Below, one piece after another: positions 1-64,000 of a stretch of DNA of 64,000 bases. The position numbers and the translations under genes were made by a program. The notes under the pieces are model-generated. The model saw only the letters and a list, made by a program, of their open reading frames with translations, was not told where the DNA came from and ran no database searches. Source of the stretch: Hamadaea sp. (GTDB taxonomy: Bacteria > Actinomycetota > Actinomycetes > Mycobacteriales > Micromonosporaceae); the NCBI RefSeq assembly GCF_013362815.1, contig NZ_JABFVK010000044.1, positions 1 through 64,000 of the forward strand, in the 5' to 3' direction. Numbering within the stretch: position 1 is the stretch's first letter; every line of letters starts with the position of its first letter.

Positions 1-28
1 GGGGCGGGGTCTCCGGGCGGCGACACGT

Positions 29-210
29 CGCGTTATCCCGGGATAACGCGGCCTTCCAGCGCGAGAAGGGGACGTCATCCCGGGACAACGCGATGATCAT
101 GCCCGGGACGCCAGCGATCATGCCCGGGACGCCCAGCGATGATCATGCCCGGGGACGCCGGGGAGGATCACGCGCGGGACCCCCAGGGATGATCGTCGGG
201 GCCGTCGGCG
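29..210. repeat. Intergenic repeat cluster: palindrome plus ~23-bp tandem units
   Basis: Positions 29-50 are a perfect 22-bp palindrome with core TTATCCCGGGATAA flanked by CGCG. A degenerate copy (CGTCATCCCGGGACAACG) follows at 73-90. From about 91 to 210 there are five or six imperfect tandem units of roughly 23 bp built on GATGATCATGCCCGGGACGC, decaying to the right. The same palindrome recurs near 9.6 kb and 44.37 kb, and the GATGATCATG unit recurs at 44.43 kb. I see no gene in 1-244. The cluster lies just past the 3' end of the monooxygenase gene. Confidence 0.8.
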
Positions 211-244
211 ACGATCATGTGCCCCGCGACGACCCCGGGAGGGG

Positions 245-1435
245 TCAGGCAGGCGAGTCCCAGTCGATCCGGTTCTGAAAGACCCAGGCCATCTTCTCGG
301 GCTTGGCCATCCGCGCGAAAGCCTTGATCGCCCAGGCGTTGATCACCCGCATGACCGGACCGGCCGCCTTGGCGGCGTTCTTGCGGTCGGTCGCGGCGAT
401 GACCCGCTCCACCCGAGGCCGCCGCGTCTGCTCGTACGCCGAGAAAGCCTCGTCGTAAGGCAGGTCGCGCAGGCAGCGGGCGAGTTCGATCGCGCTCTCG
501 ATGGCGAGCGAAGCGCCTTGGCCGGAGCTGGATGAGGGCGCGTGCACCGAGTCGCCGACGAGGACGAGGCGGCCGCGGCTCCACTTGGGAACGCGGGGCA
601 TCTTCTCCATCGGGCCGACCAGGATCAGCTCCTCGGGAGCGGTCCGGGCGATCAGGTCCGCCGCGGGCGTACGGTCTTCGGCGTACAGCGGGGGGAGCCG
701 GCGCAGCCATTCCTCGGCCGGAGTCTCCTTGACCTGGGCCAGCGTCAGCGGCTCGGGATTCGGCAGGTTCACGAACCAAACCGCGGTGTCGTCGTCGAAG
801 ACTTGGTAGCCGAAGAAGCCCTTCTTGCCGAACGGCATGTTCATCTTGCCGCCGGTCGAGGGGACGCCGGGCTGAGGGATGAGCGCTCCGAAGCTGATGA
901 GCCCGGTGTACGCCGGTTCCGGCGCGTTGGGATCGATGAGCTTGCGGGTGACCGAGCGGATGCCGTCCGCCCCGATCAGGATGTCGCCGGTCGCCTCGGT
1001 GCCGTCCGCGAAGCGGGCGGTGACTCCGTCCGTGGTCTCGACCGCGTCGACCAGGCGTTTGCCGGTCTCGATCCGGATTCCTCGCTTCGCGGCCTCGTCG
1101 AGCAGGGCGCGGTAGACCTCGTGGCGGAACATGAACAGCATCGGCGCGATGCCGGGCGGGTTGCCGAACTCGCCGAGCCGATCGCCTTTCCAGTCCTGGA
1201 GGACGATGCCGGTCATCGGCTTGCCCAGTGCGCGTACCGGTTCGTCGGCGTCGATGACTTTGAGGGCTTCCATGCCGTTGGGGGCGATGCTGAGGCCGCC
1301 GCCCTTGCCGTCCGCCGTTCCCGCGTACGCCTCGTAGACGACCGAGTCGATGCCCGCCTTCTGCAGTGCCATGGCCAGGACGGGCCCCGCGACGCCGCCA
1401 CCGATGATCAACGCATTTCGAATTTTCCCCGTCAT
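245..1435 (-). CDS. FAD-dependent monooxygenase (class A flavoprotein)
   Basis: Probably hydroxylates a small aromatic or polycyclic substrate using FAD and NAD(P)H in the cytoplasm. The N-terminus has the dinucleotide-binding GGGVAG (about residues 12-17) with the ribose-binding Glu in VVYEA. GADGIRS lies mid-protein, and LVGDSVHAP, the second FAD-binding GD motif, is near residue 290. Length (396 aa) fits the PF01494/TetX-like group. It is divergent from a PadR regulator and shares its operator, so it is probably the regulator's target. The ATG follows AACTAT by 7 nt and has no Shine-Dalgarno, so the transcript may be leaderless. Substrate is unknown; resistance or catabolism are both possible. 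Confidence 0.85.
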   Translation of the reverse strand: MTGKIRNALIIGGGVAGPVLAMALQKAGIDSVVYEAYAGTADGKGGGLSIAPNGMEALKVIDADEPVRALGKPMTGIVLQDWKGDRLGEFGNPPGIAPMLFMFRHEVYRALLDEAAKRGIRIETGKRLVDAVETTDGVTARFADGTEATGDILIGADGIRSVTRKLIDPNAPEPAYTGLISFGALIPQPGVPSTGGKMNMPFGKKGFFGYQVFDDDTAVWFVNLPNPEPLTLAQVKETPAEEWLRRLPPLYAEDRTPAADLIARTAPEELILVGPMEKMPRVPKWSRGRLVLVGDSVHAPSSSSGQGASLAIESAIELARCLRDLPYDEAFSAYEQTRRPRVERVIAATDRKNAAKAAGPVMRVINAWAIKAFARMAKPEKMAWVFQNRIDWDSPA

Positions 1436-1442
1436 GCCGCCG

Positions 1443-1477
1443 ATAGTTGCACAGCCACTAGTTACGTCGCAAGTAGT
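1443..1477. promoter_or_regulatory. Divergent promoter and candidate PadR operator
   Basis: On the minus strand TTGCGA (1467-1472) and AACTAT (1443-1448) are separated by 18 bp and end 7 nt before the monooxygenase ATG. On the plus strand TAGGGT (1477-1482) ends 6 nt before the padR ATG. Between them ACTAGTT (1457-1463) and AAGTAGT (1471-1477) form an imperfect inverted repeat covering both promoters, as expected for an autoregulating PadR protein. The site assignment is inferred from position and symmetry only. Confidence 0.5.
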
Positions 1478-1488
1478 AGGGTCTACCC

Positions 1489-2058
1489 ATGACCGTGCGT
1501 AGTTCTCCGCTCGCTCTGACGGTGCTGGCGCTCCTGATGTACAAGCCCCAGCACATCTACGGCATTCAGCGTCTGGTACGCGAGTGGGGCAAGGATCTGG
1601 TGGTCAACGTCGGTCAGCGGACGAGCCTCTATCGCACCGTCGAACGGCTCGCGGGCCAGGGGCTGGTCGCCGCGCGAGAGACCGAGCGCCATCAGGCGTA
1701 CCCGGAGCGGACGGTCTACGAGATCACCGACACCGGCCGGGAGATCGCGCGTACGTGGCTCGCGGAGATGCTGACGGACACGCGCTATGAGTTCCCGCGG
1801 TTTCCGGCCGCGTTGTCCTATCTGCTGATGATCACTCCGGCCGAGGCGGCAGACCTTTTGCAACGCCGGTTCGACGCGCTGACGAAACAGCTTGGCGCGC
1901 TAGAGGTCCGGCTCGCCGACCAGAGCGGGGGCGGCCTGGACCGCGTCGGGCTGCTGGAGTTCGAGTATCTGCGCACGGTGACGGAGGCCGAGGCGAAATG
2001 GGTGGGATCGGTGGTCGACGACGTCCGATCCGGCCGGCTGACCTGGGCGTCGGCCTAA
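1489..2058 (+). CDS. PadR family transcriptional regulator
   Basis: Winged-helix repressor of 189 aa. Residues 1-75 hold the PadR fold, with LALTVLALLMYKPQHIYGIQ and the recognition/wing segment around SLYRTVERLAGQGLV. The C-terminal half is the helical dimerisation arm. It is divergent from the FAD monooxygenase and very probably controls it together with itself. The ATG lies 6 nt after TAGGGT with no ribosome-binding site, consistent with a leaderless mRNA. The stop overlaps the convergent LLM oxidoreductase gene by 4 bp. Confidence 0.85.
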   Translation: MTVRSSPLALTVLALLMYKPQHIYGIQRLVREWGKDLVVNVGQRTSLYRTVERLAGQGLVAARETERHQAYPERTVYEITDTGREIARTWLAEMLTDTRYEFPRFPAALSYLLMITPAEAADLLQRRFDALTKQLGALEVRLADQSGGGLDRVGLLEFEYLRTVTEAEAKWVGSVVDDVRSGRLTWASA

Positions 2059-3146
2059 CGATGCGAAATGGCCTCCGCCGTAGCAGTGAGCAGTGGCAGG
2101 ACGTGGCGGCCGATCCGCTCGGCCTCCTCGCGATGCGGCCAGCCGGACAGGATGAACTCCGACAGCCCGAGGTCGGCGTACTCGCGAAGCCGATCGGCGA
2201 CCTCGGCATAGCTGCCGACCAGCGCGGTTCCGGCGCCCTCCCGGACCAGGCCGACGCCCGCCCACAAGTTCGGCGCGATCACCAGCCGTTCCGCGCTGCC
2301 GCCGTTTAAGGCCGCCATCCGGGTCTGCCCGACGGAGTCCATAGTGGAGAAACGACGCTGGGCGGCGGCGATGCGCTCGGGGCTCATCCCCGCCAGCAGC
2401 CGGTCCATTTCCGCCCACGCTTCGTCGGCCGTCTCGCGCGCGATGACGTGCAGCCGAATGCCCAGGCTCAGCTCGCGTCCGTGCGCCGCCGCGAGCTGCC
2501 GCATCCGCTCGGCCCGCTGCGCGATCGCCGTCGGCGGCTCGCCCCACATCAGGTAGGTGTCGACCAGCTGCGCGGCGACCTGTTCGGCCGCTGGGGACGC
2601 GCCGCCGAAGTACAGGGGAATCGCCGGGCTCTGCGGCTGCTTCAGGCCGCCTCGCTCGATCCGGTAATGCTCGCCGTGGAAGTCGAACGGTTCGCCCGCG
2701 AACGACTGCCGGAGCACCTGCACGAACTCGCGGGTCCGCGCGTACCGGGCGTCGTGGTCCAGGAAGTCGCCATAGGCGCGCTGCTCGGCGCTGTCGCCGC
2801 CGGTCACGATGTTGAGCGCCAGGCGGTCGCCCACCAACTGCGTGAAGGCCTGCGCCTGCTGCGCGATCAGCGTCGGCAACGCGAAGCCCGGTCGCAAAGC
2901 GACCAAGAACTTCAATCTACTGGTACGCACAGCGACGGCTGAGCACACGATCCACGGGTCGGGACAGCCGGACCCGACGGGGGTGAGTGCACCGACGAAC
3001 CCATTGTCCTCGGCCGCCTCGGCGACTTCGGCCAGGTAGTCCAGCGTAGCGGCGCGGCGGTGGTCGGCGGCCCCGGCGGTGACGGTGGCCGCCCCGATCT
3101 GATCGCCGTCGCCGGAGGTCGGGAGGAACCAGTGGAAGCGCAACAC
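2055..3146 (-). CDS. LLM-class flavin-dependent oxidoreductase (SsuD-like)
   Basis: 363-aa bacterial luciferase-like TIM barrel, closest in pattern to FMNH2-dependent alkanesulfonate monooxygenases. The start RFHWFLPTSGDG, the segment GDRLALNIVTGGDSAEQ (where SsuD has its nitrogen/flavin contact region) and PLYFGGASPAAE are typical. In SsuD the partner is an FMN reductase; none is encoded nearby, nor is an SsuABC transporter, so sulfonate use is only one possibility. The GTG start lies 6 nt after TAGGCT, a leaderless arrangement. It ends overlapping the padR gene. Confidence 0.8.
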   Translation of the reverse strand: MLRFHWFLPTSGDGDQIGAATVTAGAADHRRAATLDYLAEVAEAAEDNGFVGALTPVGSGCPDPWIVCSAVAVRTSRLKFLVALRPGFALPTLIAQQAQAFTQLVGDRLALNIVTGGDSAEQRAYGDFLDHDARYARTREFVQVLRQSFAGEPFDFHGEHYRIERGGLKQPQSPAIPLYFGGASPAAEQVAAQLVDTYLMWGEPPTAIAQRAERMRQLAAAHGRELSLGIRLHVIARETADEAWAEMDRLLAGMSPERIAAAQRRFSTMDSVGQTRMAALNGGSAERLVIAPNLWAGVGLVREGAGTALVGSYAEVADRLREYADLGLSEFILSGWPHREEAERIGRHVLPLLTATAEAISHR

Positions 3147-3174
3147 GCAGTAAGCCTATCGGCATAGTGGGAAA

Positions 3175-4767
3175 TCAGCGAATCCGCCATTGCGGAACGG
3201 CAGCGGTCTCGCCGGTGAGGGGAATGGCGACGCGGGTGGGCTCGCCGTCCCGGGTGACGCCGACGTCCAGCACGTCTCCCGCGTTCAGCCGGACGATCTC
3301 CGGGTACCGCGGCAGCTCGACGATCTCGCCTTCGCGGAGGCCGGCGCGTTCGGCGACTCCGCCGGGGACCAGCCCTTGGACTCGGCGGGTCATGAAGGTC
3401 GCCGGGTCGAGCCCGAGGTCGAGGACGGGTACCTGGACCGTGGTCTGTTCGAACCGCGGCCCGAAGCAGTCTTCGCCGGGGCGTCCGACGCCGGCGAAGA
3501 CCATCGCGTCGAGCATCGGCAGCTCGGCGTCCGGCAGGACTTCCTGAACCTGGGCGCACCAATGTTCGATGCCGACGCGTACGCCCGCCCGGCGGCTTCG
3601 GATCACGAACCGGACGATGTCGTCGACGCACTGTCGGCCGGCGGTCGCCTGCCGCAGCCGGGCGTCGAGGTCGGCCAGATAGAACAGGCCGCGGGCGTAT
3701 GCGAGCCGGTGGGCCAGGAAGTCGGAGAAGAACAACCGTTGTGCCGCACGGAGGTCAAGGCTTCGACGGGGATTCGCATAGCCTTCGCGAGCTTCGAAAT
3801 TGACGGCGGACAGGAAGGCGTCCTCGTCGAGCATGCCTGCGCGGAGGGGAAGTACGAGCGAGTAGTAATCGGCCGCGCCTTCGACGAACCACGTCACATC
3901 TTCGGGCGGTCCGTCGAGGCGTACCCATTCGTGGACGAGCTCGTGAGCGATGGTCTCGTAGATCGACGCCTCGTCGAGCGGGTTGTCAGGGTTCAGTGCC
4001 ATGACGAACGAGGCCGGGTGAGCGGAGGCGGTGGCTCCTCGGTGCGGGTGCGTACGCAGGAAGACGCGATACGGATGGGCGGGAGCGTCGAACGCCTCCG
4101 CCATGACCCGGTAGGTGGCTCCGAGCCGGGCGGTGAAGGCTTCGACGTCGATGCCGGGCGGAGTCAGCCACCAGACGGACAGCTCGCCGTCGCGGCGATG
4201 ACGGCCCGCCAGGTCGCCGCACATCAGGTAGGTGTCGCCGAGCAGCTCGAGCCCCGTATCCGCGGCCACCTTCTGTGCGCCGCCGGTGCTCTCGCCCAGG
4301 CTGAAGACGGCCGTCGAGGACTCGCCCTCCGGTTCGTCCCAGTGCACCTCGAAGGTGAGATCCTCCGGGCCGGGCGGAAGGATCACGAAGTTCTTGAGCG
4401 CTCCGGAGCGACCGCCGTTTTCCGCTCGGAGCTCCAGGGGCGCAGTGGCGGGCCGTGGTTCGCCGACGACCGCCTCCGCCCGGTACGACACCCCGACCGG
4501 GCCACGGGTCGGGCGTTCCACGATCCAACGGTGAACGGGTTCGCCGTCGCCGCTGTCCGGCGGAGTGAGGCTGAGCGGCACCGGCCCGAGTTCGTCCGTC
4601 GCCGTCAACGCGACCGCCTCCGGCCGCAGCGTCGGCGCCCCGGCGATGGTGACCGGCAGCTGTCCGAGTGCTTCGCCCTTGTCCAGGGTCACCCCGCTGA
4701 GCAGCCACTTCACCGCCACGCCGCGCGGATCGACCGCCAACGTCACCGACAGATGCGTACGCCCCAT
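3175..4767 (-). CDS. M61-family (glycyl aminopeptidase-like) metallopeptidase with PDZ domain
   Basis: 530 aa. Zinc site HELVH at residues 275-279 with EGAADYY about 20 residues downstream supplying the third ligand Glu, as in M61 gluzincins. The first 170 residues are the beta-rich N-terminal domain. The last 100 residues (GLVPGGVAERAGLREGEIV) form a PDZ-like domain. No signal peptide is visible, so a cytoplasmic site is likely. Its ATG sits 7 nt after TAATGT without a Shine-Dalgarno. It lies 28 bp upstream of the LLM gene on the same strand, which may be accidental. Confidence 0.8.
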   Translation of the reverse strand: MGRTHLSVTLAVDPRGVAVKWLLSGVTLDKGEALGQLPVTIAGAPTLRPEAVALTATDELGPVPLSLTPPDSGDGEPVHRWIVERPTRGPVGVSYRAEAVVGEPRPATAPLELRAENGGRSGALKNFVILPPGPEDLTFEVHWDEPEGESSTAVFSLGESTGGAQKVAADTGLELLGDTYLMCGDLAGRHRRDGELSVWWLTPPGIDVEAFTARLGATYRVMAEAFDAPAHPYRVFLRTHPHRGATASAHPASFVMALNPDNPLDEASIYETIAHELVHEWVRLDGPPEDVTWFVEGAADYYSLVLPLRAGMLDEDAFLSAVNFEAREGYANPRRSLDLRAAQRLFFSDFLAHRLAYARGLFYLADLDARLRQATAGRQCVDDIVRFVIRSRRAGVRVGIEHWCAQVQEVLPDAELPMLDAMVFAGVGRPGEDCFGPRFEQTTVQVPVLDLGLDPATFMTRRVQGLVPGGVAERAGLREGEIVELPRYPEIVRLNAGDVLDVGVTRDGEPTRVAIPLTGETAAVPQWRIR

Positions 4768-4777
4768 CCGCGAGACA

Positions 4778-5299
4778 TTAGTCCTGCGGGCTGATCGGGT
4801 AGCGCAGGATCGTCTTGAGCCGTTCCGGCTTGGTCCGGCGCGGATCGGAGAGGTAGATCTCGTGGTGGTCGCCGCTGATCGCGTACCCCTGCTCGGTGAT
4901 GAAGGCGTGCAGGACTTCCAGCGTCTCCGGCTCGGTGGCGTACGGTCCGATGTGGAGCGCCTGCGCGCTCAGTCCCTCGGTGAACCACTCGCGGCGGACG
5001 CCGCCGGGCAACGGGACCGCCAGCTCGGCGGCCTCGGGCGGCAGCCCGATCATCAGCGTCCACTTCCAGCGCGACCGGTCACCCCCGGCGGCGAAGACTT
5101 CGAGATCGTCGGCCCACCAGCGCCCCTCCAGGGGTGCGACCTTCCGCTCGACGCCCGCCTTCTTCAGGGCGAACCGGAGCGTGTACGCGGGTTTGTAGAG
5201 CCCCGCGACCGCCTCGGCGTGGCCCGGCCCGTCCGGGTCGCCATGGCCGTCGACCATCAAGAACTCCTGCTCGGGAAGGTCGACGATCTCCGGTTTCAC
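4778..5299 (-). CDS. GyrI-like small-molecule-binding domain protein
   Basis: 173-aa stand-alone GyrI-like (SOUL/BacR ligand-binding fold) protein. The start is KPEIVDLPEQEFLMVDGHG, followed by the TLRFALKKAG segment and a C-terminal DHHEIYLSDPRRTKPERLKT characteristic of the family. Such proteins bind cationic drugs or other small molecules and some hydrolyse them. The GTG start overlaps the stop of the upstream MerR gene by 4 bp (GTGA), so the two are translationally coupled. The partner regulator carries a similar effector domain, suggesting both see the same ligand. Confidence 0.8.
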   Translation of the reverse strand: MKPEIVDLPEQEFLMVDGHGDPDGPGHAEAVAGLYKPAYTLRFALKKAGVERKVAPLEGRWWADDLEVFAAGGDRSRWKWTLMIGLPPEAAELAVPLPGGVRREWFTEGLSAQALHIGPYATEPETLEVLHAFITEQGYAISGDHHEIYLSDPRRTKPERLKTILRYPISPQD

Positions 5300-6093
5300 G
5301 CGCGTACCTCCAGCATCAGGCGGGTCAGCAGGTCGGTCGGCTCGGCCTCGCCGGGCCCGATCAGATAGGCCTCACGCACCGGGCCGACGGGGGTCAGTCC
5401 CCGCTCGTGGATCCAGGCGAACAAGGTGTGGTACGCCAGCCGCAGCTCGGCGTACGGTCCATCGTGGACGGTGGTGACGACGTCGGCGGCGGGGAGTTCC
5501 ACCGTTTCCAGGGTTGTGATCGCATCCGTCTCGGCAGCGGCCGTGACGAGCAGGCCGTCGGCCACGTCGTCCGGGAGGTCCAGCGGGTACAGCCCCCACA
5601 ACGGCGGTTTCCAGGACTGTCCGGCGAGCGTCGCGAGCAGCTGAGCGGCACATTCGCCGTACGCCAATCCGATGCGCCCGGGATCGGCGGTCGCCCGGAC
5701 GACGGCGAACCGTCTCGCCGGCTCCGTTGTGCGTATCACTTCATGGTCGGCGTGACCGGACGCGAGCCGATCGAGCAGCGCGAGCCGGGCCCGATCGCGG
5801 TCGATCCGGTCGGCGAGCCGGTCGCGTTCAGCGGACAGCAACCGCCCACGGTCCGGCTCGGGCGCGGCCAGGACGGCCGTGATGACCGCGAGCGGTAGAT
5901 CGATCTCGCGCAGCAACGCGATCGTGAGCGCGTCGCGAGCCTGCGCCGGCGCGTAGTAGCGGTAGCCGGTGGCCGGATCCACGCGGGCGGGCCGCAGCAG
6001 TCCCGCCTCGTCGTAGTGGCGCAGCTGCTTCACGCTCAGCCGGCACAGCCGCGCGAAGCGGCCGATGGTCATCTCGTCGGGCACGGTTCCCAT
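5296..6093 (-). CDS. MerR family regulator with GyrI-like effector domain (BmrR-like)
   Basis: 265 aa from the chosen ATG. Residues 5-75 are the MerR winged helix (TIGRFARLCRLSVKQLRHYD, GLLRPARVDPATGYRYY), then a linking helix, then a GyrI-like ligand domain ending GPGEAEPTDLLTRLMLEVRA. BmrR/TipA-type proteins twist a 19-bp promoter spacer when a drug binds. I chose 6093 because GGAGGG lies 6 nt upstream; a GTG at 6108 is inside the operator. If the MerR-type promoter at 6092-6122 drives this gene, the mRNA would begin near the GTG at 6084, making that a leaderless alternative start. Probably autoregulated. Confidence 0.85.
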   Translation of the reverse strand: MGTVPDEMTIGRFARLCRLSVKQLRHYDEAGLLRPARVDPATGYRYYAPAQARDALTIALLREIDLPLAVITAVLAAPEPDRGRLLSAERDRLADRIDRDRARLALLDRLASGHADHEVIRTTEPARRFAVVRATADPGRIGLAYGECAAQLLATLAGQSWKPPLWGLYPLDLPDDVADGLLVTAAAETDAITTLETVELPAADVVTTVHDGPYAELRLAYHTLFAWIHERGLTPVGPVREAYLIGPGEAEPTDLLTRLMLEVRA

Positions 6094-6122
6094 GCTGGAC
6101 CCTCCCACGGTGGGAGAGTCCA
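6092..6122 (-). promoter_or_regulatory. MerR-type autoregulatory promoter/operator
   Basis: Positions 6097-6121 form a 25-bp dyad (GGACCCTCCCAC / GTGGGAGAGTCC around G6109) with one mismatched pair. On the minus strand TGGACT (6122-6117) and CAGCAT (6097-6092) are exactly 19 bp apart. The over-long spacer with a centred dyad is the hallmark of MerR-regulated promoters. The operator directly precedes and overlaps the translation signals of the merR gene. Confidence 0.75.
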
Positions 6123-6165
6123 GCTCACAGGCCGCTGTTAATGATTTTCACTAGATCGTGACATG

Positions 6166-6195
6166 GTGACAAACCCTCACGGACGCAGCTAGGGT
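6166..6195 (+). promoter_or_regulatory. Probable promoter of the small secreted protein gene
   Basis: GTGACA (6166-6171) and TAGGGT (6190-6195) are 18 bp apart. The start point would be near 6203, giving a leader of about 35 nt that contains the near-perfect ribosome-binding site AAAGGAGGT (6221-6229). Confidence 0.5.
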
Positions 6196-6236
6196 GATCG
6201 ACAACCTGGGAGGCATCCACAAAGGAGGTACTACCG

Positions 6237-6611
6237 ATGCGCAGAATCGCAGCTGTCGCGGCGGCCGCCATGCTCACCGCCACCGGACTGGTCGGCACGG
6301 CCGCCCCCGCGCAGGCCGCGGGCACGTGCACGCTTGAACTCTCCAAGTACATCTACAACGGCGCGAACATGGTCATGTGGTCGCAGGGCCTGTCGGGGTG
6401 CGCGGGCACGGTGGACACCGAAGTGCAGTCGCTGTGCAACGGCCAGTGGATCGTGTGGTCGCAGTGGAGCGCGTACTACGACAACCAGACCGCCACCTAC
6501 TACGGCGACGTCGACTACCCCAACTACATGCGGGTCCACGCGACCTTCGGTACGCAGGAGAAGTACACCGAGCCGGCGCAGAACAACAACGGCGGCGGCG
6601 ACTGTCTCTAG
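6237..6611 (+). CDS. Small secreted protein, function unknown
   Basis: 124 aa with a classical signal peptide (MRRIAAVAAAAMLTATG... cleavage likely after AQAA, about residue 28). The mature part of about 96 residues has four cysteines (GTCTLE, SGCAG, SLCNG, GDCL) that could form two disulfides. It is rich in Tyr and Trp (IVWSQWSAYYDNQ). The ribosome-binding site AAAGGAGGT 7 nt before ATG is the strongest in the window, suggesting high expression. I recognise no catalytic motif; an extracellular binding or inhibitor role is possible but unsupported. The end overlaps the convergent nucleotidyltransferase gene by 4 bp. Confidence 0.75.
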   Translation: MRRIAAVAAAAMLTATGLVGTAAPAQAAGTCTLELSKYIYNGANMVMWSQGLSGCAGTVDTEVQSLCNGQWIVWSQWSAYYDNQTATYYGDVDYPNYMRVHATFGTQEKYTEPAQNNNGGGDCL

Positions 6612-7387
6612 CGGACCGGCCCGGGCGCGGACGCACCCCGCGCCCGGGTCTCCAGCAGCTCCTCGATCGCCGCGCCGATGACGGGATGGATCTCGAACCG
6701 CTGCCGCAGCCAGGCGTAGACCACCGCGGCTGCTTCGAAGGTACGTCCGTAGCCGGCCACCATCCCGGCCAACGGCAGTTCATCCGGGGTGTACGCCCGC
6801 TCCACGCGGCGGCTCGGATCGAACACGTCCCGCTGGTACGCCCGCGGATCGGTGAGCCGGGCGAGCGCGATCACCCGGTCTATGGCGTACGACTGGACGA
6901 AGCGGGCCGCCGTCAGCCGCTCGCCGCGCAGCTCCCGATGCAGGCCGACGTAGAGGTTCGTCAGCGCCTCGTTGAGGTGGAACTCCACGGTGTCGTAGGG
7001 GATCGGCTGTTTTACCGGCGCACCTTCGGCTATCGGGCCGGCGTCAGGGCGGCTCCAGACGACCCGCGCACCCGTGAACGGCAGCTGCTTCAGCTCCGGC
7101 GGCGTGAAGATCGCGTACTCGCAGAAGACTCCGTCGGCGTACAACGCCTTGCGGCCGTTGCGATCGTTGGCGAAGCTGTACGCCACCGGCGCGGGCGCGT
7201 TCAGCCAGCCGAGATCGTCGAGGTACCGCTGCTTCGCGGCGTCGTCGGCCACGACGACGAAGAAGTCCAGATCGGAGTGTTCGTCGAACCGGTCCGACTC
7301 CGCCCCGGCCGAGCCGAGGCCGAGCACCCCGAGCACGTCACCCCGGGTCGCCAGGTGAGCCGCCAGTTCGTCCAAGCGTCGCAACAT
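6608..7387 (-). CDS. Nucleotidyltransferase-domain protein
   Basis: 259 aa from ATG 7387, chosen because AAGGGGG lies 6 nt upstream. The N-terminal pol-beta fold signature GLGSAGAESDRFDEHSDLDFFVVV carries the GS...DxD pattern (about residues 23-44) that binds NTP and metal. The rest is helical and resembles aminoglycoside nucleotidyltransferase-like proteins. It could adenylylate a small molecule or a protein, but the substrate cannot be read from sequence. It is divergent from the ROK regulator gene, 96 bp away. Confidence 0.75.
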   Translation of the reverse strand: MLRRLDELAAHLATRGDVLGVLGLGSAGAESDRFDEHSDLDFFVVVADDAAKQRYLDDLGWLNAPAPVAYSFANDRNGRKALYADGVFCEYAIFTPPELKQLPFTGARVVWSRPDAGPIAEGAPVKQPIPYDTVEFHLNEALTNLYVGLHRELRGERLTAARFVQSYAIDRVIALARLTDPRAYQRDVFDPSRRVERAYTPDELPLAGMVAGYGRTFEAAAVVYAWLRQRFEIHPVIGAAIEELLETRARGASAPGPVR

Positions 7388-7483
7388 CGACGCCCCCTTC
7401 GTCAGAGGAGTCGACGTTTCAGCCCGCACGGTCCTTGACGCCCGCCGAGGTCGCGACGACAGCATTGTATGGTGGGTCCGCCG

Positions 7484-8707
7484 ATGCTGACCAGCCCGAC
7501 CGCGCCTGGGGCCGAGGCCACCCCCGACGAGGGTCCTCGGCGGAATCTCGGCGCGCTGCTGAAGCACCTGCACCTGGCCGGGCCGACGTCGCGGGCCGAA
7601 CTGGCCGAGCGCATGAACCTCAACCGCAGCACCATCATGGCGCTGACCACGCGACTCAGCGCCGCCGGTCTCGTCCGCGAACGGCAGCCGGGCGGGCTCG
7701 GGCGCTCCGGCCGTCCATCGCTGGTCGTCACGCCCGCCGCCGATCGTGCGTATGTGCTGGCCTTCGACGTCGCGGTGGATCGGCTCACCGCCGCCCGCGT
7801 GTCGCTCGGCGGACGCGTACAGGATCGGCGGGTCGCCGCCCGATCGCGGTCCGGGCCCGACTTGGACGCGGTGGTCGGCGTACTCGCCGAATTCGGCCGG
7901 GAGCTGCACGAGGCCGCCCGGCCGGAGGCGAGCTGCGTCGGCCTCGGCGCGTCCTACTGCGGGATGATCCGGCCCGGCGACGGGACCGTCCGGTACGGCC
8001 CCTACCTGGGCTGGGTCGACCAGGCGTTCGGCAGTGAACTCCGCGACCAGCTCGGGCTCGGCCTCCCGGTCCGGGTGGGCAACGAGGCGCATCTCGGGGC
8101 GTGGGCTGAGCACCTGAGGGGTGCCGGAGTCGGCGTACGCAACCTCATCTACCTGCACGGAGACGTCGGCGTGGGCGGCGGGATCATCGTCGGCGGCGAA
8201 GCGCTCGACGGCGAAAGCGGCTACGGCAGCGAAGTCGGCCACATGGTGGTCAACCCGCACGACGGGCGGCCCTGCTCATGTGGCGCACGCGGCTGCCTGG
8301 AAGCCGAAGTGGGGGAGCGGGCGCTGCTCGACGAGGCCGGTCTGCCTGCCGACGTCATCGGCCGGGAAGCCGTCCGCGACGTGGTCGAGGCGGCGCTCCG
8401 CGGCGACCCGGTGGCCCGGCGAGCCGTCGATCGGGTCGGCGACTGGCTCGGCATCGGCGTAGCCAACCTGATCAACCTGTTCAACCCCGGGATGCTCGTC
8501 TTCGGCGGCATCATGCGCGACATCTACTCGGGAGCCCGCGAACGGGTCGACGCCCGGATCGGCGCGCATGTCCTGCCGGTCTCCCGGCCTCGCGTACGCC
8601 TGGAGCTCGCTGCGCTCGGCGAGGACACCACGCTCATGGGTGCGGCCGAACTAGGGTTCGCCGACCTGATGGCCAATCCGCTCCGGGTCATGTCTTCCCG
8701 GGCGTGA
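7484..8707 (+). CDS. ROK family transcriptional regulator
   Basis: 407 aa. Residues about 20-85 are a winged helix (LKHLHLAGPTSRAELAERMN, NRSTIMALTTRLSAAGLV). The remainder is a sugar-kinase-like ROK domain with the zinc motif CSCGARGCLE and GGGIIVGGEALDGESGYGSEVGHM. Family members (NagC/Mlc/XylR) repress sugar genes. I prefer ATG 7484 to ATG 7469, because 7469 lies inside TATGGT (7468-7473), a possible -10. No sugar operon is adjacent, so the target may be distant or the divergent nucleotidyltransferase gene. Confidence 0.85.
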   Translation: MLTSPTAPGAEATPDEGPRRNLGALLKHLHLAGPTSRAELAERMNLNRSTIMALTTRLSAAGLVRERQPGGLGRSGRPSLVVTPAADRAYVLAFDVAVDRLTAARVSLGGRVQDRRVAARSRSGPDLDAVVGVLAEFGRELHEAARPEASCVGLGASYCGMIRPGDGTVRYGPYLGWVDQAFGSELRDQLGLGLPVRVGNEAHLGAWAEHLRGAGVGVRNLIYLHGDVGVGGGIIVGGEALDGESGYGSEVGHMVVNPHDGRPCSCGARGCLEAEVGERALLDEAGLPADVIGREAVRDVVEAALRGDPVARRAVDRVGDWLGIGVANLINLFNPGMLVFGGIMRDIYSGARERVDARIGAHVLPVSRPRVRLELAALGEDTTLMGAAELGFADLMANPLRVMSSRA

Positions 8708-8715
8708 GGCTCGGG

Positions 8716-9549
8716 TCACCGGACCCAGAACTCGTAGGGGTGCCGCCCGGGGCGGAATCCGTGCGCCTCCACCATCGCGGCCGCCTCGGCGAACCGGAAC
8801 GCCAGCGCTGTGGGCTCGTGGGCGTCGCTGCCGAAGCAGACTGCCTCGCCACCCTCCTCGTGCCACCACCGGACGATCTCCGGCCGCATCGGTCCCTTGG
8901 TGTTGACCTCGAGCACCCGGCCACTGGCGGCCAGCGTACGCAGGACGTGCCGGAACTCGGGCTGGAGTGCGTACGGGTCGAAGGGTTCGGCGTCGGCAGG
9001 CCAATAGCGCACGGCGTAGTCGACGTGGGCCAGCACGCCGAACTCGGGCGCCTCGGCGAACATTCGCGGCAGTTCAGCGAGGTAGTCCCGCATGACCTCG
9101 ACGGCCGGACGACGGCGGAAGTGGAAGGGCGGCTCGGAAGCCTTGTCCTCCCAGCCAATCGTATGCAGAGAGCCCAGCACCCGCTCGAACTCGCCGACCG
9201 ACAGCAGGGCGGCGACCTGGTCGCGGTGCCGATGCGGTTCGCCGAGCTCGACGCCGCTGATGATCCGCAGATCCGGGAAGCGCACCCGGCATCGGTCGAG
9301 ACACTCGAGATAGCCCGACGCGTCGAACCGCGGCGGGACCACCCGGTCATCGGCGTCGAGGTGCTTCTTGAGCGTGGGGAACGGATCCAGCTCGCCCGGG
9401 TCGACCGTCCACTTCGTGTGGTCGACGTGCTCGGTGAACGCGATCGCCGGCAGGCCCAGGGCCACCGCCTGCGCGCAGGTCTGCTCCATGTCCCCGCTGA
9501 ACGCGTCCCACGACCATTCGCTGTGCACGTGTCCGTCGGTCGGCAGCAT
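8716..9549 (-). CDS. PHP-domain phosphoesterase (histidinol-phosphatase-like)
   Basis: 277 aa. DGHVHSEWSWDAF at the N-terminus supplies the first HxH metal ligands; FTEHVDH, GVELGEP, HVDYAVRY and FGSDAHEP supply the others in the usual PHP order. HisK-type PHP enzymes hydrolyse L-histidinol phosphate, but many homologues act on other phosphates and no his gene is near. The start MLPTDGHVH was chosen because family members begin just before DxHxH; in-frame Met residues further upstream lie in the GC-rich repeat. Confidence 0.75.
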   Translation of the reverse strand: MLPTDGHVHSEWSWDAFSGDMEQTCAQAVALGLPAIAFTEHVDHTKWTVDPGELDPFPTLKKHLDADDRVVPPRFDASGYLECLDRCRVRFPDLRIISGVELGEPHRHRDQVAALLSVGEFERVLGSLHTIGWEDKASEPPFHFRRRPAVEVMRDYLAELPRMFAEAPEFGVLAHVDYAVRYWPADAEPFDPYALQPEFRHVLRTLAASGRVLEVNTKGPMRPEIVRWWHEEGGEAVCFGSDAHEPTALAFRFAEAAAMVEAHGFRPGRHPYEFWVR

Positions 9550-9595
9550 GCCGTCATTCTGCCCCCCGGGGCCCTTCCCGGCGTGGGTTGGTGCG

Positions 9596-9750
9596 TGCGT
9601 ATCACGGGATAACGTTGCTATTCCGCGCGGGATAGCCGCGTTATGCCGGATAACGCGGAGTGCGCGGGGAACGCGAAGTGCGCGGGGATCGCGAGCGGGC
9701 GGGGACGCGAAGCGCGCGGGAACCCCGAGCGCCCGGGGAACGCGCCCCGA
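9596..9750. repeat. Second copy of the palindromic repeat plus GC-rich ~18-bp tandem units
   Basis: Between the PHP gene and padR there are three imperfect relatives of the TTATCCCGGGATAA palindrome in a row. They are CGTATCACGGGATAACG near 9598, GCTATTCCGCGCGGGATAGC at about 9617-9636, and CCGCGTTAT/ATAACGCGG arms at about 9637-9659. About five degenerate units of GCGCGGGGAACGCGAAGT follow up to about 9750. Nothing coding is visible here. Confidence 0.7.
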
Positions 9751-9758
9751 CCCATGTT

Positions 9759-9786
9759 CGCCGGGTGTATACGCCGGGTGTATAGT
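9759..9786 (+). promoter_or_regulatory. padR promoter with tandem 13-bp operator-like repeats
   Basis: CGCCGGGTGTATA occurs twice head to tail (9759-9771 and 9772-9784). The second copy overlaps TATAGT (9781-9786), which ends 7 nt before the padR ATG, so the transcript is probably leaderless. Two identical half-sites one and a quarter helical turns apart over the promoter suggest the binding site of the encoded PadR protein. Confidence 0.55.
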
Positions 9787-9793
9787 CTCGGGC

Positions 9794-10318
9794 ATGACGG
9801 TGCCTCTGACCCTCCTGGGCCTGCTCGAACGCGAGCCGAGCCACGGCTACGAGCTGAAGCGCGACTACGACGCGTACTTCGGCCGCGGGCGGCCGCTGCC
9901 GTTCGGGCAGGTGTATGCCACGCTCGGCCGGCTGGCCCGGGACGGCAAGGTCGTCATCAGCGACGTCGGCAAGGGCGACGGCCCCGACCGCAAGCGGTAC
10001 ATCATCACCGAGGTGGGCGCGACGGAGGTCGACGCCTGGCTGACCGAGCCGGTCGAGCCCGAGCCCCACCTTCAGACCATCCTCTTCTCGAAGGTGGTCC
10101 TCGCGCTCATGCTCGGCCGCCCCGCCGAGGAGTACCTCGACACGCAGCGGCGCGCCCATCTTCAGCGGATGCGGGAGCTCACCGAAGTCCGGCGTACCGG
10201 GGGACTGGTGGACGCGCTGCTCGCCGACCACAGCCTTTTCCACCTCGAGGCGGACCTGCGCTGGATCGACCTGACGGCGGCTCGGCTGGACTCGCTGGCG
10301 AAGGAGGTCCGCAAGTGA
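9794..10318 (+). CDS. PadR family transcriptional regulator of the downstream ABC exporter
   Basis: 174 aa. N-terminal winged helix (LTLLGLLEREPSHGYELKRD, LPFGQVYATLGRLARDGKV) and C-terminal helical dimer domain. It is the first gene of a three-gene operon: its stop overlaps the ATPase GTG by 4 bp. PadR proteins in this arrangement usually sense the exported compound and derepress the pump. The ATG is placed directly after the TATAGT box at leaderless spacing. Confidence 0.88.
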   Translation: MTVPLTLLGLLEREPSHGYELKRDYDAYFGRGRPLPFGQVYATLGRLARDGKVVISDVGKGDGPDRKRYIITEVGATEVDAWLTEPVEPEPHLQTILFSKVVLALMLGRPAEEYLDTQRRAHLQRMRELTEVRRTGGLVDALLADHSLFHLEADLRWIDLTAARLDSLAKEVRK

Positions 10319-10995
10319 CCGCCCTGATCGAGGCGCGCGAGGTCGCGCTGTCCTTCGGCGAGACGCCGGCCCTGCGGGGCGCGTCCTTCCGGGCCGAGGC
10401 GGGCGAGATCGTCGCCGTCATGGGCCCGAGCGGCTCCGGCAAGAGCACGCTGTTGCACTGTCTGGCCGGCATCCTCGTGCCGGACTCCGGCGAGGTGAAG
10501 TTCGCGGGGGACCGGATCGACCAGATGTCCGAGACCCGGCGTAGCGCGCTGCGGCGCGACCGCTTCGGCTTCGTCTTCCAGTTCGGCCAGCTCGTTCCGG
10601 AGTTGACGGCGCAGGAGAACGTCGCGCTGCCGCTGCTGCTCGGCGGCGTACGCCGGACGGCGGCGATGAGCCGGGCGCAGGAATGGTTCGAGCGCCTGGA
10701 TCTGTCCGGAATGGAGGGTCGCCGGTCGGGAGAGCTCTCCGGCGGGCAGGCGCAGCGCGTCGCACTGGCCCGGGCTCTCGTAGCCCAGCCGCAGGTGCTG
10801 TTCGCCGACGAGCCGACCGGCGCGCTCGACTCGCTGACCGGCGAGCACGTGATGGACCTGCTCGTCGGGTCGGCGAAGGAGCAGGGCACCACCGTCGTCC
10901 TGGTCACCCACGAGGCCCGGGTCGCCGCGTACGCCGACCGCGAGATCATCGTCCGCGACGGTCGCGTGGCCGTGCCGGAAGGTCTCGCGTCGTGA
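10315..10995 (+). CDS. ABC transporter ATP-binding protein (MacB/LolD type)
   Basis: 226 aa. Walker A GPSGSGKST (about residues 39-47), signature LSGGQAQRVALARAL, Walker B VLFADEPTGALD and the H-loop VTHEAR are all intact. The insertion FVFQFGQLVPELTAQENV is typical of the MacB/FtsE class that pairs with FtsX-type permeases. GTG start and stop both overlap the neighbours by 4 bp, so it is translated together with the regulator and the permease. Substrate unknown: peptide, antibiotic or lipoprotein export are all possible. Confidence 0.9.
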   Translation: MTALIEAREVALSFGETPALRGASFRAEAGEIVAVMGPSGSGKSTLLHCLAGILVPDSGEVKFAGDRIDQMSETRRSALRRDRFGFVFQFGQLVPELTAQENVALPLLLGGVRRTAAMSRAQEWFERLDLSGMEGRRSGELSGGQAQRVALARALVAQPQVLFADEPTGALDSLTGEHVMDLLVGSAKEQGTTVVLVTHEARVAAYADREIIVRDGRVAVPEGLAS

Positions 10996-13208
10996 TCCGC
11001 CTCGGTCTGCGGCTGGCCATCGCCGGTGGCCGGGAAGCCTTCGTCCGGCTGATCACGATCGCCGCCGCCGTCGCGCTCGGGGTTGGCCTCGTGCTCGCCA
11101 CGCTGGCCGCGATGAACGCGGTGCACTCCCTAAATCACCGGTACGCCTGGATGAACACCGGCCTCGCCCAGGCGACGTCGGCGGATTCCGTGCACGCCGA
11201 CCCGTTGTGGTGGGCTCCCCGGCAGGACTACTTCGACGCGCAGTCGATCGCGCGGATCGACCTCGCCGCGACCGGCCCGGATTCGCCGATGCCGCCGGGG
11301 CTGTCCCGGTTGCCCGGGCCGGGTGAGTATTTCGTCTCCCCGAAGCTCCACGATCTCCTCGCCGCCACTCCGGCGGAGCAGCTCGGCGATCGCTACCCCG
11401 GTCACGAGGTGGGCATCATCGGCGATTCTGCGCTGCCGTCGCCGACCTCACTCGTGATCATCATCGGGCACGATCCGGCCGAGGCGGCGAAGCTGCCGGA
11501 AGCGCGGCAGGTCAGCAGCATCTTCGGGACCTCGCCGGAGGACTGCGCGAGCTGCCTCGTGGGTTACCGGGCCGCCGGATTCGACCTCATCCTCGGTGTC
11601 GTCGCCGGTGCCCTGCTGTTCCCAGTGCTCATCTTCATCGGCACCGCGACCCGGTTGACCGCAGCTCGCCGGGAACAGCGGTACGCGGCGATGCGCCTGA
11701 TCGGCGCGACAAGCGGCCAGATCTCGAAGATGGCGGTCGTCGAGGCGGCCGTCGCCGCAGTCATCGGCACGTTCGCCGGGTTCGCCGTGTTCCTCCTCGT
11801 ACGGCAACCGCTGGCGGCGATCCCGTTCACCGGAGACCCCTTCTATCCGGAGGACATGACGCTGTCGGTCGCGAACGTCTTGTGGGTGGCGTTGGGCGTA
11901 CCGGTCGCGGCGCTCGCCGTCGCCTGGCTCTCCCTGCGCCGCGTACGCGTATCGCCGTTGGGCGTGACGAGGCGGGTCACCCCGAAGCCGCCGCGTGCGT
12001 ACCGCCTGATTCCCTTGCTGGCCGGACTCGCCTGGCTGTACTACCTGAACGGGCACCGGCCGCGCACGAGCATCGAGCAGGTAGCGGTCTTCCTCCCCGG
12101 GTTTCTCGTGGTGATGTCGGGGCTGGTCATCGCCGGGCCCTGGTTCACCATGGTCGGGTCGCGACTCCTGGCTCGGCGGGCGCAGACGCCGTCCACTTTG
12201 ATCGCCGCGCGGCGGCTGTCGGACAACCCGCAGGGCGGGTTCCGGGCGGTGAGCGGCCTCGTGCTCGCGCTGTTCGTGACCAGCGTCGCGGTTGGCGTGA
12301 TCGGCACGATCACCAGCGACCACGGCAGCCGGACCAGCCGTTTCGACGACGGCTATGTGCGGCACATGTTCTGGGCGGGCGACCGGTACGCCGGCCCCAC
12401 CGGGACACCGGCCGTGACCGCGCAGATCGAAGGCGTCCCGGGGGTGACCGACGTCTTCTTCCTGCGGGCCAATCCGAACTTCGCGTCGGAGGTCCCCGAC
12501 CCGGCGGCCGGGCCTTACGTGATGGCCTGCTCCGACCTGGCCCGGCATCCCGAACTGGGCAGCTGCCCCGCCGGCGCGGCGGTCGTCGCTCCCACGGACT
12601 TCGCCGTCATCGGTGGCGGCCCTGCTCCGGTCTGGCCCGCGGTCCCCGTCACCCCGTCGGACTTCGAACAGCTGCCGATCGCGTCGATCCAGGTCGCCAA
12701 CGACGGGTCCACCGGTGCGGTGGAGCGAACCCGCACGCTGCTGGAGGCGGCGTACCCGGACGTGCGCCCACCGTATTCCGAGAAGGACTTCACCACCGAC
12801 TCGACGAAGATGTTCGCCGGCTGGGTCCAGCTGGCCAACGTCGTCATCTTGGCGAGCCTGCCGATCGCGGGGTGCAGTCTCGCCGCGAGCGTCGCCGGTG
12901 GTCTCAGCGATCGCAAGCGCCCGTTCAGCCTGCTGCGACTGACCGGCGTCTCACTGCGTACGCTGCGGCGGGTCGTCCTGCTGGAGAGCGTGATGCCGCT
13001 TCTCGTAGTGGCCGCGGTGGCGATCGTCATGGGGCTCGTGTCGGCGCAACTGTTCCTCCGGGCGCAGATGGAGACCACGCTCGTACCGCCCGGCTGGGAG
13101 TACTACGTCATGGTGGCGGCCGGTCTCGTCCTGTCGCTGGCGGTCATCGCCGGAACGCTCCCGCTGCTCACCCGGATGACCGGTCCCGAGGTGGCGCGCA
13201 ACGAGTGA
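10992..13208 (+). CDS. FtsX-like ABC transporter permease
   Basis: 738 aa. One membrane segment near residues 15-40 is followed by a large extracytoplasmic domain (about 45-190). Then come the first FtsX core (ILGVVAGALLFPVLIFIGTATRL..., about 195-320), a second four-helix region and a second soluble domain (about 450-600). A C-terminal FtsX core ends in GTLPLLTRMTGPEVARNE. The cytoplasmic motif AARREQRYAAMRLIGATSGQ is the coupling-helix segment typical of the family. It forms the membrane half of the exporter with the preceding ATPase. Confidence 0.88.
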   Translation: MIRLGLRLAIAGGREAFVRLITIAAAVALGVGLVLATLAAMNAVHSLNHRYAWMNTGLAQATSADSVHADPLWWAPRQDYFDAQSIARIDLAATGPDSPMPPGLSRLPGPGEYFVSPKLHDLLAATPAEQLGDRYPGHEVGIIGDSALPSPTSLVIIIGHDPAEAAKLPEARQVSSIFGTSPEDCASCLVGYRAAGFDLILGVVAGALLFPVLIFIGTATRLTAARREQRYAAMRLIGATSGQISKMAVVEAAVAAVIGTFAGFAVFLLVRQPLAAIPFTGDPFYPEDMTLSVANVLWVALGVPVAALAVAWLSLRRVRVSPLGVTRRVTPKPPRAYRLIPLLAGLAWLYYLNGHRPRTSIEQVAVFLPGFLVVMSGLVIAGPWFTMVGSRLLARRAQTPSTLIAARRLSDNPQGGFRAVSGLVLALFVTSVAVGVIGTITSDHGSRTSRFDDGYVRHMFWAGDRYAGPTGTPAVTAQIEGVPGVTDVFFLRANPNFASEVPDPAAGPYVMACSDLARHPELGSCPAGAAVVAPTDFAVIGGGPAPVWPAVPVTPSDFEQLPIASIQVANDGSTGAVERTRTLLEAAYPDVRPPYSEKDFTTDSTKMFAGWVQLANVVILASLPIAGCSLAASVAGGLSDRKRPFSLLRLTGVSLRTLRRVVLLESVMPLLVVAAVAIVMGLVSAQLFLRAQMETTLVPPGWEYYVMVAAGLVLSLAVIAGTLPLLTRMTGPEVARNE

Positions 13209-13246
13209 CCGTTCGAACAATTGTTCCCGACACGCGGCGCCGGCTC

Positions 13247-13275
13247 TTGACGATGTCGTACCTATGTTCGATAGT
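13247..13275 (+). promoter_or_regulatory. Consensus-like promoter fixing a leaderless GTG start
   Basis: TTGACG (13247-13252) and GATAGT (13270-13275) are separated by exactly 17 bp. The predicted start point is 6-7 nt further on, at the GTG at 13282. An ATG at 13264 lies within the spacer and therefore cannot be on this transcript. A 12-bp palindrome GAACAATTGTTC lies just upstream at 13215-13226. Confidence 0.65.
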
Positions 13276-13281
13276 CGTCGG

Positions 13282-13566
13282 GTGGACACGGAACGGGAAT
13301 TGACCCCGTGGTCCGACGGCACCCGACGGGTGCGCCGCTGGATCGGCCGGGGCAGGCTTTCGGACGAGAAGCTGACGATCACGCTGGGCGTCCTGCCCGA
13401 CGGGCGGTGGTTCGTCGGCTCGGCTCAGGCGAGCTGGACGATGTGGCAGCCGTTCGACCGGGAACAGGACGCCACCGCGGTGGCCGAGCGGCTCGCCGAC
13501 GGCATGCGGGAGGCACCGGAGCACCGGATCACCGCCCTGGCCGAACTTGTCGGAGTCGCAGCTTAG
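13282..13566 (+). CDS. Small hypothetical protein
   Basis: 94 aa, charged and soluble (TPWSDGTRRVRRWIGRGRLS, LGVLPDGRWFVGSAQASWTMW). It has no signal peptide, membrane segment or recognised domain. The GTG start is set by the promoter at 13247-13275; a longer reading from ATG 13264 would begin inside that promoter. It lies directly upstream of the AlkZ-like gene, which has its own TAGTCT box, so co-function is uncertain. Confidence 0.6.
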   Translation: MDTERELTPWSDGTRRVRRWIGRGRLSDEKLTITLGVLPDGRWFVGSAQASWTMWQPFDREQDATAVAERLADGMREAPEHRITALAELVGVAA

Positions 13567-13575
13567 TCTGGCCAG

Positions 13576-14685
13576 GTGATCATCACCTGGGACCAGGTCT
13601 TCGCCTGGCGGATGCGACGGCACCTGCTCGACCGGCCGAAGGGCACGTCCGCCGTGGACGTCGCCCACCGGCTCTGCGGGGTACAGGCGCAGGTCGCCTC
13701 CAGCGCCGAGCAGGCCGTCGCCGCTCGCCGGCAGACCACGGCGTCGGGTGAGGTCGCGAAGGCTCTCGCGAACCGCGAGCTCGTCAAGACCTGGGCGATG
13801 CGGGGCACGCTGCACCTACTGTGCCCGGCCGACGCTCCGGCGTTCCTGGCGCTCATGGCGGCGACCAAGGTCTGGGAGAAGCCGATCTGGCAGCGCAACT
13901 TCGTCACTGCGGCGCAGCTCAAGGCGATCGCCGAAGCCGCCTGGACAGCGCTCGACGGCGCGGTCCTCACCCGGGAGCAGCTCACTGAGGCGGTTCTGGA
14001 GCACAGCGGCGACGTCGCGCTCGCCGAGCACCTCGGCTCCGGCTGGGGTGCGGTGCTGAAACCGTTGGCCTATCAAGGTTTGCTCGTCTACGGGCCCAGC
14101 GACGGCAGCCGCGTCACGTTCACCCGGCCGGACACCTATCTCGACGGCTGGCCCGGCCTGCCCGATCCGGCGGAGGCCGCGCGGACCGCAGTGCCGGCGT
14201 ACCTCGGTGCGTTCGGGCCGGCGACGATCGAGGCCTTCAACCAGTGGATCACTCGCGGCACGCTCAAGAAGACCGACCTCAAGAAGTGGTACGCCGAACT
14301 CACCGCCGACGGCGTGATCACCGCGGTCGACGTCGAGGGGACTCCCGCGTATGCGTTGACGAGTGAGCTGGACGCGATCGCAATGGCGAAACCGTTCGAC
14401 GACGTACGCCTGCTGCCCGCCTTCGACCAGTACGTGCTCGGCCCCGGTACGCAGGACGAGCAGCTGATCGGCGCGGGACGGCGGCCGGAGATCAGCAAGG
14501 CGGCGGGATGGATCTCCCCGGTGGTGGTCCATCGGGGCCGGGTCGCCGGGGTCTGGGAGAGCGACGGCGACACCGTCTCGGTCCGATTGTTCACCGAGCG
14601 GGCCGACGTGCCGAAGACGCAGATCGCCTCGGAGGCCGCCCGGATCACCGGCGGAAAGCCGAAGCTGGATGTCACCGTCGGCTGA
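13576..14685 (+). CDS. Winged-helix DNA-binding protein, AlkZ/YcaQ-like (HTH_42)
   Basis: 369 aa of the PF06224 family. LCGVQAQVASSAEQAVAARR, KTWAMRGTLHLLCPADAPAF and LLPAFDQYVLGPG are family landmarks. Streptomyces AlkZ and E. coli YcaQ are DNA glycosylases that unhook crosslinks or excise bulky adducts, using a QxQ or QxD motif. Here GVQAQVAS contains QAQ, so glycosylase activity is plausible, though most actinobacterial paralogues are uncharacterised. The GTG start lies 6 nt after TAGTCT. Confidence 0.75.
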   Translation: MIITWDQVFAWRMRRHLLDRPKGTSAVDVAHRLCGVQAQVASSAEQAVAARRQTTASGEVAKALANRELVKTWAMRGTLHLLCPADAPAFLALMAATKVWEKPIWQRNFVTAAQLKAIAEAAWTALDGAVLTREQLTEAVLEHSGDVALAEHLGSGWGAVLKPLAYQGLLVYGPSDGSRVTFTRPDTYLDGWPGLPDPAEAARTAVPAYLGAFGPATIEAFNQWITRGTLKKTDLKKWYAELTADGVITAVDVEGTPAYALTSELDAIAMAKPFDDVRLLPAFDQYVLGPGTQDEQLIGAGRRPEISKAAGWISPVVVHRGRVAGVWESDGDTVSVRLFTERADVPKTQIASEAARITGGKPKLDVTVG

Positions 14686-14695
14686 ACGAGGCGGT

Positions 14696-15478
14696 TCAGA
14701 CTTGGACGGGCCGGAAGCCCTCCCCGTCGAGCACCGGCACCACGTTGCTGCTGTCCACTTCGGACGCTATCCCGACATCCTCCGGGTATCCGTAACCGGT
14801 CAGCTCACGACCGCTGGCGCAGGCGTACAGCGCGTCTCGGAGGTGCGGGGCGACCTGGCGGTAGGCTGCGGCTGCCAGCTCTGCTTCCGGCGAGAACCCG
14901 TCGAGCCCCTCGTCGAAGAGCCCTTGGAGAAACGCGCCTGCGCCCCAGAGGTCCTCGGCCGCCGGTCGCAGCGAATCGTCGTGTTTCCAACGTTCACCGG
15001 CCGGGATGACGGCGACGGCCGCTCCGGCGGGCAGCGTACGCGTGACCCAGGTCGCGGCGGCCCGGGCGTTGCGCAGCGACACCCCGATGACAGTCGCGCC
15101 GGTCTCGGCCAGGCGACGGGCCACGGTGGAACCGTTGGGCGAGGGCAGGACCAGCCGCGTGATCCCCCGAGCGGCCCGGATCGTCGGGGGCGAGAGGCTG
15201 ACGGGCTGGTCGGGGCTGACTGCCTGGCGTCCGACCGCCAGCATCGCGTCGTGCTCGGCGGCGAACGCTGCGGCCCGTTCGTCGCGCCAGCGATAAGGGA
15301 AGACCTCGATGCCGTTGTCGGCCGCCACGGTCAGCGCGGTGGTGAAGGAGAGCACGTCGACCACCGCGACGATTGCGGCACCCGGACCGACGGCGTCCGC
15401 GCCGACCGGACCCCAGTCACACCGCACCGCGTACGCGGACTGTGCATATGGACTGATCACCGGCGAAGCGTACGACAT
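14696..15478 (-). CDS. 2-phosphosulfolactate phosphatase (ComB)-like protein
   Basis: 260 aa. AAIVAVVDVLSFTTALTVAADNG, LPSPNGSTVARRL and GVSLRNARAAATWV follow the ComB fold, and EAELAAAAY lies near the C-terminus. ComB dephosphorylates phosphosulfolactate in coenzyme M synthesis in archaea. Actinobacterial homologues occur without that pathway, so the true substrate is unclear. I chose ATG 15478 (MSYASPV) because the upstream extension overlaps the divergent HATPase leader and is of low complexity. It converges with the AlkZ-like gene, leaving 10 bp between stops. Confidence 0.75.
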   Translation of the reverse strand: MSYASPVISPYAQSAYAVRCDWGPVGADAVGPGAAIVAVVDVLSFTTALTVAADNGIEVFPYRWRDERAAAFAAEHDAMLAVGRQAVSPDQPVSLSPPTIRAARGITRLVLPSPNGSTVARRLAETGATVIGVSLRNARAAATWVTRTLPAGAAVAVIPAGERWKHDDSLRPAAEDLWGAGAFLQGLFDEGLDGFSPEAELAAAAYRQVAPHLRDALYACASGRELTGYGYPEDVGIASEVDSSNVVPVLDGEGFRPVQV

Positions 15479-15593
15479 ACGGCGAAGGACGGGGCCGGAC
15501 CGCCTCCAGTTGGCGCACGCCTCGTTTTCCCAGGAAAGAACCGGCAGAATGGGCGGCGAACACGCCGGCCACCTCGGGGAGGGAAGGGGAGCG

Positions 15594-15995
15594 GTGAGCG
15601 AGCTGCGTGCCCGGCTGGACGTGCCGTCCGGGGCCGACGCCCCCCGAGGCGCTCGCAAGACCGTCCGTCAGCTGCTCACGGCGTGGGGCTTCACCGACGG
15701 CGATTGGCTGGACGTCGCCGATCTCGTCGTGTCCGAACTGGTCGCCAACGCCGTCCGGCACGGCGGCGGGTTGCTGGACGTCGCCGTGCAGGCGCACGAG
15801 AACAAGGTCACGATCAGCGCGGCCGACAGCACTCCGATCCCGCCCAGGCGGCGTACGCCGGACGACACGGGCGGATATGGCCTGGCGCTGATCGACAATC
15901 TCTCCGCGGGTTGGGGCGTCGAAGACTACGAGCACGGCAAGCGGGTCTGGGTCCGGCTGCGGTCCCACCCGACGCCGCCGAGACCCGTCACCTGA
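15594..15995 (+). CDS. HATPase anti-sigma-factor-like serine kinase (RsbW/SpoIIAB family)
   Basis: 133-aa GHKL ATPase. The N box is SELVANAVRHGG (about residues 48-59), a DST segment follows, and the G2 region is GGYGLALIDNLS. Such proteins bind a sigma factor or phosphorylate an anti-anti-sigma protein. The GTG start has AAGGGGAG just upstream. The gene converges with the PP2C gene (8-bp overlap of 3' ends), so kinase, phosphatase and STAS protein lie side by side. No cognate sigma factor is in this block. Confidence 0.82.
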   Translation: MSELRARLDVPSGADAPRGARKTVRQLLTAWGFTDGDWLDVADLVVSELVANAVRHGGGLLDVAVQAHENKVTISAADSTPIPPRRRTPDDTGGYGLALIDNLSAGWGVEDYEHGKRVWVRLRSHPTPPRPVT

Positions 15996-17190
15996 TGCGT
16001 ACGCCGACCACGGCGACGTCGTCGCTGACCGCCTCGTTGTGCAGCATGTTCGCGGTCGCGGCGGCGCAAAGTTCCTCGGCGTCGCCGCCGGTCAGCCCGG
16101 ACAGCAGCTTCTCGATCCCGTCGTCGATCGACTGCCGGCGGCGTTCCACCAGCCCGTCGGTGTAGAGCAGCAGCCCGAGCCCGGGCGACACCGCCAGCGT
16201 CGTGATCCGGCGGTCGGCGTCCGGCAGCGCGCCGAGCGGCAGGTCGACGGGGGCTTCGAGCAGGTGTCCCCGGGCCGCCCCGGGTTCGAGGACCACCGGC
16301 ATGAGATGCCCGGCGACGGAGAACGTGACGGACGTCCGGTCCGGCGTCACGACGGCGTACGCCGCGGTCGCCATCGCGCCCGGCTCGAAGAGCTGGATCT
16401 TCCGGTCGAGCCGGGTGAGCACGTCCGCCGGGTCGACCGACTCCAGCGCGTACGCCCGCAGCGCGCTGCGGATGCGGCCCATGACGACGGCGGACTGCAG
16501 GCCGTTGCCCGCGACGTCGCCGATGACGAGCCCGACATGGCCTGAGGGCAGGGAGAACACGTCGTACCAGTCGCCGCCGACGCCGACCTCCGCACCGGGG
16601 ATGTAGCGGACGGCCATGTCGAGCCCGGCGATCTGCGGCGGCCGGGCGGGCAGCAGGCTGCGTTGCAGCGCGAGAGTCGCGACGCGTTCGGTCTGCGAAA
16701 GCCGGGCGTGCGCCGCGACACCGGCCCGGTCGGCGACCAGCCGTAGCAGTTCGATGTCGTCCTCGGTGAACGAACGGGGTTCGATGGTGCCCACGCGCAG
16801 CACGCCGACGACCCGCCCCGCGACGATCACCGGTACGCCGGCCATCGAGGTCACATGGTTGTCGATCAGTACGGGGCTGTAGAGGTCGCCATGGGAGACG
16901 CGGTCGATGACCAGCGGTTCACCGCTGGCGGCGACCCGGCCGGCGAAGCCGACGCCCATCGGCACCCGGATGTCCAGCTGGAGCTCCTCTTCCAGCCCCG
17001 CGGTGGCCGCGGTGATCAGCTCATGGCCGGACGGGTCAAGGAGCAGGATCGTCGCAGTGTCGACGTTGAGCAGGAGCTTCGTCCGCGTGATGAGCTCCGA
17101 CAGCAGCGCGTCCGCCGGGAGGTGCGAGAGCTCGGCGTCGGTGACCGCCCGAATGCGGTCGAGGATCTCCGGATCGCGGCTCGTGGTCAT
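15988..17190 (-). CDS. GAF-domain PP2C (SpoIIE/RsbU-type) phosphatase
   Basis: 400 aa. Residues about 15-155 form a GAF sensor domain (VDTATILLLDPSGHELITAA, GVGFAGRVAASGEPLVIDRV). Residues about 170-400 are the SpoIIE phosphatase: GGDWYDVFSL and VIGDVAGNGLQSAVVM supply metal-binding Asp residues, and the end is SDDVAVVGVRI. It should dephosphorylate a STAS anti-anti-sigma protein when GAF senses its signal. The ATG overlaps the STAS stop (ATGA), so the two are one operon. Confidence 0.88.
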   Translation of the reverse strand: MTTSRDPEILDRIRAVTDAELSHLPADALLSELITRTKLLLNVDTATILLLDPSGHELITAATAGLEEELQLDIRVPMGVGFAGRVAASGEPLVIDRVSHGDLYSPVLIDNHVTSMAGVPVIVAGRVVGVLRVGTIEPRSFTEDDIELLRLVADRAGVAAHARLSQTERVATLALQRSLLPARPPQIAGLDMAVRYIPGAEVGVGGDWYDVFSLPSGHVGLVIGDVAGNGLQSAVVMGRIRSALRAYALESVDPADVLTRLDRKIQLFEPGAMATAAYAVVTPDRTSVTFSVAGHLMPVVLEPGAARGHLLEAPVDLPLGALPDADRRITTLAVSPGLGLLLYTDGLVERRRQSIDDGIEKLLSGLTGGDAEELCAAATANMLHNEAVSDDVAVVGVRIR

Positions 17191-17498
17191 TCGTGGCCCT
17201 GCCCGGTGAGCAGCGGCCACACTCCCGTCAGCTCCATCACCCGCCGGACCAGGTCACCGGCGGCGATGATCCGGAACGTCAGGCCCGCGTCCTCGGCCGC
17301 CCGGCGACCGCTGAGCAGGGCCGACATGCCGGACGAGTCCAGGAACGCGACGCCGGCCATGTCGACCTCGACACCGCTTTCGGCCTGCCCCACGGCGTCG
17401 GCGAGGCTCCGCGCCAGCAGTTCCCGGGAGAGCAGATCCACATCGCCGGTCACTTTGACGGCGACCGTGCCGTCTCGCTGTGTAGTGGCGATGTCCAT
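17187..17498 (-). CDS. STAS-domain anti-anti-sigma factor
   Basis: 103 aa. The phosphorylatable serine motif is in VAFLDSSGMSALLSG (about residues 52-66), preceded by the beta strand VAVKVTGDVDLLS. It is the expected substrate of the overlapping PP2C phosphatase and of an RsbW-like kinase. I chose ATG 17498, which follows GGGGGAG closely; an upstream in-frame Met at 17531 adds 11 residues absent from typical STAS proteins. Confidence 0.85.
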   Translation of the reverse strand: MDIATTQRDGTVAVKVTGDVDLLSRELLARSLADAVGQAESGVEVDMAGVAFLDSSGMSALLSGRRAAEDAGLTFRIIAAGDLVRRVMELTGVWPLLTGQGHE

Positions 17499-17562
17499 GA
17501 GCTCCCCCCGTTCGGCCGACCGTGAGATCATTGTCCCGCGGGGAACGCTATCTCATACGTGA

Positions 17563-17727
17563 GCGCTTCGCTCTCTACTCGGTGCTCCGGCTTCTCGGCC
17601 GCCGCCCGTAGGCGAGCCGCCGCAGGACGAATTCGGCCGGTCCCGCCCGGATGAGGCCGTGGCCGACACGGACTTCCTGCTCGGCCTCGACCTCATCCTC
17701 GACGGAGTCGCTCAGCGCGTCGCCTGA
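17563..17727 (+). pseudogene. C-terminal remnant of a TetR-type regulator
   Basis: The plus-strand frame ending at TGA 17725-17727 encodes a tail DTDFLLGLDLILDGVAQRVA preceded by Pro-rich PPPVGEPPQDEFG. The pattern (F)LLGLDLILDG is the usual end of TetR C-terminal domains. The frame is closed upstream by a TGA at 17560-17562 and there is no start or helix-turn-helix. It overlaps the 3' end of the hydrolase gene on the other strand by 16 bp. I read it as the decayed end of a regulator that once adjoined the hydrolase. Confidence 0.45.
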
Positions 17728-18551
17728 ACGATCACCTTGGCCACCACGTCCGGCCGGGTGATCAGGGCGAGATGCCCCGCCTTCACCTCGGTGATCCGTG
17801 CGCCGGCCCGCTCGGCCATGAACCGCTGGGCGGCCGGCGTGATGATCTGATCCTGCGTGCCGAGGATGTACCAGGACGGGATCGTCTTCCACGCCGGTAC
17901 GCCGGCCGGGGTGAACCCGGCGCTCAACGTCAGCGGCCGCTGGGCGGCGTACAGCGACAGCGCTTTCGACCGGGGTACGCCTGCGGCGAACGGACCGAGG
18001 AAGGTGTCCCGCTTCAGGTAGAGGTCGACGTCGCTCGCCGGAGCGCCCGGGTAGGGCACGAAGTCGAAGACGGTCGCCGGATCGACGCTGAGCGCCGAGT
18101 CCGCCCCGGCGAGCGGGAAGATGACTTCGCCCTCGTCCGGCGCGAACGCGTCCTCGTAGACCAGCGCCTTGACGTCGGCGTTGCCGGTGGCGGCCTGGGT
18201 GATGACCGCGCCGCCGTAGGAGTGCCCGACCAGGACGATCGGCCCGCTGATGGTGGACAGGAAGTCCGCGATCGTCTGCCCGTCGGTGGTGAGGTTGCGC
18301 AACGGATTCGGCGGTATGCGCACGGGATACCCCGCTCGCCGCAGGATGTCGCCGACGGCGGACCACGAGGAGCCGTCGGCCCACGCGCCGTGGACGAGGA
18401 CGATGGTGGGCTTCGGGCCCGGGTGGCGGTCGCCCGCCGCCGCGCCCGTCGCCGGGAGCAGGACGGACAGGGTCGTCGCGAGCACGGCCGTGAGCGCAGC
18501 CGCGAGGACGAGGCGGGGACGCCGGGCACCCGGGCGTTGTGGTTCGGACAA
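17712..18551 (-). CDS. Secreted alpha/beta hydrolase
   Basis: 279 aa from a TTG start chosen because GAGGAG lies 6 nt upstream and a good signal peptide follows at once (LVLAAALTAVLATTLSVLLPATGAAAG). Core: VLVHGAWADGSSW (oxyanion region), nucleophile elbow GHSYGG, acid in the ILGTQDQIITP strand, and His in KAGHLALITRP. The fold matches esterase-like AB_hydrolase_6 enzymes; substrate unknown. It is divergent from the phosphoesterase gene. Confidence 0.82.
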   Translation of the reverse strand: MSEPQRPGARRPRLVLAAALTAVLATTLSVLLPATGAAAGDRHPGPKPTIVLVHGAWADGSSWSAVGDILRRAGYPVRIPPNPLRNLTTDGQTIADFLSTISGPIVLVGHSYGGAVITQAATGNADVKALVYEDAFAPDEGEVIFPLAGADSALSVDPATVFDFVPYPGAPASDVDLYLKRDTFLGPFAAGVPRSKALSLYAAQRPLTLSAGFTPAGVPAWKTIPSWYILGTQDQIITPAAQRFMAERAGARITEVKAGHLALITRPDVVAKVIVQATR

Positions 18552-18650
18552 CAGACACTCCTCGGTCTTTCGGTGTGGGGTGGTGTCAAGAGCCGAAACG
18601 TGCCGCGCCGGGCGACCGTGTCGTTCATTTATCGGATGCCGAGGATTCGT

Positions 18651-18680
18651 CCAGCAGGCATCGATCCAGCAGACATCGAT
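18651..18680. repeat. 15-bp tandem duplication in a divergent promoter region
   Basis: CCAGCAGGCATCGAT (18651-18665) is followed directly by CCAGCAGACATCGAT (18666-18680), one mismatch in 15. It lies between the hydrolase and phosphoesterase genes, about 45 bp before the phosphoesterase start, and the AT-rich ATGTAACATT follows it. It could be a two-site operator. Confidence 0.5.
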
Positions 18681-18725
18681 ATGTAACATTGCCTACAGCG
18701 ATCCGCCTGCGGCCGAAGGAGTCCG

Positions 18726-19610
18726 ATGACAGTCAAACGCGTCACTACGTTGCTGGCCGCGCTGGTGGCCTTGGGGGTGGCCGGCGGAGCGTACGCGGTC
18801 CAGCGCGCCCCCGCGCCGGCTCAGAAACCGGTGCCCGCAGCGGTCACCGCCGCCGCCGTTCCGCGGCCCGACCACATCGTGCTGGTCATGTTCGAGAACA
18901 AGAAGTACTCGTCGATCAACGGCAGTTCGAGTGCGCCCTACTTCAACTCCCTGGCCGGGCAGGGGGCCAAGTTCACCAAGTCCTTTGCCATCACCCACCC
19001 GAGCCAGCCGAACTACGTCGCGTTGTTCTCCGGCTCACCCCAGGGCATCACCGATGACAGCTGCCCGCGTAACTTCACCGGCAAGGAGAACCTCGGTCAC
19101 CAGTTGATCGCGGCCGGGTTCACCTTCACCGGCTACTCCGAGGCGATGCCGTCGGACGGCTACACCGGCTGCTCCAGCGGCACGTACCGGCGCAAGCACA
19201 ACAGCTGGGTGGACTTCGACAACGTCCCGGCGGCGAGCAACCTGCGGTACTCGAGGTTCCCCACGGACTTCACCACGTTGCCGACGGTCTCCTTCGTCAC
19301 CCCGGACATGTGCAACGACATGCACGACTGCTCGATCAGCACCGGCGACACGTGGCTGAAGAACAAGCTCGACGCGTACGCCCAATGGGCCAAGACGCAC
19401 AACAGCCTGCTGATCGTGACGTTCGACGAGGACAGCAACACGTCGGTGAACCAGATCTTCACCGTGTTCGTCGGTCAGCACGTCAAGATCGGCAACTATT
19501 CCGAGACCATCAACCACTACACGGTTCTGCGGACGATCGAGGACGCGTACGGGCTCTCGGCGATCAACAACGCCGCGAGTGCCACCCCCATCACCGACAT
19601 CTGGCAGTGA
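18726..19610 (+). CDS. Secreted phosphoesterase (alkaline phosphatase superfamily, PF04185-like)
   Basis: 294 aa. N-terminal signal segment (LLAALVALGVAGGAYA). Metal-site signatures: HIVLVMFENKKYSSI near residue 50, HPSQPNYVALFSG with the nucleophile region, and VTFDEDSNTSVNQIFTVFVG. The family includes phospholipase C and acid phosphatases that act outside the cell. GAAGGAG lies just before ATG. It is followed by an MFS gene whose GTG is 1 bp beyond the stop, and then by a beta-propeller gene, forming a probable operon. Confidence 0.85.
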   Translation: MTVKRVTTLLAALVALGVAGGAYAVQRAPAPAQKPVPAAVTAAAVPRPDHIVLVMFENKKYSSINGSSSAPYFNSLAGQGAKFTKSFAITHPSQPNYVALFSGSPQGITDDSCPRNFTGKENLGHQLIAAGFTFTGYSEAMPSDGYTGCSSGTYRRKHNSWVDFDNVPAASNLRYSRFPTDFTTLPTVSFVTPDMCNDMHDCSISTGDTWLKNKLDAYAQWAKTHNSLLIVTFDEDSNTSVNQIFTVFVGQHVKIGNYSETINHYTVLRTIEDAYGLSAINNAASATPITDIWQ

Positions 19611-19611
19611 C

Positions 19612-20865
19612 GTGTACCTGTCGACGATAGATCGTCCGGCGGCGGCCTCCTCGGGTCGCCGCTGGACGGCGATCGGGGCCAACGTCGTCGCACTGGGCCT
19701 GGTCAGCCTCGTCACCGACGTCTCGGCCGAGATGGTCACGGCGGTGCTTCCGGCGTATCTCGTGCTCGGGCTCGGGATGACGCCGTTGGCGTACGGGGCC
19801 GTCGACGGGATCTACACCGGAGCCACCGCCGTCCTCCGGCTCGCCGGCGGGTGGCTCGCCGACCGGACCCGGCGTCGCAAGACGGTCGCCGGCGTCGGCT
19901 ACGGCATCTCCGCGATCGCGAAGCTGGGCCTGCTCGCCGTGGGTACGCCGGTCACCGCCATCGGCGGAGTGATCGCCGCCGACCGGATGGGCAAAGGACT
20001 GCGTACCGCGCCGCGGGACGCGTTGATCACGCTGTCCGCCCCGCCCGCTCTGCTGGGCCGGGCGTTCGGCGTGCACCGGACCCTGGACGCGGCCGGCGCC
20101 TTCCTCGGGCCGCTGGTCGCGCTGAGCATCCTGACCGCCACCGGCTCCGCGGCGTTGACGGCCGCCTCCCGGGACGCGTTCGACGCCGTCTTCCTCTTTA
20201 GTTTCGCGGTCGCTGCTTTCGGCGTACTCCTTCTCGTGCTGTTTGTGAAAGAACATCGCGATCCACTAGCCGCGCCGCGGCCTCGCGCCCGCGATCTGGC
20301 CGCGCTGGCTCGTGATCCGCGAGCCCGGCGGCTCACCGCGGCCGGTTGCGTGCTCGGGCTGGCGACGATCGGCGACGGCTTCGTCTACCTGCTGCTTCAG
20401 CGGCGATCGGGGCTGGCGGTCGGCTGGTTCCCGGTGCTCGCGGTGGGCACGAACCTGGCGTATCTGCTGCTCGCGGGCCTGGCTGGGGCCGTCGCGGACC
20501 GCGTCGGGCGCGCGCGGGTGCTGCTGGGCGGCTACCTGCTGCTCGCGGCGATCTATCTCGCGCTGGCCACGCCCTGGCACGGAATGCCGATGATCGCGCT
20601 GATTCTGCTGCTCAACGGCGCTTTCTACGCGAGCACCGACGGCGTGCTGATGGCGCTGGCGGGGCCGGTGCTGCCGGCGACGCTGCGCACGACCGGCCTG
20701 TCGATGATCCAGACTGGCCAGGCCGTCGCCTATCTCGGCTCGTCACTGCTGTTCGGACTCGTCTGGCAGACCTGGGACACGACCGCTGCCGTGCTCGTCG
20801 CGCTCGCGCTCACGATCGCCGCCGGGGTCACGACCGGCTTCCTGGTGCGGCCGCGTGCGCACTAA
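19612..20865 (+). CDS. MFS transporter
   Basis: 417 aa with about 12 membrane segments. The first loop carries the MFS signature in GGWLADRTRRRKTVAG (residues about 75-90) and a related one in GAVADRVGRARVLLGG in the second half. The opening SLVTDVSAEMVTAVLPAYL resembles the subgroup found with secreted phosphoesterases. The GTG at 19612 was chosen because it directly follows the upstream stop; an in-frame ATG at 19579 lies inside the previous gene. Substrate unknown. Confidence 0.85.
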   Translation: MYLSTIDRPAAASSGRRWTAIGANVVALGLVSLVTDVSAEMVTAVLPAYLVLGLGMTPLAYGAVDGIYTGATAVLRLAGGWLADRTRRRKTVAGVGYGISAIAKLGLLAVGTPVTAIGGVIAADRMGKGLRTAPRDALITLSAPPALLGRAFGVHRTLDAAGAFLGPLVALSILTATGSAALTAASRDAFDAVFLFSFAVAAFGVLLLVLFVKEHRDPLAAPRPRARDLAALARDPRARRLTAAGCVLGLATIGDGFVYLLLQRRSGLAVGWFPVLAVGTNLAYLLLAGLAGAVADRVGRARVLLGGYLLLAAIYLALATPWHGMPMIALILLLNGAFYASTDGVLMALAGPVLPATLRTTGLSMIQTGQAVAYLGSSLLFGLVWQTWDTTAAVLVALALTIAAGVTTGFLVRPRAH

Positions 20866-21790
20866 ACTCGTGGTCGCGGCGGCGGCCTTCGCGCTGCTCA
20901 TCGCGGTCGGCATCGGCGTGATCCGGCACGCGCGGCAGCCGGCCCTCTCCGAATCCGCGCCGCTCACGCTTCATTCCGGCTTGTACGCCGTGAGCACCGC
21001 ACCGGCGACCCAAGGCCACCTGATCTCGGCCGGTCGGGTGGCGGCCTTGTCCTGCAGCCGTTTCCACGCGGCCGCCGGCACCGGGATCTGCCTGCGCCCG
21101 GACGGTCCACTGGCGACGTACCAAGTCGTGGTGGTCGACGATCAGCTGCGCGAGAAGGACAAGTTCCCCCTGGTCGGCCTGCCGAACCGGGCCCGGGTCT
21201 CGCCCAGCGGACGCCTGCTGGCCTGGACCGTCTTCGTCACGGGGGACTCCTACAACAACGGCAAGTTCTCCACCCGCGCCGGAATCCTCGACACGGCCAC
21301 CGGCGATCTCGTCGGTACGCTCGAAGACTTCACGGTGAGGCCTTCCGCAGCGGCCGACCGCAACTTCTGGGGCATCACCTTCACCAGCGATGACGATCAC
21401 TTCTACGCCACGATGTCGACGCGAGGCCACCGCTACCTGGTGTACGGCTCCGTCTCCGGCCGTTCGGTTTCCGTCGTCCGCGACGGCGTCGAGTGCCCAT
21501 CCCTGTCACCCGACGGTACGCGCATCGCGTTCAAGTCCGCTGTGGACGGTGATCCGGCCCGGGGCTGGCGACTGTCGGTGCTGACCCTGTCGACCGGGGC
21601 TGTCGTGCCGCTCGCCGAGGCGCGTAGCGTCGACGACCAGGCCGTGTGGCTGTCCACCTCCACCGTCGGGTACGCCCTGCGCCGGCCCGGCGGCGCGGAC
21701 GTTTGGGCTGTGCCCGCCGACGGCTCCGGTACGCCTTCGCTACTCCTCGCAGACGCCGAGTCTCCCGCCGTCCTATCGTCCTCCTCGTGA
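20855..21790 (+). CDS. TolB-like beta-propeller protein, membrane-anchored or secreted
   Basis: 311 aa. Residues 5-25 form a membrane/signal segment (LVVAAAAFALLIAVGIGVI). The rest is a WD40-like propeller with repeats such as ARVSPSGRLLAWTVFV, CPSLSPDGTRIAFKS and VDDQAVWLSTSTVGYALRR. The GTG start overlaps the MFS stop by 11 bp, so it belongs to the same operon. The propeller is probably outside the cell and might bind the phosphoesterase or the transported compound; this is inference. Confidence 0.8.
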   Translation: MRTKLVVAAAAFALLIAVGIGVIRHARQPALSESAPLTLHSGLYAVSTAPATQGHLISAGRVAALSCSRFHAAAGTGICLRPDGPLATYQVVVVDDQLREKDKFPLVGLPNRARVSPSGRLLAWTVFVTGDSYNNGKFSTRAGILDTATGDLVGTLEDFTVRPSAAADRNFWGITFTSDDDHFYATMSTRGHRYLVYGSVSGRSVSVVRDGVECPSLSPDGTRIAFKSAVDGDPARGWRLSVLTLSTGAVVPLAEARSVDDQAVWLSTSTVGYALRRPGGADVWAVPADGSGTPSLLLADAESPAVLSSSS

Positions 21791-21938
21791 CCCCTTCCTG
21801 CGCGCATACCCAGTACGATTTCGGCCCATGATCAGCGGAAGATTCGCGGTGCCATAACCCCACATTTTCTCCGTTGATCTCCGCCAAGCCAACAGGCTCT
21901 AGCTGTGGTTTGGACGGTGCGTCGTGACGGGAGACTCC

Positions 21939-22673
21939 ATGATCAACGCAACCGGTGAGCGTCCACTGCCGACGCTTCTCCGGCTGCCGGCCCAGCCCGG
22001 CCCGCGCCCGCTCGTCGTGTTCAGCCACGGTTACCTCCGGTTGCCCGAAGACTACGAAGTGCTCTTCCAAGCCTGGGTAGCGGCGGGTTTCCTCGTCGTA
22101 GCCCCGACCTTCCCGAAGACCGCGCGCGACTCGGCCGACCTCGACTTCGACGACTTCGTCGGCCAGCCCTCGGCGGTCCGGTCCACACTGGACCATGTGC
22201 TCCAGCTCAGTCGGACCGACGGTCATCGGCTGTTCGGGCGGGTCGACGAGACCCGGATCGCGGCGGCCGGGCACTCGCTGGGCGGGGTCACGACGGTCGC
22301 CCTGTTCGCCTCCGAGCGCGACGACCGCATCAAAGCCGGCATCGTGCTCGCCGGCAGCGCGTACGCCGTCGGCACCGGCTATCGCGCTCCGAACGCCAGC
22401 CTGCTGTTCGTCCATGGGGATCGAGACGGCGCGGTTCCGCTGGAAGACGGGCGCGCCGCTTACGAGGCGTTCCCCGGGCCGAAGGCGTGGCTGCCGTTGA
22501 AGGGCGGCGACCATCGCGGCCCCTACCTCGGTACCGATCCTGAGCGGACGGCGGTGGTTAGACAGGCCACGACCGACTACTTGCGGTGGGCATTCGGCGA
22601 CGACGCGGCGTTCCAACGGTTGACGGCCGTCGTCGGCCTCTCCGTAGGCGCCAATCAAGACCAAGTTCCCTGA
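21939..22673 (+). CDS. Alpha/beta hydrolase (lipase/dienelactone-hydrolase-like)
   Basis: 244 aa. LVVFSHGYLRLPEDYEVL holds the oxyanion region, AAGHSLGG the nucleophile Ser, LFVHGDRDGAVPLEDG the acid and KGGDHRGPYLG the His. There is no signal peptide, so it is cytoplasmic. ATG 21939 has GGGAG 5 nt upstream; a GTG at 21924 would add five residues. The preceding 130 bp (21791-21923) are less GC-rich and contain no gene. Confidence 0.8.
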   Translation: MINATGERPLPTLLRLPAQPGPRPLVVFSHGYLRLPEDYEVLFQAWVAAGFLVVAPTFPKTARDSADLDFDDFVGQPSAVRSTLDHVLQLSRTDGHRLFGRVDETRIAAAGHSLGGVTTVALFASERDDRIKAGIVLAGSAYAVGTGYRAPNASLLFVHGDRDGAVPLEDGRAAYEAFPGPKAWLPLKGGDHRGPYLGTDPERTAVVRQATTDYLRWAFGDDAAFQRLTAVVGLSVGANQDQVP

Positions 22674-22761
22674 GTATGCGATTTGCGACGCGATTCGATG
22701 ATCCAGTTCCGTTGGTATGCGCTTCGAGGCGGGATTCGGCATACCGTAGGAACTTGATCTT
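22657..22761. repeat. Composite direct/inverted repeat at the 3' end of the hydrolase gene
   Basis: AAGTTCC...GTATGC at 22663-22679 reappears as CAGTTCC...GTATGC about 43 bp later (each followed by CG-rich text ending GATTCG). It appears again inverted as GCATACC...GGAACTT at 22739-22755. The first and last arms pair imperfectly (18 of 23). The stop codon of the hydrolase lies inside the first arm. The following 22762-22925 holds no gene I can support. Confidence 0.55.
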
Positions 22762-22925
22762 CGTTCTGTGCCGAAATCGCACACTATGGGCACTGGATCG
22801 TGACGTCTGTCCGATGCGGCGGCATCGCTCGAAGGGTCCGCACCTCCGTTCTGGATGGATCAACGTGTACGCCGGCTCGACGGGCTCGTCATCGCCCGGT
22901 GTTGGCCGCGGCGCCACGAGGTAGG

Positions 22926-22953
22926 TGTCCATATCGCCGGGGTCCCGTTCGTC
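22926..22953 (+). promoter_or_regulatory. Candidate ECF42-type promoter
   Basis: TGTCCA (22926-22931) and CGTC (22950-22953) are 18 bp apart, about 30 bp before the double-YCII gene. ECF42 sigma factors are reported to use TGTCGA in the -35 and CG(A/T)C in the -10 region. The match is five of six plus four of four, and the downstream operon encodes just such a sigma factor. Confidence 0.4.
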
Positions 22954-22983
22954 GTCTGGTAGATACTCGACACGAGAGGCGGG

Positions 22984-23673
22984 ATGGACATGGATTACGT
23001 GGCATTTGTCGGCACAGAGGGAGCGATGCCGGCCACAGCCGTCGCCGAGATGAACCGCGACTTTCCGGCGTACCAGGCCGAGATGCGGGCGCGCGGAGTG
23101 AAGCGGTTCGGCCGGGAGTTGGACTTTCCGCCAACCGCGGTGACGGTGCGGGTCCGCGACGGGGAGCCGCTGATCTCCGATGGACCGTTTGCTGAGACCA
23201 AGGAGTTCATCGGGGGGTTCGACCTGCTCGACTGCGCGGACCTGGATGAGGCGATCGAGGTTGAGAGCAAGAGCCCGGTGGCCCGGTTTCTGCCGTTCGA
23301 GATCCGGCCGTTCCGCGACGGCCTGCGCCGGGGGTCGGCCTCGGGCCCGTTGTTTCTGCTCACCGTGTGGGCGAGCGAGTCGCCGGTCTTCGACGAGCGG
23401 TACGACGCATGGCAGCGCGAACTCGCCGATCGCGGAGCGTTCCTGTTCGGCAACGCGCTCGGTGGCCCGGAGACGGCGACGACGCTGCGGATCCGGGCCG
23501 GGGCGCTCGAACTGGCCGACGGCCCGTTTCTGGTGCTCGACGATTTCGTCGCCGGCCTCGATGTCATCGCCTGTCCCGATCGCGACCAGGCGATCGCGTG
23601 GGCGGTGAGCCATCCGTTGGCCCAGCAGTATGCCGTCGAGGTTCGCCCGTTCCACCCCGACGGGCCGGCGTGA
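22984..23673 (+). CDS. Double YCII (DGPF) domain protein
   Basis: 229 aa made of two tandem YCII-like ferredoxin folds (residues about 1-110 and 118-225). The first carries the signature SDGPFAETKEFIGGF; the second has the degenerate ADGPFLVLDDFVAGL. DGPF proteins are the usual genomic companions of ECF42 sigma factors and their biochemical role is unknown. The stop overlaps the sigma factor GTG by 4 bp (GTGA). The fused double form may replace the several DGPF genes seen elsewhere. Confidence 0.85.
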   Translation: MDMDYVAFVGTEGAMPATAVAEMNRDFPAYQAEMRARGVKRFGRELDFPPTAVTVRVRDGEPLISDGPFAETKEFIGGFDLLDCADLDEAIEVESKSPVARFLPFEIRPFRDGLRRGSASGPLFLLTVWASESPVFDERYDAWQRELADRGAFLFGNALGGPETATTLRIRAGALELADGPFLVLDDFVAGLDVIACPDRDQAIAWAVSHPLAQQYAVEVRPFHPDGPA

Positions 23674-24875
23674 CCGAGTCGCCCGTCGAAGCGGCGTTCC
23701 GGGCCGAGTGGCCCCGAGTCGTCGGTGCGCTGGTCCGGCGCACCGGCGACTGGGACCTCGCCGAGGACTGCGCGCAGGAGGCGTTCGCCGAGGCGGTACG
23801 GCGGTGGCCTGTCGAGGGCGTACCACTGCGTCCGGGTGCCTGGCTGACGACGGTCGCGGGCAACCGGGCGATCGACCGGATCCGGCGCGCCGCCCGGGGT
23901 ACGCAATTGGTCGCCCAGCTGGCGGAGTCCGATCACGCGTCCCTGATAGAGGACAGCGCTGACGACATTTCGGACGACGGTTTGCGGCTCATCTTCACCT
24001 GCTGCCACCCAGCGCTGGCGCTTGAGGGCCGCGTCGCGCTGACGCTGCGGGCCGTGGCCGGTCTGACGACCGCCGAGATCGCCCGCGCGCTGCTGGTCTC
24101 CGAGTCGACGATGGCCAAACGTCTGACGCGTACCAAGGCCAAGATCGCCGCGGCGGGGATTCCTTATCGGGTGCCGCCGGCACATCTGCTGCCGGAGCGA
24201 ACGGCCGGCGTGCTGGCCGTGTTGTATCTGCTCTTCAACGAGGGCTATTCGCTGCCGGTTCGATCGGACCTTTGCCGCGAGGCGATCCGGTTGACGCGGC
24301 TGCTGGCCGATCTGCTACCCGGCGATCCCGAGGTGATCGGTGCCCTGGCGTTGATGATCCTCCACCACTCCCGCCGCGATGCCCGGATCAGCGGGGACGG
24401 CGAGCTGATCGCCCTGGACGAACAGGACCGCCGACGATGGGACCCGGCCGATCGGCAGGAAGGCCTTCGGTTGCTGGATTCCGTGCGGGATCGGCCGGCC
24501 GGTCGCTACCAGCTGCAGGCATTGATCGCTGCCGGTCACCATCCGACCGGCAGTGACTGGCCGCGCATCGCTCAGCTGTACGCCCAGCTCGAGGAGCTCG
24601 TGCCGTCACCGGTGGTGCGGCTCAACCGGGCGGTGGCGGTGGCCGCAGCCGGTGACATCGATGCCGGTTTGGCCATCGTCGAGGAACTCGGCGCCGATCC
24701 CCGGCTGGAGAGCTATCACTTGCTGCCGGCCACCGAGGCCGACCTGCGACGCCGCCGCGGTGATCGGACCGGCGCGGCGATGGCCTACCGCCGCGCGATC
24801 GAGCTCGCGCCGTCCGACATCGAGCGCCGCTTTCTGCGGCGACGCCTCGATCAGGTCAGCTTCGATGACCGCTGA
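23670..24875 (+). CDS. ECF42-group RNA polymerase sigma factor with C-terminal helical extension
   Basis: 401 aa. Sigma-2 (AEDCAQEAFAEAVRRWP, WLTTVAGNRAIDRIRR) occupies residues about 8-75. Sigma-4 (LTLRAVAGLTTAEIARALLVSESTMAKRLTRTK) is near 125-160. The long C-terminal extension (about 200 residues, EELVPSPVVRLNRAVAVAAAGD... and IELAPSDIERRFLRRRL) is TPR-like. In ECF42 proteins this extension is needed for activity and replaces an anti-sigma factor. Translationally coupled to the YCII gene, so probably autoregulated from the site at 22926. Confidence 0.88.
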   Translation: MTESPVEAAFRAEWPRVVGALVRRTGDWDLAEDCAQEAFAEAVRRWPVEGVPLRPGAWLTTVAGNRAIDRIRRAARGTQLVAQLAESDHASLIEDSADDISDDGLRLIFTCCHPALALEGRVALTLRAVAGLTTAEIARALLVSESTMAKRLTRTKAKIAAAGIPYRVPPAHLLPERTAGVLAVLYLLFNEGYSLPVRSDLCREAIRLTRLLADLLPGDPEVIGALALMILHHSRRDARISGDGELIALDEQDRRRWDPADRQEGLRLLDSVRDRPAGRYQLQALIAAGHHPTGSDWPRIAQLYAQLEELVPSPVVRLNRAVAVAAAGDIDAGLAIVEELGADPRLESYHLLPATEADLRRRRGDRTGAAMAYRRAIELAPSDIERRFLRRRLDQVSFDDR

Positions 24876-24894
24876 GTGAAGTGGTTCGTACTTG

Positions 24895-26202
24895 CTAAGC
24901 AGTGTCGGTGACCGGCTCGGCGCTTGTCACTGGAGCGGGCTTACGGAGCACGATCCCGGCGTAGATGCCGCCGAGGACGATGGTGATGCCCGCCAGGGCG
25001 AAAATGATGCTGAGCCCGTTCATGCGCACCGGGTCGAGGATGCGAACCCGCGACAGGGTGCTCGATGCCAGCCAGCCCGCGACCAGTGCGCCGACGATCG
25101 CGGCGACCTGTTGCACCGGATTGATCACTGAACTCACCCGGCCCAGGAGCTCGCGTGGAATCGCACCCATCGCAATCGGTCCCAGCGCCGCATTGACCAG
25201 CCCGACCGCGAAACAAGCCAGCGCTAGCAAGACCAATGCCGGGATGAAGGAATGCTGGAACGCGAAGGTGGTCTCGAGGACGCCTGTCACGATCAGGAAG
25301 ACCCACATCGTGCGTACCGCGCCCAGTTTCCCGACGATGACCCCGGTGAGCAGCGATCCGATGATGATCCCGACGCCTTCGGCGGTACCGAGGAAGCCGT
25401 AGAACGTCGAATCGGTGCTGAGGTTGTCCGTGACGAAGAAGACCATCAGCGTGTTGATCGCACCGGTGCCGAGCGTCACGATGACGATGGCGATCATCAC
25501 GGTGGACAGGATCCGGCTGGTGAAGAGGAAGCGTACGCCCGCCAGCAGCTCGCGCCACACGCTCGCCCGTTCGTCTGCGCGTGCGGGCGCGGGCTCGGCG
25601 ACCGGCGGCTTCACGCCGCGTAGGAACAAGTAGGAAGCCAGGAAGGACGCGGCGTTGGCCACGAGCGCCCATTGATAGCCGACTGTGAACAACAGCGGCG
25701 CGGCCAGCGGCGGCCCGACGATCGACATCGTCGCAGCGGTGGCCTGCATGAGGCCCATTCCCTTGGCTCGCTCGGCCTCGGTGGTGAGCACGTCGCGGGC
25801 GAGCGTGAACGAGGCCGGCCGGAAGAACTGGGCGACGGCCGCGCAGAGCAGAATGATCCCGTAGATCATGACCAGGTGGCCGGTCGTCCCCAGCGCATGT
25901 TCGGGGAGGAACGCGAACAGGGCGAGTACGCCCACGAGACCGGCCCGGATCACGTCGGCGACGAGCATGGTGCGCCGCTTGTCCCACCGGTCGGCGTAGA
26001 CCCCCGCGAAAGGTCCGATGAGGATGGTCGCCACCGAGACGGCCACAGCGACGCCGCCGACGGCGAGCGGCGCGAGGTCGCTGTCCTTGAGCAGCACGGT
26101 GCCCACCCACAGGAGGATCGTGGTGTCGAAGATCTGATCGCCGAGGATCGAGACTGCGGAGCCTGCCCACATCCGGCGGAAATTGGGGTTGATCAGCCTC
26201 AT
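24895..26202 (-). CDS. MFS transporter
   Basis: 435 aa, about 12 membrane helices. The first MFS signature is in GVYADRWDKRRTMLVADVIRA (about residues 67-87). The start INPNFRRMWAGSAVSILGDQIFD and the later GLGRVSSVINPVQQ-like segment fit the macrolide/enterobactin exporter group. ATG 26202 was chosen because the protein aligns from MRLINPNF; the longer reading to 26313 is basic and uncoupled from membrane topology. It converges with the sigma factor gene, with 19 bp between stops. Confidence 0.83.
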   Translation of the reverse strand: MRLINPNFRRMWAGSAVSILGDQIFDTTILLWVGTVLLKDSDLAPLAVGGVAVAVSVATILIGPFAGVYADRWDKRRTMLVADVIRAGLVGVLALFAFLPEHALGTTGHLVMIYGIILLCAAVAQFFRPASFTLARDVLTTEAERAKGMGLMQATAATMSIVGPPLAAPLLFTVGYQWALVANAASFLASYLFLRGVKPPVAEPAPARADERASVWRELLAGVRFLFTSRILSTVMIAIVIVTLGTGAINTLMVFFVTDNLSTDSTFYGFLGTAEGVGIIIGSLLTGVIVGKLGAVRTMWVFLIVTGVLETTFAFQHSFIPALVLLALACFAVGLVNAALGPIAMGAIPRELLGRVSSVINPVQQVAAIVGALVAGWLASSTLSRVRILDPVRMNGLSIIFALAGITIVLGGIYAGIVLRKPAPVTSAEPVTDTA

Positions 26203-26297
26203 GACGGACAATCGTGCGCGACACGTACGCCGGGCGCGGCCCGCCGTGATAACGATTGCGTGACGCCGCCCGACTTTCGCGGGCGGTGCTGACGCGC

Positions 26298-26348
26298 GTG
26301 GTACGCCACGCACGTCATCGGTGGCGCGAGAGGTCGCTGGCGTACCAC
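26298..26348. repeat. Perfect 11-bp inverted repeat with 29-bp loop
   Basis: GTGGTACGCCA (26298-26308) pairs with TGGCGTACCAC (26338-26348). A second stem, CCGCCCG/CGGGCGG, lies at 26266-26286. Both are between the divergent MFS gene and the 38-aa membrane protein gene and could be regulatory sites or a hairpin in a leader. Confidence 0.45.
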
Positions 26349-26420
26349 CGACGCGGGCTCAGCGGGAGACGGGTCAATGCGCGAGGCGATAGGCTGACGT
26401 GCGTCGAAGGGGGATGCCGG

Positions 26421-26537
26421 ATGGGTGCGCTCAAGCCGTGGCACGTGCTGGCGCTGCTGTGCTGCATGGTCGGCGTCACGGGCATCGTCGCCGCGGTCGT
26501 GGCGATCGTGTTCGCGTCGAAGAAGAATCGCGGCTAG
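26421..26537 (+). CDS. 38-aa single-pass membrane protein
   Basis: A very short gene with AAGGGGG 7 nt before ATG. Its product begins GALKPWHVLALLCC and ends in SKKNRG, with one hydrophobic helix (about residues 8-31). The MGALKPWH opening recalls the N-terminus of TatA-type proteins and of small actinobacterial membrane peptides. The positive C-terminus suggests an N-out topology. Function unknown; it stands alone between an MFS gene and the DUF6529 operon. Confidence 0.6.
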   Translation: MGALKPWHVLALLCCMVGVTGIVAAVVAIVFASKKNRG

Positions 26538-26554
26538 CCGGAGACAGAACGCGG

Positions 26555-27100
26555 CTAGTGGGCGCTGAAGTACCAGGCGGCTGAGGTCAGGACGGCTCCG
26601 ACGAGGATCGTGAAGACGGCTCCGCCCGCGACCGGCAGGATCCATCCGGACAGGCCGGGCTTGGTCAGCACGAGCATCTTCACCGTGAACACGCCGAAGA
26701 GAAGGCAGCCGAGCAGCGAGTGCACGAGCACCCGGGCGTCGTACGCCTGGAAGCCGATGCCGTAGAGGCAGAAGACGCCGACCGGGACGGCGATGAAGAA
26801 GGCGAGCCGGCCGGACCAGCGGTGCAGGATGCCGATCCAAGACGGCGGCCTGATCGCCTTGATCTTGCCGTACATGATCAACGCTGAGCCGAGCTGGACG
26901 ACCGCCAGGACGCCGGCGGCCAACGCCATCCAGCTCTTGACCTCGATCAGGTTCTCGAAGCCGGACACGCGGAAGACGATGCTGTCGCCCTTGTGGCGGC
27001 TGCCGTAGACGCCGAGGGCGACCGACACGAGGGCTCCGGCGAGCAGCGGGACGAGCATGCGGCTGCTCCTGGCCGGTGAGCGCGTCGGCGTACTGGTCAT
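26555..27100 (-). CDS. DUF6529-type integral membrane protein
   Basis: 181 aa with four or five membrane segments (LVPLLAGALVSVALGVYG, WMALAAGVLAVVQLGSALIM, LAFFIAVPVGVFCLYGIGF, LGCLLFGVFTVKMLVL and a last one). His residues in LHRW and LVHSLLG recall the heme ligands of cytochrome b561-like proteins, so electron transfer is possible but unproven. The ATG overlaps the stop of a 46-aa membrane protein gene, making a two-gene operon. Confidence 0.75.
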   Translation of the reverse strand: MTSTPTRSPARSSRMLVPLLAGALVSVALGVYGSRHKGDSIVFRVSGFENLIEVKSWMALAAGVLAVVQLGSALIMYGKIKAIRPPSWIGILHRWSGRLAFFIAVPVGVFCLYGIGFQAYDARVLVHSLLGCLLFGVFTVKMLVLTKPGLSGWILPVAGGAVFTILVGAVLTSAAWYFSAH

Positions 27101-27237
27101 CGGGTCACCGTCGTCATAAAGGGCGCGCCGTAGGGCTCGGTCGGCTGCTCGGGCTTGGCCCGGGCGCTGAGGACCGCCACGATCACTGCGATCAGTACGC
27201 CGACAAGCAGCGTAACGATGGGGGTCGGGACCTTCAT
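27097..27237 (-). CDS. 46-aa small membrane protein
   Basis: Encodes MKVPTPIVTLLVGVLIAVIVAV... with one helix at residues about 5-25, followed by a short hydrophilic tail (ARAKPEQPTEPYGAPF). The stop TGA overlaps the DUF6529 ATG, so the two are coupled. GATAAT ends 7 nt before the ATG and no Shine-Dalgarno is at a usable distance, suggesting leaderless expression. It may assist assembly of the DUF6529 protein; that is inference from coupling. Confidence 0.65.
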   Translation of the reverse strand: MKVPTPIVTLLVGVLIAVIVAVLSARAKPEQPTEPYGAPFMTTVTR

Positions 27238-27244
27238 CTCCCCG

Positions 27245-27317
27245 ATTATCCGCGCGACTGGTCATGATCGTTGCGTTCTTCGGATACCTAGAAGTACGAT
27301 GCATTGAGTATCTAGGT
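27245..27317. promoter_or_regulatory. Divergent promoter region with candidate PadR operator
   Basis: ACCTAGA (27286-27292) and TCTAGGT (27311-27317) form a perfect 7-bp inverted repeat 18 bp apart, just upstream of the PadR gene. On the minus strand GATAAT (27250-27245) serves the 46-aa protein gene. The spacing suits a PadR dimer controlling one or both directions. Confidence 0.5.
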
Positions 27318-27331
27318 TTACGGGAGGCGGC

Positions 27332-27694
27332 GTGCACATCACGAAGGACCTCGTCGCGGCGTCGGCGACCCCGCTGGTCCTCGGCATCCTCGCCGAGGGG
27401 GAGAGCTACGGCTACGCGATCCTCAAACAGGTCGGCGACCTGTCCGGCGGCCGTCTGGAGTGGACGGACGGACTGCTCTATCCGCTGCTGCATCGGCTGG
27501 AACGGCTGGGACACGTGGAATCGGTGTGGCGGGGCCCGGAGGGCGGACGCCGCCGCAAGTACTACCGGATCACCGAGCAAGGCCAGGCCGAGTTGGCCGA
27601 GCAGCGCCGGCAATGGTCGGCGGTCGTCGACGCGCTGCAGAACATCTGGAACGACGCGCAGGCGAGTGGCCCCAAGCTCGCCTGGGAGGGCTGA
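27332..27694 (+). CDS. PadR family transcriptional regulator
   Basis: 120-aa short-type (PadR-s2) regulator: ASATPLVLGILAEGESYGYAI, GRLEWTDGLLYPLLHRLERLG, and the wing RRKYYRITEQGQAEL. The GTG start has GGGAGGCGG just upstream. It is followed after 3 bp by a gene with an N-terminal HAAS-like helical domain. PadR-HAAS pairs are common in Gram-positives and the HAAS protein is thought to modulate the regulator. Confidence 0.88.
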   Translation: MHITKDLVAASATPLVLGILAEGESYGYAILKQVGDLSGGRLEWTDGLLYPLLHRLERLGHVESVWRGPEGGRRRKYYRITEQGQAELAEQRRQWSAVVDALQNIWNDAQASGPKLAWEG

Positions 27695-27697
27695 TCG

Positions 27698-29104
27698 GTG
27701 GACATGGACGGCACCGCGCCCGAAGGGGGCGCATCGCACGGAACCGCCGAGGACGCGGCGTTGGAGGCGCAGATCGGCGAATGGGTCGCGTACATGCGAC
27801 GGCGTCGCGAGCTGAGCGCGGCGGACTCCGACGAACTCGAGGATCACCTGCGCAACAGCATCGACGAGCTGACCGAGGCCGGCCTCGAGCCCGACGAGGC
27901 GTTCTTGATCGCCGTCAAGCGGATGGGCAGCCTCGACGAAGTCTCGCGGGAGTTCGCCCGGGAGCACTCGGAGCGACTCTGGAAGCAGCTGGTGCTGACC
28001 GGCGGCGGGGAGCCCGCCAAGGCGGGGCCCGTCCGCAAGGACCTGCTGATCATGATCGCGTGCGCGGCCGTCGCCGCGATCGGGATCAAGATCCCCGCCC
28101 TGTTCGGGCTGACCTTCGACAACGACCTCGGCTTCTACGGCCGCAATTTCAGCCTGTTCGCGCTGGTGCCGCTGGCGGCGTACTTCATCTGGCGTAACCA
28201 GGTCCGTCCGGCGATGATCGGGGTGATCGCGGCGCTCTTCGCGCTCGGGGTGATCGGGGCCAACGTCTACCCGCTGGACAACGACGCCGATACCACCATC
28301 CTCACCGCGATCCATCTGCCGATCGCCCTGTGGCTGGTCGTCGGGATCGCGTATGCGAGCGGGGAGTGGCGCTCCGATCGAAGGCGGATGGACTTCATCC
28401 GGTTCACCGGTGAGGTGGCGATCTACTACGTCCTCATCGCGCTCGGCGGCGGCGTGCTCACGGCTTTCACCGTCGGCGTGTTCCGGGCCATCGGCATCGA
28501 CGCGGAGATCCTCGTCAGTCAATGGGTGCTGCCCTGCGGCGCGCTGGCTGCCGTCGTGGTGGCCGCCTGGCTGGTCGGCTGGAAGCAGAGCGTCATCGAG
28601 AACATGGCGCCCGTGCTGACTCGCGTCTTCACGCCGCTCTTCGTGGTGGCGCTGCTGGCCTTCGTCGGCGCGGTGATCTGGACCGGCAACGGCATCGACA
28701 TCGAGCGGGACGTCCTGATCCTGTTCGATCTCGTGCTCGTCGCGGTGCTCGGGTTGCTGCTCTACGGCATCTCGGCGCGGGAACCCGCAGCGCCTCGGGG
28801 GTGGTTCGACTGGCTGCAGTTCGCGCTCGTGGTCAGCGCCCTCGTCATCGACGTGTTGGTGCTGCTCGCCGTGAACAGCCGGATCGCCGAGTTCGGGTTC
28901 AGCGCGAACAAGACGGCCGCACTCGGCGAAAACCTCATCCTGCTCGCGAATCTGGCCTGGTCCGCCTGGCTCCTGGCCGCATTCCTCTGGCGGCGCGCGC
29001 CGTTCTCGCGGCTGGAGCGCTGGCAGACCGGCTACCTCATCGTGTACGCCGCCTGGGCGTGGATCGTGGTGCTGGCCTTCCCGCCCATCTTCGATTTCGT
29101 CTGA
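27698..29104 (+). CDS. Permease-prefix (HAAS-like) domain membrane protein
   Basis: 468 aa. Residues about 20-95 form a soluble helical domain (QIGEWVAYMRRRRELSAADSDELEDHLRNSIDEL, then RMGSLDEVSREFAREH). From 115 to the end there are about ten membrane helices with no transport signature. This is the standard partner of PadR-s2 regulators, and the prefix domain probably contacts the regulator or an effector. GTG start 3 bp after the padR stop. Confidence 0.82.
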   Translation: MDMDGTAPEGGASHGTAEDAALEAQIGEWVAYMRRRRELSAADSDELEDHLRNSIDELTEAGLEPDEAFLIAVKRMGSLDEVSREFAREHSERLWKQLVLTGGGEPAKAGPVRKDLLIMIACAAVAAIGIKIPALFGLTFDNDLGFYGRNFSLFALVPLAAYFIWRNQVRPAMIGVIAALFALGVIGANVYPLDNDADTTILTAIHLPIALWLVVGIAYASGEWRSDRRRMDFIRFTGEVAIYYVLIALGGGVLTAFTVGVFRAIGIDAEILVSQWVLPCGALAAVVVAAWLVGWKQSVIENMAPVLTRVFTPLFVVALLAFVGAVIWTGNGIDIERDVLILFDLVLVAVLGLLLYGISAREPAAPRGWFDWLQFALVVSALVIDVLVLLAVNSRIAEFGFSANKTAALGENLILLANLAWSAWLLAAFLWRRAPFSRLERWQTGYLIVYAAWAWIVVLAFPPIFDFV

Positions 29105-29247
29105 CGGAAGGGCGCCGTCTGACGGAAGACGGGAGGGCCTGCCAAAGGGAGTCCGTTTGTGGCTGCCCGGCACGCGAGCACCCCCGAGCTCAAGCGGCGC
29201 CGGACGGCCACAGCTTACGGCGTACCCGTTGATGAGCAGGTCAAACA

Positions 29248-29273
29248 TGGGCCCGGTCCGCGGACCGGGCCCA
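29248..29273. terminator. Bidirectional terminator hairpin
   Basis: A perfect 26-bp palindrome (arm TGGGCCCGGTCCG, no loop beyond the centre) lies between the convergent HAAS and beta-helix genes. It has no U-tract, as is usual for actinobacterial hairpin terminators. Confidence 0.7.
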
Positions 29274-29281
29274 CGGCGGGG

Positions 29282-30436
29282 TCAGACGCCCGCGGAGACC
29301 GTGACGCCGGTGCCGACGGTGCGTGAGGTGCCGACGGAGGACACGATGTTGCCGGTCGACGCGACCGTGAGCGCCGTGCCGCTGCCCTTCTGATAGTTCA
29401 AGCCGGTCTCCCGGCTGGTCGCGCGGCCCAGGATGCCGTTGCCCGTGACGCTGACGAAGCCGCTGCCGCCGCCGTTGACCCCGTCGAGTCCGATGTAGAC
29501 GAACGTGCCGGTGGCCGGGAACGCGCCGAACTGGTTGATCGTGTTGCCGCTGATCGACGACGGCGCCTTGTCCTGCACGGTGCAGCGGATGCCGTAGTAG
29601 GTGGTGCCGGACGTGCCCTGAGAGCCGAAGTCCTCGATGTAGTTGTCGTGGATGCCGGTGTTGTAACACCGGCTGGCGTCGATGCCGTTCTTGGCGACCT
29701 CGTAGAGGTGCAGGTCCCGGATCTGCCAGCCGGCCGCGTTGTCAGTGGCGACCGCGCTGCCGCCGGTGCCGGCGATCCAGCTGCGTTCGATCACGGTGTC
29801 GGTGAGCAGGTTGGCGGGGTCGTAGCCGTGGATGCCCGCGCCCTTGACGTTCTCGATGTAGATGTCGCTGAGGATGTTGTTCACCGCCGTGTTGGCGATC
29901 TGCGTGCCGTTCGCCGTCACCGTGGTCAGCAGGATGCCGTCGGCCGGGGCGTTGTAGATCCGGATGTCGTAGACCCGGCTGTCCCAGGTCTGGAGCACCA
30001 GCGGCGACGTGCCGGTGTTGGCGGCCGAGTTGCCGTCGAGGGTGAGCCGCTCGACGCGTACGCCTGATCCGACCCACGCGTTGTTGTCGGCCCACTCCTG
30101 AGAGGCGAGCATCGCCTTGAGGTTCGCGCCGTTCGCCTGCTTGAGCAGCGTACCGGCGCCGTCGCCGCGGTAGGTGCGATCGTCGGCGAGCTTGATCGTC
30201 GCATTGATCAAGCAGGGGCCCTTGATGACGATCTCGTCCCCGGGGGCGGAGGAGTTGATGGCGGTCTGAATCGTCGCCGCGTCCGACGTCGTGTTGGCAC
30301 ACGTGGCGTTGACCCGGGCGGCCTGGGCGGGCAGCACGTCACCGGCGAGGACGGCGGCGGCGGTGAGCACCAGCAAGGCACCGCTCAGGGCGATGTGACG
30401 GGCGCTCGCCGCGAGGTGGCGAGGGGAGGCGTTCAT
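29282..30436 (-). CDS. Secreted right-handed beta-helix protein
   Basis: 384 aa. Signal peptide (LSGALLVLTAAAVLAGDVLPAQA, cleavage about residue 40). The rest is a pectate-lyase-like parallel beta-helix with repeats such as GVRVERLTLDG, DIRIYNAPADGILL, DIYIENVKGAGIHGY and NGIDASRCYNTGIHDNYIED. Family members are polysaccharide lyases, epimerases or surface depolymerases; I see no decisive catalytic set. AAGGAGG lies 10 nt before the ATG. The 230-bp region to the next gene (30437-30666) has an AT-rich stretch near 30478-30575 but no motif I can assign. Confidence 0.78.
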   Translation of the reverse strand: MNASPRHLAASARHIALSGALLVLTAAAVLAGDVLPAQAARVNATCANTTSDAATIQTAINSSAPGDEIVIKGPCLINATIKLADDRTYRGDGAGTLLKQANGANLKAMLASQEWADNNAWVGSGVRVERLTLDGNSAANTGTSPLVLQTWDSRVYDIRIYNAPADGILLTTVTANGTQIANTAVNNILSDIYIENVKGAGIHGYDPANLLTDTVIERSWIAGTGGSAVATDNAAGWQIRDLHLYEVAKNGIDASRCYNTGIHDNYIEDFGSQGTSGTTYYGIRCTVQDKAPSSISGNTINQFGAFPATGTFVYIGLDGVNGGGSGFVSVTGNGILGRATSRETGLNYQKGSGTALTVASTGNIVSSVGTSRTVGTGVTVSAGV

Positions 30437-30666
30437 ACGTGAGTGTCCTCCTTGGACTGATCAACAGAGAGCCTGATCGTAGAAAGATCACCTTCAGGAC
30501 GACTACAAACTTCCTACACGGGTCGTCCCTCTTTGGAGGTAATCGCTGGCATATATCGGATAAGTCGGGCCATGCTGGGAAACCGGCCCGTGGCTCACCT
30601 CATCTCCCCAGCCGCCGGTCCTTCGCTCGCGCAATGCCGGCACCACTCTCGAAAGGCGGGTGTGAC

Positions 30667-31086
30667 ATGACCGCCCCGACTCACCGGCTGTCCCAGCGCC
30701 ACGGCGTCCTCGTGGTGACCACCGACGCGGTCTACGGCCGCGCGATCCATCAAGTTCTCGGCCAGGTCCTCGGGATCGCCGCCCGGTCGAAGAACCCCTA
30801 CGGCGAAGGATTCGTGTCCCTGCGTACGGGCGGGAGCAACGGGGCGGACGTGCGCCGCGATCTGCTCATAGCCTGCCGCTGGGAAGCGGTCGACGACATG
30901 ACGGCCGCCGCCGCGCAGTTCGGGGCGGACGCGGTCGTCGCCATGCGGTTCGATCATCGCCAGGTCACCGAGAGCTGGTTCGAGGTGTGTGCGTACGGCA
31001 CCGCGGTGGTCCTCGCCCCGGCGACGACGGAGATCCCGGCGGCTCGTCGCGCCCCTGCGTACGCCGAGGCCACCCGCACGGCGTGA
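30667..31086 (+). CDS. YbjQ/UPF0145-like heavy-metal-binding-domain protein
   Basis: 139 aa. HGVLVVTTDAVYGRAIHQVLG, DLLIACRWEAVDDM, AAAQFGADAVVAMRFD and FEVCAYGTAVVL follow the YbjQ fold, which assembles as pentamers; no biochemical role is proven. The C-terminal tail is Ala/Arg-rich. ATG preceded by AAAGGCGGG. It lies upstream of the HATPase gene but a 259-bp gap with its own promoter-like site separates them. Confidence 0.75.
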   Translation: MTAPTHRLSQRHGVLVVTTDAVYGRAIHQVLGQVLGIAARSKNPYGEGFVSLRTGGSNGADVRRDLLIACRWEAVDDMTAAAAQFGADAVVAMRFDHRQVTESWFEVCAYGTAVVLAPATTEIPAARRAPAYAEATRTA

Positions 31087-31125
31087 AGCCGCCCGGGAAT
31101 CGTTTGCGACTTTTCTCCAAGTGCG

Positions 31126-31151
31126 GTTTGCGGCCGTACCGCTCGGGGTAT
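31126..31151 (+). promoter_or_regulatory. Candidate SigB-type stress promoter
   Basis: GTTT (31126-31129) and GGGTAT (31146-31151) are 16 bp apart, matching the actinobacterial SigB-family pattern G-T/GTTT-N14-16-GGGTAT. It lies about 195 bp before the RsbW-like HATPase gene. The leader between them includes AGGAG and a GTG at 31257 that opens an out-of-frame reading. Confidence 0.35.
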
Positions 31152-31345
31152 CCGCGCTCGCGTTCGGGCTCGCGGCCCGTGGCGGTTCCCTGTCCGTGAC
31201 GGATCGTGACCCGCTTGTCATGGAAAGTTGTACGTCTCCCGACATAGGAGAAAACCGTGGATGGCCGCTATTGTCGGCCGTGCGACGGATTGCGTGTCAT
31301 GGCGGTGACGCGGCCATCGGGGGTGAGCGGGAGGAGCGGGCGACC

Positions 31346-31879
31346 ATGTCTGACCGAGCGGACGGCGGCTCCCCAGCCGACCGCGAAGCAGGGGCGCGCC
31401 TGGTGCCCGAGCAGGCCGACCGCCTGCTCGACATCGGATTCGTGGCCGGCCAGTTGTATCAGGTCCGGCAGACCGTGGTGGCGCACGCCCAGTCGGGCGG
31501 AGCCGGGCCGACCACGGTGGAGGCGGTCCTGCTGATCGCGAGCGAGTTGGCGGTCAATGCCATCCGGCACGGCGGCGGGCGCGGCCAGTTGCGGCTCTGG
31601 CGTACCTCGGATGCCGTCTACTGCCAGGTGGAGGATGCCGGGCCGGGCATCGCCGAGCCCGAGTCGGCCGGGGCGGACCCGTCGGCCGAGGACGAGGGCG
31701 GCCAGCCCGGCCGACGCGGGCTGTGGATCGTCCGCATGGTCGCCGACGAGTTCGCCATCGAGACGAGCTCGGCCGGGACGACCGTCACCACCCGCGTACG
31801 CCTTCGCGGTCCCGGCGATCGCCAGCACGGGCGGGGCGGACTGCGTACGCCGGTGTTCGACTCAAGGGCGCGCACCTGA
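31346..31879 (+). CDS. HATPase anti-sigma-factor-like protein (RsbW family)
   Basis: 177 aa. N box ASELAVNAIRHGG, then VEDAGPGIAEP, and the G2 box RRGLWIVRMVADEF. There is an N-terminal leader of about 40 residues and a C-terminal basic tail. It probably phosphorylates an anti-anti-sigma factor or sequesters a sigma factor. It has no adjacent STAS or sigma gene, so it is an orphan within this window. The ATG is the first Met in frame after GGGAGGAGCGGG. Confidence 0.8.
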   Translation: MSDRADGGSPADREAGARLVPEQADRLLDIGFVAGQLYQVRQTVVAHAQSGGAGPTTVEAVLLIASELAVNAIRHGGGRGQLRLWRTSDAVYCQVEDAGPGIAEPESAGADPSAEDEGGQPGRRGLWIVRMVADEFAIETSSAGTTVTTRVRLRGPGDRQHGRGGLRTPVFDSRART

Positions 31880-31995
31880 CGCTGGCGTAACACGGTCTGT
31901 AGTCGTGTCGCTACGCATCGTTGCGTCTCTGGCATGGCAGGCTGTTCCCGCATCCCTCGTCAGCCGTGCCTTGCCGGGCACCGACGAAGGGTTGC

Positions 31996-34665
31996 GTGTT
32001 GCGCCGACCGACTTCCGGCCGCACCGCGGCGTACGCCGTCGTCGTGCTGGCTCTGAGCCTGCTGACACTGTGGACGACCTGGGGATCCGGGCCGGCAGTC
32101 GCAGCCGACGGGGCCACGATCACCATCGAGAAGGGCGGCGACCGCACCGGCGCGCAGACCGTCGCGGGCCTGCCCGGCGCGGTGTTCGACCTCTACGCCG
32201 GAGTCTCCACGGGCTCTCCGAGCGGCACGCCCGCCGCTTCGTGCACCACTGGGGCCGACGGCACCTGCACGGTCACGGTGCCCGCCCGGACCGGAAACAA
32301 TCAGGGCTATTGGGTGGTCGAGCGCACCGCGCCGACCGGTTTCTCGATCATCTCGCAGCTCAACACCGGCGGTGGTACGACGACGCCGACTGCGTACAAC
32401 CGGTACTTCATCGGCAACGTGCACGCGAACCAGAGCTATCAGGTGCCCACCCCCTCGACCGGCAACACCAACGCCACGGCGCGCAGCGATTACTGGGCCG
32501 ACATCCGGGACAACCCCTCGCTGCCCGACCACTGCGGGCTGAACATCGCCCTGCTCGTCGACGTCTCCGGTTCGATCGCATCGTCGCTGCCCACGGTGAA
32601 GGACGCCGCCAACGGCTTCGTGGACGCCCTCACCGGTACGCCGTCGCGGATCGCGGTCTACAGCTTCGCGACCAACGCCGACGCTCTGCTGGGGCCGACG
32701 GCGGTGCCCGACAGCAGCTCGGCCCAGACGGTCAAGGACGTGGTCAACGGGCTGACCGCCGGGGGCGGCACGAACTGGGACGCGGGGCTGTGGGCGGTCG
32801 CCGCCGCGACTACTACCTTCGACGCGGTCGTCATGCTGACCGACGGCAATCCGACGTTCTACGGGCCGAACGCCGACGGGCCCGGCAACTTCACCCGGTT
32901 CCGCGAGGTCGAGAACGGGATCTTCTCGGCCAACGCCGTCAAGGCGCTTGGCACCAAAGTGGTCGCGGTCGGCGTCGGCGCCGGGATCAGCGGTTCGCCG
33001 CTCAATCTGCAGGCGGTCTCGGGCCCGGTGGCCGGGACCGACTACGTGCAGACCGGGTATGACCAGCTCGCCGCGGTGTTCCGCGCGATCGCGCTGCGTA
33101 CCTGCTCCGGCTCGGTGAGCGTGGTCAAGCGGGTGCTGCCGCCGACCGGGACGATCGACGACGCCGTTCCCGCCGGGGACTGGGTGTTCAGCACCACGAC
33201 AGCCGGGGTCACTCCTACGTCAGGCACCACCGCCGGTGACTCCGGGGCGGTCAGCTTCACCGCCGACCTGGACGGCGCCGCCGCACTGCCGGTGACGCTC
33301 ACCGAGACTCCGCAAGCCGGCTACAGCCTGGTCCAGGTGGGCGGCCTCAACGCGACGTGCGCCTCGGACGGCAGTTCGGTGCCGGTCACGAACTCGGGCG
33401 CCACCGGGTTCACGGTCTCGGCCCTGCGGAACGCCATCGTCACCTGCACCGTGTACAACCGAGCGCCGACGCCTCCCGCCACGGTCACCGTGCACAAGAA
33501 GTGGATCATTCAGGGGACGGCGTATGACGAGCCGAATCAGCCCGACGAATTCCAATCGGCGCTGACCTTGACCGGGCAGACCGATCCCGTCTGGGGGCAG
33601 ACCTACGGCGGATACCTGGCCGGCGACGTCGTCACCATCGGTGAGAACGTCAACCTGGACCTGCTGCCCCCGGGGTGCTCGCTCACTGCGACTCAGGGCG
33701 ACGTCGGCGTGGAGACGCTGGTCGCCGGGGACAACGTGTTCACCGTGACGAACACGGTCACTTGTGAGACCAAACTGACGCTGCTCAAGAGCGTGATCAA
33801 CCCGTTCACCGCCGCCGAGCCGGCCGACAGCTGGACCCTCACCGCGTACGCGGAAGGCGGGAGCCCGGTCTTCAGCGGAACAACCGGCGTGCAGCAGGAG
33901 GTCGAGCCCCGTACGCGATACCTGCTCGGCGAGACGACAGTGCCTGGATACGTGCAGGATCGGGGGCCGAACGCGGTCATCGTCCCGCCGGCGACCGGGA
34001 GTTGGAGCTGCTCGCTGCGGCAGCGCGACGGCACCCTCGGGCCGGAGTACGACGGGCTCAACGGCGGGGTCACCGTCCAACTGGGTCAATTGGCCGAGTG
34101 CACCGCGGTCAACCAGGCCCAGCCCGCGAAGCTCACGCTGCGTAAGCAGGTCGACAACACCGGCGGCGGGTCGGCCGAACCCGGCTCGTGGCTGCTTCAG
34201 GCTGTCCCGGACGGCGATGCCTCGTCGATCAGCGGCCGGGACGGTGAGCCGGCCGTCACCGGCGCGGAGGCGGTTCCGGGGATCGCGTACGCCCTCGGCG
34301 AGTCCGGTGGTCCCACCGATTACCTGCCCGGCCCGGTGACCTGCGTACTCACCGGCACGGACACGGTCGTGGACACGCCCGGCGACGTACTCACCCCGGC
34401 GATCGGGCAGGACGTCACCTGCACGTTCACCAACGTCTACCAACCGACCTCGCCGACGCCGTCCGCATCCAGCGGAGAGCCGTCGCCGTCCGCTAGCGGG
34501 CAACCGACGCCGACGGCGAGCGGCACGACGCCGCCACCCATCCCGGTCACGGGAACGCCGGTGGGACGGGTGGCGGCGTACGCGGTGGGCCTGACGGCCC
34601 TCGGGGCCGGGTTGCTGCTGGCGGCCCGGATCAGAAGACGGGACCGTGACCCGTCGCCCCGATGA
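31996..34665 (+). CDS. Sortase-type surface protein with VWA domain and SpaA-like repeats
   Basis: 889 aa. Signal peptide to about residue 37. Residues 40-120 form a first prealbumin-like domain (TITIEKGGDRTG..., GYWVVERTAPTG). A von Willebrand A domain from about 180 to 385 has MIDAS DVSGS at 189-193 and MLTDGNP. Then come four SpaA/Cna-B-like repeats (SVSVVKRVLPPTG, TVTVHKKW, KLTLLKSVINPF, KLTLRKQVDNTGG). A Ser/Thr/Pro spacer precedes IPVTGTPVG, a membrane helix and RIRRRDR. The end is a variant LPxTG sorting signal, so it is probably cell-wall linked. GAAGG lies 5-6 nt before GTG. An adhesin role is likely. Confidence 0.82.
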   Translation: MLRRPTSGRTAAYAVVVLALSLLTLWTTWGSGPAVAADGATITIEKGGDRTGAQTVAGLPGAVFDLYAGVSTGSPSGTPAASCTTGADGTCTVTVPARTGNNQGYWVVERTAPTGFSIISQLNTGGGTTTPTAYNRYFIGNVHANQSYQVPTPSTGNTNATARSDYWADIRDNPSLPDHCGLNIALLVDVSGSIASSLPTVKDAANGFVDALTGTPSRIAVYSFATNADALLGPTAVPDSSSAQTVKDVVNGLTAGGGTNWDAGLWAVAAATTTFDAVVMLTDGNPTFYGPNADGPGNFTRFREVENGIFSANAVKALGTKVVAVGVGAGISGSPLNLQAVSGPVAGTDYVQTGYDQLAAVFRAIALRTCSGSVSVVKRVLPPTGTIDDAVPAGDWVFSTTTAGVTPTSGTTAGDSGAVSFTADLDGAAALPVTLTETPQAGYSLVQVGGLNATCASDGSSVPVTNSGATGFTVSALRNAIVTCTVYNRAPTPPATVTVHKKWIIQGTAYDEPNQPDEFQSALTLTGQTDPVWGQTYGGYLAGDVVTIGENVNLDLLPPGCSLTATQGDVGVETLVAGDNVFTVTNTVTCETKLTLLKSVINPFTAAEPADSWTLTAYAEGGSPVFSGTTGVQQEVEPRTRYLLGETTVPGYVQDRGPNAVIVPPATGSWSCSLRQRDGTLGPEYDGLNGGVTVQLGQLAECTAVNQAQPAKLTLRKQVDNTGGGSAEPGSWLLQAVPDGDASSISGRDGEPAVTGAEAVPGIAYALGESGGPTDYLPGPVTCVLTGTDTVVDTPGDVLTPAIGQDVTCTFTNVYQPTSPTPSASSGEPSPSASGQPTPTASGTTPPPIPVTGTPVGRVAAYAVGLTALGAGLLLAARIRRRDRDPSPR

Positions 34666-35104
34666 TCGCGACGATCATGATGGTCCGGCGACGGCGCTTG
34701 GTCATCAATGCGTACACCATCGACAGCACCACGAGCTCCAGGTCGGGCCAGTCGCCGGTGACCTCCACTCGCATCGGGCGGCGGGCGAGCGGCGGGATCT
34801 GCACATCGATGCTGCGGCCGTCGCGCTCGAGCCGGGCTCCTCGGTGACCTCGCTGCCAGCGGACCGGGCCGCCCGGCCCGGGGACGTGCGAGCGCTGCGG
34901 ATGCAGCCGCACGGCCGGGCCGCTTCCGGCGTACGCCTCGACGCCGATGCGACGCCGGTCAGTCGGATGGATCGTCCATTCGCGGTCGCCGAGCCGGATG
35001 ACGGCCCGCCGCCACGACCAACTCGTCTGGAGCGTCGCGTTGCCGAACTCGAAGACGCCCTTGGAACGTACGACGGAGCGCTCGACGGTGCCTGCGGCGT
35101 TCAT
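34631..35104 (-). CDS. Hypothetical protein with C-terminal membrane segment
   Basis: 157 aa. The soluble part (VVRSKGVFEFGNATLQTSWSW, WTIHPTDRRRIGVEAY, IQIPPLARRPMRVEV-type segments) reads like a beta-rich domain. The C-terminal third (LELVVLSMVYALMTKRRRRTIMIVAIIGA) contains one or two hydrophobic segments. ATG 35104 overlaps the upstream stop (ATGA). Its 3' end overlaps the convergent VWA gene by 35 bp, the largest overlap in the window. No family recognised. Confidence 0.6.
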   Translation of the reverse strand: MNAAGTVERSVVRSKGVFEFGNATLQTSWSWRRAVIRLGDREWTIHPTDRRRIGVEAYAGSGPAVRLHPQRSHVPGPGGPVRWQRGHRGARLERDGRSIDVQIPPLARRPMRVEVTGDWPDLELVVLSMVYALMTKRRRRTIMIVAIIGATGHGPVF

Positions 35105-35517
35105 CGGGTGCTCCAGCGCAGGCCGGGGATCACCACAGCGCCGACCGCGAGGTGCAGCGCGGCGAGCCCGAGCTTCGCCGAACCGGAGACGCCGCCGGTC
35201 GGGCCGAGCAGCACCGACAGCAGCAGGAATCCGGCGGCGATGATCGTCCAGACGGTCAGCGCCCGGGCGGTCAGCCGCTCCAGCAGGGCGAGCAGGCCCC
35301 AACCGGCGAGGGCGGCGACCGCACCGGCGATGAGCGCGGCGGCGAGCGTCACCTCGGTGGTGGAGGTGCCGGTCCGGACGGCGAGGTCGATTCCGGCCGG
35401 GCCGGCGAGCAGGGCGAACCCGGCTCCGGCGACTGCGGTGGCGGCGGCGGTGATGGTGAGGCGGCGTACGGATTTCGTCATGGCGGCAGCTTGGCCCGAG
35501 CCCGGTCGCTCCGTCAT
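35101..35517 (-). CDS. DUF6069-like four-helix membrane protein
   Basis: 138 aa with four membrane segments (LTITAAATAVAGAGFALLAG, VTLAAALIAGAVAALAGWGLLALLE, ALTVWTIIAAGFLLLSVLLG, KLGLAALHLAVGAVVIPGL). The overall plan matches DUF6069, a family of unknown role. Start uncertain: ATG 35517 or ATG 35481, the latter placing the first helix right at the N-terminus. It forms an operon with the downstream 157-aa protein and is divergent from the histidine kinase. Confidence 0.68.
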   Translation of the reverse strand: MTERPGSGQAAAMTKSVRRLTITAAATAVAGAGFALLAGPAGIDLAVRTGTSTTEVTLAAALIAGAVAALAGWGLLALLERLTARALTVWTIIAAGFLLLSVLLGPTGGVSGSAKLGLAALHLAVGAVVIPGLRWSTR

Positions 35518-35542
35518 CGCTCCGGAGGTCGTGGGGACACCG

Positions 35543-35571
35543 TCTTTAGTAAGCGCGCTACATCTTTAGTA
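35543..35571. promoter_or_regulatory. Direct repeat TCTTTAGTA with 20-bp period
   Basis: TCTTTAGTA occurs at 35543-35551 and again at 35563-35571, exactly two helical turns apart, in the 92-bp divergent region before the kinase gene. The spacing suits a dimeric activator such as the NarL-type regulator encoded downstream. Confidence 0.45.
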
Positions 35572-35609
35572 GGTGGCCGGCCCACGTCGTGCCTGGATAA
35601 CCTGCCAGC

Positions 35610-36707
35610 GTGAACGCCCGCCGAACCGGCCTGACGATCACCGTCGTGGTGATCGGGGGCCTCGTCGCGTACGCCCTGTGGGGCGCGACGCAATCCGCCC
35701 CGGACCTGATTCCGTTCGACGCCGTCGTCGCGCTCGTGTCGATCGGGGTCACCGCCTGGCTGTTCCGGCAGCCGCTGGCCGGTGGACTCGTCGCCGGGGT
35801 GCTCGCCGCGTTCTCCCCGGTCGCGACGCCGGTCGCCAGCTTCGCCGCGTTCCACACCGCCCGTCGGCGGCCGTTCCGCGAAGCACTGGCGGTCACCGTG
35901 GTCGGCATCCTCGGGCAGGCGATCCAGGGGATCTGGCGGACGCCGGCCGGATTGTCGTACGGCTGGTGGATGCTGCTCATGACGGCGGCGTACGCGGCCC
36001 TGCTCGGCTGGGGATTCTGGGCTCAGGCCCGCGTGAACCTGCTGCGGGAGCTGCGCGACCGCGCCCGGCGAGCGGAGGAGGAGCAGGAACGAAGGATCGT
36101 CGAGGCCCGGCAGTCCGAACGCAACCGCATCGCCCGCGAGATGCACGACGTGCTTGCTCATCGCCTGTCGCTGCTCGCCGCGTACGCGGGCGCGGTCGAG
36201 TATCGGCCCGACGCCCCGCCCGAACGTCTGACCGAGGCGGCTCGCGTCATCCGTGCGGGTGCGCACCAGGCGCTCGAAGACCTACGCGAGGTCATCACCC
36301 TCATGCGGTCCGAGGACGACGGCAATCCCGACGCTCCGGCCGGCCAGACCCTCGCCGACCTGCCCGCGCTCCTCGCCGAGGCGCGGGCCGCGGGCCAGCG
36401 CGTCGAGCTCGACGACCGGCTCGACCCGGCCGCTTTGCCGCCGGCGCTCGGGCGGTGTGCGTATCGCGTGATCCAAGAAGGACTGACGAACGCGCGCAAA
36501 CACGCCCCCGGGCAGGTGGTGACGCTTCAGCTTGCGGGTCCACCCACAATCTTGACGGTACGCAATTCCACCGTGCCGGATGGGCGCGGACCGGGCGGCG
36601 GAACCGGATTGGCCGGGCTCGCCGAGCGGGTGTCGCTCGTGGGCGGTGAACTGGAGCACGAGATCGACGCGGACGGCGAGTTCCGGCTCACCGTTCGGTT
36701 ACCGTGA
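35610..36707 (+). CDS. NarL/DesK-type sensor histidine kinase
   Basis: 365 aa. Four or five membrane segments in residues 8-140. A coiled coil (RELRDRARRAEEEQERRIV) leads to the HisKA_3 box RNRIAREMHDVLAHRLSLLA with the phosphorylated His. The ATPase domain has VIQEGLTNARKHAPG (N box) and GGGTGLAGLAERV (G box). No extracellular sensor domain, so the membrane itself or a small ligand is the likely cue. GTG 35610 follows TAACCT by 6 nt. Stop overlaps the regulator's GTG. Confidence 0.88.
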   Translation: MNARRTGLTITVVVIGGLVAYALWGATQSAPDLIPFDAVVALVSIGVTAWLFRQPLAGGLVAGVLAAFSPVATPVASFAAFHTARRRPFREALAVTVVGILGQAIQGIWRTPAGLSYGWWMLLMTAAYAALLGWGFWAQARVNLLRELRDRARRAEEEQERRIVEARQSERNRIAREMHDVLAHRLSLLAAYAGAVEYRPDAPPERLTEAARVIRAGAHQALEDLREVITLMRSEDDGNPDAPAGQTLADLPALLAEARAAGQRVELDDRLDPAALPPALGRCAYRVIQEGLTNARKHAPGQVVTLQLAGPPTILTVRNSTVPDGRGPGGGTGLAGLAERVSLVGGELEHEIDADGEFRLTVRLP

Positions 36708-37357
36708 CCGGCATGATCAGGGTTGTGATCGTCGACGACGATCCGCTGGTACGCGGAGCGCTGACGATGATGCTGGACGGCGCGGACGGCATCGCAGTCG
36801 TGGGCGAGGCGGCCGATGGCGCGCAGGCGCTGGTCGCGGTCGAAAAGCACGACCCGGACGTGGTGCTGATGGACATCCGGATGCCGGGAGTGAGCGGCAT
36901 CGTGGCGACCGAGCGGATTCGGCGTCGCACGCGACCGCCCGAGGTCGTCATGCTCACCACTTTCGACTCCGACGACCACATCGTGCGGGCGCTGCGGGCC
37001 GGAGCGAGCGGCTTTCTGCTCAAGGACACGCCGCCGGAGCGCATCGCGGCGGCCGTCCGCAGCGTCGCGGCCGGAGAGCCGATCCTGTCGCCCAGCGTGA
37101 CACGGCGGCTCGTCGACCAGGTCACAACCGGTTCCGCCGCAACCGAACGGGCCCGGGAGACCCTCGCCGCACTGACTCCTCGGGAGCGGGATGTCGTGCT
37201 CGCGATCGCCCAGGGACGCTCGAACGCGGAGATCGCCGGGGAGCTGCTGATGAGCCTGACGACGGTGAAGGCGCACGTGTCGCACATCTTGACCAAACTC
37301 GACCTGACCAACCGTACGCAGATCGCACTGCTCGCCCACGACGCCGGACTGATCTGA
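36704..37357 (+). CDS. NarL/LuxR-family response regulator
   Basis: 217 aa. Receiver with acidic pair DDDP, phospho-Asp in VVLMDIRMPG (about residue 57), Thr in MLTTFDSDD and Lys in GFLLKDTPP. The C-terminal LuxR helix-turn-helix is LTPRERDVVLAIAQGRSNAEIAGELLMS followed by TVKAHVSHILTKL. It is the cognate partner of the overlapping kinase. Start GTG 36704 or ATG 36713; the latter follows TACCGT by 7 nt. Confidence 0.9.
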   Translation: MTGMIRVVIVDDDPLVRGALTMMLDGADGIAVVGEAADGAQALVAVEKHDPDVVLMDIRMPGVSGIVATERIRRRTRPPEVVMLTTFDSDDHIVRALRAGASGFLLKDTPPERIAAAVRSVAAGEPILSPSVTRRLVDQVTTGSAATERARETLAALTPRERDVVLAIAQGRSNAEIAGELLMSLTTVKAHVSHILTKLDLTNRTQIALLAHDAGLI

Positions 37358-37365
37358 GGATTGCC

Positions 37366-37989
37366 ATGCAGGACGACGAATCGCCACTGGCCCGAGCCTG
37401 GGATCAAGCCGCCGCAGGCTACGACGACTACTTCGTACCCCGGTTCGCTCCGTGGGTCGAGTTAGCGGTGCAAGAGCTCGGCCGGGACCTGCCGGACGGT
37501 CCGATCCTCGTGCCCTGTTGCGGCACCTTTCCGGAATTGCCCTTGCTCGCGACTGCTTTTCCCGGACGCCCGATCGTCGGGATCGACCTGTCGCCCGGCA
37601 TGGTGGCGCGCGCGTCCGCTCGGGCTTCGTCGTTCCCGCTCGCCGAGGCGGTCGTCGGGGACGCCGTCGAGGTCGGGCCGGAGTGGACCGGACGCTGTGC
37701 GGCGGTGGTTTCCGTCTTCGGGCTGCAACAGTTGCCCGACCCGCCGGCCGCGCTGGCCTCGTGGGTCGGCCTGTTACGTCCGGGCGGGCGGCTGTCGGTC
37801 GTGTACTGGCCCGATGTGGTCGAACAGGAAGGGCCGTTCGCGCTGTCCCATCGCATTCGCGGGCGAGCCGCTGCCGACCCCGACGCCGCACGCCGGGCGG
37901 CCGAGGCGATCGCGTACGCGGGCGCGGAGGTGACGGCGGATCGGGCGGTCTCCTTCCCGATGGAGCATCCCGATGCGGCGACGTTCTGA
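37366..37989 (+). CDS. Class I SAM-dependent methyltransferase, cut short by an in-frame TGA
   Basis: 207 aa to the first stop. Motif I is degenerate (ILVPCCGTFPELP instead of the usual DxGCGxG), followed by VGIDLSPGMVARAS, GDAVEVG, VFGLQQLPDP and LRPGGRLSVVYW, in normal methyltransferase order. The reading stops at TGA 37987-37989 after HPDAATF. The same frame continues for another 59 codons with clear family character, so the intact protein would be about 266 aa. ATG 37366 lies 8 bp after the response-regulator stop. Confidence 0.75.
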   Translation: MQDDESPLARAWDQAAAGYDDYFVPRFAPWVELAVQELGRDLPDGPILVPCCGTFPELPLLATAFPGRPIVGIDLSPGMVARASARASSFPLAEAVVGDAVEVGPEWTGRCAAVVSVFGLQQLPDPPAALASWVGLLRPGGRLSVVYWPDVVEQEGPFALSHRIRGRAAADPDAARRAAEAIAYAGAEVTADRAVSFPMEHPDAATF

Positions 37990-38166
37990 CGGGCTATGTC
38001 CAGTAGTGGGCCGTTACGGGCGTTTGCCCTGACTCAGGGCGAAGACGCACTGGCCGAACTCGGGCGGCGGTTTCTAGCGGCCGCACCGGCCGACCGGCCC
38101 TGGCGGCATACGCCGAGCGCCCGGCTGCTGACTGCCCGGAAACCAGCCCCAGCTGGGAATTCGTGA
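37987..38166 (+). pseudogene. In-frame C-terminal remainder of the methyltransferase
   Basis: Directly after TGA the frame reads RAMSSSGPLRAFALTQGE... and ends ...PWRHTPSARLLTARKPAPAG before TGA 38164-38166. The context HPDAATF-[stop]-RAM suggests TGA replaced TGG (Trp). No start codon, ribosome-binding site or promoter serves this part alone. The possibilities are a recent nonsense mutation, a sequencing error or UGA readthrough (the next base is C). Confidence 0.7.
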
Positions 38167-38180
38167 TCTAGCGTGGACGC

Positions 38181-38465
38181 ATGGTGGGCACAATTCTGTG
38201 GGGGATCATCGGCGGCGCCATCGTGGGCATCCTCGCCCGCCTGCTGCTGCCGGGCAAGCAGCACATCTCGATGCTCGTGACGGTGATCGTCGGCATCGTC
38301 GCCGCGACGCTGGGCGGCGTCATCGCCGACTGGCTCGGAGTGGGTGACACCAGAGGCATCGACTGGATCCGGCACTTCATCCAGATCGCCCTGGCGATCC
38401 TGTTCATCTGGCTGGCCGATCGGATGTTCAGCAAGCGTACGCCGCCTGCTGTTCCCGCTCGCTGA
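38181..38465 (+). CDS. GlsB/YeaQ/YmgE-family membrane protein
   Basis: 94 aa, three hydrophobic segments: ILWGIIGGAIVGILARLLLPG, LVTVIVGIVAATLGGVIADWLG and FIQIALAILFIWLADRMF. The first has the GxxxGxxAR pattern of the transglycosylase-associated (PF04226) family, often stress-induced. ATG 38181 follows TAGCGT by 6 nt. Two 16-bp copies of CGCTCGCGGGTGCGCG lie directly downstream (about 38467-38506). Confidence 0.8.
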   Translation: MVGTILWGIIGGAIVGILARLLLPGKQHISMLVTVIVGIVAATLGGVIADWLGVGDTRGIDWIRHFIQIALAILFIWLADRMFSKRTPPAVPAR

Positions 38466-38517
38466 CGCTCGCGGGTGCGCGGCGCTTCCCGCTCGCGGGT
38501 GCGCGCCGGGTACGCGG

Positions 38518-39831
38518 TCACCAGACGGTGTGCAGCAGGTGGTTGACGAGCAACGCCGTAGCCGCCTGCGCCACGAGCCACAGCTTCGGCCGGGGCAGCA
38601 GAGCGGCCGCGGCGGGCAGCCAGATCGCGAAGGGCAGCCAGATGCGTTCGACCTCCGCCTTGCTGAGGCCGGACAGGTCGGCCACGACGATCGCGGCGAG
38701 CGCGCCCAGCGCGAGGATCGCGACCGGCGCTGTCTTTTCTTGCGGCAGATCAGGGTTCTGGGTCGAATCTTGCCCCATGATTCGACCCAGAACCCTGATC
38801 TGGTTCGTAGAAGCGAGACGGGGGAGTGCGGCGTACCCGGCAGGCCCGATGCTGAAGGCGAGGGCGGCGAAGTTCGCCCAAGCCCAGTACCAGTAAGGGC
38901 GGAGCGAAGCGATGCCCTGGTAGTAGCGGATGCGTACCAGGGAGTAGCCGTCGAACCACCAGAAGCCGGCCAAGGCGAACCCGGCGACCGGCAGCAGCGC
39001 GCCGCCGGACGCCCAGAGGAGCGGTTTCCATCGCCGCGCCGCAATGGCGACCGCGACCGCGAGGAACGCCATCAGGACCAGGCCGTACGACAGGAACACG
39101 GCGAATCCGAAGAGCACCCCGGCCAGCACCGTCCACAGTGCCCGTCCAGTGGCGAGCAAGGCGACCGCGACCGAGGTGACGCCGAGGAAGAGGCCGTCGC
39201 CGGAGACGCCGACCCATACTGCGCCGGGGAAGAGCACGACGAACGGCACGGCGGCTCGTGCGATCTCGCCCGAGCCGAGCGAGCGCAGCGCCGACGGGAC
39301 CGCCACGGCGGCGAATGAGCCTACCGCGATGCACGTGAGCGCGGCGGCGACTCCGCCGGAAAGGCCCACCCGGTCGAGCACCGCGAACACGAGCAGGGCG
39401 CCCGGCGGATGTCCGGCCGCTTGGGTGTTCCAGGAATCGGGCTGGAAGTCGAGGATGCGGTCGGCGTACCCGTGGATCATCGCGGGGATGTCTCCGGCGC
39501 TAGGCAACGCCGCGAGGTACTCCGCGTCGACGGTCAGCCGGGTGGCCACCCCGTGGTTCCAGCCGTCCACCATCGCCAAGCTCAGCGTCCAGCCGAACGC
39601 GGCGACATAGGACACCGCGAGCAGGCTCCGCCACGGCAGGTTCCGGGGGAACGCGAAGATCACCAGCAGTGCGATGAGGATGGCTGGAACGGTGCCCGGC
39701 CCGGTATGCGGAATCCAATGCGCGTACAGGGGTGCCGCAGCGGCTTGAACGTCGACCTGCCGCCCCACCACGATGGCCGCGCCGACCAGGACGGCGGCTC
39801 CGCACAGGACGAGGAGCTCAGCCCGCCGCAA
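38518..39831 (-). CDS. GT-C-type polytopic glycosyltransferase (mannosyltransferase-like)
   Basis: 437 aa with about eleven membrane helices. ILDFQPDSWNTQAAGHPPGALLVF carries the HPP motif of lipid-linked sugar transferases, and YYQGIASLRPYWYW and SGLSKAEVERIWLPFAIW are further landmarks. Residues 344-362 are encoded exactly by a 57-bp perfect hairpin element (38746-38802) that keeps the frame. The TTG start at 39831 overlaps the epimerase gene by 14 bp; no better start exists between it and the first Met at residue 70+. It probably transfers a sugar from a polyprenyl carrier at the outer membrane face. Confidence 0.75.
   Translation of the reverse strand: MRRAELLVLCGAAVLVGAAIVVGRQVDVQAAAAPLYAHWIPHTGPGTVPAILIALLVIFAFPRNLPWRSLLAVSYVAAFGWTLSLAMVDGWNHGVATRLTVDAEYLAALPSAGDIPAMIHGYADRILDFQPDSWNTQAAGHPPGALLVFAVLDRVGLSGGVAAALTCIAVGSFAAVAVPSALRSLGSGEIARAAVPFVVLFPGAVWVGVSGDGLFLGVTSVAVALLATGRALWTVLAGVLFGFAVFLSYGLVLMAFLAVAVAIAARRWKPLLWASGGALLPVAGFALAGFWWFDGYSLVRIRYYQGIASLRPYWYWAWANFAALAFSIGPAGYAALPRLASTNQIRVLGRIMGQDSTQNPDLPQEKTAPVAILALGALAAIVVADLSGLSKAEVERIWLPFAIWLPAAAALLPRPKLWLVAQAATALLVNHLLHTVW
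38746..38802. repeat. Perfect 57-bp hairpin element inside the GT-C gene
   Basis: Two 24-bp arms (left arm begins CAGATCAGGGTTCTGG and ends GTCGAATC) are perfect inverted copies around the 9-nt loop TTGCCCCAT. The element is 57 bp, a multiple of three, and adds 19 polar residues to an otherwise hydrophobic protein. A diverged copy lies in intergenic DNA at 50571-50625, so this is a mobile or repeated element and not part of the ancestral gene. Confidence 0.88.
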
Positions 39832-40810
39832 ACTCCGCCATCCCTTGCTCGAACGGAACGGCGGCGTGGAAGCCGAGGTCGGCCGCCGCCCGGGCGGGGG
39901 AGGCGACGATATGCCGGACGTCGCCCGCCCGGAACTGCCCGGTGACCACCGGATCGGGTCCGGCCATGACACTCGACAATGCGGCAGCGAGATCGCCTAC
40001 AGTGCGGGGTACGCCGGACGCGATGTTGAACGCGCGGAACGGTTCCGCGTTCGAGCGGTCCAACCAGGACAGTGCGGCGACGTTGGCGGCGGCGACGTCG
40101 CGTACGTGGACGAAGTCGCGGCGCTGGCCGCCGTCCTCGAAGACCCGGGGCGCCTGTCCGGCGGCCAGCGCCGACCGGAAGATCGCGGCGACTCCGGCGT
40201 ACGGGGTGTCGCGGGGCATCCCCGGTCCGTAGACGTTGTGATAGCGCAACGCCGCGCATCGGCTGCCCGACGCGTGGGCCCACGCCGATGCGAGGTGCTC
40301 CTGCGCCAGCTTCGTGGCCGCGTACACGCTGCGCGGATCGAGCGCCGCGTCCTCGTCGATCACCTCCGGCGTCACGGGCGCGCCGCACTGCGGGCAGGTG
40401 GGCTCGAACCGGCCGGCGGTCAGGTCCGGCTCGTGGCGCACCCGGGCGCGCACCGGTCCATGGTCACCACACGTGTACGCGCCATCGCCGTACACCACCA
40501 TGGAGGAGGCGAGCACCAACCGGCGTACGCCGTGCCGGGCCATCGCGGCCAGGAGAACCGCCGTGCCCAGGTCGTTGCAGCCCGCGTACTCGGGAAGGTC
40601 CTGCAGGTCGACGCCGAGTCCGACCATGGCGGCCTGGTGGACGACGGCGTCCACGCCCGACACCGCCCGGTCGACGGCCGCCGGGTCTCGCAAGTCCTCG
40701 CCGCTGGGCAGCGCCCGGTCGAAGACGCGTACGCCGTGCCCGGCCGCGGTCAGCTGATCGACGACGGAACAGCCGATGAACCCGGCCCCGCCGGTCACGA
40801 GAACCTTCAC
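39818..40810 (-). CDS. NAD-dependent sugar epimerase/dehydratase with zinc-ribbon insert
   Basis: 330-aa extended SDR. GGAGFIG at residues 7-13 binds NAD; catalytic set Ser in LVLASSMVVYGDG (about 103) and YAATK (163-167). Between them is an unusual insert with C114, H117, C139 and C142 (TCGDHG ... TCPQCGAP), a likely zinc ribbon absent from GalE or RmlB. Family members make UDP- or GDP-sugars. It is first in an operon with the GT-C gene and divergent from the GT2 operon, so it may supply the sugar donor. Confidence 0.83.
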   Translation of the reverse strand: MKVLVTGGAGFIGCSVVDQLTAAGHGVRVFDRALPSGEDLRDPAAVDRAVSGVDAVVHQAAMVGLGVDLQDLPEYAGCNDLGTAVLLAAMARHGVRRLVLASSMVVYGDGAYTCGDHGPVRARVRHEPDLTAGRFEPTCPQCGAPVTPEVIDEDAALDPRSVYAATKLAQEHLASAWAHASGSRCAALRYHNVYGPGMPRDTPYAGVAAIFRSALAAGQAPRVFEDGGQRRDFVHVRDVAAANVAALSWLDRSNAEPFRAFNIASGVPRTVGDLAAALSSVMAGPDPVVTGQFRAGDVRHIVASPARAAADLGFHAAVPFEQGMAEFAAG

Positions 40811-40852
40811 GCCTTCGACGCTAAGCGCTGGCGAGCGCTCCGTCCGGGAGGC

Positions 40853-40917
40853 GTCACGGGTTCGTAAGGATTTCCCCGGAGTCGGTAAGAATATGTGGTC
40901 GATTCCGGCGGTACGGT
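40853..40917. promoter_or_regulatory. Divergent promoter with OmpR-type direct repeat shared with the two-component locus
   Basis: GTCACGGGTTCGTAAGG (40853-40869) matches 15 of 17 bases at 46896-46912, upstream of the OmpR-type regulator. It can be read as two half-sites (GTCACGG and GTAAGG) 11 bp apart, the normal period for OmpR-family dimers; a further GTAAGAA lies at 40885. TACGGT (40912-40917) ends 6 nt before the GT2 ATG. Confidence 0.55.
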
Positions 40918-40923
40918 GCGTTC

Positions 40924-41574
40924 ATGGTCGACGTTATATTGCCGTGTCTCAATGAAGCGGCCGCGTTACCGCAGGTGTTGACCGGTCTGCCGACCGGCTA
41001 TCGGGCCATTGTCGCGGACAACGGATCGACCGACGACTCCGTCGCGGTCGCCCGGGCGTTCGACGCCCACGTGGTCCACGCCCCGCAGCGCGGGTTCGGT
41101 GCGGCCGTCCACGCCGGACTGGAGGCGGCCACTTCCGAAGTGGTCTGCGTGGCCGACGCGGACGGCTCGTTCGACCTGCGCGACCTGCCTCAGGTCGTCG
41201 ATCCGGTGGTCGCCGACGAGGCGGACCTGACCTTGGGGCGGCGCACGCCGGGCCCGGGCGCCTGGCCGTGGCACGCCCAGCAGGCGAACCGGTTCCTCGC
41301 CTGGTGGCTGCGCGGCGAACTGGACGTCGACATCCACGATCTCGGCCCGATGCGGGCGGCCCGGCGGACGGCGTTGCTGGAGCTGGACCTGCGCGACCGG
41401 CGCTTCGGCTATCCACTGGAGATGATCGTCGCCGCCGCCCGGGCCGGGTGGCGCATCGCCGAGGTCCCCGTCGCGTACGCGCCCCGGGCCGAAGGAACGA
41501 AGTCGAAGGTGACCGGGACCGTGCTGGGCACCGCACGGGCCGTCCGGGACATGGCGAAGGTGCTGGCCGGATGA
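40924..41574 (+). CDS. Family 2 glycosyltransferase (DPM1-like)
   Basis: 216 aa. GT-A fold: VILPCLNEAAALPQVL, ADNGSTDDS, GFGAAVHAGLEAA, the metal-binding ADADGSFDL (DxD-like, about residues 80-88), and RFGYPLEMIVAA. No membrane segment. Homologues make polyprenyl-phosphate sugars used by GT-C enzymes, which fits the divergent GT-C gene. Leaderless ATG after TACGGT; stop overlaps the next ATG (ATGA). First gene of a five-gene operon. Confidence 0.85.
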   Translation: MVDVILPCLNEAAALPQVLTGLPTGYRAIVADNGSTDDSVAVARAFDAHVVHAPQRGFGAAVHAGLEAATSEVVCVADADGSFDLRDLPQVVDPVVADEADLTLGRRTPGPGAWPWHAQQANRFLAWWLRGELDVDIHDLGPMRAARRTALLELDLRDRRFGYPLEMIVAAARAGWRIAEVPVAYAPRAEGTKSKVTGTVLGTARAVRDMAKVLAG

Positions 41575-42194
41575 GGACGCAGGTACTCGTGCTGGCGAAG
41601 GCGCCCGTGCCGGGCCGGGTGAAGACCCGGCTGTGTCCGCCGTGCACTCCCGAGCAGGCGGCGGCGGTGGCGTACGCGGCGATCGAGGACACCTTGGACG
41701 CCGTCGACGCCACCTCGGCGCGCTGGCGGACGTTGGTCGCCGACGGCGTGATGACCGCTCGTCCGGGGTGGTGCCTCGTCCCGCAGCGCGACGGTGATCT
41801 CGGCGTACGCATAGCGTCGGCGTTCACCGCAGCCGCCGAGGAAGCAGAGGCGACCCTGCTCATCGGTATGGACACCCCGCAAGTGCGGCCCGACCTGCTC
41901 GACGCGGCGGTCCGGGCGGCCGATGAGGCGGACGCGGCGCTCGGGCTCGCCGAGGACGGCGGCTGGTGGGCGCTGACCCTGCGCGATCCCGCACACGCGA
42001 CGCTGATCCAGGAGATCCCGACGTCGAGGCCGGACACCGGGCGACGGACGTTGGCCGCCTTGCGCGCGTACGGACTGCGGGTCGCGGAACTGCCGGTATT
42101 GCGAGACGTCGACACCGCTGCCGACGCCGTCGAAGTCGCCCGCAGATGCCCGGACGGACGGTTCGCGGCCGCTGTGACGGAGTGCCTCGGATGA
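41571..42194 (+). CDS. DUF2064/TIGR04282-type nucleotidyl/glycosyltransferase-like protein
   Basis: 207 aa. VLVLAKAPVPGRVKTRLCPP at the N-terminus is the family signature and resembles the sugar-nucleotide pyrophosphorylase loop. LLIGMDTPQVRPDLL (D-x-P-like metal site) and GLAEDGGWWALTLRDP follow. TIGR04282 proteins sit in arsenosugar and other glycan clusters and may activate or transfer a sugar. Overlaps both neighbours by 4 bp. Confidence 0.8.
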   Translation: MRTQVLVLAKAPVPGRVKTRLCPPCTPEQAAAVAYAAIEDTLDAVDATSARWRTLVADGVMTARPGWCLVPQRDGDLGVRIASAFTAAAEEAEATLLIGMDTPQVRPDLLDAAVRAADEADAALGLAEDGGWWALTLRDPAHATLIQEIPTSRPDTGRRTLAALRAYGLRVAELPVLRDVDTAADAVEVARRCPDGRFAAAVTECLG

Positions 42195-42817
42195 TCACTG
42201 CGCTCGCGCTCTACAGTGGCGCGCTCCGGCGTGACACCCGGTTGCGGCTGCTCGACCTCGCCGGGCGGTCGCTGCGCCACCTCGAAACCGGCGCGTGGCA
42301 TCGGCTGCGACCGGGGGATCGGGGCGTGCTCGACCGCTGCGCCGGCCCGACCCTCGACGTCGGCTGTGGACCGGGACGGCTTGCCGCCGCGCTGACGGCG
42401 ACCGGCATCACCGCGCTCGGCATCGATCTCAGCCCGACCGCCGTCCGGCTGGCCCGCCGCCGGGGCGCACATGCCGTGAGCGGGGACGTCTTCGGCCCGG
42501 TGCCCGGCGCGGGCACGTGGCGGCATGCGCTGCTGATCGACGGCAACATCGGTATCGGCGGCGACCCGGCGCGTCTGCTGCGGCGCTGCGCCGAACTGAT
42601 CGGCCCGGACGCTACCGTGCTGGTGGAGACCGATCCGCCGGGTGCCGCCTGCTGGTCGGGCCCGGTCGTCCTGCACGACGGCGACCGCGAGAGCACGCCG
42701 TTCCCGTGGGCGCTGGTCGCGGCCGACCGGCTCGCCGGGCCCGCCGCCGACGCGGGCTTCACCGTCCGCGAGACCTGGAATGAGGAGGGACGATGGTTCG
42801 CCTGCCTCGGGCGGTGA
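42191..42817 (+). CDS. Class I SAM-dependent methyltransferase
   Basis: 208 aa. Motif I TLDVGCGPGRLAAAL (about residues 52-66), acidic loop GIDLSPTAVRLA, then AVSGDVF and ALLIDGNIGIGGDP. The last segment (LLIDGNIGIGG) is specific for this gene neighbourhood. No membrane segment. It presumably methylates the product of the preceding transferases. The molybdopterin gene begins inside its last 25 bp with its own AGGAGGG. Confidence 0.83.
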   Translation: MITALALYSGALRRDTRLRLLDLAGRSLRHLETGAWHRLRPGDRGVLDRCAGPTLDVGCGPGRLAAALTATGITALGIDLSPTAVRLARRRGAHAVSGDVFGPVPGAGTWRHALLIDGNIGIGGDPARLLRRCAELIGPDATVLVETDPPGAACWSGPVVLHDGDRESTPFPWALVAADRLAGPAADAGFTVRETWNEEGRWFACLGR

Positions 42818-43917
42818 GCCGCCTGCGCTCGCCCCGGCTCACCAGCCAGCTCGGCCTGATGCTGGGCACGGCCTTCGCGATCTGCCTGCTCACCGGCTAC
42901 ATCAGCCACGCGATTCAGCATCCGCCCGGCTGGTTCTTCTGGCCCTCGCGCCCGGTCGGCCTCTATCGCGTCACGCAGGGCCTGCACGTCGCGACCGGTC
43001 TCGCCATCGTCCCGCTGCTCGGTGCGAAGATCTGGTCCGTCTACCCCAAGCTCTTCCGCTGGCCGCCGGCTCGCGACCTGGCGCACGGTCTTGAACGGCT
43101 GAGCTTGGCGATCCTCGTGGCCGCGGCCGGCTTCCAGGTGCTCACGGGCCTGCTCAACATCGCCAGATGGTATGCACCGATGGGGTTCTTCTTCACGGTC
43201 GCCCATTTCTGGACCGCCTGGATAGCGGCCGGCGCGATCTTGATCCACATCGGAGTGAAACTCCCGATCCTCCGGCGCGCCTTGACGGCCAAGGTACGCC
43301 CGACGCCGGCCGGTGACGGGTGGACCCGGCGTGGCTTCCTCGTCACCGTCGGGGCGGCGATCGGAGTCGTGACCGTCGCGACGGTCGGCCAGACGATCCG
43401 TCCGCTGGCCGGGATCTCCGTTCTCGCGCCGCGCGATCCCCGCATCGGAGTCCAAGGGGTCCCGGTGAACGGGTCGGCGGCGTCGGCCGGTGTCCGGGAC
43501 CGGGCGCTGCATTCGGCGTACAAGCTGGAACTGATCGGCCCGAGCGGCACGAAGCTGTTGTCGCTCGCGGACTTGGCGGCGCTGCCGCAATACACCGCGA
43601 GCCTGCCGATCACCTGCGTGGAGGGCTGGAGCGCGGACGCCGTGTGGACGGGGGTACGCCTGCGCGACCTGACGGCGCTGGTCGGCGGGGGAGCGGACGA
43701 CGTCGTGACGGTGGAGTCGTTGCAAGAGAACAGTCCTTATCGGACGTCTACTGTGGAGCAACCCCATGCGCGAGACCCGCTGACGTTGGTGGCGCTGCGA
43801 TTGCACGGGGAGACGCTGGATCTCGACCACGGTTACCCATGCCGTCTGATCGCCCCGAACCGGCCGGGCGTGTTGCAGACGAAGTGGCTGGCCCGGATCA
43901 CAGTGGGCGCGGCATGA
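42793..43917 (+). CDS. Membrane-bound molybdopterin oxidoreductase (SuoX/YedY-like) with b561-type helices
   Basis: 374 aa. Residues 15-165 hold four membrane helices with His residues (GYISHAIQHPPG, GLHVATGL, VAHFWTAW, LIHIGVKL) suited to heme b. A short helix (RRGFLVTVGAAIGVVTVATVG) precedes the oxidoreductase domain. There ITCVEGWSADAVWTGV (about residue 270) places the Cys that ligates molybdenum, and DLDHGYPCRLIAPNRPG ends the fold. It fuses the usual membrane partner and catalytic subunit. GAGGAGGG precedes ATG. Confidence 0.83.
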   Translation: MVRLPRAVSRLRSPRLTSQLGLMLGTAFAICLLTGYISHAIQHPPGWFFWPSRPVGLYRVTQGLHVATGLAIVPLLGAKIWSVYPKLFRWPPARDLAHGLERLSLAILVAAAGFQVLTGLLNIARWYAPMGFFFTVAHFWTAWIAAGAILIHIGVKLPILRRALTAKVRPTPAGDGWTRRGFLVTVGAAIGVVTVATVGQTIRPLAGISVLAPRDPRIGVQGVPVNGSAASAGVRDRALHSAYKLELIGPSGTKLLSLADLAALPQYTASLPITCVEGWSADAVWTGVRLRDLTALVGGGADDVVTVESLQENSPYRTSTVEQPHARDPLTLVALRLHGETLDLDHGYPCRLIAPNRPGVLQTKWLARITVGAA

Positions 43918-44345
43918 CACTTCTCCGTCGTCTGCTCATCGCCGCGGGCCTGGTGGTGATCGTCATCGGCGCGATCGGTGTGCTGCGCTCGGCGTCGGTC
44001 GGATTCTGGCCCTACGTACGCTTCCTGTTCGTCAGCGCCGTGTACGCCGACCTGCTCGTGATGCCGCTCGTGCTGCTCGCCGGGGTGCTCGCCGCCCGGC
44101 TGCTGCCGCCTTGGCTGCGCGTGCCCGTCCAGGCTGGACTTTACGTGTCCGCTGCCGTCGCCTTCATTTCGCTTCCGCTTGTTCTCGGGTACGGGCGCGA
44201 TTCCTCGCTTCCCTCGGCGCTGCCGCGGGACTACCCTCGCGGGCTGCTCATCGTGCTTGCTTTCGTCTGGGCTGCGGTCGTGGTGGCCTCGGTCTGGCGG
44301 TTCGTCCGCTCGCGCTCTTCGCGACGGACTCCCGCGTCTACGTGA
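43914..44345 (+). CDS. Integral membrane protein, last gene of the glycan/molybdopterin operon
   Basis: 143 aa, four membrane helices (LLIAAGLVVIVIGAIGVL, VYADLLVMPLVLLAGVLAARLL, AGLYVSAAVAFISLPLVLGYG, GLLIVLAFVWAAVVVASVW). Tail RFVRSRSSRRTPAST is basic and cytoplasmic. The ATG overlaps the molybdopterin gene stop. No family recognised; a subunit or chaperone role for the oxidoreductase is suggested only by coupling. The operon ends at the third repeat cluster. Confidence 0.7.
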   Translation: MTLLRRLLIAAGLVVIVIGAIGVLRSASVGFWPYVRFLFVSAVYADLLVMPLVLLAGVLAARLLPPWLRVPVQAGLYVSAAVAFISLPLVLGYGRDSSLPSALPRDYPRGLLIVLAFVWAAVVVASVWRFVRSRSSRRTPAST

Positions 44346-44363
44346 CGTACCTCGGGCGACTTT

Positions 44364-44437
44364 GCGACGTATCCCGGGATAACGCGGCTTTGTCGGCGAT
44401 CTAAGCCGCGTCATCCCCGGATCTTGCGATGATCATG
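44364..44437. repeat. Third copy of the palindromic repeat, between convergent genes
   Basis: CGACGTATCCCGGGATAACG (44366 on) carries the TATCCCGGGATAA core; CGCGTCATCCCCGGATCTTG is a degenerate second copy; GCGATGATCATG (44426-44437) is the tandem unit seen at 91-160. Palindrome and GATGATCATG unit thus occur in the same order and orientation as at the left edge. The right part overlaps the last nine codons of the YCII-like gene. Confidence 0.7.
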
Positions 44438-44782
44438 GACCGGCACTGGGTCGCCCGGGAAAGTGAGGCAGGTGTGGGCCTCGAAGGTCATCATTCCGGC
44501 CTGGACGCAGGGATCCTCGGCGATCAATGCCTTGGCCTCGTCGGCGCCGATGCTCATGATGAGGACGCCGGCCATACCGGCTTCGGAGTCGTCGACTACC
44601 GGGCACAGGACCGCGATCACGCCGTCGGCGCGCAGCGCGACCATGCGGCGCTGATGCTCCAGTTCGGTCGCCGCAGCGCCGTCTTGGTGGCGCTCTGCGG
44701 TCCAACGCAGGATCACGATGCTCGCCGGGTTCGCAGTCGCCGCCAGGTCCCTGATCTGGGTGTCGGTCACGGTCGATGTCAT
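44411..44782 (-). CDS. YCII-like small protein
   Basis: 123 aa. Dimeric ferredoxin-like fold: ASIVILRWTAERHQD, HQRRMVALRADGVIAVLCPV, GVLIMSIGADEAKALIAEDPCVQAGMM and FEAHTCLTF follow YciI order, although the DGPF motif is absent. The last eight residues (HDHRKIRG) are encoded by the repeat element. Divergent from the 67-aa membrane protein; it probably shares the operators at 44864-44898. Function unknown. Confidence 0.7.
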   Translation of the reverse strand: MTSTVTDTQIRDLAATANPASIVILRWTAERHQDGAAATELEHQRRMVALRADGVIAVLCPVVDDSEAGMAGVLIMSIGADEAKALIAEDPCVQAGMMTFEAHTCLTFPGDPVPVHDHRKIRG

Positions 44783-44853
44783 GTGATCTCCTCATGTTCT
44801 GGCAGGGCGGCGCTGGCCCCGATCGATCAAGCCCGCGTCGCCGGAGCCGGCGG

Positions 44854-44898
44854 TTGACGGACCTTACTCGTCTGAGTAATAGTTACTCACACAAGTAA
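44854..44898. promoter_or_regulatory. Strong promoter with two stacked 16-bp operators
   Basis: TTGACG (44854-44859), 17 bp, TAATAG (44877-44882) reads toward the 67-aa protein gene. TTACTCGTCTGAGTAA (44864-44879) fills the spacer and TTACTCACACAAGTAA (44883-44898) covers the start point; they are 19 bp apart. On the other strand TTGTGT-N17-TATTAC could serve the YCII-like gene. The layout is a classic repressor-controlled divergent promoter, but no regulator gene is adjacent. Confidence 0.7.
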
Positions 44899-44921
44899 AC
44901 ACAAATCAAGGGGGAGTCGAA

Positions 44922-45125
44922 GTGCCGAAACCTGCAGACTTGACGACCGCCAAGAAGCCGCCGTCGACCTTCGCTGCGATCGCCGTCCTGATCGGCCTCG
45001 AAATCCTGGTCATCGCGCTCCTCACCGCGATCGGCGTCACCGGTACCCCGGCGGTCGTCGCCGTGGTCGCCTTCGCATTCGTTGAGCGCGTCGCCTACGT
45101 GCGATGGTTCAAGCGGCGGGCGTGA
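44922..45125 (+). CDS. 67-aa small membrane protein
   Basis: Two hydrophobic segments (TFAAIAVLIGLEILVIALLTAIG and TPAVVAVVAFAFVERVAYV) between polar ends KPADLTTAKK and RWFKRRA. GGGGGAG lies 5 nt before GTG. Expression is apparently under tight repression from the double operator upstream, which is unusual care for so small a protein. It might be a stress or export accessory peptide; no homology is recognised. Converges with the kinase gene, 8 bp between stops. Confidence 0.65.
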   Translation: MPKPADLTTAKKPPSTFAAIAVLIGLEILVIALLTAIGVTGTPAVVAVVAFAFVERVAYVRWFKRRA

Positions 45126-45133
45126 GGGATCGC

Positions 45134-46141
45134 TCAGGCGGGGAGGCGTACCTCGAACCGGCAGCCCTCGCCGGCGTTCCGGGCGGCCACCGTGCCGCCG
45201 TGCGCTTCCACGAGGCCGCGGACGATGGCCAACCCCAGACCGCCGCCCGAGCCGGTGTCCGGCGTACGCGCCCGGGACCCCCGGAAGGCGACGTCGAACA
45301 CCCGGTCGAGATCGGCCTCGGGGATGCCGCCGCAGGTGTCGCTGACTGCCAGCCAGGGTCCGGTGGCGTCCCGCCCGCCGTCGATCGTGACGGTGCCGTC
45401 GGGCGGGGTGTATCGGACGGCGTTGAGGACGAGGTTGGCCACCACGCGACCGAGTTCTCGTTCGCTGGCCTTCACCGTCGGCCAGGCGGCCTGCGACGGC
45501 GTACGCAGCCGGACGCTGCGGCTCGCCGCGATGGGCGAGGCGGCGGCGATGGCGTCGGAGACGACGTCGCCGAGCCCCACGTCGGCCACCGTCAGATTCA
45601 GCGCCCCGGCGTGGATGCGGGACAACTCGAAGAGGTCGTCGACCAGCCGCGCCATCCGGTCGGACTCGACGCGCAGCCGGTGGTGGTACTCCCGCATCGA
45701 CTCCGCGTCGTCCACCACGCCGTCCTCTAGCGCCTCGGCCATCGCCCGCATCCCGGCCAGCGGCGTACGCAGATCGTGGCTGACCCACGCGATGAGCTGA
45801 CGGCGGCTGGCCTCCAGCGTCCGTTCGCGGCGGCGGGCGTCGGCGGCCCACACGGCGGCCCGGGCCATGCGGCGGCCCATCCAGAGCCCGATCGCGAGTG
45901 ACATCGCGCCCGCGATCGGCACGACGATCAGGACGACCTGGAGGTCGTGGCCGGAGATGAACATCTCCTCGGCGACGGCGAGCACTCCGGCCGCAACCGC
46001 CAGCACGACGACGAGCACGAGCACGCCCACGTTGGCCGTGATCGACCGGCGTTGCAGCAGGCGCAGGGCGACCGCCCCGGGTACGCACACGACCAGCGCG
46101 CCGAGGAGGGCGGCGAGCGCGATCAGCACGACGTCACGCAT
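45134..46141 (-). CDS. OmpR-partner sensor histidine kinase
   Basis: 335 aa. Three or four membrane helices in residues 5-95 with hardly any extracellular loop. HisKA: LIAWVSHDLRTPLAGMRAMAEAL. ATPase: NLVLNAVRYTPPDG (N), VSDTCGGIPEADLDRVFDVAFRG (G1/F) and GGGLGLAIVRGLVEAHGG (G2). The cue is probably sensed in or at the membrane. The ATG overlaps the regulator stop by 8 bp. Confidence 0.9.
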   Translation of the reverse strand: MRDVVLIALAALLGALVVCVPGAVALRLLQRRSITANVGVLVLVVVLAVAAGVLAVAEEMFISGHDLQVVLIVVPIAGAMSLAIGLWMGRRMARAAVWAADARRRERTLEASRRQLIAWVSHDLRTPLAGMRAMAEALEDGVVDDAESMREYHHRLRVESDRMARLVDDLFELSRIHAGALNLTVADVGLGDVVSDAIAAASPIAASRSVRLRTPSQAAWPTVKASERELGRVVANLVLNAVRYTPPDGTVTIDGGRDATGPWLAVSDTCGGIPEADLDRVFDVAFRGSRARTPDTGSGGGLGLAIVRGLVEAHGGTVAARNAGEGCRFEVRLPA

Positions 46142-46844
46142 CGGCGGCCACCGGTTCGTAGCGGTAGCCGATGCCCCACACGGTCTGGATGCGCGACGGA
46201 TTCGCCGGATCGGGCTCGATCTTCTCCCGCAGCCGCCGGATGTGCACCGTCACCGTGGACTGGTCGCCGAACGTCCAGCCCCACACCTGGTCCAGCAGCT
46301 GCGGGCGTTTCAAGGCGACGCCCGGCTGCGACATCAACGCCACGAGCAGGTCGAATTCGCGTACGGTCAGCGCCAGTGGCGAACCACTGAGCGTCGCGGT
46401 GCGGCGCGCCGGGTCGACCACGAGGTCGCCGTCGTGCAGGAGATCCTTCGGCTGCTGCGGCTGCGCCCCGGTACGCCGGAGCACCGACTGCACGCGGAGC
46501 ACGAGTTCGCGCGGGGAGAACGGCTTGGTGACGTAGTCGTCCGCGCCCAGTTGCAGGCCGACGATCCGGTCGATCTCCTCACCCATGGCGGTCAGCATGA
46601 TGATCGGCAGCTCGGCGGAGGACTGCCGCATGCGGCGGCACACTTCGAGCCCGTCGACCCCGGGCAGCATCAGGTCCAGCACCACGAGATCCGGTGGGCG
46701 GGCGGCGTACGCGGCCAGGGCGGTGTCGCCGTCGGCGGCCAGTTCGACGGTCATCCCGGCCCGTTCCAGGTATCGCCGCACGACGTCGGCGACGGTGGGA
46801 TCGTCGTCGACGACGAGGATGGCGGGCGAGCTGGATCGGGTCAC
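46134..46844 (-). CDS. OmpR/PhoB-family response regulator
   Basis: 236 aa. Receiver: VVDDDP, phospho-Asp in LVVLDLMLPGVDG (about residue 54), MLTAMGEE, KPFSPREL. Winged helix: LTVREFDLLVALMSQPGVALKR and VTVHIRRLREKIEPDP...GYRYEP. Operon with the kinase. A site upstream (46896-46912) is nearly identical to one between the two glycan operons at 40853-40869, so this regulator may control both its own gene and that cluster. Confidence 0.9.
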   Translation of the reverse strand: MTRSSSPAILVVDDDPTVADVVRRYLERAGMTVELAADGDTALAAYAARPPDLVVLDLMLPGVDGLEVCRRMRQSSAELPIIMLTAMGEEIDRIVGLQLGADDYVTKPFSPRELVLRVQSVLRRTGAQPQQPKDLLHDGDLVVDPARRTATLSGSPLALTVREFDLLVALMSQPGVALKRPQLLDQVWGWTFGDQSTVTVHIRRLREKIEPDPANPSRIQTVWGIGYRYEPVAADA

Positions 46845-46895
46845 GTAGCCAGCGTAGGTCCGGCCGAGCCCGCTGCGGCAGCCCCGACGCGTTCT

Positions 46896-46933
46896 GTCAG
46901 GGCTTCGTAAGGCATCTTGTACTACCGTACAAG
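46896..46933. promoter_or_regulatory. OmpR-type site and adjoining TetR operator
   Basis: GTCAGGGCTTCGTAAGG (46896-46912) repeats the direct-repeat site of the glycan cluster. Four bases on, CTTGTACTACCGTACAAG (46916-46933) is a perfect inverted repeat (7-bp arms) ending 3 bp before the SMR start codon, the expected operator of the TetR protein encoded after the pump. Confidence 0.6.
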
Positions 46934-46936
46934 TTC

Positions 46937-47263
46937 ATGGGCTACGTCTTCCTCCTGTGCGCCATCACGGCCGAGGTCATCGCGACCAGTCTGCTCAAGT
47001 CGACGCACGGGTTCACCAAGCTGTGGCCCACCCTCGCGGTGCTCGTCGGCTACGGTCTGTCGTTCATCGCGCTGTCCCAAGTCGTCAAGTCGGTCCCGGT
47101 CGGCGTCGCGTACGCCGTGTGGTCGGGGCTGGGCACGGCGGCGATCGTCGCCATCGGCGCGGTCTTCCTCGGCGAGCCGCTCACGGTCGTCAAGGTGGTC
47201 GGCATCGGGCTGATCGTGGCCGGCGTCGTGATCCTCAACGTCGGCGGAGCGGCGGCCCATTGA
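46937..47263 (+). CDS. Small multidrug resistance (SMR/EmrE-type) efflux protein
   Basis: 108 aa, four helices. The essential Glu is at position 13 (GYVFLLCAITAEVIATSLLK), matching EmrE Glu14. The later SQVVKSVPVGVAYAVWSGLGT is the SMR signature. It works as a dual-topology dimer exporting cationic compounds by proton antiport. ATG directly follows the inverted repeat at 46916-46933. Stop overlaps the TetR gene TTG start by 4 bp (TTGA). Confidence 0.92.
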   Translation: MGYVFLLCAITAEVIATSLLKSTHGFTKLWPTLAVLVGYGLSFIALSQVVKSVPVGVAYAVWSGLGTAAIVAIGAVFLGEPLTVVKVVGIGLIVAGVVILNVGGAAAH

Positions 47264-47853
47264 GCGCCGACCAGCGTCGGGTGCAACGGCCCCGGGATCC
47301 GCAGGCCCGCCGGGACGCCCTCACGGCAGCGGTCATCGAAAGCATCGCCGACGTCGGCATCGGGCGTACGACGCACCGCAGTGTTGCGACCCGCGCCGGG
47401 TTGCCGCTCGGCGCGACGACCTACTACTTCCCGACCCTGGACGACCTGGTCGAGGCGGGGCTGCGCCGGGCGGCCGAGATCTTCGATCGCGATCTGACGA
47501 GCTGGGCCGAGCGGCTGGCCGCTGCGGCCGACCCGGCCACCGAGCTGGCGGCGATCGCAGCCGAGTACGCCGCCGACGCGGTGCCCGCCCGGCTCGCGTA
47601 CGAGCTGTCGGCGGCGGCGATGCGCGACGAGCGGCTGCGTCCGCTTGCCCACCGTCGGCTCGGCGGCCTCCGCGAGGTGCTCGAAGCCGCGTTCGGGCGA
47701 TGCGCGTACGCCGTCGGCGCGGTGCTGGACGGTGCGGTGCTGCAGGCGCTCACCACCGGCGTACCCGTCGACCGGGAAGCGCTCGCAAGCGTCGTCCGCC
47801 GCCTCACTAGGACTGGCGACGACCGTGAACCACTCCGTCGCGATCGGGCATGA
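47260..47853 (+). CDS. TetR family repressor of the SMR pump
   Basis: 197 aa. Helix-turn-helix RRDALTAAVIESIADVGIGRTTHRSVATRAGLPLGATTYYFPTLDDL in separate helices (residues about 18-65, with the usual T-Y-Y-F). The C-terminal ligand domain is Ala-rich. The TTG start overlaps the SMR stop; no other start lies nearby. It should bind the repeat at 46916-46933 and be released by a pumped compound, as QacR is. Confidence 0.85.
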   Translation: MSADQRRVQRPRDPQARRDALTAAVIESIADVGIGRTTHRSVATRAGLPLGATTYYFPTLDDLVEAGLRRAAEIFDRDLTSWAERLAAAADPATELAAIAAEYAADAVPARLAYELSAAAMRDERLRPLAHRRLGGLREVLEAAFGRCAYAVGAVLDGAVLQALTTGVPVDREALASVVRRLTRTGDDREPLRRDRA

Positions 47854-47859
47854 ACAGAC

Positions 47860-48450
47860 GTGACAGATTTGCGTTCGCCCGTGCAGTACGCCGACGACGT
47901 GCTGATCCGGGAGTCGATCCGCGCGCCGGAACGCTTCGCGCCGCTGTTCGACCGGCACGCCACCGCGGTGCACCGGTATCTGAGCCGGCGGATCGGCGAA
48001 TCCGCCGACGACCTGCTGGCCGAGACGTTCCTCGTCGCCTTTCGCGTGCGGGAGTCCTTCGAACCGCTGCGGATCGACGCCCGGCCGTGGCTGTTCGGCA
48101 TCGCGACCAACGTGCTGCGTCGGCATGTGCGGGCGGAAGAGCGCCGCTATCGGGCGCTGGCCCGCTCGGCGGGGTCGGACCGAGGCGTACACCTCGACGA
48201 GGCGCTAGATGATCGCCTCGACGCCCAGGCGTTGCGCGGTGCCCTCGCCGCCGCGCTCGCGAGCCTGAAGCCTCCGGATCGCGACGCGCTGCTGCTGCTC
48301 GCCTGGGCTCAGCTCTCGTACGCAGAGATCGCCGCCACGCTCGGCATCCCCATCGGGACGGTGCGGTCCAGGATCAACCGCGCCCGTCGGGTCACCCGGT
48401 CCGCGCTGGGTCTGCCAGCGGAATCGCTTGGTCTTCCGGAGGAATCATGA
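47860..48450 (+). CDS. ECF RNA polymerase sigma factor
   Basis: 196 aa. Sigma-2: FAPLFDRHATAVHRYLSRRIG, DDLLAETFLVAFRVRESF and ARPWLFGIATNVLRRHVR. Sigma-4: LKPPDRDALLLLAWAQLSYAEIAATLGIPIGTVRSRINRARR. Paired with a CU044_5270 protein whose ATG overlaps its stop (ATGA), a frequent actinobacterial pair in which the second protein may act as an anti-sigma factor. GTG start 6 bp beyond the TetR stop. Confidence 0.88.
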   Translation: MTDLRSPVQYADDVLIRESIRAPERFAPLFDRHATAVHRYLSRRIGESADDLLAETFLVAFRVRESFEPLRIDARPWLFGIATNVLRRHVRAEERRYRALARSAGSDRGVHLDEALDDRLDAQALRGALAAALASLKPPDRDALLLLAWAQLSYAEIAATLGIPIGTVRSRINRARRVTRSALGLPAESLGLPEES

Positions 48451-49433
48451 ACGAGATCTCGTTGCTGGACGCGTTTGGCCCGGATGCGACGGAGCTGCCT
48501 GACCATGCTCGGCTCGCAGCTCGCGAACGGTTGCTCGCCGAGTGTCGGACGCCGAGCGCGGGTACCCGGCTGCGGAGCGCGGGCGGGCGGCGTACCAGGG
48601 GATTCTCTCGCCGCTGGACACTGGCCGGGGCTGGGTTGGTCCTCGCCGCCGGTGCGGCGGCGGTCGTGCTGCCTCGGCTCACCCGACCGACGCCGGACGA
48701 ATCGGCTGGCTCGGTGGAGCTGGTCGCGGCGAGCACTCCCGAGTTCCCCTACACCGTTCCCGGACTGGGTAAACCGACGTTCACGGCGGAGCCGAACAGC
48801 CCCATCATGGCGGTCTACGCCCAGCCGGACGGGAGTGAAGTCGTGCTGGCTCCGCTGGCCGCGCCACCGGACGAGTACGTCAAGGGAGAGCGGGAGATCA
48901 CGGTCGACGGCCGCCCAGGCCGCATCGTCACGGGGAAGAAGGAGTCCGGAGAGGTCATGTTCGTGGCCCTCCGCTGGGAACACCGGCCAGGCGTATGGCT
49001 CTCGCTCACCAAGGCCGGGCACAACGCCACCGAAGAGTTCGTTCTGGCGCTGGCCCACGCGGTGGTCGACCAACCGCAGAGCGTCGGCTTCAAACTCACC
49101 ATCGGCCTGGTGCCGAAGGGCTGGCGGCTCGGGATGTTCAAGGACGACGGAGCGATCCTCTCCTACGTCGATCCGAAGGCCCCCAGTCGGGTGCTGACCG
49201 CGAACTGGACGCCGCAGCCCGACACGAGTCGGGACGATCAAATCGAGGGATTCGAGTCGGTCGAGACCGTCACGGTCGGGGGCAAGCGAGTGAAGCTCGT
49301 ACGGGCCGCCGAGTTCTGGCGGTTGAGCGCCGTCCTGCCCGACGGGTCGGGCTTCACGCTCATGGCGTCACGGTCCTTCCGGGCGAACCAGGTGGTCGCG
49401 GTCGCCGGCAGCGTGCGGCTCACCAAGTCGTGA
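48447..49433 (+). CDS. CU044_5270-type membrane protein, probable anti-sigma partner
   Basis: 328 aa. Residues 1-50 are cytoplasmic (SLLDAFGPDATELPDHARLAARERLLAE), a single helix spans about 55-75 (WTLAGAGLVLAAGAAAVVL), and the remaining 250 residues would be extracytoplasmic beta-rich domain (TVDGRPGRIVTGKK, PKGWRLGMFKDDGAILSY). The layout suits a transmembrane signal receiver for the overlapping ECF sigma factor, but no zinc-anti-sigma HxxxCxxC motif is present. Confidence 0.75.
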   Translation: MNEISLLDAFGPDATELPDHARLAARERLLAECRTPSAGTRLRSAGGRRTRGFSRRWTLAGAGLVLAAGAAAVVLPRLTRPTPDESAGSVELVAASTPEFPYTVPGLGKPTFTAEPNSPIMAVYAQPDGSEVVLAPLAAPPDEYVKGEREITVDGRPGRIVTGKKESGEVMFVALRWEHRPGVWLSLTKAGHNATEEFVLALAHAVVDQPQSVGFKLTIGLVPKGWRLGMFKDDGAILSYVDPKAPSRVLTANWTPQPDTSRDDQIEGFESVETVTVGGKRVKLVRAAEFWRLSAVLPDGSGFTLMASRSFRANQVVAVAGSVRLTKS

Positions 49434-49509
49434 TCGCGCGGCCGGCCCGGTCCCTGAAGACCTCGGCAAACGCCGGATATGGCCGAGTCGGCCCGGTTAC
49501 GGTGAGGGC

Positions 49510-50547
49510 ATGCGGGCTTTGCAGCTGGTCTCACCCGGGAAGATCGAGGTACGCGACGTCGAGGTGCCGGAGATCGCCTCGGACGAAGTGCTCGTGAAGG
49601 TCGCCGGGGCCGGGCTCTGCCATTCCGACCTCCACGTGCTGCACGTGCCGGAGTGGCCGATCCCGAACATGACGCTGGGCCACGAGACTGCGGGGCACAT
49701 CGAGAAACTCGGCGACACGGTGACCGGATTCGCCAAGGGCGACGCCGTTCTCGTCTACCTGATCTGGGCCTGCGGCGTGTGCCGCCCGTGCATCGAGGGC
49801 CGCGACAACGTCTGCGTCAACCAGGGCGGCCGGTACGCGTACCCGCCGTGCCCCGGGCTCGGCCCGGACGGCGGCATGGCCGAATACATGCGGGTCAAGG
49901 CGCGGTATCTGGAACCGTTGGGCGACCTCGATCCGGTGCAGGCCGCGCCGCTGGCCGACGCCGGGCTGACCCCGATGCACGCGATCAACGGCGCACGCCA
50001 TCGGCTCGGCCCGGGCTCGACCGCGGTCGTCATCGCGGTCGGCGGTCTGGGCCACGTCGGGCTGCAGATCCTCGCCGCGACGACGTCGGCGCGGATCATC
50101 GCGGTCGACTCCAGCGAGCAGAAGCTCGAGATCGCCCAGGAACACGGGGCCGACCTCGTTCTGAAGAGCGATGAGAACGCCGTGAAGCGGATTCTGGAGG
50201 AGACCGGCGGCTACGGAGCTGACGCGGTCTTCGACTTCGTCGGCGTGCAGCCCACCATCGACCTCGCCACCCACACGATCGCGCCGGACGGCGCGCTGCG
50301 CGTCGTCGGGCTCGGCGGCGGCTCGTTCACCTACGAGGCGAACGGGACGGCCGATCCGTTGCCCTGGGGCGTCGACGTACGCCGCTCGTTCGGTGGGACG
50401 CGGACGGATCAGCGGCAGGTTCTCTCGCTGGCCCAGCAGGGCAAGATCTCCGTCGACGTGCAGACCTATCCGCTGGCCGACGGGCTCAAGGCGTTCGCCG
50501 ATCTCGAGGCGGGCACCGTCCGCGGACGGGCCGTCCTCGTCCCCTGA
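49510..50547 (+). CDS. Zinc-dependent alcohol dehydrogenase (NAD(P)+, AdhA-like)
   Basis: 345-aa MDR enzyme. Catalytic zinc: CHSDLH (Cys37 region) and GHETAGHIE; structural zinc: CGVCRPC-IEGRDN-VC. The cofactor site is AVGGLGHVGLQIL with acidic AVDSSE favouring NAD. ATG follows TACGGT by 6 nt. It stands alone, and no substrate clue is offered by neighbours. The stop is followed at once by a hairpin repeat (50571-50625). Confidence 0.88.
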   Translation: MRALQLVSPGKIEVRDVEVPEIASDEVLVKVAGAGLCHSDLHVLHVPEWPIPNMTLGHETAGHIEKLGDTVTGFAKGDAVLVYLIWACGVCRPCIEGRDNVCVNQGGRYAYPPCPGLGPDGGMAEYMRVKARYLEPLGDLDPVQAAPLADAGLTPMHAINGARHRLGPGSTAVVIAVGGLGHVGLQILAATTSARIIAVDSSEQKLEIAQEHGADLVLKSDENAVKRILEETGGYGADAVFDFVGVQPTIDLATHTIAPDGALRVVGLGGGSFTYEANGTADPLPWGVDVRRSFGGTRTDQRQVLSLAQQGKISVDVQTYPLADGLKAFADLEAGTVRGRAVLVP

Positions 50548-50570
50548 CGGCCGCAGCAGGGATCTGCGCC

Positions 50571-50625
50571 GGATCACGGATCTCGGTCGAATCTCGGACC
50601 AAGATTCGACCCGGAACCCTGATCC
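50571..50625. repeat. Diverged intergenic copy of the hairpin element
   Basis: 24-bp arms (left begins GGATCACGGATCTCGG) around a 7-nt loop pair at 21 of 24 positions. The right arm shares GATTCGACCC-GAACCCTGATC with the perfect element at 38746-38802. It lies after the alcohol dehydrogenase stop and could also act as a terminator. The rest of 50548-50720 shows nothing else. Confidence 0.8.
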
Positions 50626-50720
50626 AGCGCGAAAAGGCGGGCGCGAAAGGCGGCGGGCGTGATCTGCGGCATACGAGAGCGCGGTAGCAAGACGGACGTA
50701 CGGTTTGTTACGCTGCCCGC

Positions 50721-51932
50721 GTGCTCCTCCCACCCCGTGGCAACGCCCGCATCCTGATCGCCGCCCACTTCGTCAACACGCTCGGCAACGGGGCGTACCT
50801 GACGACGAGCACGCTGTTCCTGACGCGCTCGATCGGGCTGAGCCCGGCCGAAGTCGCGCTCGGGCTGGCGATCGCGGCCGGGGCGGGCATGGCGCTGAGT
50901 ACGCCGATGGGCTACGTCGCCGACAAGTACGGTCCCAAGCGCGTCATGCTGACGATGCTGATCCTGCAGTCGGCCTGTTTCGCCGGCCTGATCGGCGTAC
51001 GCGGACTGTGGTCGTTCGCGCCGATCGCCTGCCTCATCGCGATCGGGGAGGCGTGCGCGAAGGCGGCGAACGGGGCGATGATCGCGGCGGCCGTCGAACC
51101 GGGGCAGCGGTTGCGCGTACGCGCCTTCCTGCGCTCGGCCAACAACGCCGGGATCGGCTTGGGGGCGTTGATCGGCAGCATTCCGCTGATGCTGGACAGC
51201 CGGCCGGCGTACGTGGCGATGCTGCTCGGCAACTCCGTCACGTTCCTGCTCGCGGCATCGGTCCTCACCCGGGTGCACCTGGAACAACCGGTGGTCGAGC
51301 GCCCGGCCGAGCAACCGCGCCTGGTGGCGTTGCGGGACCGCCCGTTCCTCAGCTTCGCCCTCGTCGACGGGCTGGTCGCCGCGCTCTACAACGAGCTGCT
51401 CACGATCGGGCTGCCGTTGTGGCTGACCGTGCACACCGGCGGTCCACTGTGGCTGGTGTCGGCGGCGCTGCTGATCAACACCACGGGCTGCGTCCTGTTG
51501 CAGGTGTGGGCTTCCGGTGGCACCGACGGCCTGGCGAGTGCCGCGCGTACGGGTCGCCGCGGTGCGCTGATCATCGCCGTCGCGTGTGTCCTGTTCGGAG
51601 CGTCGACCGGTATGCCAGCCTGGGCGGTCGTCGCCGGAGTGCTCGCCGCGTCGTGCGTACACGTGCTGGGTGAGCTGTTCAGCTCGACCGCGACGTGGGC
51701 GGTCATCTTCGGGCTCGCCCCGGACTGGGCGCAAGGCCAGTATCAGGGCGCGTATCTGACCGGCCGCCAGATCGGCAACATGGTCACTCCGCCCCTGCTC
51801 ACGGCCCTTGTCGTGGGGGGCGGCGGACCCGGGTGGCTGGTTGTCGCGCTCGTCTTCGCGACCGCAGGCATCGCGTACCCCTCGTTGGTGCGCTGGGGAG
51901 CACGGACCCGGACCGAGCCGGTGCCCGCCTGA
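50721..51932 (+). CDS. MFS transporter
   Basis: 403 aa, about twelve helices. First-loop signature GYVADKYGPKRVMLT (about residues 62-76), FLRSANNAGIGLGALIGSIPL in helix 5 region, and LAPDWAQGQYQGAYLTGRQIG near the end, typical of proton-driven drug antiporters. GTG 50721 lies 6 nt after TACGCT, a leaderless layout. Substrate unknown. Confidence 0.83.
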   Translation: MLLPPRGNARILIAAHFVNTLGNGAYLTTSTLFLTRSIGLSPAEVALGLAIAAGAGMALSTPMGYVADKYGPKRVMLTMLILQSACFAGLIGVRGLWSFAPIACLIAIGEACAKAANGAMIAAAVEPGQRLRVRAFLRSANNAGIGLGALIGSIPLMLDSRPAYVAMLLGNSVTFLLAASVLTRVHLEQPVVERPAEQPRLVALRDRPFLSFALVDGLVAALYNELLTIGLPLWLTVHTGGPLWLVSAALLINTTGCVLLQVWASGGTDGLASAARTGRRGALIIAVACVLFGASTGMPAWAVVAGVLAASCVHVLGELFSSTATWAVIFGLAPDWAQGQYQGAYLTGRQIGNMVTPPLLTALVVGGGGPGWLVVALVFATAGIAYPSLVRWGARTRTEPVPA

Positions 51933-52002
51933 AAGCGGACCCGGACCGCCGACGCGCAGTATGCGATCATGGGGGACCGCGACGCGAGAGGGGCTGATCG
52001 AG

Positions 52003-52485
52003 GTGGAGGTCGAGCGGACGGCGCTGCCGGGGATCGGACTGCGGCACGAGTTCCGGACGGCGCGCGGGCAGCACGCCGCGGTCGTCTCCCACCACAACGG
52101 CCGCCGGGACCTGGTCGTCTATGACCCACGAGATCCCGATACCACCCTGGCGAGCCTCGCCCTGACCAGCGAGGAGGCCAACGGGGTCGCCGAGCTGCTG
52201 GGCACCGCACGGCTGGTCGAGCGGCTCGCGGACCTGCAACGGCAGGTGACCGGGCTGGTCACGATCCAGGTGCAGGTGTCCGACGATTCGCCGTACGCCG
52301 GTCGGTTCATGGGCGACGCGCGAGTGCGGACGCGCACCGGAGCTTCGATCGTCGCGATCGTGCGGGACGCGGAAGTCGTCGCGAGCCCCGGCCCCGACAC
52401 CCGCCTGCGGTCCGGTGACCTCGTGGTGATCGTCGGCACCGCCGACGGCACCGCGGCGGCCGCCGAGATCTTCACGCGCGGATAG
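52003..52485 (+). CDS. khtT: KhtT-like TrkA-C regulatory subunit of a cation/proton antiporter
   Basis: 160 aa. EVERTALPGIGLRHEFRTARG opens the KhtT N-terminal domain; the C-terminal TrkA-C (RCK_C) domain is YAGRFMGDARVRTRTGASIVAI followed by LRSGDLVVIVGTADG. It should bind a cyclic dinucleotide or sense pH and gate the antiporter encoded 8 bp downstream. I chose GTG 52003, since family members begin with (M)xVExTPLPGIG; ATG 51961 would add 14 residues. Confidence 0.82.
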   Translation: MEVERTALPGIGLRHEFRTARGQHAAVVSHHNGRRDLVVYDPRDPDTTLASLALTSEEANGVAELLGTARLVERLADLQRQVTGLVTIQVQVSDDSPYAGRFMGDARVRTRTGASIVAIVRDAEVVASPGPDTRLRSGDLVVIVGTADGTAAAAEIFTRG

Positions 52486-52493
52486 GGCCGCCT

Positions 52494-53714
52494 ATGCACG
52501 CCGCCTTCACGCTGATCGAGATCGGCGCCATCATCCTCGCCCTCGGGCTGCTCGGCGCGTTGTCGCTGCGCTTCAGCATCTCACCGATCCCGCTGTATCT
52601 GCTGGCCGGTCTGGCCTTCGGCCACGGTGGCATCCTGCCGCTCACCACGAGCGAGGAGTTCACCGCGACCGGGGCCGAGATCGGTGTCATCCTCCTGCTG
52701 TTCACCCTGGGCCTGGAGTACACCGCGCCCGAACTCGTGGGCACGTTGCGCACCAACGCTCCGGCCGGTCTCGTCGACCTCGTGCTCAACTCGCTCCCGG
52801 GCGTCGCCGTCGCGCTGCTCATGGGCTGGGGGCCGGTCGCGGCCGTCGCGCTCGGCGGGATCACCTACGTCACGTCGTCCGGCATCACCGCGAAGGTGAT
52901 GGCCGACTTGGACTGGCTCGGTAACCGCGAGGTCCCGGTCGTGCTGTCATTGCTGGTCTTCGAAGACCTCACGATGGCGGTCTACCTGCCGATCCTCACC
53001 GCGATGCTGGCCGGGGCCGGATTCCTCACGGGCGCGATCACACTCGGCATCGCCGCCGCCACGATCACCGTGATCCTCATCGTGGCGCTGCGATTCGGTC
53101 ACATCGTGGAGAAGCTGGTCGCCTCGCCGAGCCAGGAAGTGCTGCTCCTCAAGGTGCTGGGCCTGACAGTGCTGGTCGCCGGAGTCGCCCAATTGTTGCA
53201 AGTCTCGGCGGCGGTCGGCGCGTTCCTCGTCGGCATCGCGCTGTCCGGGCCACTCGCGCATCAGGCCCGCGAACTGCTGACACCGTTGCGCGATCTGTTC
53301 GCGGCGGTGTTCTTCGTCTTCTTCGGCCTGCACACCGATCCTGGGGATCTCCCGCCGGTGGCCGGCATCGCGATCGGGCTCGCGATCGTGGGCATGCTGA
53401 CGAAGATGGCCACCGGCTGGTGGGCCGCCCGCCGCGCCGGGGTCTCGACCGTCGGCCGGTTGCGCGCCGGGGCCGCGTTGCTGCCGCGCGGCGAGTTCAA
53501 CATCGTCATCGCCGGGCTCGCGGTCACCGCCGGGGTCAATTCCGAACTCGGCCCGCTCGCGGCGGCGTACGTGCTCGTGCTCGCGGTCACCGGCCCGCTC
53601 ACGGCCCGCGCCATCGTTCCGATCGCCAAGCGATACGCACAACGGCGTGCCCCGATTCCGCGACAAGCGAGCGCTGAGGAGCATTCGCCCGAACGAATCA
53701 CAGTCGATCCCTAG
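52494..53714 (+). CDS. khtU: KhtU-like CPA2-family cation/proton antiporter
   Basis: 406 aa, about 12-13 helices. FTLGLEYTAPELV, FEDLTMAVYLPIL (the acidic ion-binding ED-type motif of CPA2 antiporters) and LLPRGEFNIVIAGLAVTAG mark the family. In Bacillus KhtTU exports K+ for alkali and methylglyoxal tolerance. The C-terminal TrkA-N domain is missing, which fits regulation by the separate KhtT-like subunit. Confidence 0.85.
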   Translation: MHAAFTLIEIGAIILALGLLGALSLRFSISPIPLYLLAGLAFGHGGILPLTTSEEFTATGAEIGVILLLFTLGLEYTAPELVGTLRTNAPAGLVDLVLNSLPGVAVALLMGWGPVAAVALGGITYVTSSGITAKVMADLDWLGNREVPVVLSLLVFEDLTMAVYLPILTAMLAGAGFLTGAITLGIAAATITVILIVALRFGHIVEKLVASPSQEVLLLKVLGLTVLVAGVAQLLQVSAAVGAFLVGIALSGPLAHQARELLTPLRDLFAAVFFVFFGLHTDPGDLPPVAGIAIGLAIVGMLTKMATGWWAARRAGVSTVGRLRAGAALLPRGEFNIVIAGLAVTAGVNSELGPLAAAYVLVLAVTGPLTARAIVPIAKRYAQRRAPIPRQASAEEHSPERITVDP

Positions 53715-53775
53715 ATCGGCGCCACCCGTGTACGATCCCGCATACGACCTGCTTCAGACGGATTGGGACACCGAC

Positions 53776-54414
53776 ATGGCCACGCGCAGCACCGAGTTCG
53801 TGGCCGACGTCGTGCACGAGCGGCTTCGTGAGGCGATCCTGTCCGCGCAGTTCCGCCCGAACCACCGCCTCGTCGAGGAGGAGCTGGCGGACTGGCTGAA
53901 GGTCAGCCGCACTCCCGTACGCGAGGCGCTCCTCCGGCTCCGTCAGGAGGGACTGGTCGAACAGCGCCGGGGCTGGATCGTGCGCGATCACGCCCCCGAG
54001 GAGATGCTGGAGATCATCGAGGCGCGGGCCGGGATCGAGGCGCATGCGGCGTACCTGGCGGCGGGTCGGCTCAAGCAGGACGACTTCGCCCGGCTCGACG
54101 AGCTGATCGAGCTCATGGAGGATCCAGGTGCGTCCCGAGTCCGGCTGAACGAGCTGAACAACGAGTTCCACGACCTCGTCGCCCAGGCGGCCGGCAATGC
54201 GCTGGTGAGCCAGTTCTTCCGGCGTACCAAGGTGAACTATTGGAACTTCCACCAGCCGGTGGTCTTCACCCCGGCCGACGACGAGATCGTCAACCGGCAG
54301 CATCGGGATCTCGTCGCCGCCCTCCGGGCGCAGGACGGCGAGACGGCCGCGAAGATCGCCCGCGAGCACGTCGAGAACACCGCGCGGATCATCATGTCGG
54401 CGCTCGGGCGCTGA
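53776..54414 (+). CDS. GntR family regulator, FadR/FCD subgroup
   Basis: 212 aa. Winged helix VVHERLREAILSAQFRPNHRLVEEELADWLKVSRTPVREALLRLRQEGLV in order at residues 9-60. FCD ligand domain with His-metal set (ELNNEFHDLV, NRQHRDLVAAL, AREHVENT). FCD regulators sense carboxylic acids. ATG is the first Met after TACGATCCCGCATACGA (53731 on), whose repeated TACGA may be its operator and -10. No metabolic operon is adjacent. Confidence 0.85.
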   Translation: MATRSTEFVADVVHERLREAILSAQFRPNHRLVEEELADWLKVSRTPVREALLRLRQEGLVEQRRGWIVRDHAPEEMLEIIEARAGIEAHAAYLAAGRLKQDDFARLDELIELMEDPGASRVRLNELNNEFHDLVAQAAGNALVSQFFRRTKVNYWNFHQPVVFTPADDEIVNRQHRDLVAALRAQDGETAAKIAREHVENTARIIMSALGR

Positions 54415-54450
54415 CATCTCCTTAACATCACGTTGAGTACGCTCGGCCCG

Positions 54451-55077
54451 GTGAACCGTCGCCGTGCCATCTGGCTGATCTCGCTCGCCGCCGCCACCAC
54501 GGCCCTCGTCGTCGCCGCGTTCGTGGTCGTGCCGATGCTGCTGCCGCCCGGACCACGCCCGCTGTTCCAGCTGCCGGTCGCATGTGGAGAGACGTGGGAG
54601 CTCGGCACCTATCCCGGCCACGACGACTTCGACCTGGATCTGTTCCCCACCAAGGGAACTGCGTGGGGCCGTCCGATCCTCGCCTCGTTCGGCGGCACTG
54701 TCATCGAAGCCGGGATCAACGGCGAACTGGGCGGGCGTACGCCCAAGAAGCCGAACGGGCCCAAGGGCCGCGGCGGCGGCTACTGGGTGAAGATCGACCA
54801 CGGCGGGAAATGGACGACGCAATACCTGCACATGCTGGAACCGCCCCTCGTGAAGGTCGGCGACGAGGTGCGGCAGGGCCAGCAACTCGGCAAGATCGGC
54901 AGCACCGGCGACTCCGGCGCGCCGCATCTGCATTACGAACAGCACCGGGGCTGGGAGAAGGTCGAGGCGTACTTCGACGGCCAGCCGTCCGGCATCACGA
55001 CCGACGACCACGAGTACACGGTCAGGCGGAAGAGCAACAACTGCACCGATGTAGCCTCGCCAGGTGTCCCTGACTGA
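54451..55077 (+). CDS. M23-family peptidoglycan peptidase, membrane-anchored
   Basis: 208 aa. One N-terminal helix (IWLISLAAATTALVVAAFVVVPML), then the LytM domain: GHDDFDLDLF supplies the first His and Asp, HGGKWTTQYLHM the middle segment and APHLHYE the HxH zinc ligand pair. VKVGDEVRQGQQLGKIGSTG is the usual preceding strand-turn. GTG 54451 follows TACGCT by 7 nt; TTG 54433 is an alternative. It probably acts on the wall from the outer membrane face. Confidence 0.83.
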   Translation: MNRRRAIWLISLAAATTALVVAAFVVVPMLLPPGPRPLFQLPVACGETWELGTYPGHDDFDLDLFPTKGTAWGRPILASFGGTVIEAGINGELGGRTPKKPNGPKGRGGGYWVKIDHGGKWTTQYLHMLEPPLVKVGDEVRQGQQLGKIGSTGDSGAPHLHYEQHRGWEKVEAYFDGQPSGITTDDHEYTVRRKSNNCTDVASPGVPD

Positions 55078-55846
55078 TCACGGAGTCGCGGTCGCCGCGG
55101 CGCAAGCGGGCGCAGCCGTCGTCCGCGCGAAGTTCGGCAGCTCGCTGACCCGACATGCGAAAGCCCCCGGCGACTTCGCGACTGAGGCCGACCTCGCCGC
55201 TGAGCAGGCGATCCTCGAAGTACTGCGACAGAGCAGGCCCGACGACGCCGTGCTCGGCGAGGAGACCGGCGGCGAGATCGGCGAGCGTACCTGGTTCGTC
55301 GACCCGCTCTGCGGCACGCTCAACTTCGCCGCCGAGACCACCATGGCGTCGGTCAACGTCGCGCTGCGTACCGGGTCGGGGATCACCGCAGCAGCCAGCG
55401 CCGACCCGTTCACCGGCGAGATCTTCTGGACCGACGGCGACCGGGCGCTGATCCGGCGCGACTCCGAGGACCGCCCCGCGCATCCGTCGGCCGAATCGCG
55501 CCTGGTCGACCTCAACCTCGACCCGCATCCGGACAGCCCCGAGTTCTCGGCGACCGCCCTGCTCGCGAGTGTCGCGTTCAACCAGCGCTTCCGCCCCCGC
55601 GTCCTGTCCACCACGCTCGCGGTCGCCTGGGTCGGCGCGGGCCGGCGTTCGGCGTACCTGACGGCCGGGGATCTGCGCGACAGCGTGCACTTCGCCGCCG
55701 GGATCGCGTTCTGCCAGGCGGCCGGCTGCGTCGTCACCGGCATCCAGGGCCAGCCGCTGCATACGGGGGTCGGCGGGCTCCTCGTCGCCGCCGACGAACC
55801 CACCCACTCCGCACTCCTGGAGCTGCTGAACGAGGTGCGCCCGTGA
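55064..55846 (+). CDS. Inositol-monophosphatase-like protein with altered metal site
   Basis: 260 aa. The IMPase order is kept (GDFATEADLAAEQAI, LGEETGG, WFVDPLCGTLNF), but the second motif Asp (DPxDGT) is Cys83. FADR-type C-terminal motif WDxAA is replaced by LRDSVHFAAG. Two of the usual metal ligands are therefore changed. Activity may be lost or specialised. GTG overlaps the M23 gene end by 14 bp and lies 6 nt after TAGCCT. Confidence 0.8.
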   Translation: MSLTDHGVAVAAAQAGAAVVRAKFGSSLTRHAKAPGDFATEADLAAEQAILEVLRQSRPDDAVLGEETGGEIGERTWFVDPLCGTLNFAAETTMASVNVALRTGSGITAAASADPFTGEIFWTDGDRALIRRDSEDRPAHPSAESRLVDLNLDPHPDSPEFSATALLASVAFNQRFRPRVLSTTLAVAWVGAGRRSAYLTAGDLRDSVHFAAGIAFCQAAGCVVTGIQGQPLHTGVGGLLVAADEPTHSALLELLNEVRP

Positions 55847-56499
55847 TCAAGGCGGTCTTCTTCGACGTGGGCGGGACGATCCTCGACGAGTCCCGGGAGT
55901 TCGAGACCTGGGCCGACTGGCTCGGCGTACCCCGGCACACGTTGTCGGCGGTCTTCGGCTCCGTGGTCGCCCGGGGCGGGCGCTTCGACGAAACCTTCGA
56001 GATCCTCCGGCCCGGCTTCGACTTCGCGACCGAACGGGCCCGCCGGGAAGCGGCGGGTCAAGCGGAGACATTCGGCGCGGAGGACCTCTATCCGGACGCG
56101 CGCCGGTGCCTGAGCGCCCTGCAGGAGCAGGGGCTGCTGGTCGGCCTGGCCGGCAATCAACCGGCGTACGCCGAGGCGATCCTCTGGGATCTCGACCTGG
56201 CCGTCGACGTCATCGGCACGTCGGAGGGCTGGGGCGCGGCCAAGCCGTCACCGGAGTTCTTCGAGCACGTCGTACGCGTCGGCGGCGGCGATCCGTCAGT
56301 CATCCTCTACGTCGGCGATCGACCGGACAACGACGCAACCCCCGCAATCGCCGCCGGTATGCACGCCTGCCTGATCCGGCGCGGTCCCTGGGCCCACATC
56401 CTCGACAGTGCGCCAGTGGCCGGCGACTGCCTGTTCAACATCGCATCGCTGGACGAATTGCCCGGTCTCGTCGCTCAGCACAACGCCGCCGCCCAGTAG
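55843..56499 (+). CDS. HAD-superfamily hydrolase
   Basis: 218 aa. Motif I is FFDVGGTILDES: the first Asp is kept but the second catalytic Asp is Gly, as in a subset of HAD proteins. Motif II is GLAGNQ, motif III Lys in AAKPSPEFF and motif IV YVGDRPDNDATPA. The missing general acid suggests weak or no phosphatase activity, or a different reaction. GTG overlaps the IMPase stop (GTGA), so the two are co-translated. Confidence 0.8.
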   Translation: MIKAVFFDVGGTILDESREFETWADWLGVPRHTLSAVFGSVVARGGRFDETFEILRPGFDFATERARREAAGQAETFGAEDLYPDARRCLSALQEQGLLVGLAGNQPAYAEAILWDLDLAVDVIGTSEGWGAAKPSPEFFEHVVRVGGGDPSVILYVGDRPDNDATPAIAAGMHACLIRRGPWAHILDSAPVAGDCLFNIASLDELPGLVAQHNAAAQ

Positions 56500-56552
56500 T
56501 TGATCTAGGCGAGTTTCGGCTGCCTGGGCCGCCATTTCTCGCCTAGATCGAC
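56499..56552. terminator. Hairpin after the HAD gene
   Basis: GTTGATCTAGGCGAG (56499-56513) pairs at 14 of 15 bases with CTCGCCTAGATCGAC (56538-56552) across a 24-nt loop. It begins at the last base of the HAD stop codon. Likely a terminator, though long-loop intergenic hairpins of this kind recur in this window. Confidence 0.6.
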
Positions 56553-56608
56553 TTGTGGAGCCGCGGAACGCGCCCGGGAACGGCCCGCCGAGCGGTACAT
56601 TCCGGATT

Positions 56609-56959
56609 GTGGTCCAGATGAAGCGCATTTACGACCCGCCGGGCGACGACGACGGAAAGCGGGTACTGGCCGACCGGCTGTGGCCGCGCGGGATCAGCAA
56701 GGACGAGGCGGACATCGACGAGTGGCTCAAGGACGTCACGCCGTCGACCGAGTTGCGCAAGTGGTACCACGAAGATCCGCAGGCGCGGCACGCCGAGTTC
56801 GTCCGGCGCTACGAGCAGGAACCTCGCGGATCCGCCGAGCAGGCGGCGCTGACTCAGCTTCGGCAGTGGGCGGCGGCTGGCCCGGTCACCCTGCTGACCT
56901 CGGCCAAGGATCTGGAGCACAGCCACCTCGCCGTGCTGACGCACGTGCTGTCGCGCTGA
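56609..56959 (+). CDS. DUF488-family protein
   Basis: 116 aa. KRIYDPPGDDDGKRVLADRLWPRGISKDEA at the N-terminus and LRKWYHEDP, AALTQLRQWAAAGPVTLLTSAKDLEHSHLAVL further on are characteristic. DUF488 proteins are uncharacterised, with a possible nucleotide-binding or hydrolase fold. I chose GTG 56609, 7 nt after TACATT, because it gives the family's normal length; an ATG at 56555 adds 18 unrelated residues. Confidence 0.8.
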   Translation: MVQMKRIYDPPGDDDGKRVLADRLWPRGISKDEADIDEWLKDVTPSTELRKWYHEDPQARHAEFVRRYEQEPRGSAEQAALTQLRQWAAAGPVTLLTSAKDLEHSHLAVLTHVLSR

Positions 56960-57020
56960 CCCGCTCACCGCTGGCGGGGTCGGTGCCGCGAAACGCCCGA
57001 GCGGAGCCGGCCGAGCAAGG

Positions 57021-57656
57021 TCACGCCGAGCGAAGGTAAGCGAGCACCGCGAGCACCCGCCGATGGTCCTCATCGGAGGCGGAACTCGTCAGCCCGAGCT
57101 TCTGCATGATCGAGCCGACGTGGGTCTCGACGGTGCGGTCGGTCAGCCAGAGTCGCCGGGCGATGCCGACGTTCGTGCGTCCTTCGGCCATCAGTGCGAG
57201 TACTTCGCGTTCGCGGGCGGTCAGGCCCGGTAGCGGCGGTCCGCCGAGGAGCCGGGCGACGACCTCGGGGTCGAGCGCACACCCGCCCGCGGCCACCCGG
57301 CGCATCGCCTCCAGGAAGTCGTCGACGTCGAAGACGCGATCTTTGAGCAGGTAACCGAAACCGCCCCGGGCCACGAGCTCGACGCTGTGCCGGGTCTCGA
57401 TCTGCTGGGAGAGCAGCAGGATGCCGAGCTTCGGCCACCGGTCGCGGAGCGTACGCGCGGCGCGGGCGCCGTCGTCGGTGTGGTCCGGCGGCATCCGGAT
57501 GTCCACAATGGCCAGATCGGGTTCGTGTTCGGCGACGGCGGCGACGAGTGTGACGGCGTCACCGGCCTTGGCGACGATCTCGTGCCCGGCGTCGGCCAGC
57601 AGCCGGGCCAGTCCTTCGCGGAACAGGGCGGAGTCCTCGCCGATCACGATGCGCAC
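57021..57656 (-). CDS. NarL/LuxR-family response regulator
   Basis: 211 aa. Receiver: [15 protein letters not shown], phospho-Asp in [16 protein letters not shown], Lys in [14 protein letters not shown]. Helix-turn-helix: [43 protein letters not shown] in standard order, ending [11 protein letters not shown]. The GTG overlaps the kinase stop by 13 bp, so it is co-translated with the large kinase. The 61 bp upstream of its stop toward DUF488 hold nothing clear. Confidence 0.9.
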
Positions 57657-59614
57657 GGCAGCACCGCCTCGATCGTGGTGCCCCGCCCGCTCGGGCTGTG
57701 CACTTGCAACGCACCTCCGGCGGCGGCCACCCGGTCGGCGAGTCCGGCCAGGCCGGAGCCGGGCCGCAGCTGGGCGCCGCCTCGGCCGTCGTCGCGTACC
57801 TGCACGGACAGGGCTGCGTCTTCCCGGATCAGCCGCAGCCCGATCCATCCGGCGTCGGCGTGCTTCATCGCGTTCGTCACCGCTTCGCTGACGACGTAGT
57901 ACGCCGTCGTCGCGACGTCGTCGGCGATCGGCCCTGTCTCCACCTCGACCGTGACCGGCAGCCGCAGCGATCCGGCCAGGGTGCGTACGGCGACGTCCAA
58001 GCCGTCGTCCAGGCTGCTCGGTCGCAGTCCGTGGGCGATCGCGCGCAGTTCGGCGACCGCGGTGCCGAGTTCGGCCACGCTCTCGTCGAGCAGCCCGTCG
58101 ACGTCGACCGTGCCGTCGCCGAGGTGCCGTTGCGCCAGCCGCAGCGCCAGGCCGAGCGACACCAGCCGTTGCTGCGCGCCGTCGTGCAGGTCCCGCTCCA
58201 GCTTGCGGCGCTCCGAGTAGCCCGCCGCCAGTAGCCGCGCCCGGCTCGACGCGACGTCGCGCAACGCGGCCGAGAGCCCGATCCGCAGCCGGGTCACCTC
58301 CACCAGCAGTGCGCTCGCCGCGGCCACCTCCCGCGTGAGCTCACGGCTCGTGGCGTCCCCGCTCCGGATCACCGCGCCGATCTCCTGGCCGTGCAACACG
58401 ATCGGAACCGCGTCCTCGGGGTCCGCGATCGGCCCTCCAGCCGCGTCCACGAGCTGTTGTTCGCCCGGCAGCTTGTACGCCAGAAGCAGCGCCCGGTCCT
58501 GTAAGGCGGTTCGCAGCACCCGTTGCAGCTCCTCCGGCTGACTGTCGCCGGTGTCGATGCGCTGCCGCAACGCGGCGATGGCGTCGAGCGCGGCTCGGCG
58601 GCGGGGATAGAGCCGCCGGTCGACGACGCGCTGCGTCCGCGATCGGACGGGGGTCAGCGCCGCTGCGCATACTGCCGTCGCGCCCGCGGCGACGACCGCG
58701 CTGCCACCGCCGGCCACCAGCCCGCCGGTGAACGAGACGACGGTGTAGACGCCGAGCAGAACCGTCGTCACCGTGCCGTACGTGACGGTGGCGGCGATCG
58801 CCTTGTCGACGTCGTAGAGGTCGTGCCGAAGCATCGCGATCGTGGTGCCGACCGGGATCGTGATGAACAGTCCGAACAGGCCGATCAGCGCGAGGTCGGG
58901 CATACCGAGGAGCAGGTAGCTCGTCCAGCACAGCAGCAGCGACACCGGCAGCCACAGGCCGGCGAGGGCGAACCACTTGAGCTGAGCCCGTTCGCTCGGC
59001 CGGACCGCCCGGCGGAACCGCCCGACCATCGAGGCGGCGCTCGCGATCAGCAGGACGAGCAAGGTGACCGGCAACGCCATCACGAACGGGATCGCTCCGT
59101 CCGGCAGCACGCCGAAGGCGTGGGGTGAGTTCTCGAACGGGGGCGGGTACGCCTCCGGCGTCATCCCGGCCAGGATGTCGAACGCGACGAGCAGCGCGAT
59201 CAGGCCACCGGCGACCCAGCGCCAGCCCGGTCCGGGCAGCCGTCCTTCGGGGAAATACAGCACGAGCAGCGCGACCGGGACGTACATCAGCATCCACGAG
59301 CCCTGGTCCAGCGTGCCCACCACGCCGGGCAGCGGAAGCCCGGTCACCGCCGCCGATCCATAGGTCTCGACCGACGGGATCACCGCGATCGCCAGCCCGA
59401 CCAGGGTCAGCAGCATGCCGACCGGGTTCTGCGGGCGATGCCGCGCGATCACCTGCCCGAGCGCGAGCGAGGGCAGGCTGAGCACGACTCCGGTGGCGTA
59501 CCAGAAGACGACGAACAGTCCGGCGTCGGAGCCCAGCCGGATCAGCGCCACGGCCCCGGCGACGAGGAACACCCCGGCCACGACCGCGATCGCGACGCTC
59601 ACCCGGCGATACAT
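57644..59614 (-). CDS. Large membrane sensor histidine kinase (NarL-type)
   Basis: 656 aa. Ten or so membrane helices in residues 5-320. Then a GAF-like linker region ([23 protein letters not shown]...[17 protein letters not shown], about 345-440). The HisKA_3 box is [22 protein letters not shown] and the ATPase has [14 protein letters not shown] and [23 protein letters not shown] matches the actinobacterial kinases with an inbuilt dephosphorylation motif. ATG lies 6 nt after TACGCT, apparently leaderless. Confidence 0.88.
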
Positions 59615-59744
59615 GGGCTCAGCGTACGGATCGGGAGCCGCCCGGCACATCCGTGTCAGCCCGGAGGAACCTTCCGGGTCCGCTCCGATGCGCCATGCGT
59701 ACGCCGGCTCCGATGCTGAGTCCCACCGAATGAGGGAGGAAGTC

Positions 59745-60299
59745 ATGAGCAAGGTGTGGGGGAGCGTCGGGATCGCGGCGGCCGTGTTGTGGGCGGCCGG
59801 CATCCTGCTGCAGTACGCCGACGCCGACAGCAAGCCCGGTGAGCTGCTGATCGACGCCGGCTTCATCGGCATCGCCGCGATGATCGCCGGTATGCTCGCC
59901 GCCGGGATCGGCGGACGCGGGGTGTTCCCGGCGATCGGCCTCGGCCTGTGGTCCTTCGGGCACCTGAGCATCGCCCTCGGCGGCTTCGTCGAGATGGCCA
60001 CCGGCAACGCCGACAACCCGTTCTATCCGATCGGTGGTCTCGGGCAGATCGTCGGCGGCATCCTGGCGGCGGTCGCCATCGCCCGCGCCGGAGTGCTGAC
60101 CGGGTGGCGGCGCTGGACGCCGGTCGCCTGGGTGGTGACCTATCTGGCCGTGTTCGCGACGCTGTTCACCGCGAGCGACGACGGGGTCCAGGCCTGGCAG
60201 CTCGCGCCGTTCGCGGTGTGGCTGGCCACGATCGCGCTGACCGGGTACGCCGTCGCGACCGCGTCGGCGGCCGACGGTGTGGTGGCGCGGACGGCGTGA
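59745..60299 (+). CDS. Integral membrane protein, function unknown
   Basis: 184 aa with six hydrophobic segments (SVGIAAAVLWAAGILLQYA, GFIGIAAMIAGMLAAGIGG, AIGLGLWSFGHLSIALGGF, IGGLGQIVGGILAAVAIARAG, VAWVVTYLAVFATLF, LAPFAVWLATIALTGYAVA). GGGAGGA lies 4 nt before ATG. It is divergent from the NarL-type kinase and may be its regulated target: an imperfect 19-bp inverted repeat (CCCGGA...TCCGGG, about 59665-59690) lies between them. Confidence 0.7.
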   Translation: MSKVWGSVGIAAAVLWAAGILLQYADADSKPGELLIDAGFIGIAAMIAGMLAAGIGGRGVFPAIGLGLWSFGHLSIALGGFVEMATGNADNPFYPIGGLGQIVGGILAAVAIARAGVLTGWRRWTPVAWVVTYLAVFATLFTASDDGVQAWQLAPFAVWLATIALTGYAVATASAADGVVARTA

Positions 60300-60332
60300 C
60301 TCCGGGGTCCGGCGTACGCCGGCGGGGGTGGC

Positions 60333-60368
60333 TGGCGGGCGCCCGGGCTAGCGACCGGGCGCCCGCCA
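60333..60368 (+). terminator. Strong terminator hairpin
   Basis: TGGCGGGCGCCCGG (60333-60346) and CCGGGCGCCCGCCA (60355-60368) are perfect 14-bp inverted arms around an 8-nt loop. It lies 34 bp after the membrane-protein stop. Confidence 0.8.
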
Positions 60369-60441
60369 ACGGTGATCGTCTAGTAATCAGTTCGTGATCA
60401 TCTGTCCACTGTGGTGTTACCTAACCGAGAAAGGGTCGGTT

Positions 60442-60455
60442 TGGGAGCGCTCCCA
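60442..60455. promoter_or_regulatory. Perfect CebR/CelR-type LacI operator
   Basis: TGGGAGCGCTCCCA is the exact 14-bp palindrome bound by cellobiose-responsive LacI regulators (CelR of Thermobifida, CebR of Streptomyces) at cellulase and cellobiose-uptake genes. It lies 37 bp before the GTG of the secreted subtilase gene. No cellulase or CebR gene is in this window. Confidence 0.75.
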
Positions 60456-60491
60456 CATCCACATGGGAGTGTCCAGTTAGGGGGAAGCACA

Positions 60492-63400
60492 GTGCACAGA
60501 AGGAGATGGGCCGGCGTCGTAGCCGGCGGGATCCTCGCGGCCATGCTCGCCGTGCCGAGCGGTGGAGCCGTCGCCGCCTCGGCCCCGGCCGCCGGCGTCG
60601 CCGGTGCGATTCCGACCATGCCGACCGCGGCTCACACCACGATCACGCTGGTGACCGGCGACAAGGTGACCCTGACCGGGGTCGACCAGGTCTCGGTCGA
60701 GCGCGATCCGGCTCGCACGGGGATCACCTTCACCACGATCCGGCGGCCCGACGGCCACATCCTGATCATCCCGTCCGACGCCGCGCCGTTGCTGGCGGCC
60801 GGACAGGTCGATCTGCGGCTGTTCGACGTCACCGAGCTGGCCCGGCAGGAAGCCGGCGAATCAGTACCGCTGCTTGTGGCGTACCAGGGGAAAGAGAGCG
60901 ACACCACCGCGAAGCTGAAGCGGGCCGGCGCGACGGTGACCCGCCGGATTCCCGGTGCCCGGACGTTGGCCGTGCGCGGGACCGGGGTCAAGCTGTGGCG
61001 TCAGGTGACCGGTACGCGGGGACTGGCCACCGGCGTGACCGGGCTCTGGCTGGACGCACGGCTGCACGTGACGCTGGATGTCAGCGTGCCGCAGATCGGC
61101 GCGCCGACGGCCTGGGCGGCCGGCTATGACGGCACCGGGGTGACGATCGGCATCGTCGACACCGGTGTGGACTGGAGCCACATCGACCTGTGGGGTCAGG
61201 TCATCCAGGCGCGCACGTTCGTCGGCGGCTCGGAGTACGGCGACACCGTCGGCCACGGCACGCACGTGGCGTCCACAATGGTCGGCAGCGGCGTCGGTTC
61301 CGGCGGCAGCTACAAGGGAGTCGCACCGGGCGCGAAGCTGTTGGTGGCAAAGGTCTGCCTGGCCGCCGACAACTGCCCGACGTCGGCCATCCTCGAGGGG
61401 ATGGAGTGGGTCGCGTCGGCCGGGGCGAAGGTCGTCAACGTGAGCCTCGGCGGCTCGCCCACCAACGGCATCGACCCGATGGAAGCCGCAGTCGAGTCAC
61501 TGACCACGCAGTACGGCACGTTGTTCGTGATCGCCGCGGGCAACACCGGTGCGGAGGAAGCCGTCGGATCGCCCGCCACCGCACCGTCGGCGCTGGCCGT
61601 CGGCGCGGTCGACAAGTCCAACAACCTGGCGAGTTTCTCCAGCCGTGGTCCCAACCCCGACGGGTACACCATCAAGCCGGAGATCACCGCGCCCGGCGTC
61701 GGCATCGTGGCCGCCGCCAGCCCGAGCGGGCCGAACGCGAGCAGCACCTACGTCTCGATGAGCGGCACCTCGATGGCTACCCCGCACGTCACCGGCTCGG
61801 CGGCATTGCTGGCCCAGCAGCATCCCCAGTGGACGGGTACGCAGCTCAAGGGAGCGCTCGTCGGGGCGGCCCTGCGCAACCCCGCGATCGCCGTCGCCGC
61901 GCAGGGGGCGGGCCGGGTCGACGTCGCCCGCGTGATCGCGCAGTCGGTGCAGGCCGATCCGCCGACCGTCACGTTCGGCACGCCGGACGACGGCACCGCG
62001 CTGACCCGGACCATCACCTACCGAAACCTCGGCAGTACGCCGGAGACGCTGTCGCTCGATGTGGCCGCGGAGAACCCGCAGCGGGGCCTGGCTCCGGACG
62101 GGATGTTCCAGCTCAGCGCCACCTCGGTGACGGTTCCGGCCAACGGCTCCGCCTCGGTGGTGCTGACGGCGAACCCGGCGCTCGGCACGATGGACGGGTT
62201 CTACTCCGGGCGGATCCTCGCCCACGGCGCCGACGACACCCGCGTCACCACGCCGTTCGGGCTGCACCGCGTCGGGGAGGCACACACCCTGACGCTGTCG
62301 CACCTCGACCGGACGGGCGCGCAGGCCGCGTACTACACCACCCTGGTGCTGGACACCTTCGGCCGGGTGCACTTCGTCGCCACCAACACGCCGGGCACGC
62401 TGACCGTCCGGCTGCCGAAGGACGTCTACCTCGTCGCCACCAACATCTTCACCGGTGCCGGCAACTCGGAGACGACCATTCTGCGCGTACCGAGGTTCTC
62501 GCTGGACGGCGACACCTCGCTCGTGATGGACGCCCGGCTCGGGCAGCCAGTGAACATCACCGTGCCCGACACAGCAGCCCGGAAGTACCTCACCGAGGTC
62601 TCCGGGCAGCTCGAACTCACCGACGGCCGGGTGCTCGCCCTGGGCAGCGTCGCCTGGACGCCGACCGTCTACAGCGGACTCGTCCGGGACGACCCGACCA
62701 TCGGGGCGTACCGGGTGAAGGTGGCGGCTCATCTCTACCACCCGGGTCCGGACGGCACGGAGCTCAACGCGCCGACGATCTATCACCTGGCCTGGTTCGA
62801 TCTCGGCGCCTGGCCGGTCGGGTTCACCCGGACGGTCGCGGCGGGCAGTCTGGCCACAGTGGAATCGCGGTACGCCGCCCAGGTCGCCGGCTCGACGGGC
62901 TACTCGACCACCTTCCCGCAACCGTCGCAGACCGGCTTCCAGGTGTCGTTCGGCTACGGCATGCCGATGACGCTGCCGTTCACCCGGGACGAGGTGTTCA
63001 ACGCCGACGGCGGGGTGAAGTGGAACACCGAGTTCGAGGAGTACACGGCCGACAACCGCGTGCTCGCTGACCTCGGCTCCGGGCTGATCGCGTACAGCGG
63101 AGGACAGCACATCGTGGAGACCTGGAACAAGCCGGTCTACGCGCCCCAGCTGGCCGGGCCGCTGTACCCGGCGAACTGGGTCGTGCGTACCGGTGACGTC
63201 CTCGGTGGCTGGGTGCCGCTGTGGGGCGACAGCTCGGGTCACTACGGGTTCTCCGAGGCGCAGACCGCGTCGGCGAGCAGCCTCAAGCTGTTCAAGGACG
63301 GGGTGCTCGTCGGCCAGGAGACCTCGATCGCCTCGCAGCAGCCGTGGCAGTTCGCGGTTCCGGCCGGCAACGGCACGTACCGGCTGGAGGTGTCGGCCGT

Positions 63401-63809
63401 CCGCGGCGCGCCCGCGACGCTCGGCACCCGGTCCACGGTGGCCTGGACCTTCGCCTCCAGCCACGTCGACCCGAGCATCTGGACCCGGCAGCCGCTGTGG
63501 TCGGTGACGCTCGCCCCACCGGTCGACGCCACTTCGACGGCTCCGGCGGGTGCGGATCTCACCATCCCGCTCACGGTGGCCGCTCAGCCGGGCGCCTCGG
63601 TCAGCGGGTTGCGCTCGGTGACCGTGGCGTACTCCACCGACGACGGTGCGACCTGGGCGAACGCCACGGTCACGGGGTCGGGGAGCGCGTACGCCGCGAC
63701 GGTGCACCATCCGTCGGCGGCCGGCTTCGTCTCCCTGCGGGTGACGGCGCTGGACTGGGCCGGCAACTCCGTCGAGGAGACGCTGATCCGGACCTACCGG
63801 ATCGGCTAG
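60492..63809 (+). CDS. Secreted subtilisin-like (S8) serine peptidase, large multidomain form
   Basis: 1105 aa. Signal peptide (VVAGGILAAMLAVPSGGAVAAS). Inhibitor-like pro-region to about residue 195. Catalytic domain 200-500 with Asp223 (IGIVDTGVD), His255 (VGHGTHVAS), Asn351 (IAAGNTG) and Ser427 (SGTSMATPHV), all present. The C-terminal 600 residues are beta-sandwich and Ig/propeller-like modules with no obvious cellulose- or chitin-binding domain, ending GNSVEETLIRTYRIG. GTG 60492 is preceded by AGGGGGAAG and signal residues follow at once. Probably repressed through the CebR/CelR-type box. Confidence 0.88.
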   Translation: MHRRRWAGVVAGGILAAMLAVPSGGAVAASAPAAGVAGAIPTMPTAAHTTITLVTGDKVTLTGVDQVSVERDPARTGITFTTIRRPDGHILIIPSDAAPLLAAGQVDLRLFDVTELARQEAGESVPLLVAYQGKESDTTAKLKRAGATVTRRIPGARTLAVRGTGVKLWRQVTGTRGLATGVTGLWLDARLHVTLDVSVPQIGAPTAWAAGYDGTGVTIGIVDTGVDWSHIDLWGQVIQARTFVGGSEYGDTVGHGTHVASTMVGSGVGSGGSYKGVAPGAKLLVAKVCLAADNCPTSAILEGMEWVASAGAKVVNVSLGGSPTNGIDPMEAAVESLTTQYGTLFVIAAGNTGAEEAVGSPATAPSALAVGAVDKSNNLASFSSRGPNPDGYTIKPEITAPGVGIVAAASPSGPNASSTYVSMSGTSMATPHVTGSAALLAQQHPQWTGTQLKGALVGAALRNPAIAVAAQGAGRVDVARVIAQSVQADPPTVTFGTPDDGTALTRTITYRNLGSTPETLSLDVAAENPQRGLAPDGMFQLSATSVTVPANGSASVVLTANPALGTMDGFYSGRILAHGADDTRVTTPFGLHRVGEAHTLTLSHLDRTGAQAAYYTTLVLDTFGRVHFVATNTPGTLTVRLPKDVYLVATNIFTGAGNSETTILRVPRFSLDGDTSLVMDARLGQPVNITVPDTAARKYLTEVSGQLELTDGRVLALGSVAWTPTVYSGLVRDDPTIGAYRVKVAAHLYHPGPDGTELNAPTIYHLAWFDLGAWPVGFTRTVAAGSLATVESRYAAQVAGSTGYSTTFPQPSQTGFQVSFGYGMPMTLPFTRDEVFNADGGVKWNTEFEEYTADNRVLADLGSGLIAYSGGQHIVETWNKPVYAPQLAGPLYPANWVVRTGDVLGGWVPLWGDSSGHYGFSEAQTASASSLKLFKDGVLVGQETSIASQQPWQFAVPAGNGTYRLEVSAVRGAPATLGTRSTVAWTFASSHVDPSIWTRQPLWSVTLAPPVDATSTAPAGADLTIPLTVAAQPGASVSGLRSVTVAYSTDDGATWANATVTGSGSAYAATVHHPSAAGFVSLRVTALDWAGNSVEETLIRTYRIG

Positions 63810-63818
63810 TCCGTTAGG

Positions 63819-63883
63819 GCTGCAGATCACGGTTACGCATGCTTCCCGCCCGGGATTTGGCCTGCGTAACCGTGATCTGCAGC
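63819..63883. terminator. Long-armed hairpin between convergent genes
   Basis: GCTGCAGATCACGGTTACGC (63819 on) and its exact complement at 63863-63883 form 21-bp perfect arms around a 23-nt loop. It lies 10 bp after the subtilase stop and 17 bp before the end of the next, convergent gene. The arms are longer than a terminator needs, so it may be another repeated hairpin element. Confidence 0.65.
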
Positions 63884-63900
63884 ATTCACGCCGGACGGGG

Positions 63901-64000
63901 TCAGCCGGTGAAGTCGGTGCTGCGGGCCGAGTTCGACGGCCATAGGTACTTGCCGTTGTCGGCCACCTTGAAATGCGAGTTGTCGTCGCCGGCGCGTACT
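63901..64000 (-). CDS. C-terminal end of a gene running off the window
   Basis: The minus-strand frame ending at TGA 63903-63901 gives the tail VRAGDDNSHFKVADNGKY... ending SNSARSTDFTG. It has no stop to the edge, and its composition (Asn/Ser/Gly, Tyr-Leu-Trp) suggests a secreted protein. Too little is visible to name a family. Confidence 0.5.
   Translation of the reverse strand, partial: VRAGDDNSHFKVADNGKYLWPSNSARSTDFTG

Follow-up and report, generated by a model that had tools for sequence, protein, structure and literature searches.

REP-like hairpin elements behind genes in Hamadaea: several high-copy families, family change at orthologous positions and occasional in-frame copies

A hairpin element found in a 64,000-nt stretch of Hamadaea sp. 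DNA (the window), designated family A, is high-copy in three of four genus members, and 296 other members of the Micromonosporaceae stand at background. Its copies are concentrated directly downstream of genes and within convergent gaps, are under-represented in divergent gaps and are rarely coding; beside it there are four or more additional hairpin families (the set is named A, variant C, B, D, E and F). We consider it rather probable that family A is part of a REP-like hairpin system in Hamadaea that works without RAYT, with turnover of families at slots located at gene ends. By their behaviour the Hamadaea hairpins are best filed as REP-like, and not as members of the named REP, REPIN-RAYT or RPE families. 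In the following, G000 denotes the window's own genome, and G001, G002 and G003 the other genus members, with one assembly per species.

The window hairpin (Table 1) had been described in a first-pass annotation as a pair of perfect 24-bp arms around a 9-nt loop. Positions 38746-38769 and 38779-38802 are indeed exact reverse complements, and with one mismatch tolerated the arms extend to 27 nt, separated by a 3-nt spacer. RNA folding of the hairpin region (81 nt) yields -49.5 kcal/mol (z -9.55), a value reached by 0 of 200 shuffled sequences. A 23-nt arm pattern with at most 3 mismatches has three matches in the window versus 0.00 expected from 100 shuffles, two being the arms of this hairpin and the third an arm of the copy at 50567-50630. 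This confirms the diverged copy noted earlier at a distance of 12 kb, since an arm matches there where shuffling predicts 0.00. One of the two outer ends of the window copy comes within 1 base of the end of family B.

Counting from the first GTG of the minus-strand frame 38518-39972, the element supplies residues 391-409 of the host gene product, or residues 344-362 if the gene starts at 39831, as proposed by our own gene caller. A simple hydropathy scan finds hydrophobic segments at 255-318 and 413-440, to either side of the element (391-409). Pfam assigns no family to the host gene at E 0.001; the designation GT-C glycosyltransferase stems from the first-pass annotation. Orthologues of the host gene are present in all three other genus genomes searched (G001, G002, G003).

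Table 1. Positions of hairpin elements and of the host gene in the window
Feature	Position	Strand	Basis or remark
Family A hairpin element, profile match	38743..38804	.	nhmmer 2e-19
Left arm, 24 nt, perfect, CAGATCAGGGTTCTGGGTCGAATC	38746..38769	+	inverted-repeat comparison
Centre, 9 nt (3 nt with one mismatch tolerated)	38770..38778	+	
Right arm, 24 nt, reverse-complementary to the left arm without mismatch	38779..38802	+	
Membrane-protein gene holding the family A element in frame	38518..39831	-	own gene caller; open frame to 39972
Second family A copy, 19 bp past the left-hand gene	50567..50630	.	profile match
Family B hairpin at the window's right edge, 10 bp from the left-hand gene	63820..63882	.	
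Family F hairpin	44371..44422 (or 44366-44422)	.	hairpin scan
Family F hairpin (GCGTTATCCCGGGATAACGCGGC)	30-92		adjoins tandem arrays at 75-217

A search of the whole genome for further copies, as proposed by the first-pass annotation, revealed a dispersed repeat: an 18-base arm pattern with at most 3 mismatches has 213 forward and 213 reverse matches in G000, and the reversed control has 0/0. The corresponding counts are 112/110 in G001, 193/190 in G002 and 3/3 in G003 (controls 0 to 2), and 0-6 matches per direction in the 296 other genomes of the Micromonosporaceae. G003 is otherwise at background and holds a single degenerate A-like palindrome (G003:C8, about 127149-127205, E 1.4e-6), perhaps a relic. 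An exact degenerate hairpin pattern recovered 51 stretches from the GTDB collection, from which close relatives of the window's genome are possibly absent, all of them in Hamadaea sp. isolate Bin8.36.

The sample read closely consists of the window and 80 further stretches of G000, together 1,656,277 bases (22% of the genome); the other 78% was covered by pattern only. An element profile finds 66 family A copies in these 1.656 Mb and 0 in the reversed sequence; the two weak matches among them are C28:92939 (E 4e-8, termed variant C) and C20:86022 (E 0.008). Scaling from the sample gives a genome total of about 300 at most, a density biased upward because contigs were picked for length and for listed copies on them, and the arm count points to 213 or slightly more. 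The elements are 57-65 bp long, with the consensus GCGCTGGATCAGGGTTCTGGGTCGAATCTTG-3 nt-CAAGATTCGACCCAGAACCCTGATCCAGCGC. At the gathering score, Rfam reports only a tRNA at five family A loci. The hairpin sequence strings are absent from the open-licence PMC papers searched, and among the Hamadaea papers in open-licence PMC no title refers to repeats.

Placement was assessed with genes called by our own codon-usage caller, against a null of random positions in the same gaps (2000 draws). According to the gene call, 58 of the 66 family A copies are intergenic, 4 lie inside genes and 4 overlap gene ends; judged by midpoint, 59 are intergenic and 7 are not. Convergent gaps hold 24 copies versus a null mean of 9.0 (sd 2.7; largest draw 20), divergent gaps 7 versus 19.1 (smallest draw 6). 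Where a stop neighbours the copy, it is at most 30 bp away for 38 of 52 (null 20%, largest 42%), the median distance from the stop being 18 bp, and in tandem gaps 26 of 28 copies lie closer to the stop than to the start (null 50%, largest 89%). Family B shows the same tendency, with 17 of its 43 copies in convergent gaps (null 6.3) and 1 in a divergent gap (null 13.2).

Bacterial stem-loops generally prefer convergent gaps and the 50 bp following stop codons (PMC1590033), and family A shares both preferences. In contrast to such stem-loops, and to terminators, it is a high-copy sequence family without a T-tract. Enrichment in convergent gaps, the short distance to stops, the strong symmetric hairpin and the sharing of slots between genomes (see below) might all be expected if the elements were selected bidirectional transcription terminators, resembling each other because a good terminator was copied. 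However, the flanks of 63 copies have the wrong polarity, being T-rich before the hairpin and A-rich after it, with T at 0.03-0.16 over the 12 following positions; family A thus has no T-tract and was rejected as an intrinsic terminator. Near-identity across about 50 bp moreover exceeds the needs of termination, and one G001 copy adjoins an ordinary hairpin. A terminator origin therefore seems unlikely to us.

The first-pass annotation had also claimed a 57-bp insertion in frame within a protein-coding gene. Comparison with homologues bears out an insertion that keeps the frame: in G001 the orthologue has the element at the same site, and in G003 it has none. The G003 gene differs in the flanks as well, so that its size gap deviates from 57 bp. 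The annotation had named presence in all orthologues, or a lack of further genomic copies, as grounds for abandoning its reading; one orthologue is free of the element, and further copies are abundant. In G001 the search match contains one stop, and an open frame of 489 residues spans the element. In G002 contigs stop on both sides of the site, which is itself uncovered.

Two further conserved genes are comparable. In an ABC exporter (C49; PF00664, PF00005) the element lies inside the ABC_tran match in G000, in G001 and, diverged, in G002, and the G003 exporter is without it. In Lnt (PF20154, PF00795) the element is present in G001 and G002, with none in G000 and G003. Lnt was rejected as a clean insertion: G000 has no element yet retains flank-like residues (AVSAKPM vs DVSADPL), which makes loss in G000 as likely as insertion. 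The element is read in the same frame in the host gene, the exporter and Lnt. Among 56 copies of exactly 65 bp, this shared frame is open in 56/56 plus-strand and 55/56 minus-strand readings, a second frame in 40/56 and 46/56, and the third in 0.

A strict coding-through test, which demands that both flanks are coding and in the same frame, is passed by 1 of 66 family A and 0 of 43 family B copies in the sample, versus 853 of 909 random stretches of strong genes. Beyond the sample, 1 more copy passes among 30 distinct ones in G000 loci (with a laxer cut), and in the relatives' loci 2 of 71 distinct copies do, namely those of Lnt and of the ABC exporter in G001. The test misses the copy in the G001 orthologue of the host gene and thus undercounts. 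Several other candidates were considered. The copy at C30:83518, inside a called gene of 1137 aa, was discounted because it fails the strict test and faces a degenerate B hairpin in G001; C44:25400 was discounted because of a weak gene call. The copy at C28:80279 lies inside a gene, uses another frame and fails the strict test; from its motifs we take this gene to be subtilase-like. The copy at C32:46959 sits near a gene start.

Rickettsia palindromic elements (RPE) are described in PMC2229807 as palindromes of 105-146 bp with an open frame, inserted in frame in conserved genes. Family A resembles them by its in-frame insertions in conserved protein genes (the host gene, the ABC exporter and Lnt). 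It differs in its length of 57-65 bp and in that coding copies are a small minority, and is set apart from RPE by this published description. The first-pass annotation had favoured a selfish RPE-like palindrome adapted to life inside protein-coding genes. In favour of this view, three unrelated genes hold in-frame copies, each read in the one frame that is open in nearly all copies. Against it stand the strict test (1/66 for A, 0/43 for B, both undercounts) and the 58 of 66 copies that are intergenic by gene call. We regard such an adaptation as improbable, and the view that coding insertion is the characteristic lifestyle of the element is not supported, with 1 of 66 copies passing the strict test and most lying just after stops. 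The small number of coding copies and the majority following stop codons are better explained by a REP- or REPIN-like element that occasionally sits in frame within a gene than by an RPE counterpart.

Within the element, positions 7-11 (GATCA) are invariant in 56/56 copies. At 12 positions variable on both arms, pairing is only marginally above chance, at 521 versus 498.0 under the null (sd 6.7, null maximum 519), a statistic that takes no account of relatedness among copies; the excess is clearest at positions 5, 6 and 15, with none at 2, 19, 22 and 30. The invariant GATCA and the lack of co-variation at position 19 would suit putative binding sites of an architectural DNA protein, with selection acting on sequence and not on the fold. 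The strong bias towards gene 3' ends, together with interiors that differ at the same slots, argues to the contrary, and we hold this to be highly improbable.

All 117 family A arms in the 1.656 Mb sit in compact hairpin elements. A transposon with family A ends was therefore rejected, no arm lying outside compact elements in this sample, and no autonomous element with such ends occurs within the 22% of the genome read. Carriage by mobile elements was rejected as well: viral contigs yielded 0 exact arm matches, and plasmids and phages 0 matches to a 69-base query. No target-site duplication is readable at the sites compared, where the flanks are too diverged. Like a MITE, the element has terminal inverted repeats and is geneless; unlike one, family A has neither a parent element nor a target duplication that we found. 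Derivation as MITEs from a conventional insertion sequence, with terminal inverted repeats of 24-31 bp, would account for these repeats and for the copy number, but the compactness of all 117 arms, the missing viral, plasmid and phage matches and the absence of a visible duplication render it distinctly unlikely.

REP-like repeats are usually attributed to RAYT transposases. RAYT as the mover of family A was rejected, as PF01797 is absent from the four genus genomes (one of them 87% complete; controls positive in 5/14). Family A resembles REPIN-RAYT systems in that a pair of inverted arms forms one hairpin as a unit, as do all 117 arms, and differs from them in that searches for RAYT found a Y1 transposase (PF01797) in 0/4 genus genomes.

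REPs are short palindromes in high copy of which several families may coexist (PMC3733652, PMC3116915). PMC3733652 describes palindromes of 20-40 bp, a preference of GTAG and CGTC REPs for gene ends with occasional intragenic copies, CGTC REPs without a dedicated transposase, and two Xanthomonas recB genes with different REPs at about the same site. Family A shares with REPs the high copy number, the position just 3' of genes in convergent as well as unidirectional gaps, and the occasional intragenic location. In contrast, the Hamadaea elements lack the GTAG/CGTC tag and form one near-perfect hairpin of 57-65 bp instead of 20-40 bp, the families often change at orthologous slots, and the host is an actinobacterial genus, Actinobacteria being unmentioned in PMC3733652. 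At the two ends of 63 copies, GTAG occurs 1 and 2 times and CGTC 2 and 1 times, and the complementary tags CTAC 0 and 0 and GACG 2 and 3 times.

Scanned for hairpins whose arms measure 20 nt, the sample yields 88; two of its contigs yield 32, versus 0 in a first-order Markov control. Families A to E have GATC-bearing ends in common. Family B (CTGCAGATCACGGTTATGCATGCTTCC) has 43 copies distinct from A (17 convergent, 23 tandem, 1 divergent, 1 inside, 1 unclear), and its arms number 62/59 in G000, 70/67 in G001 and 37/35 in G002, with none in G003 or in 77 other genomes. With at most 4 mismatches allowed, the 1.656 Mb contain 39 family F arms (control 0). By eye, C30:56305 appears to be mosaic, one half resembling C and the other B.

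The arms of family D (CGTTGATCATGAACCTAGGGTT) number 81/94 in G000, 2/0 in G001, 4/3 in G002 and 0/0 in G003, with a few in seven other genomes, and a related arm occurs in 21 of 121 genomes and 7 of 44 genera. D-type arms (GTTGATCATGAASTTAGG, at most 1 mismatch) reach up to 46/42 per genome in some genera of the Micromonosporaceae (g11, g17, g20 and g24 were noted) and were not found in 37 of 44. Copies of family D frequently extend over the final bases of adjacent called genes, and the family also forms inverted pairs of about 148 bp (C28:115444-115591, C28:77163-77310, C83:41266-41413), which we take to resemble BIMEs.

Family A copies of the relatives were aligned to the G000 sample at base level, and loci aligned over less than 40% were dropped. 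At the G000 sites corresponding to 12 distinct G002 copies we found A at 6, B at 4, variant C at 1 and F at 1, i.e. another family at 5 or 6 of the 12 depending on whether variant C is counted as A. This comparison is silent on sites empty in G002, since the sites were chosen for carrying A there. Of three G001 copies, two are A in both genomes and one (L131) is without a counterpart, its G000 site having an ordinary hairpin only.

For G000 and G001, 148 adjacent conserved gene pairs were defined by reciprocal best hits, including gaps of at most 20 bp. A or B occurs in both genomes in 8 gaps, in G000 only in 1, in G001 only in 0 and in neither in 139, the L131 copy being outside this table. 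Slots are thus shared (Fisher 1.9e-12; 0.004 for convergent gaps alone, 2 of 22), and the family differs in 4 of the 8 shared gaps. Likewise, 15 A or B copies on three G000 stretches meet the same family in G001 in 5 cases, another family in 5 and no hairpin in 3, with 2 unmappable. The sites empty in G001, which argue against lasting occupancy of the slots, are C30:46791, C30:56305 and C120:63820 (the family B hairpin at 63820-63882), the last two being poorly aligned. For the window's second family A copy (50567-50630), the orthologous G001 gap holds a family B hairpin. Since the same slots carry different families in these comparisons, families change at shared positions. By eye, tandem duplications of roughly 11-17 bp, comprising the outer end of the hairpin and its flank, are seen at C30:46791, C30:83518 and C5:63832, and look like replication slippage at the hairpin base.

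To explain the REP-like system, we propose that a trans-acting enzyme other than RAYT may copy the hairpin and so spread it, and that one family may replace another at a resident hairpin through insertion or recombination. Copies at gene ends may persist since a strong hairpin is harmless, or even useful, for the mRNA 3' end. The copy in the host gene may have persisted as the commonly open frame fell in register, adding a polar stretch between hydrophobic segments.

A more specific hypothesis, which we put forward tentatively and consider less probable, takes certain gene ends as lasting hairpin slots, where the palindrome is kept across species and the family is exchanged wholesale. Exchange might proceed by recombination or by targeted copying that recognises the shared GATCA...TGATC ends, independently of RAYT, and the few hybrid copies as well as the in-frame copies might be by-products. 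Judged by the six outer bases, a B-like end is present in 7 of 66 G000 copies (one being variant C) and 3 of 71 copies of the relatives; this criterion was preferred to a two-base one for hybrid ends (16/66), which was set aside. A interiors with one clear A-like and one clear B-like end amount to 3 of 66 in G000 and 2 of 71 in the relatives. Such hybrid-ended copies are few, which counts against an exchange through shared ends and lowers the odds of this hypothesis.

Several high-copy hairpin families, a change of family at slots and no detected Y1 transposase pose the question of what else copies hairpins. The same lineage makes it testable whether host or element keeps the hairpin behind a gene. 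Finally, the in-frame copies represent natural insertions of some 20 residues in conserved proteins, and relatives free of the element are available for comparison.
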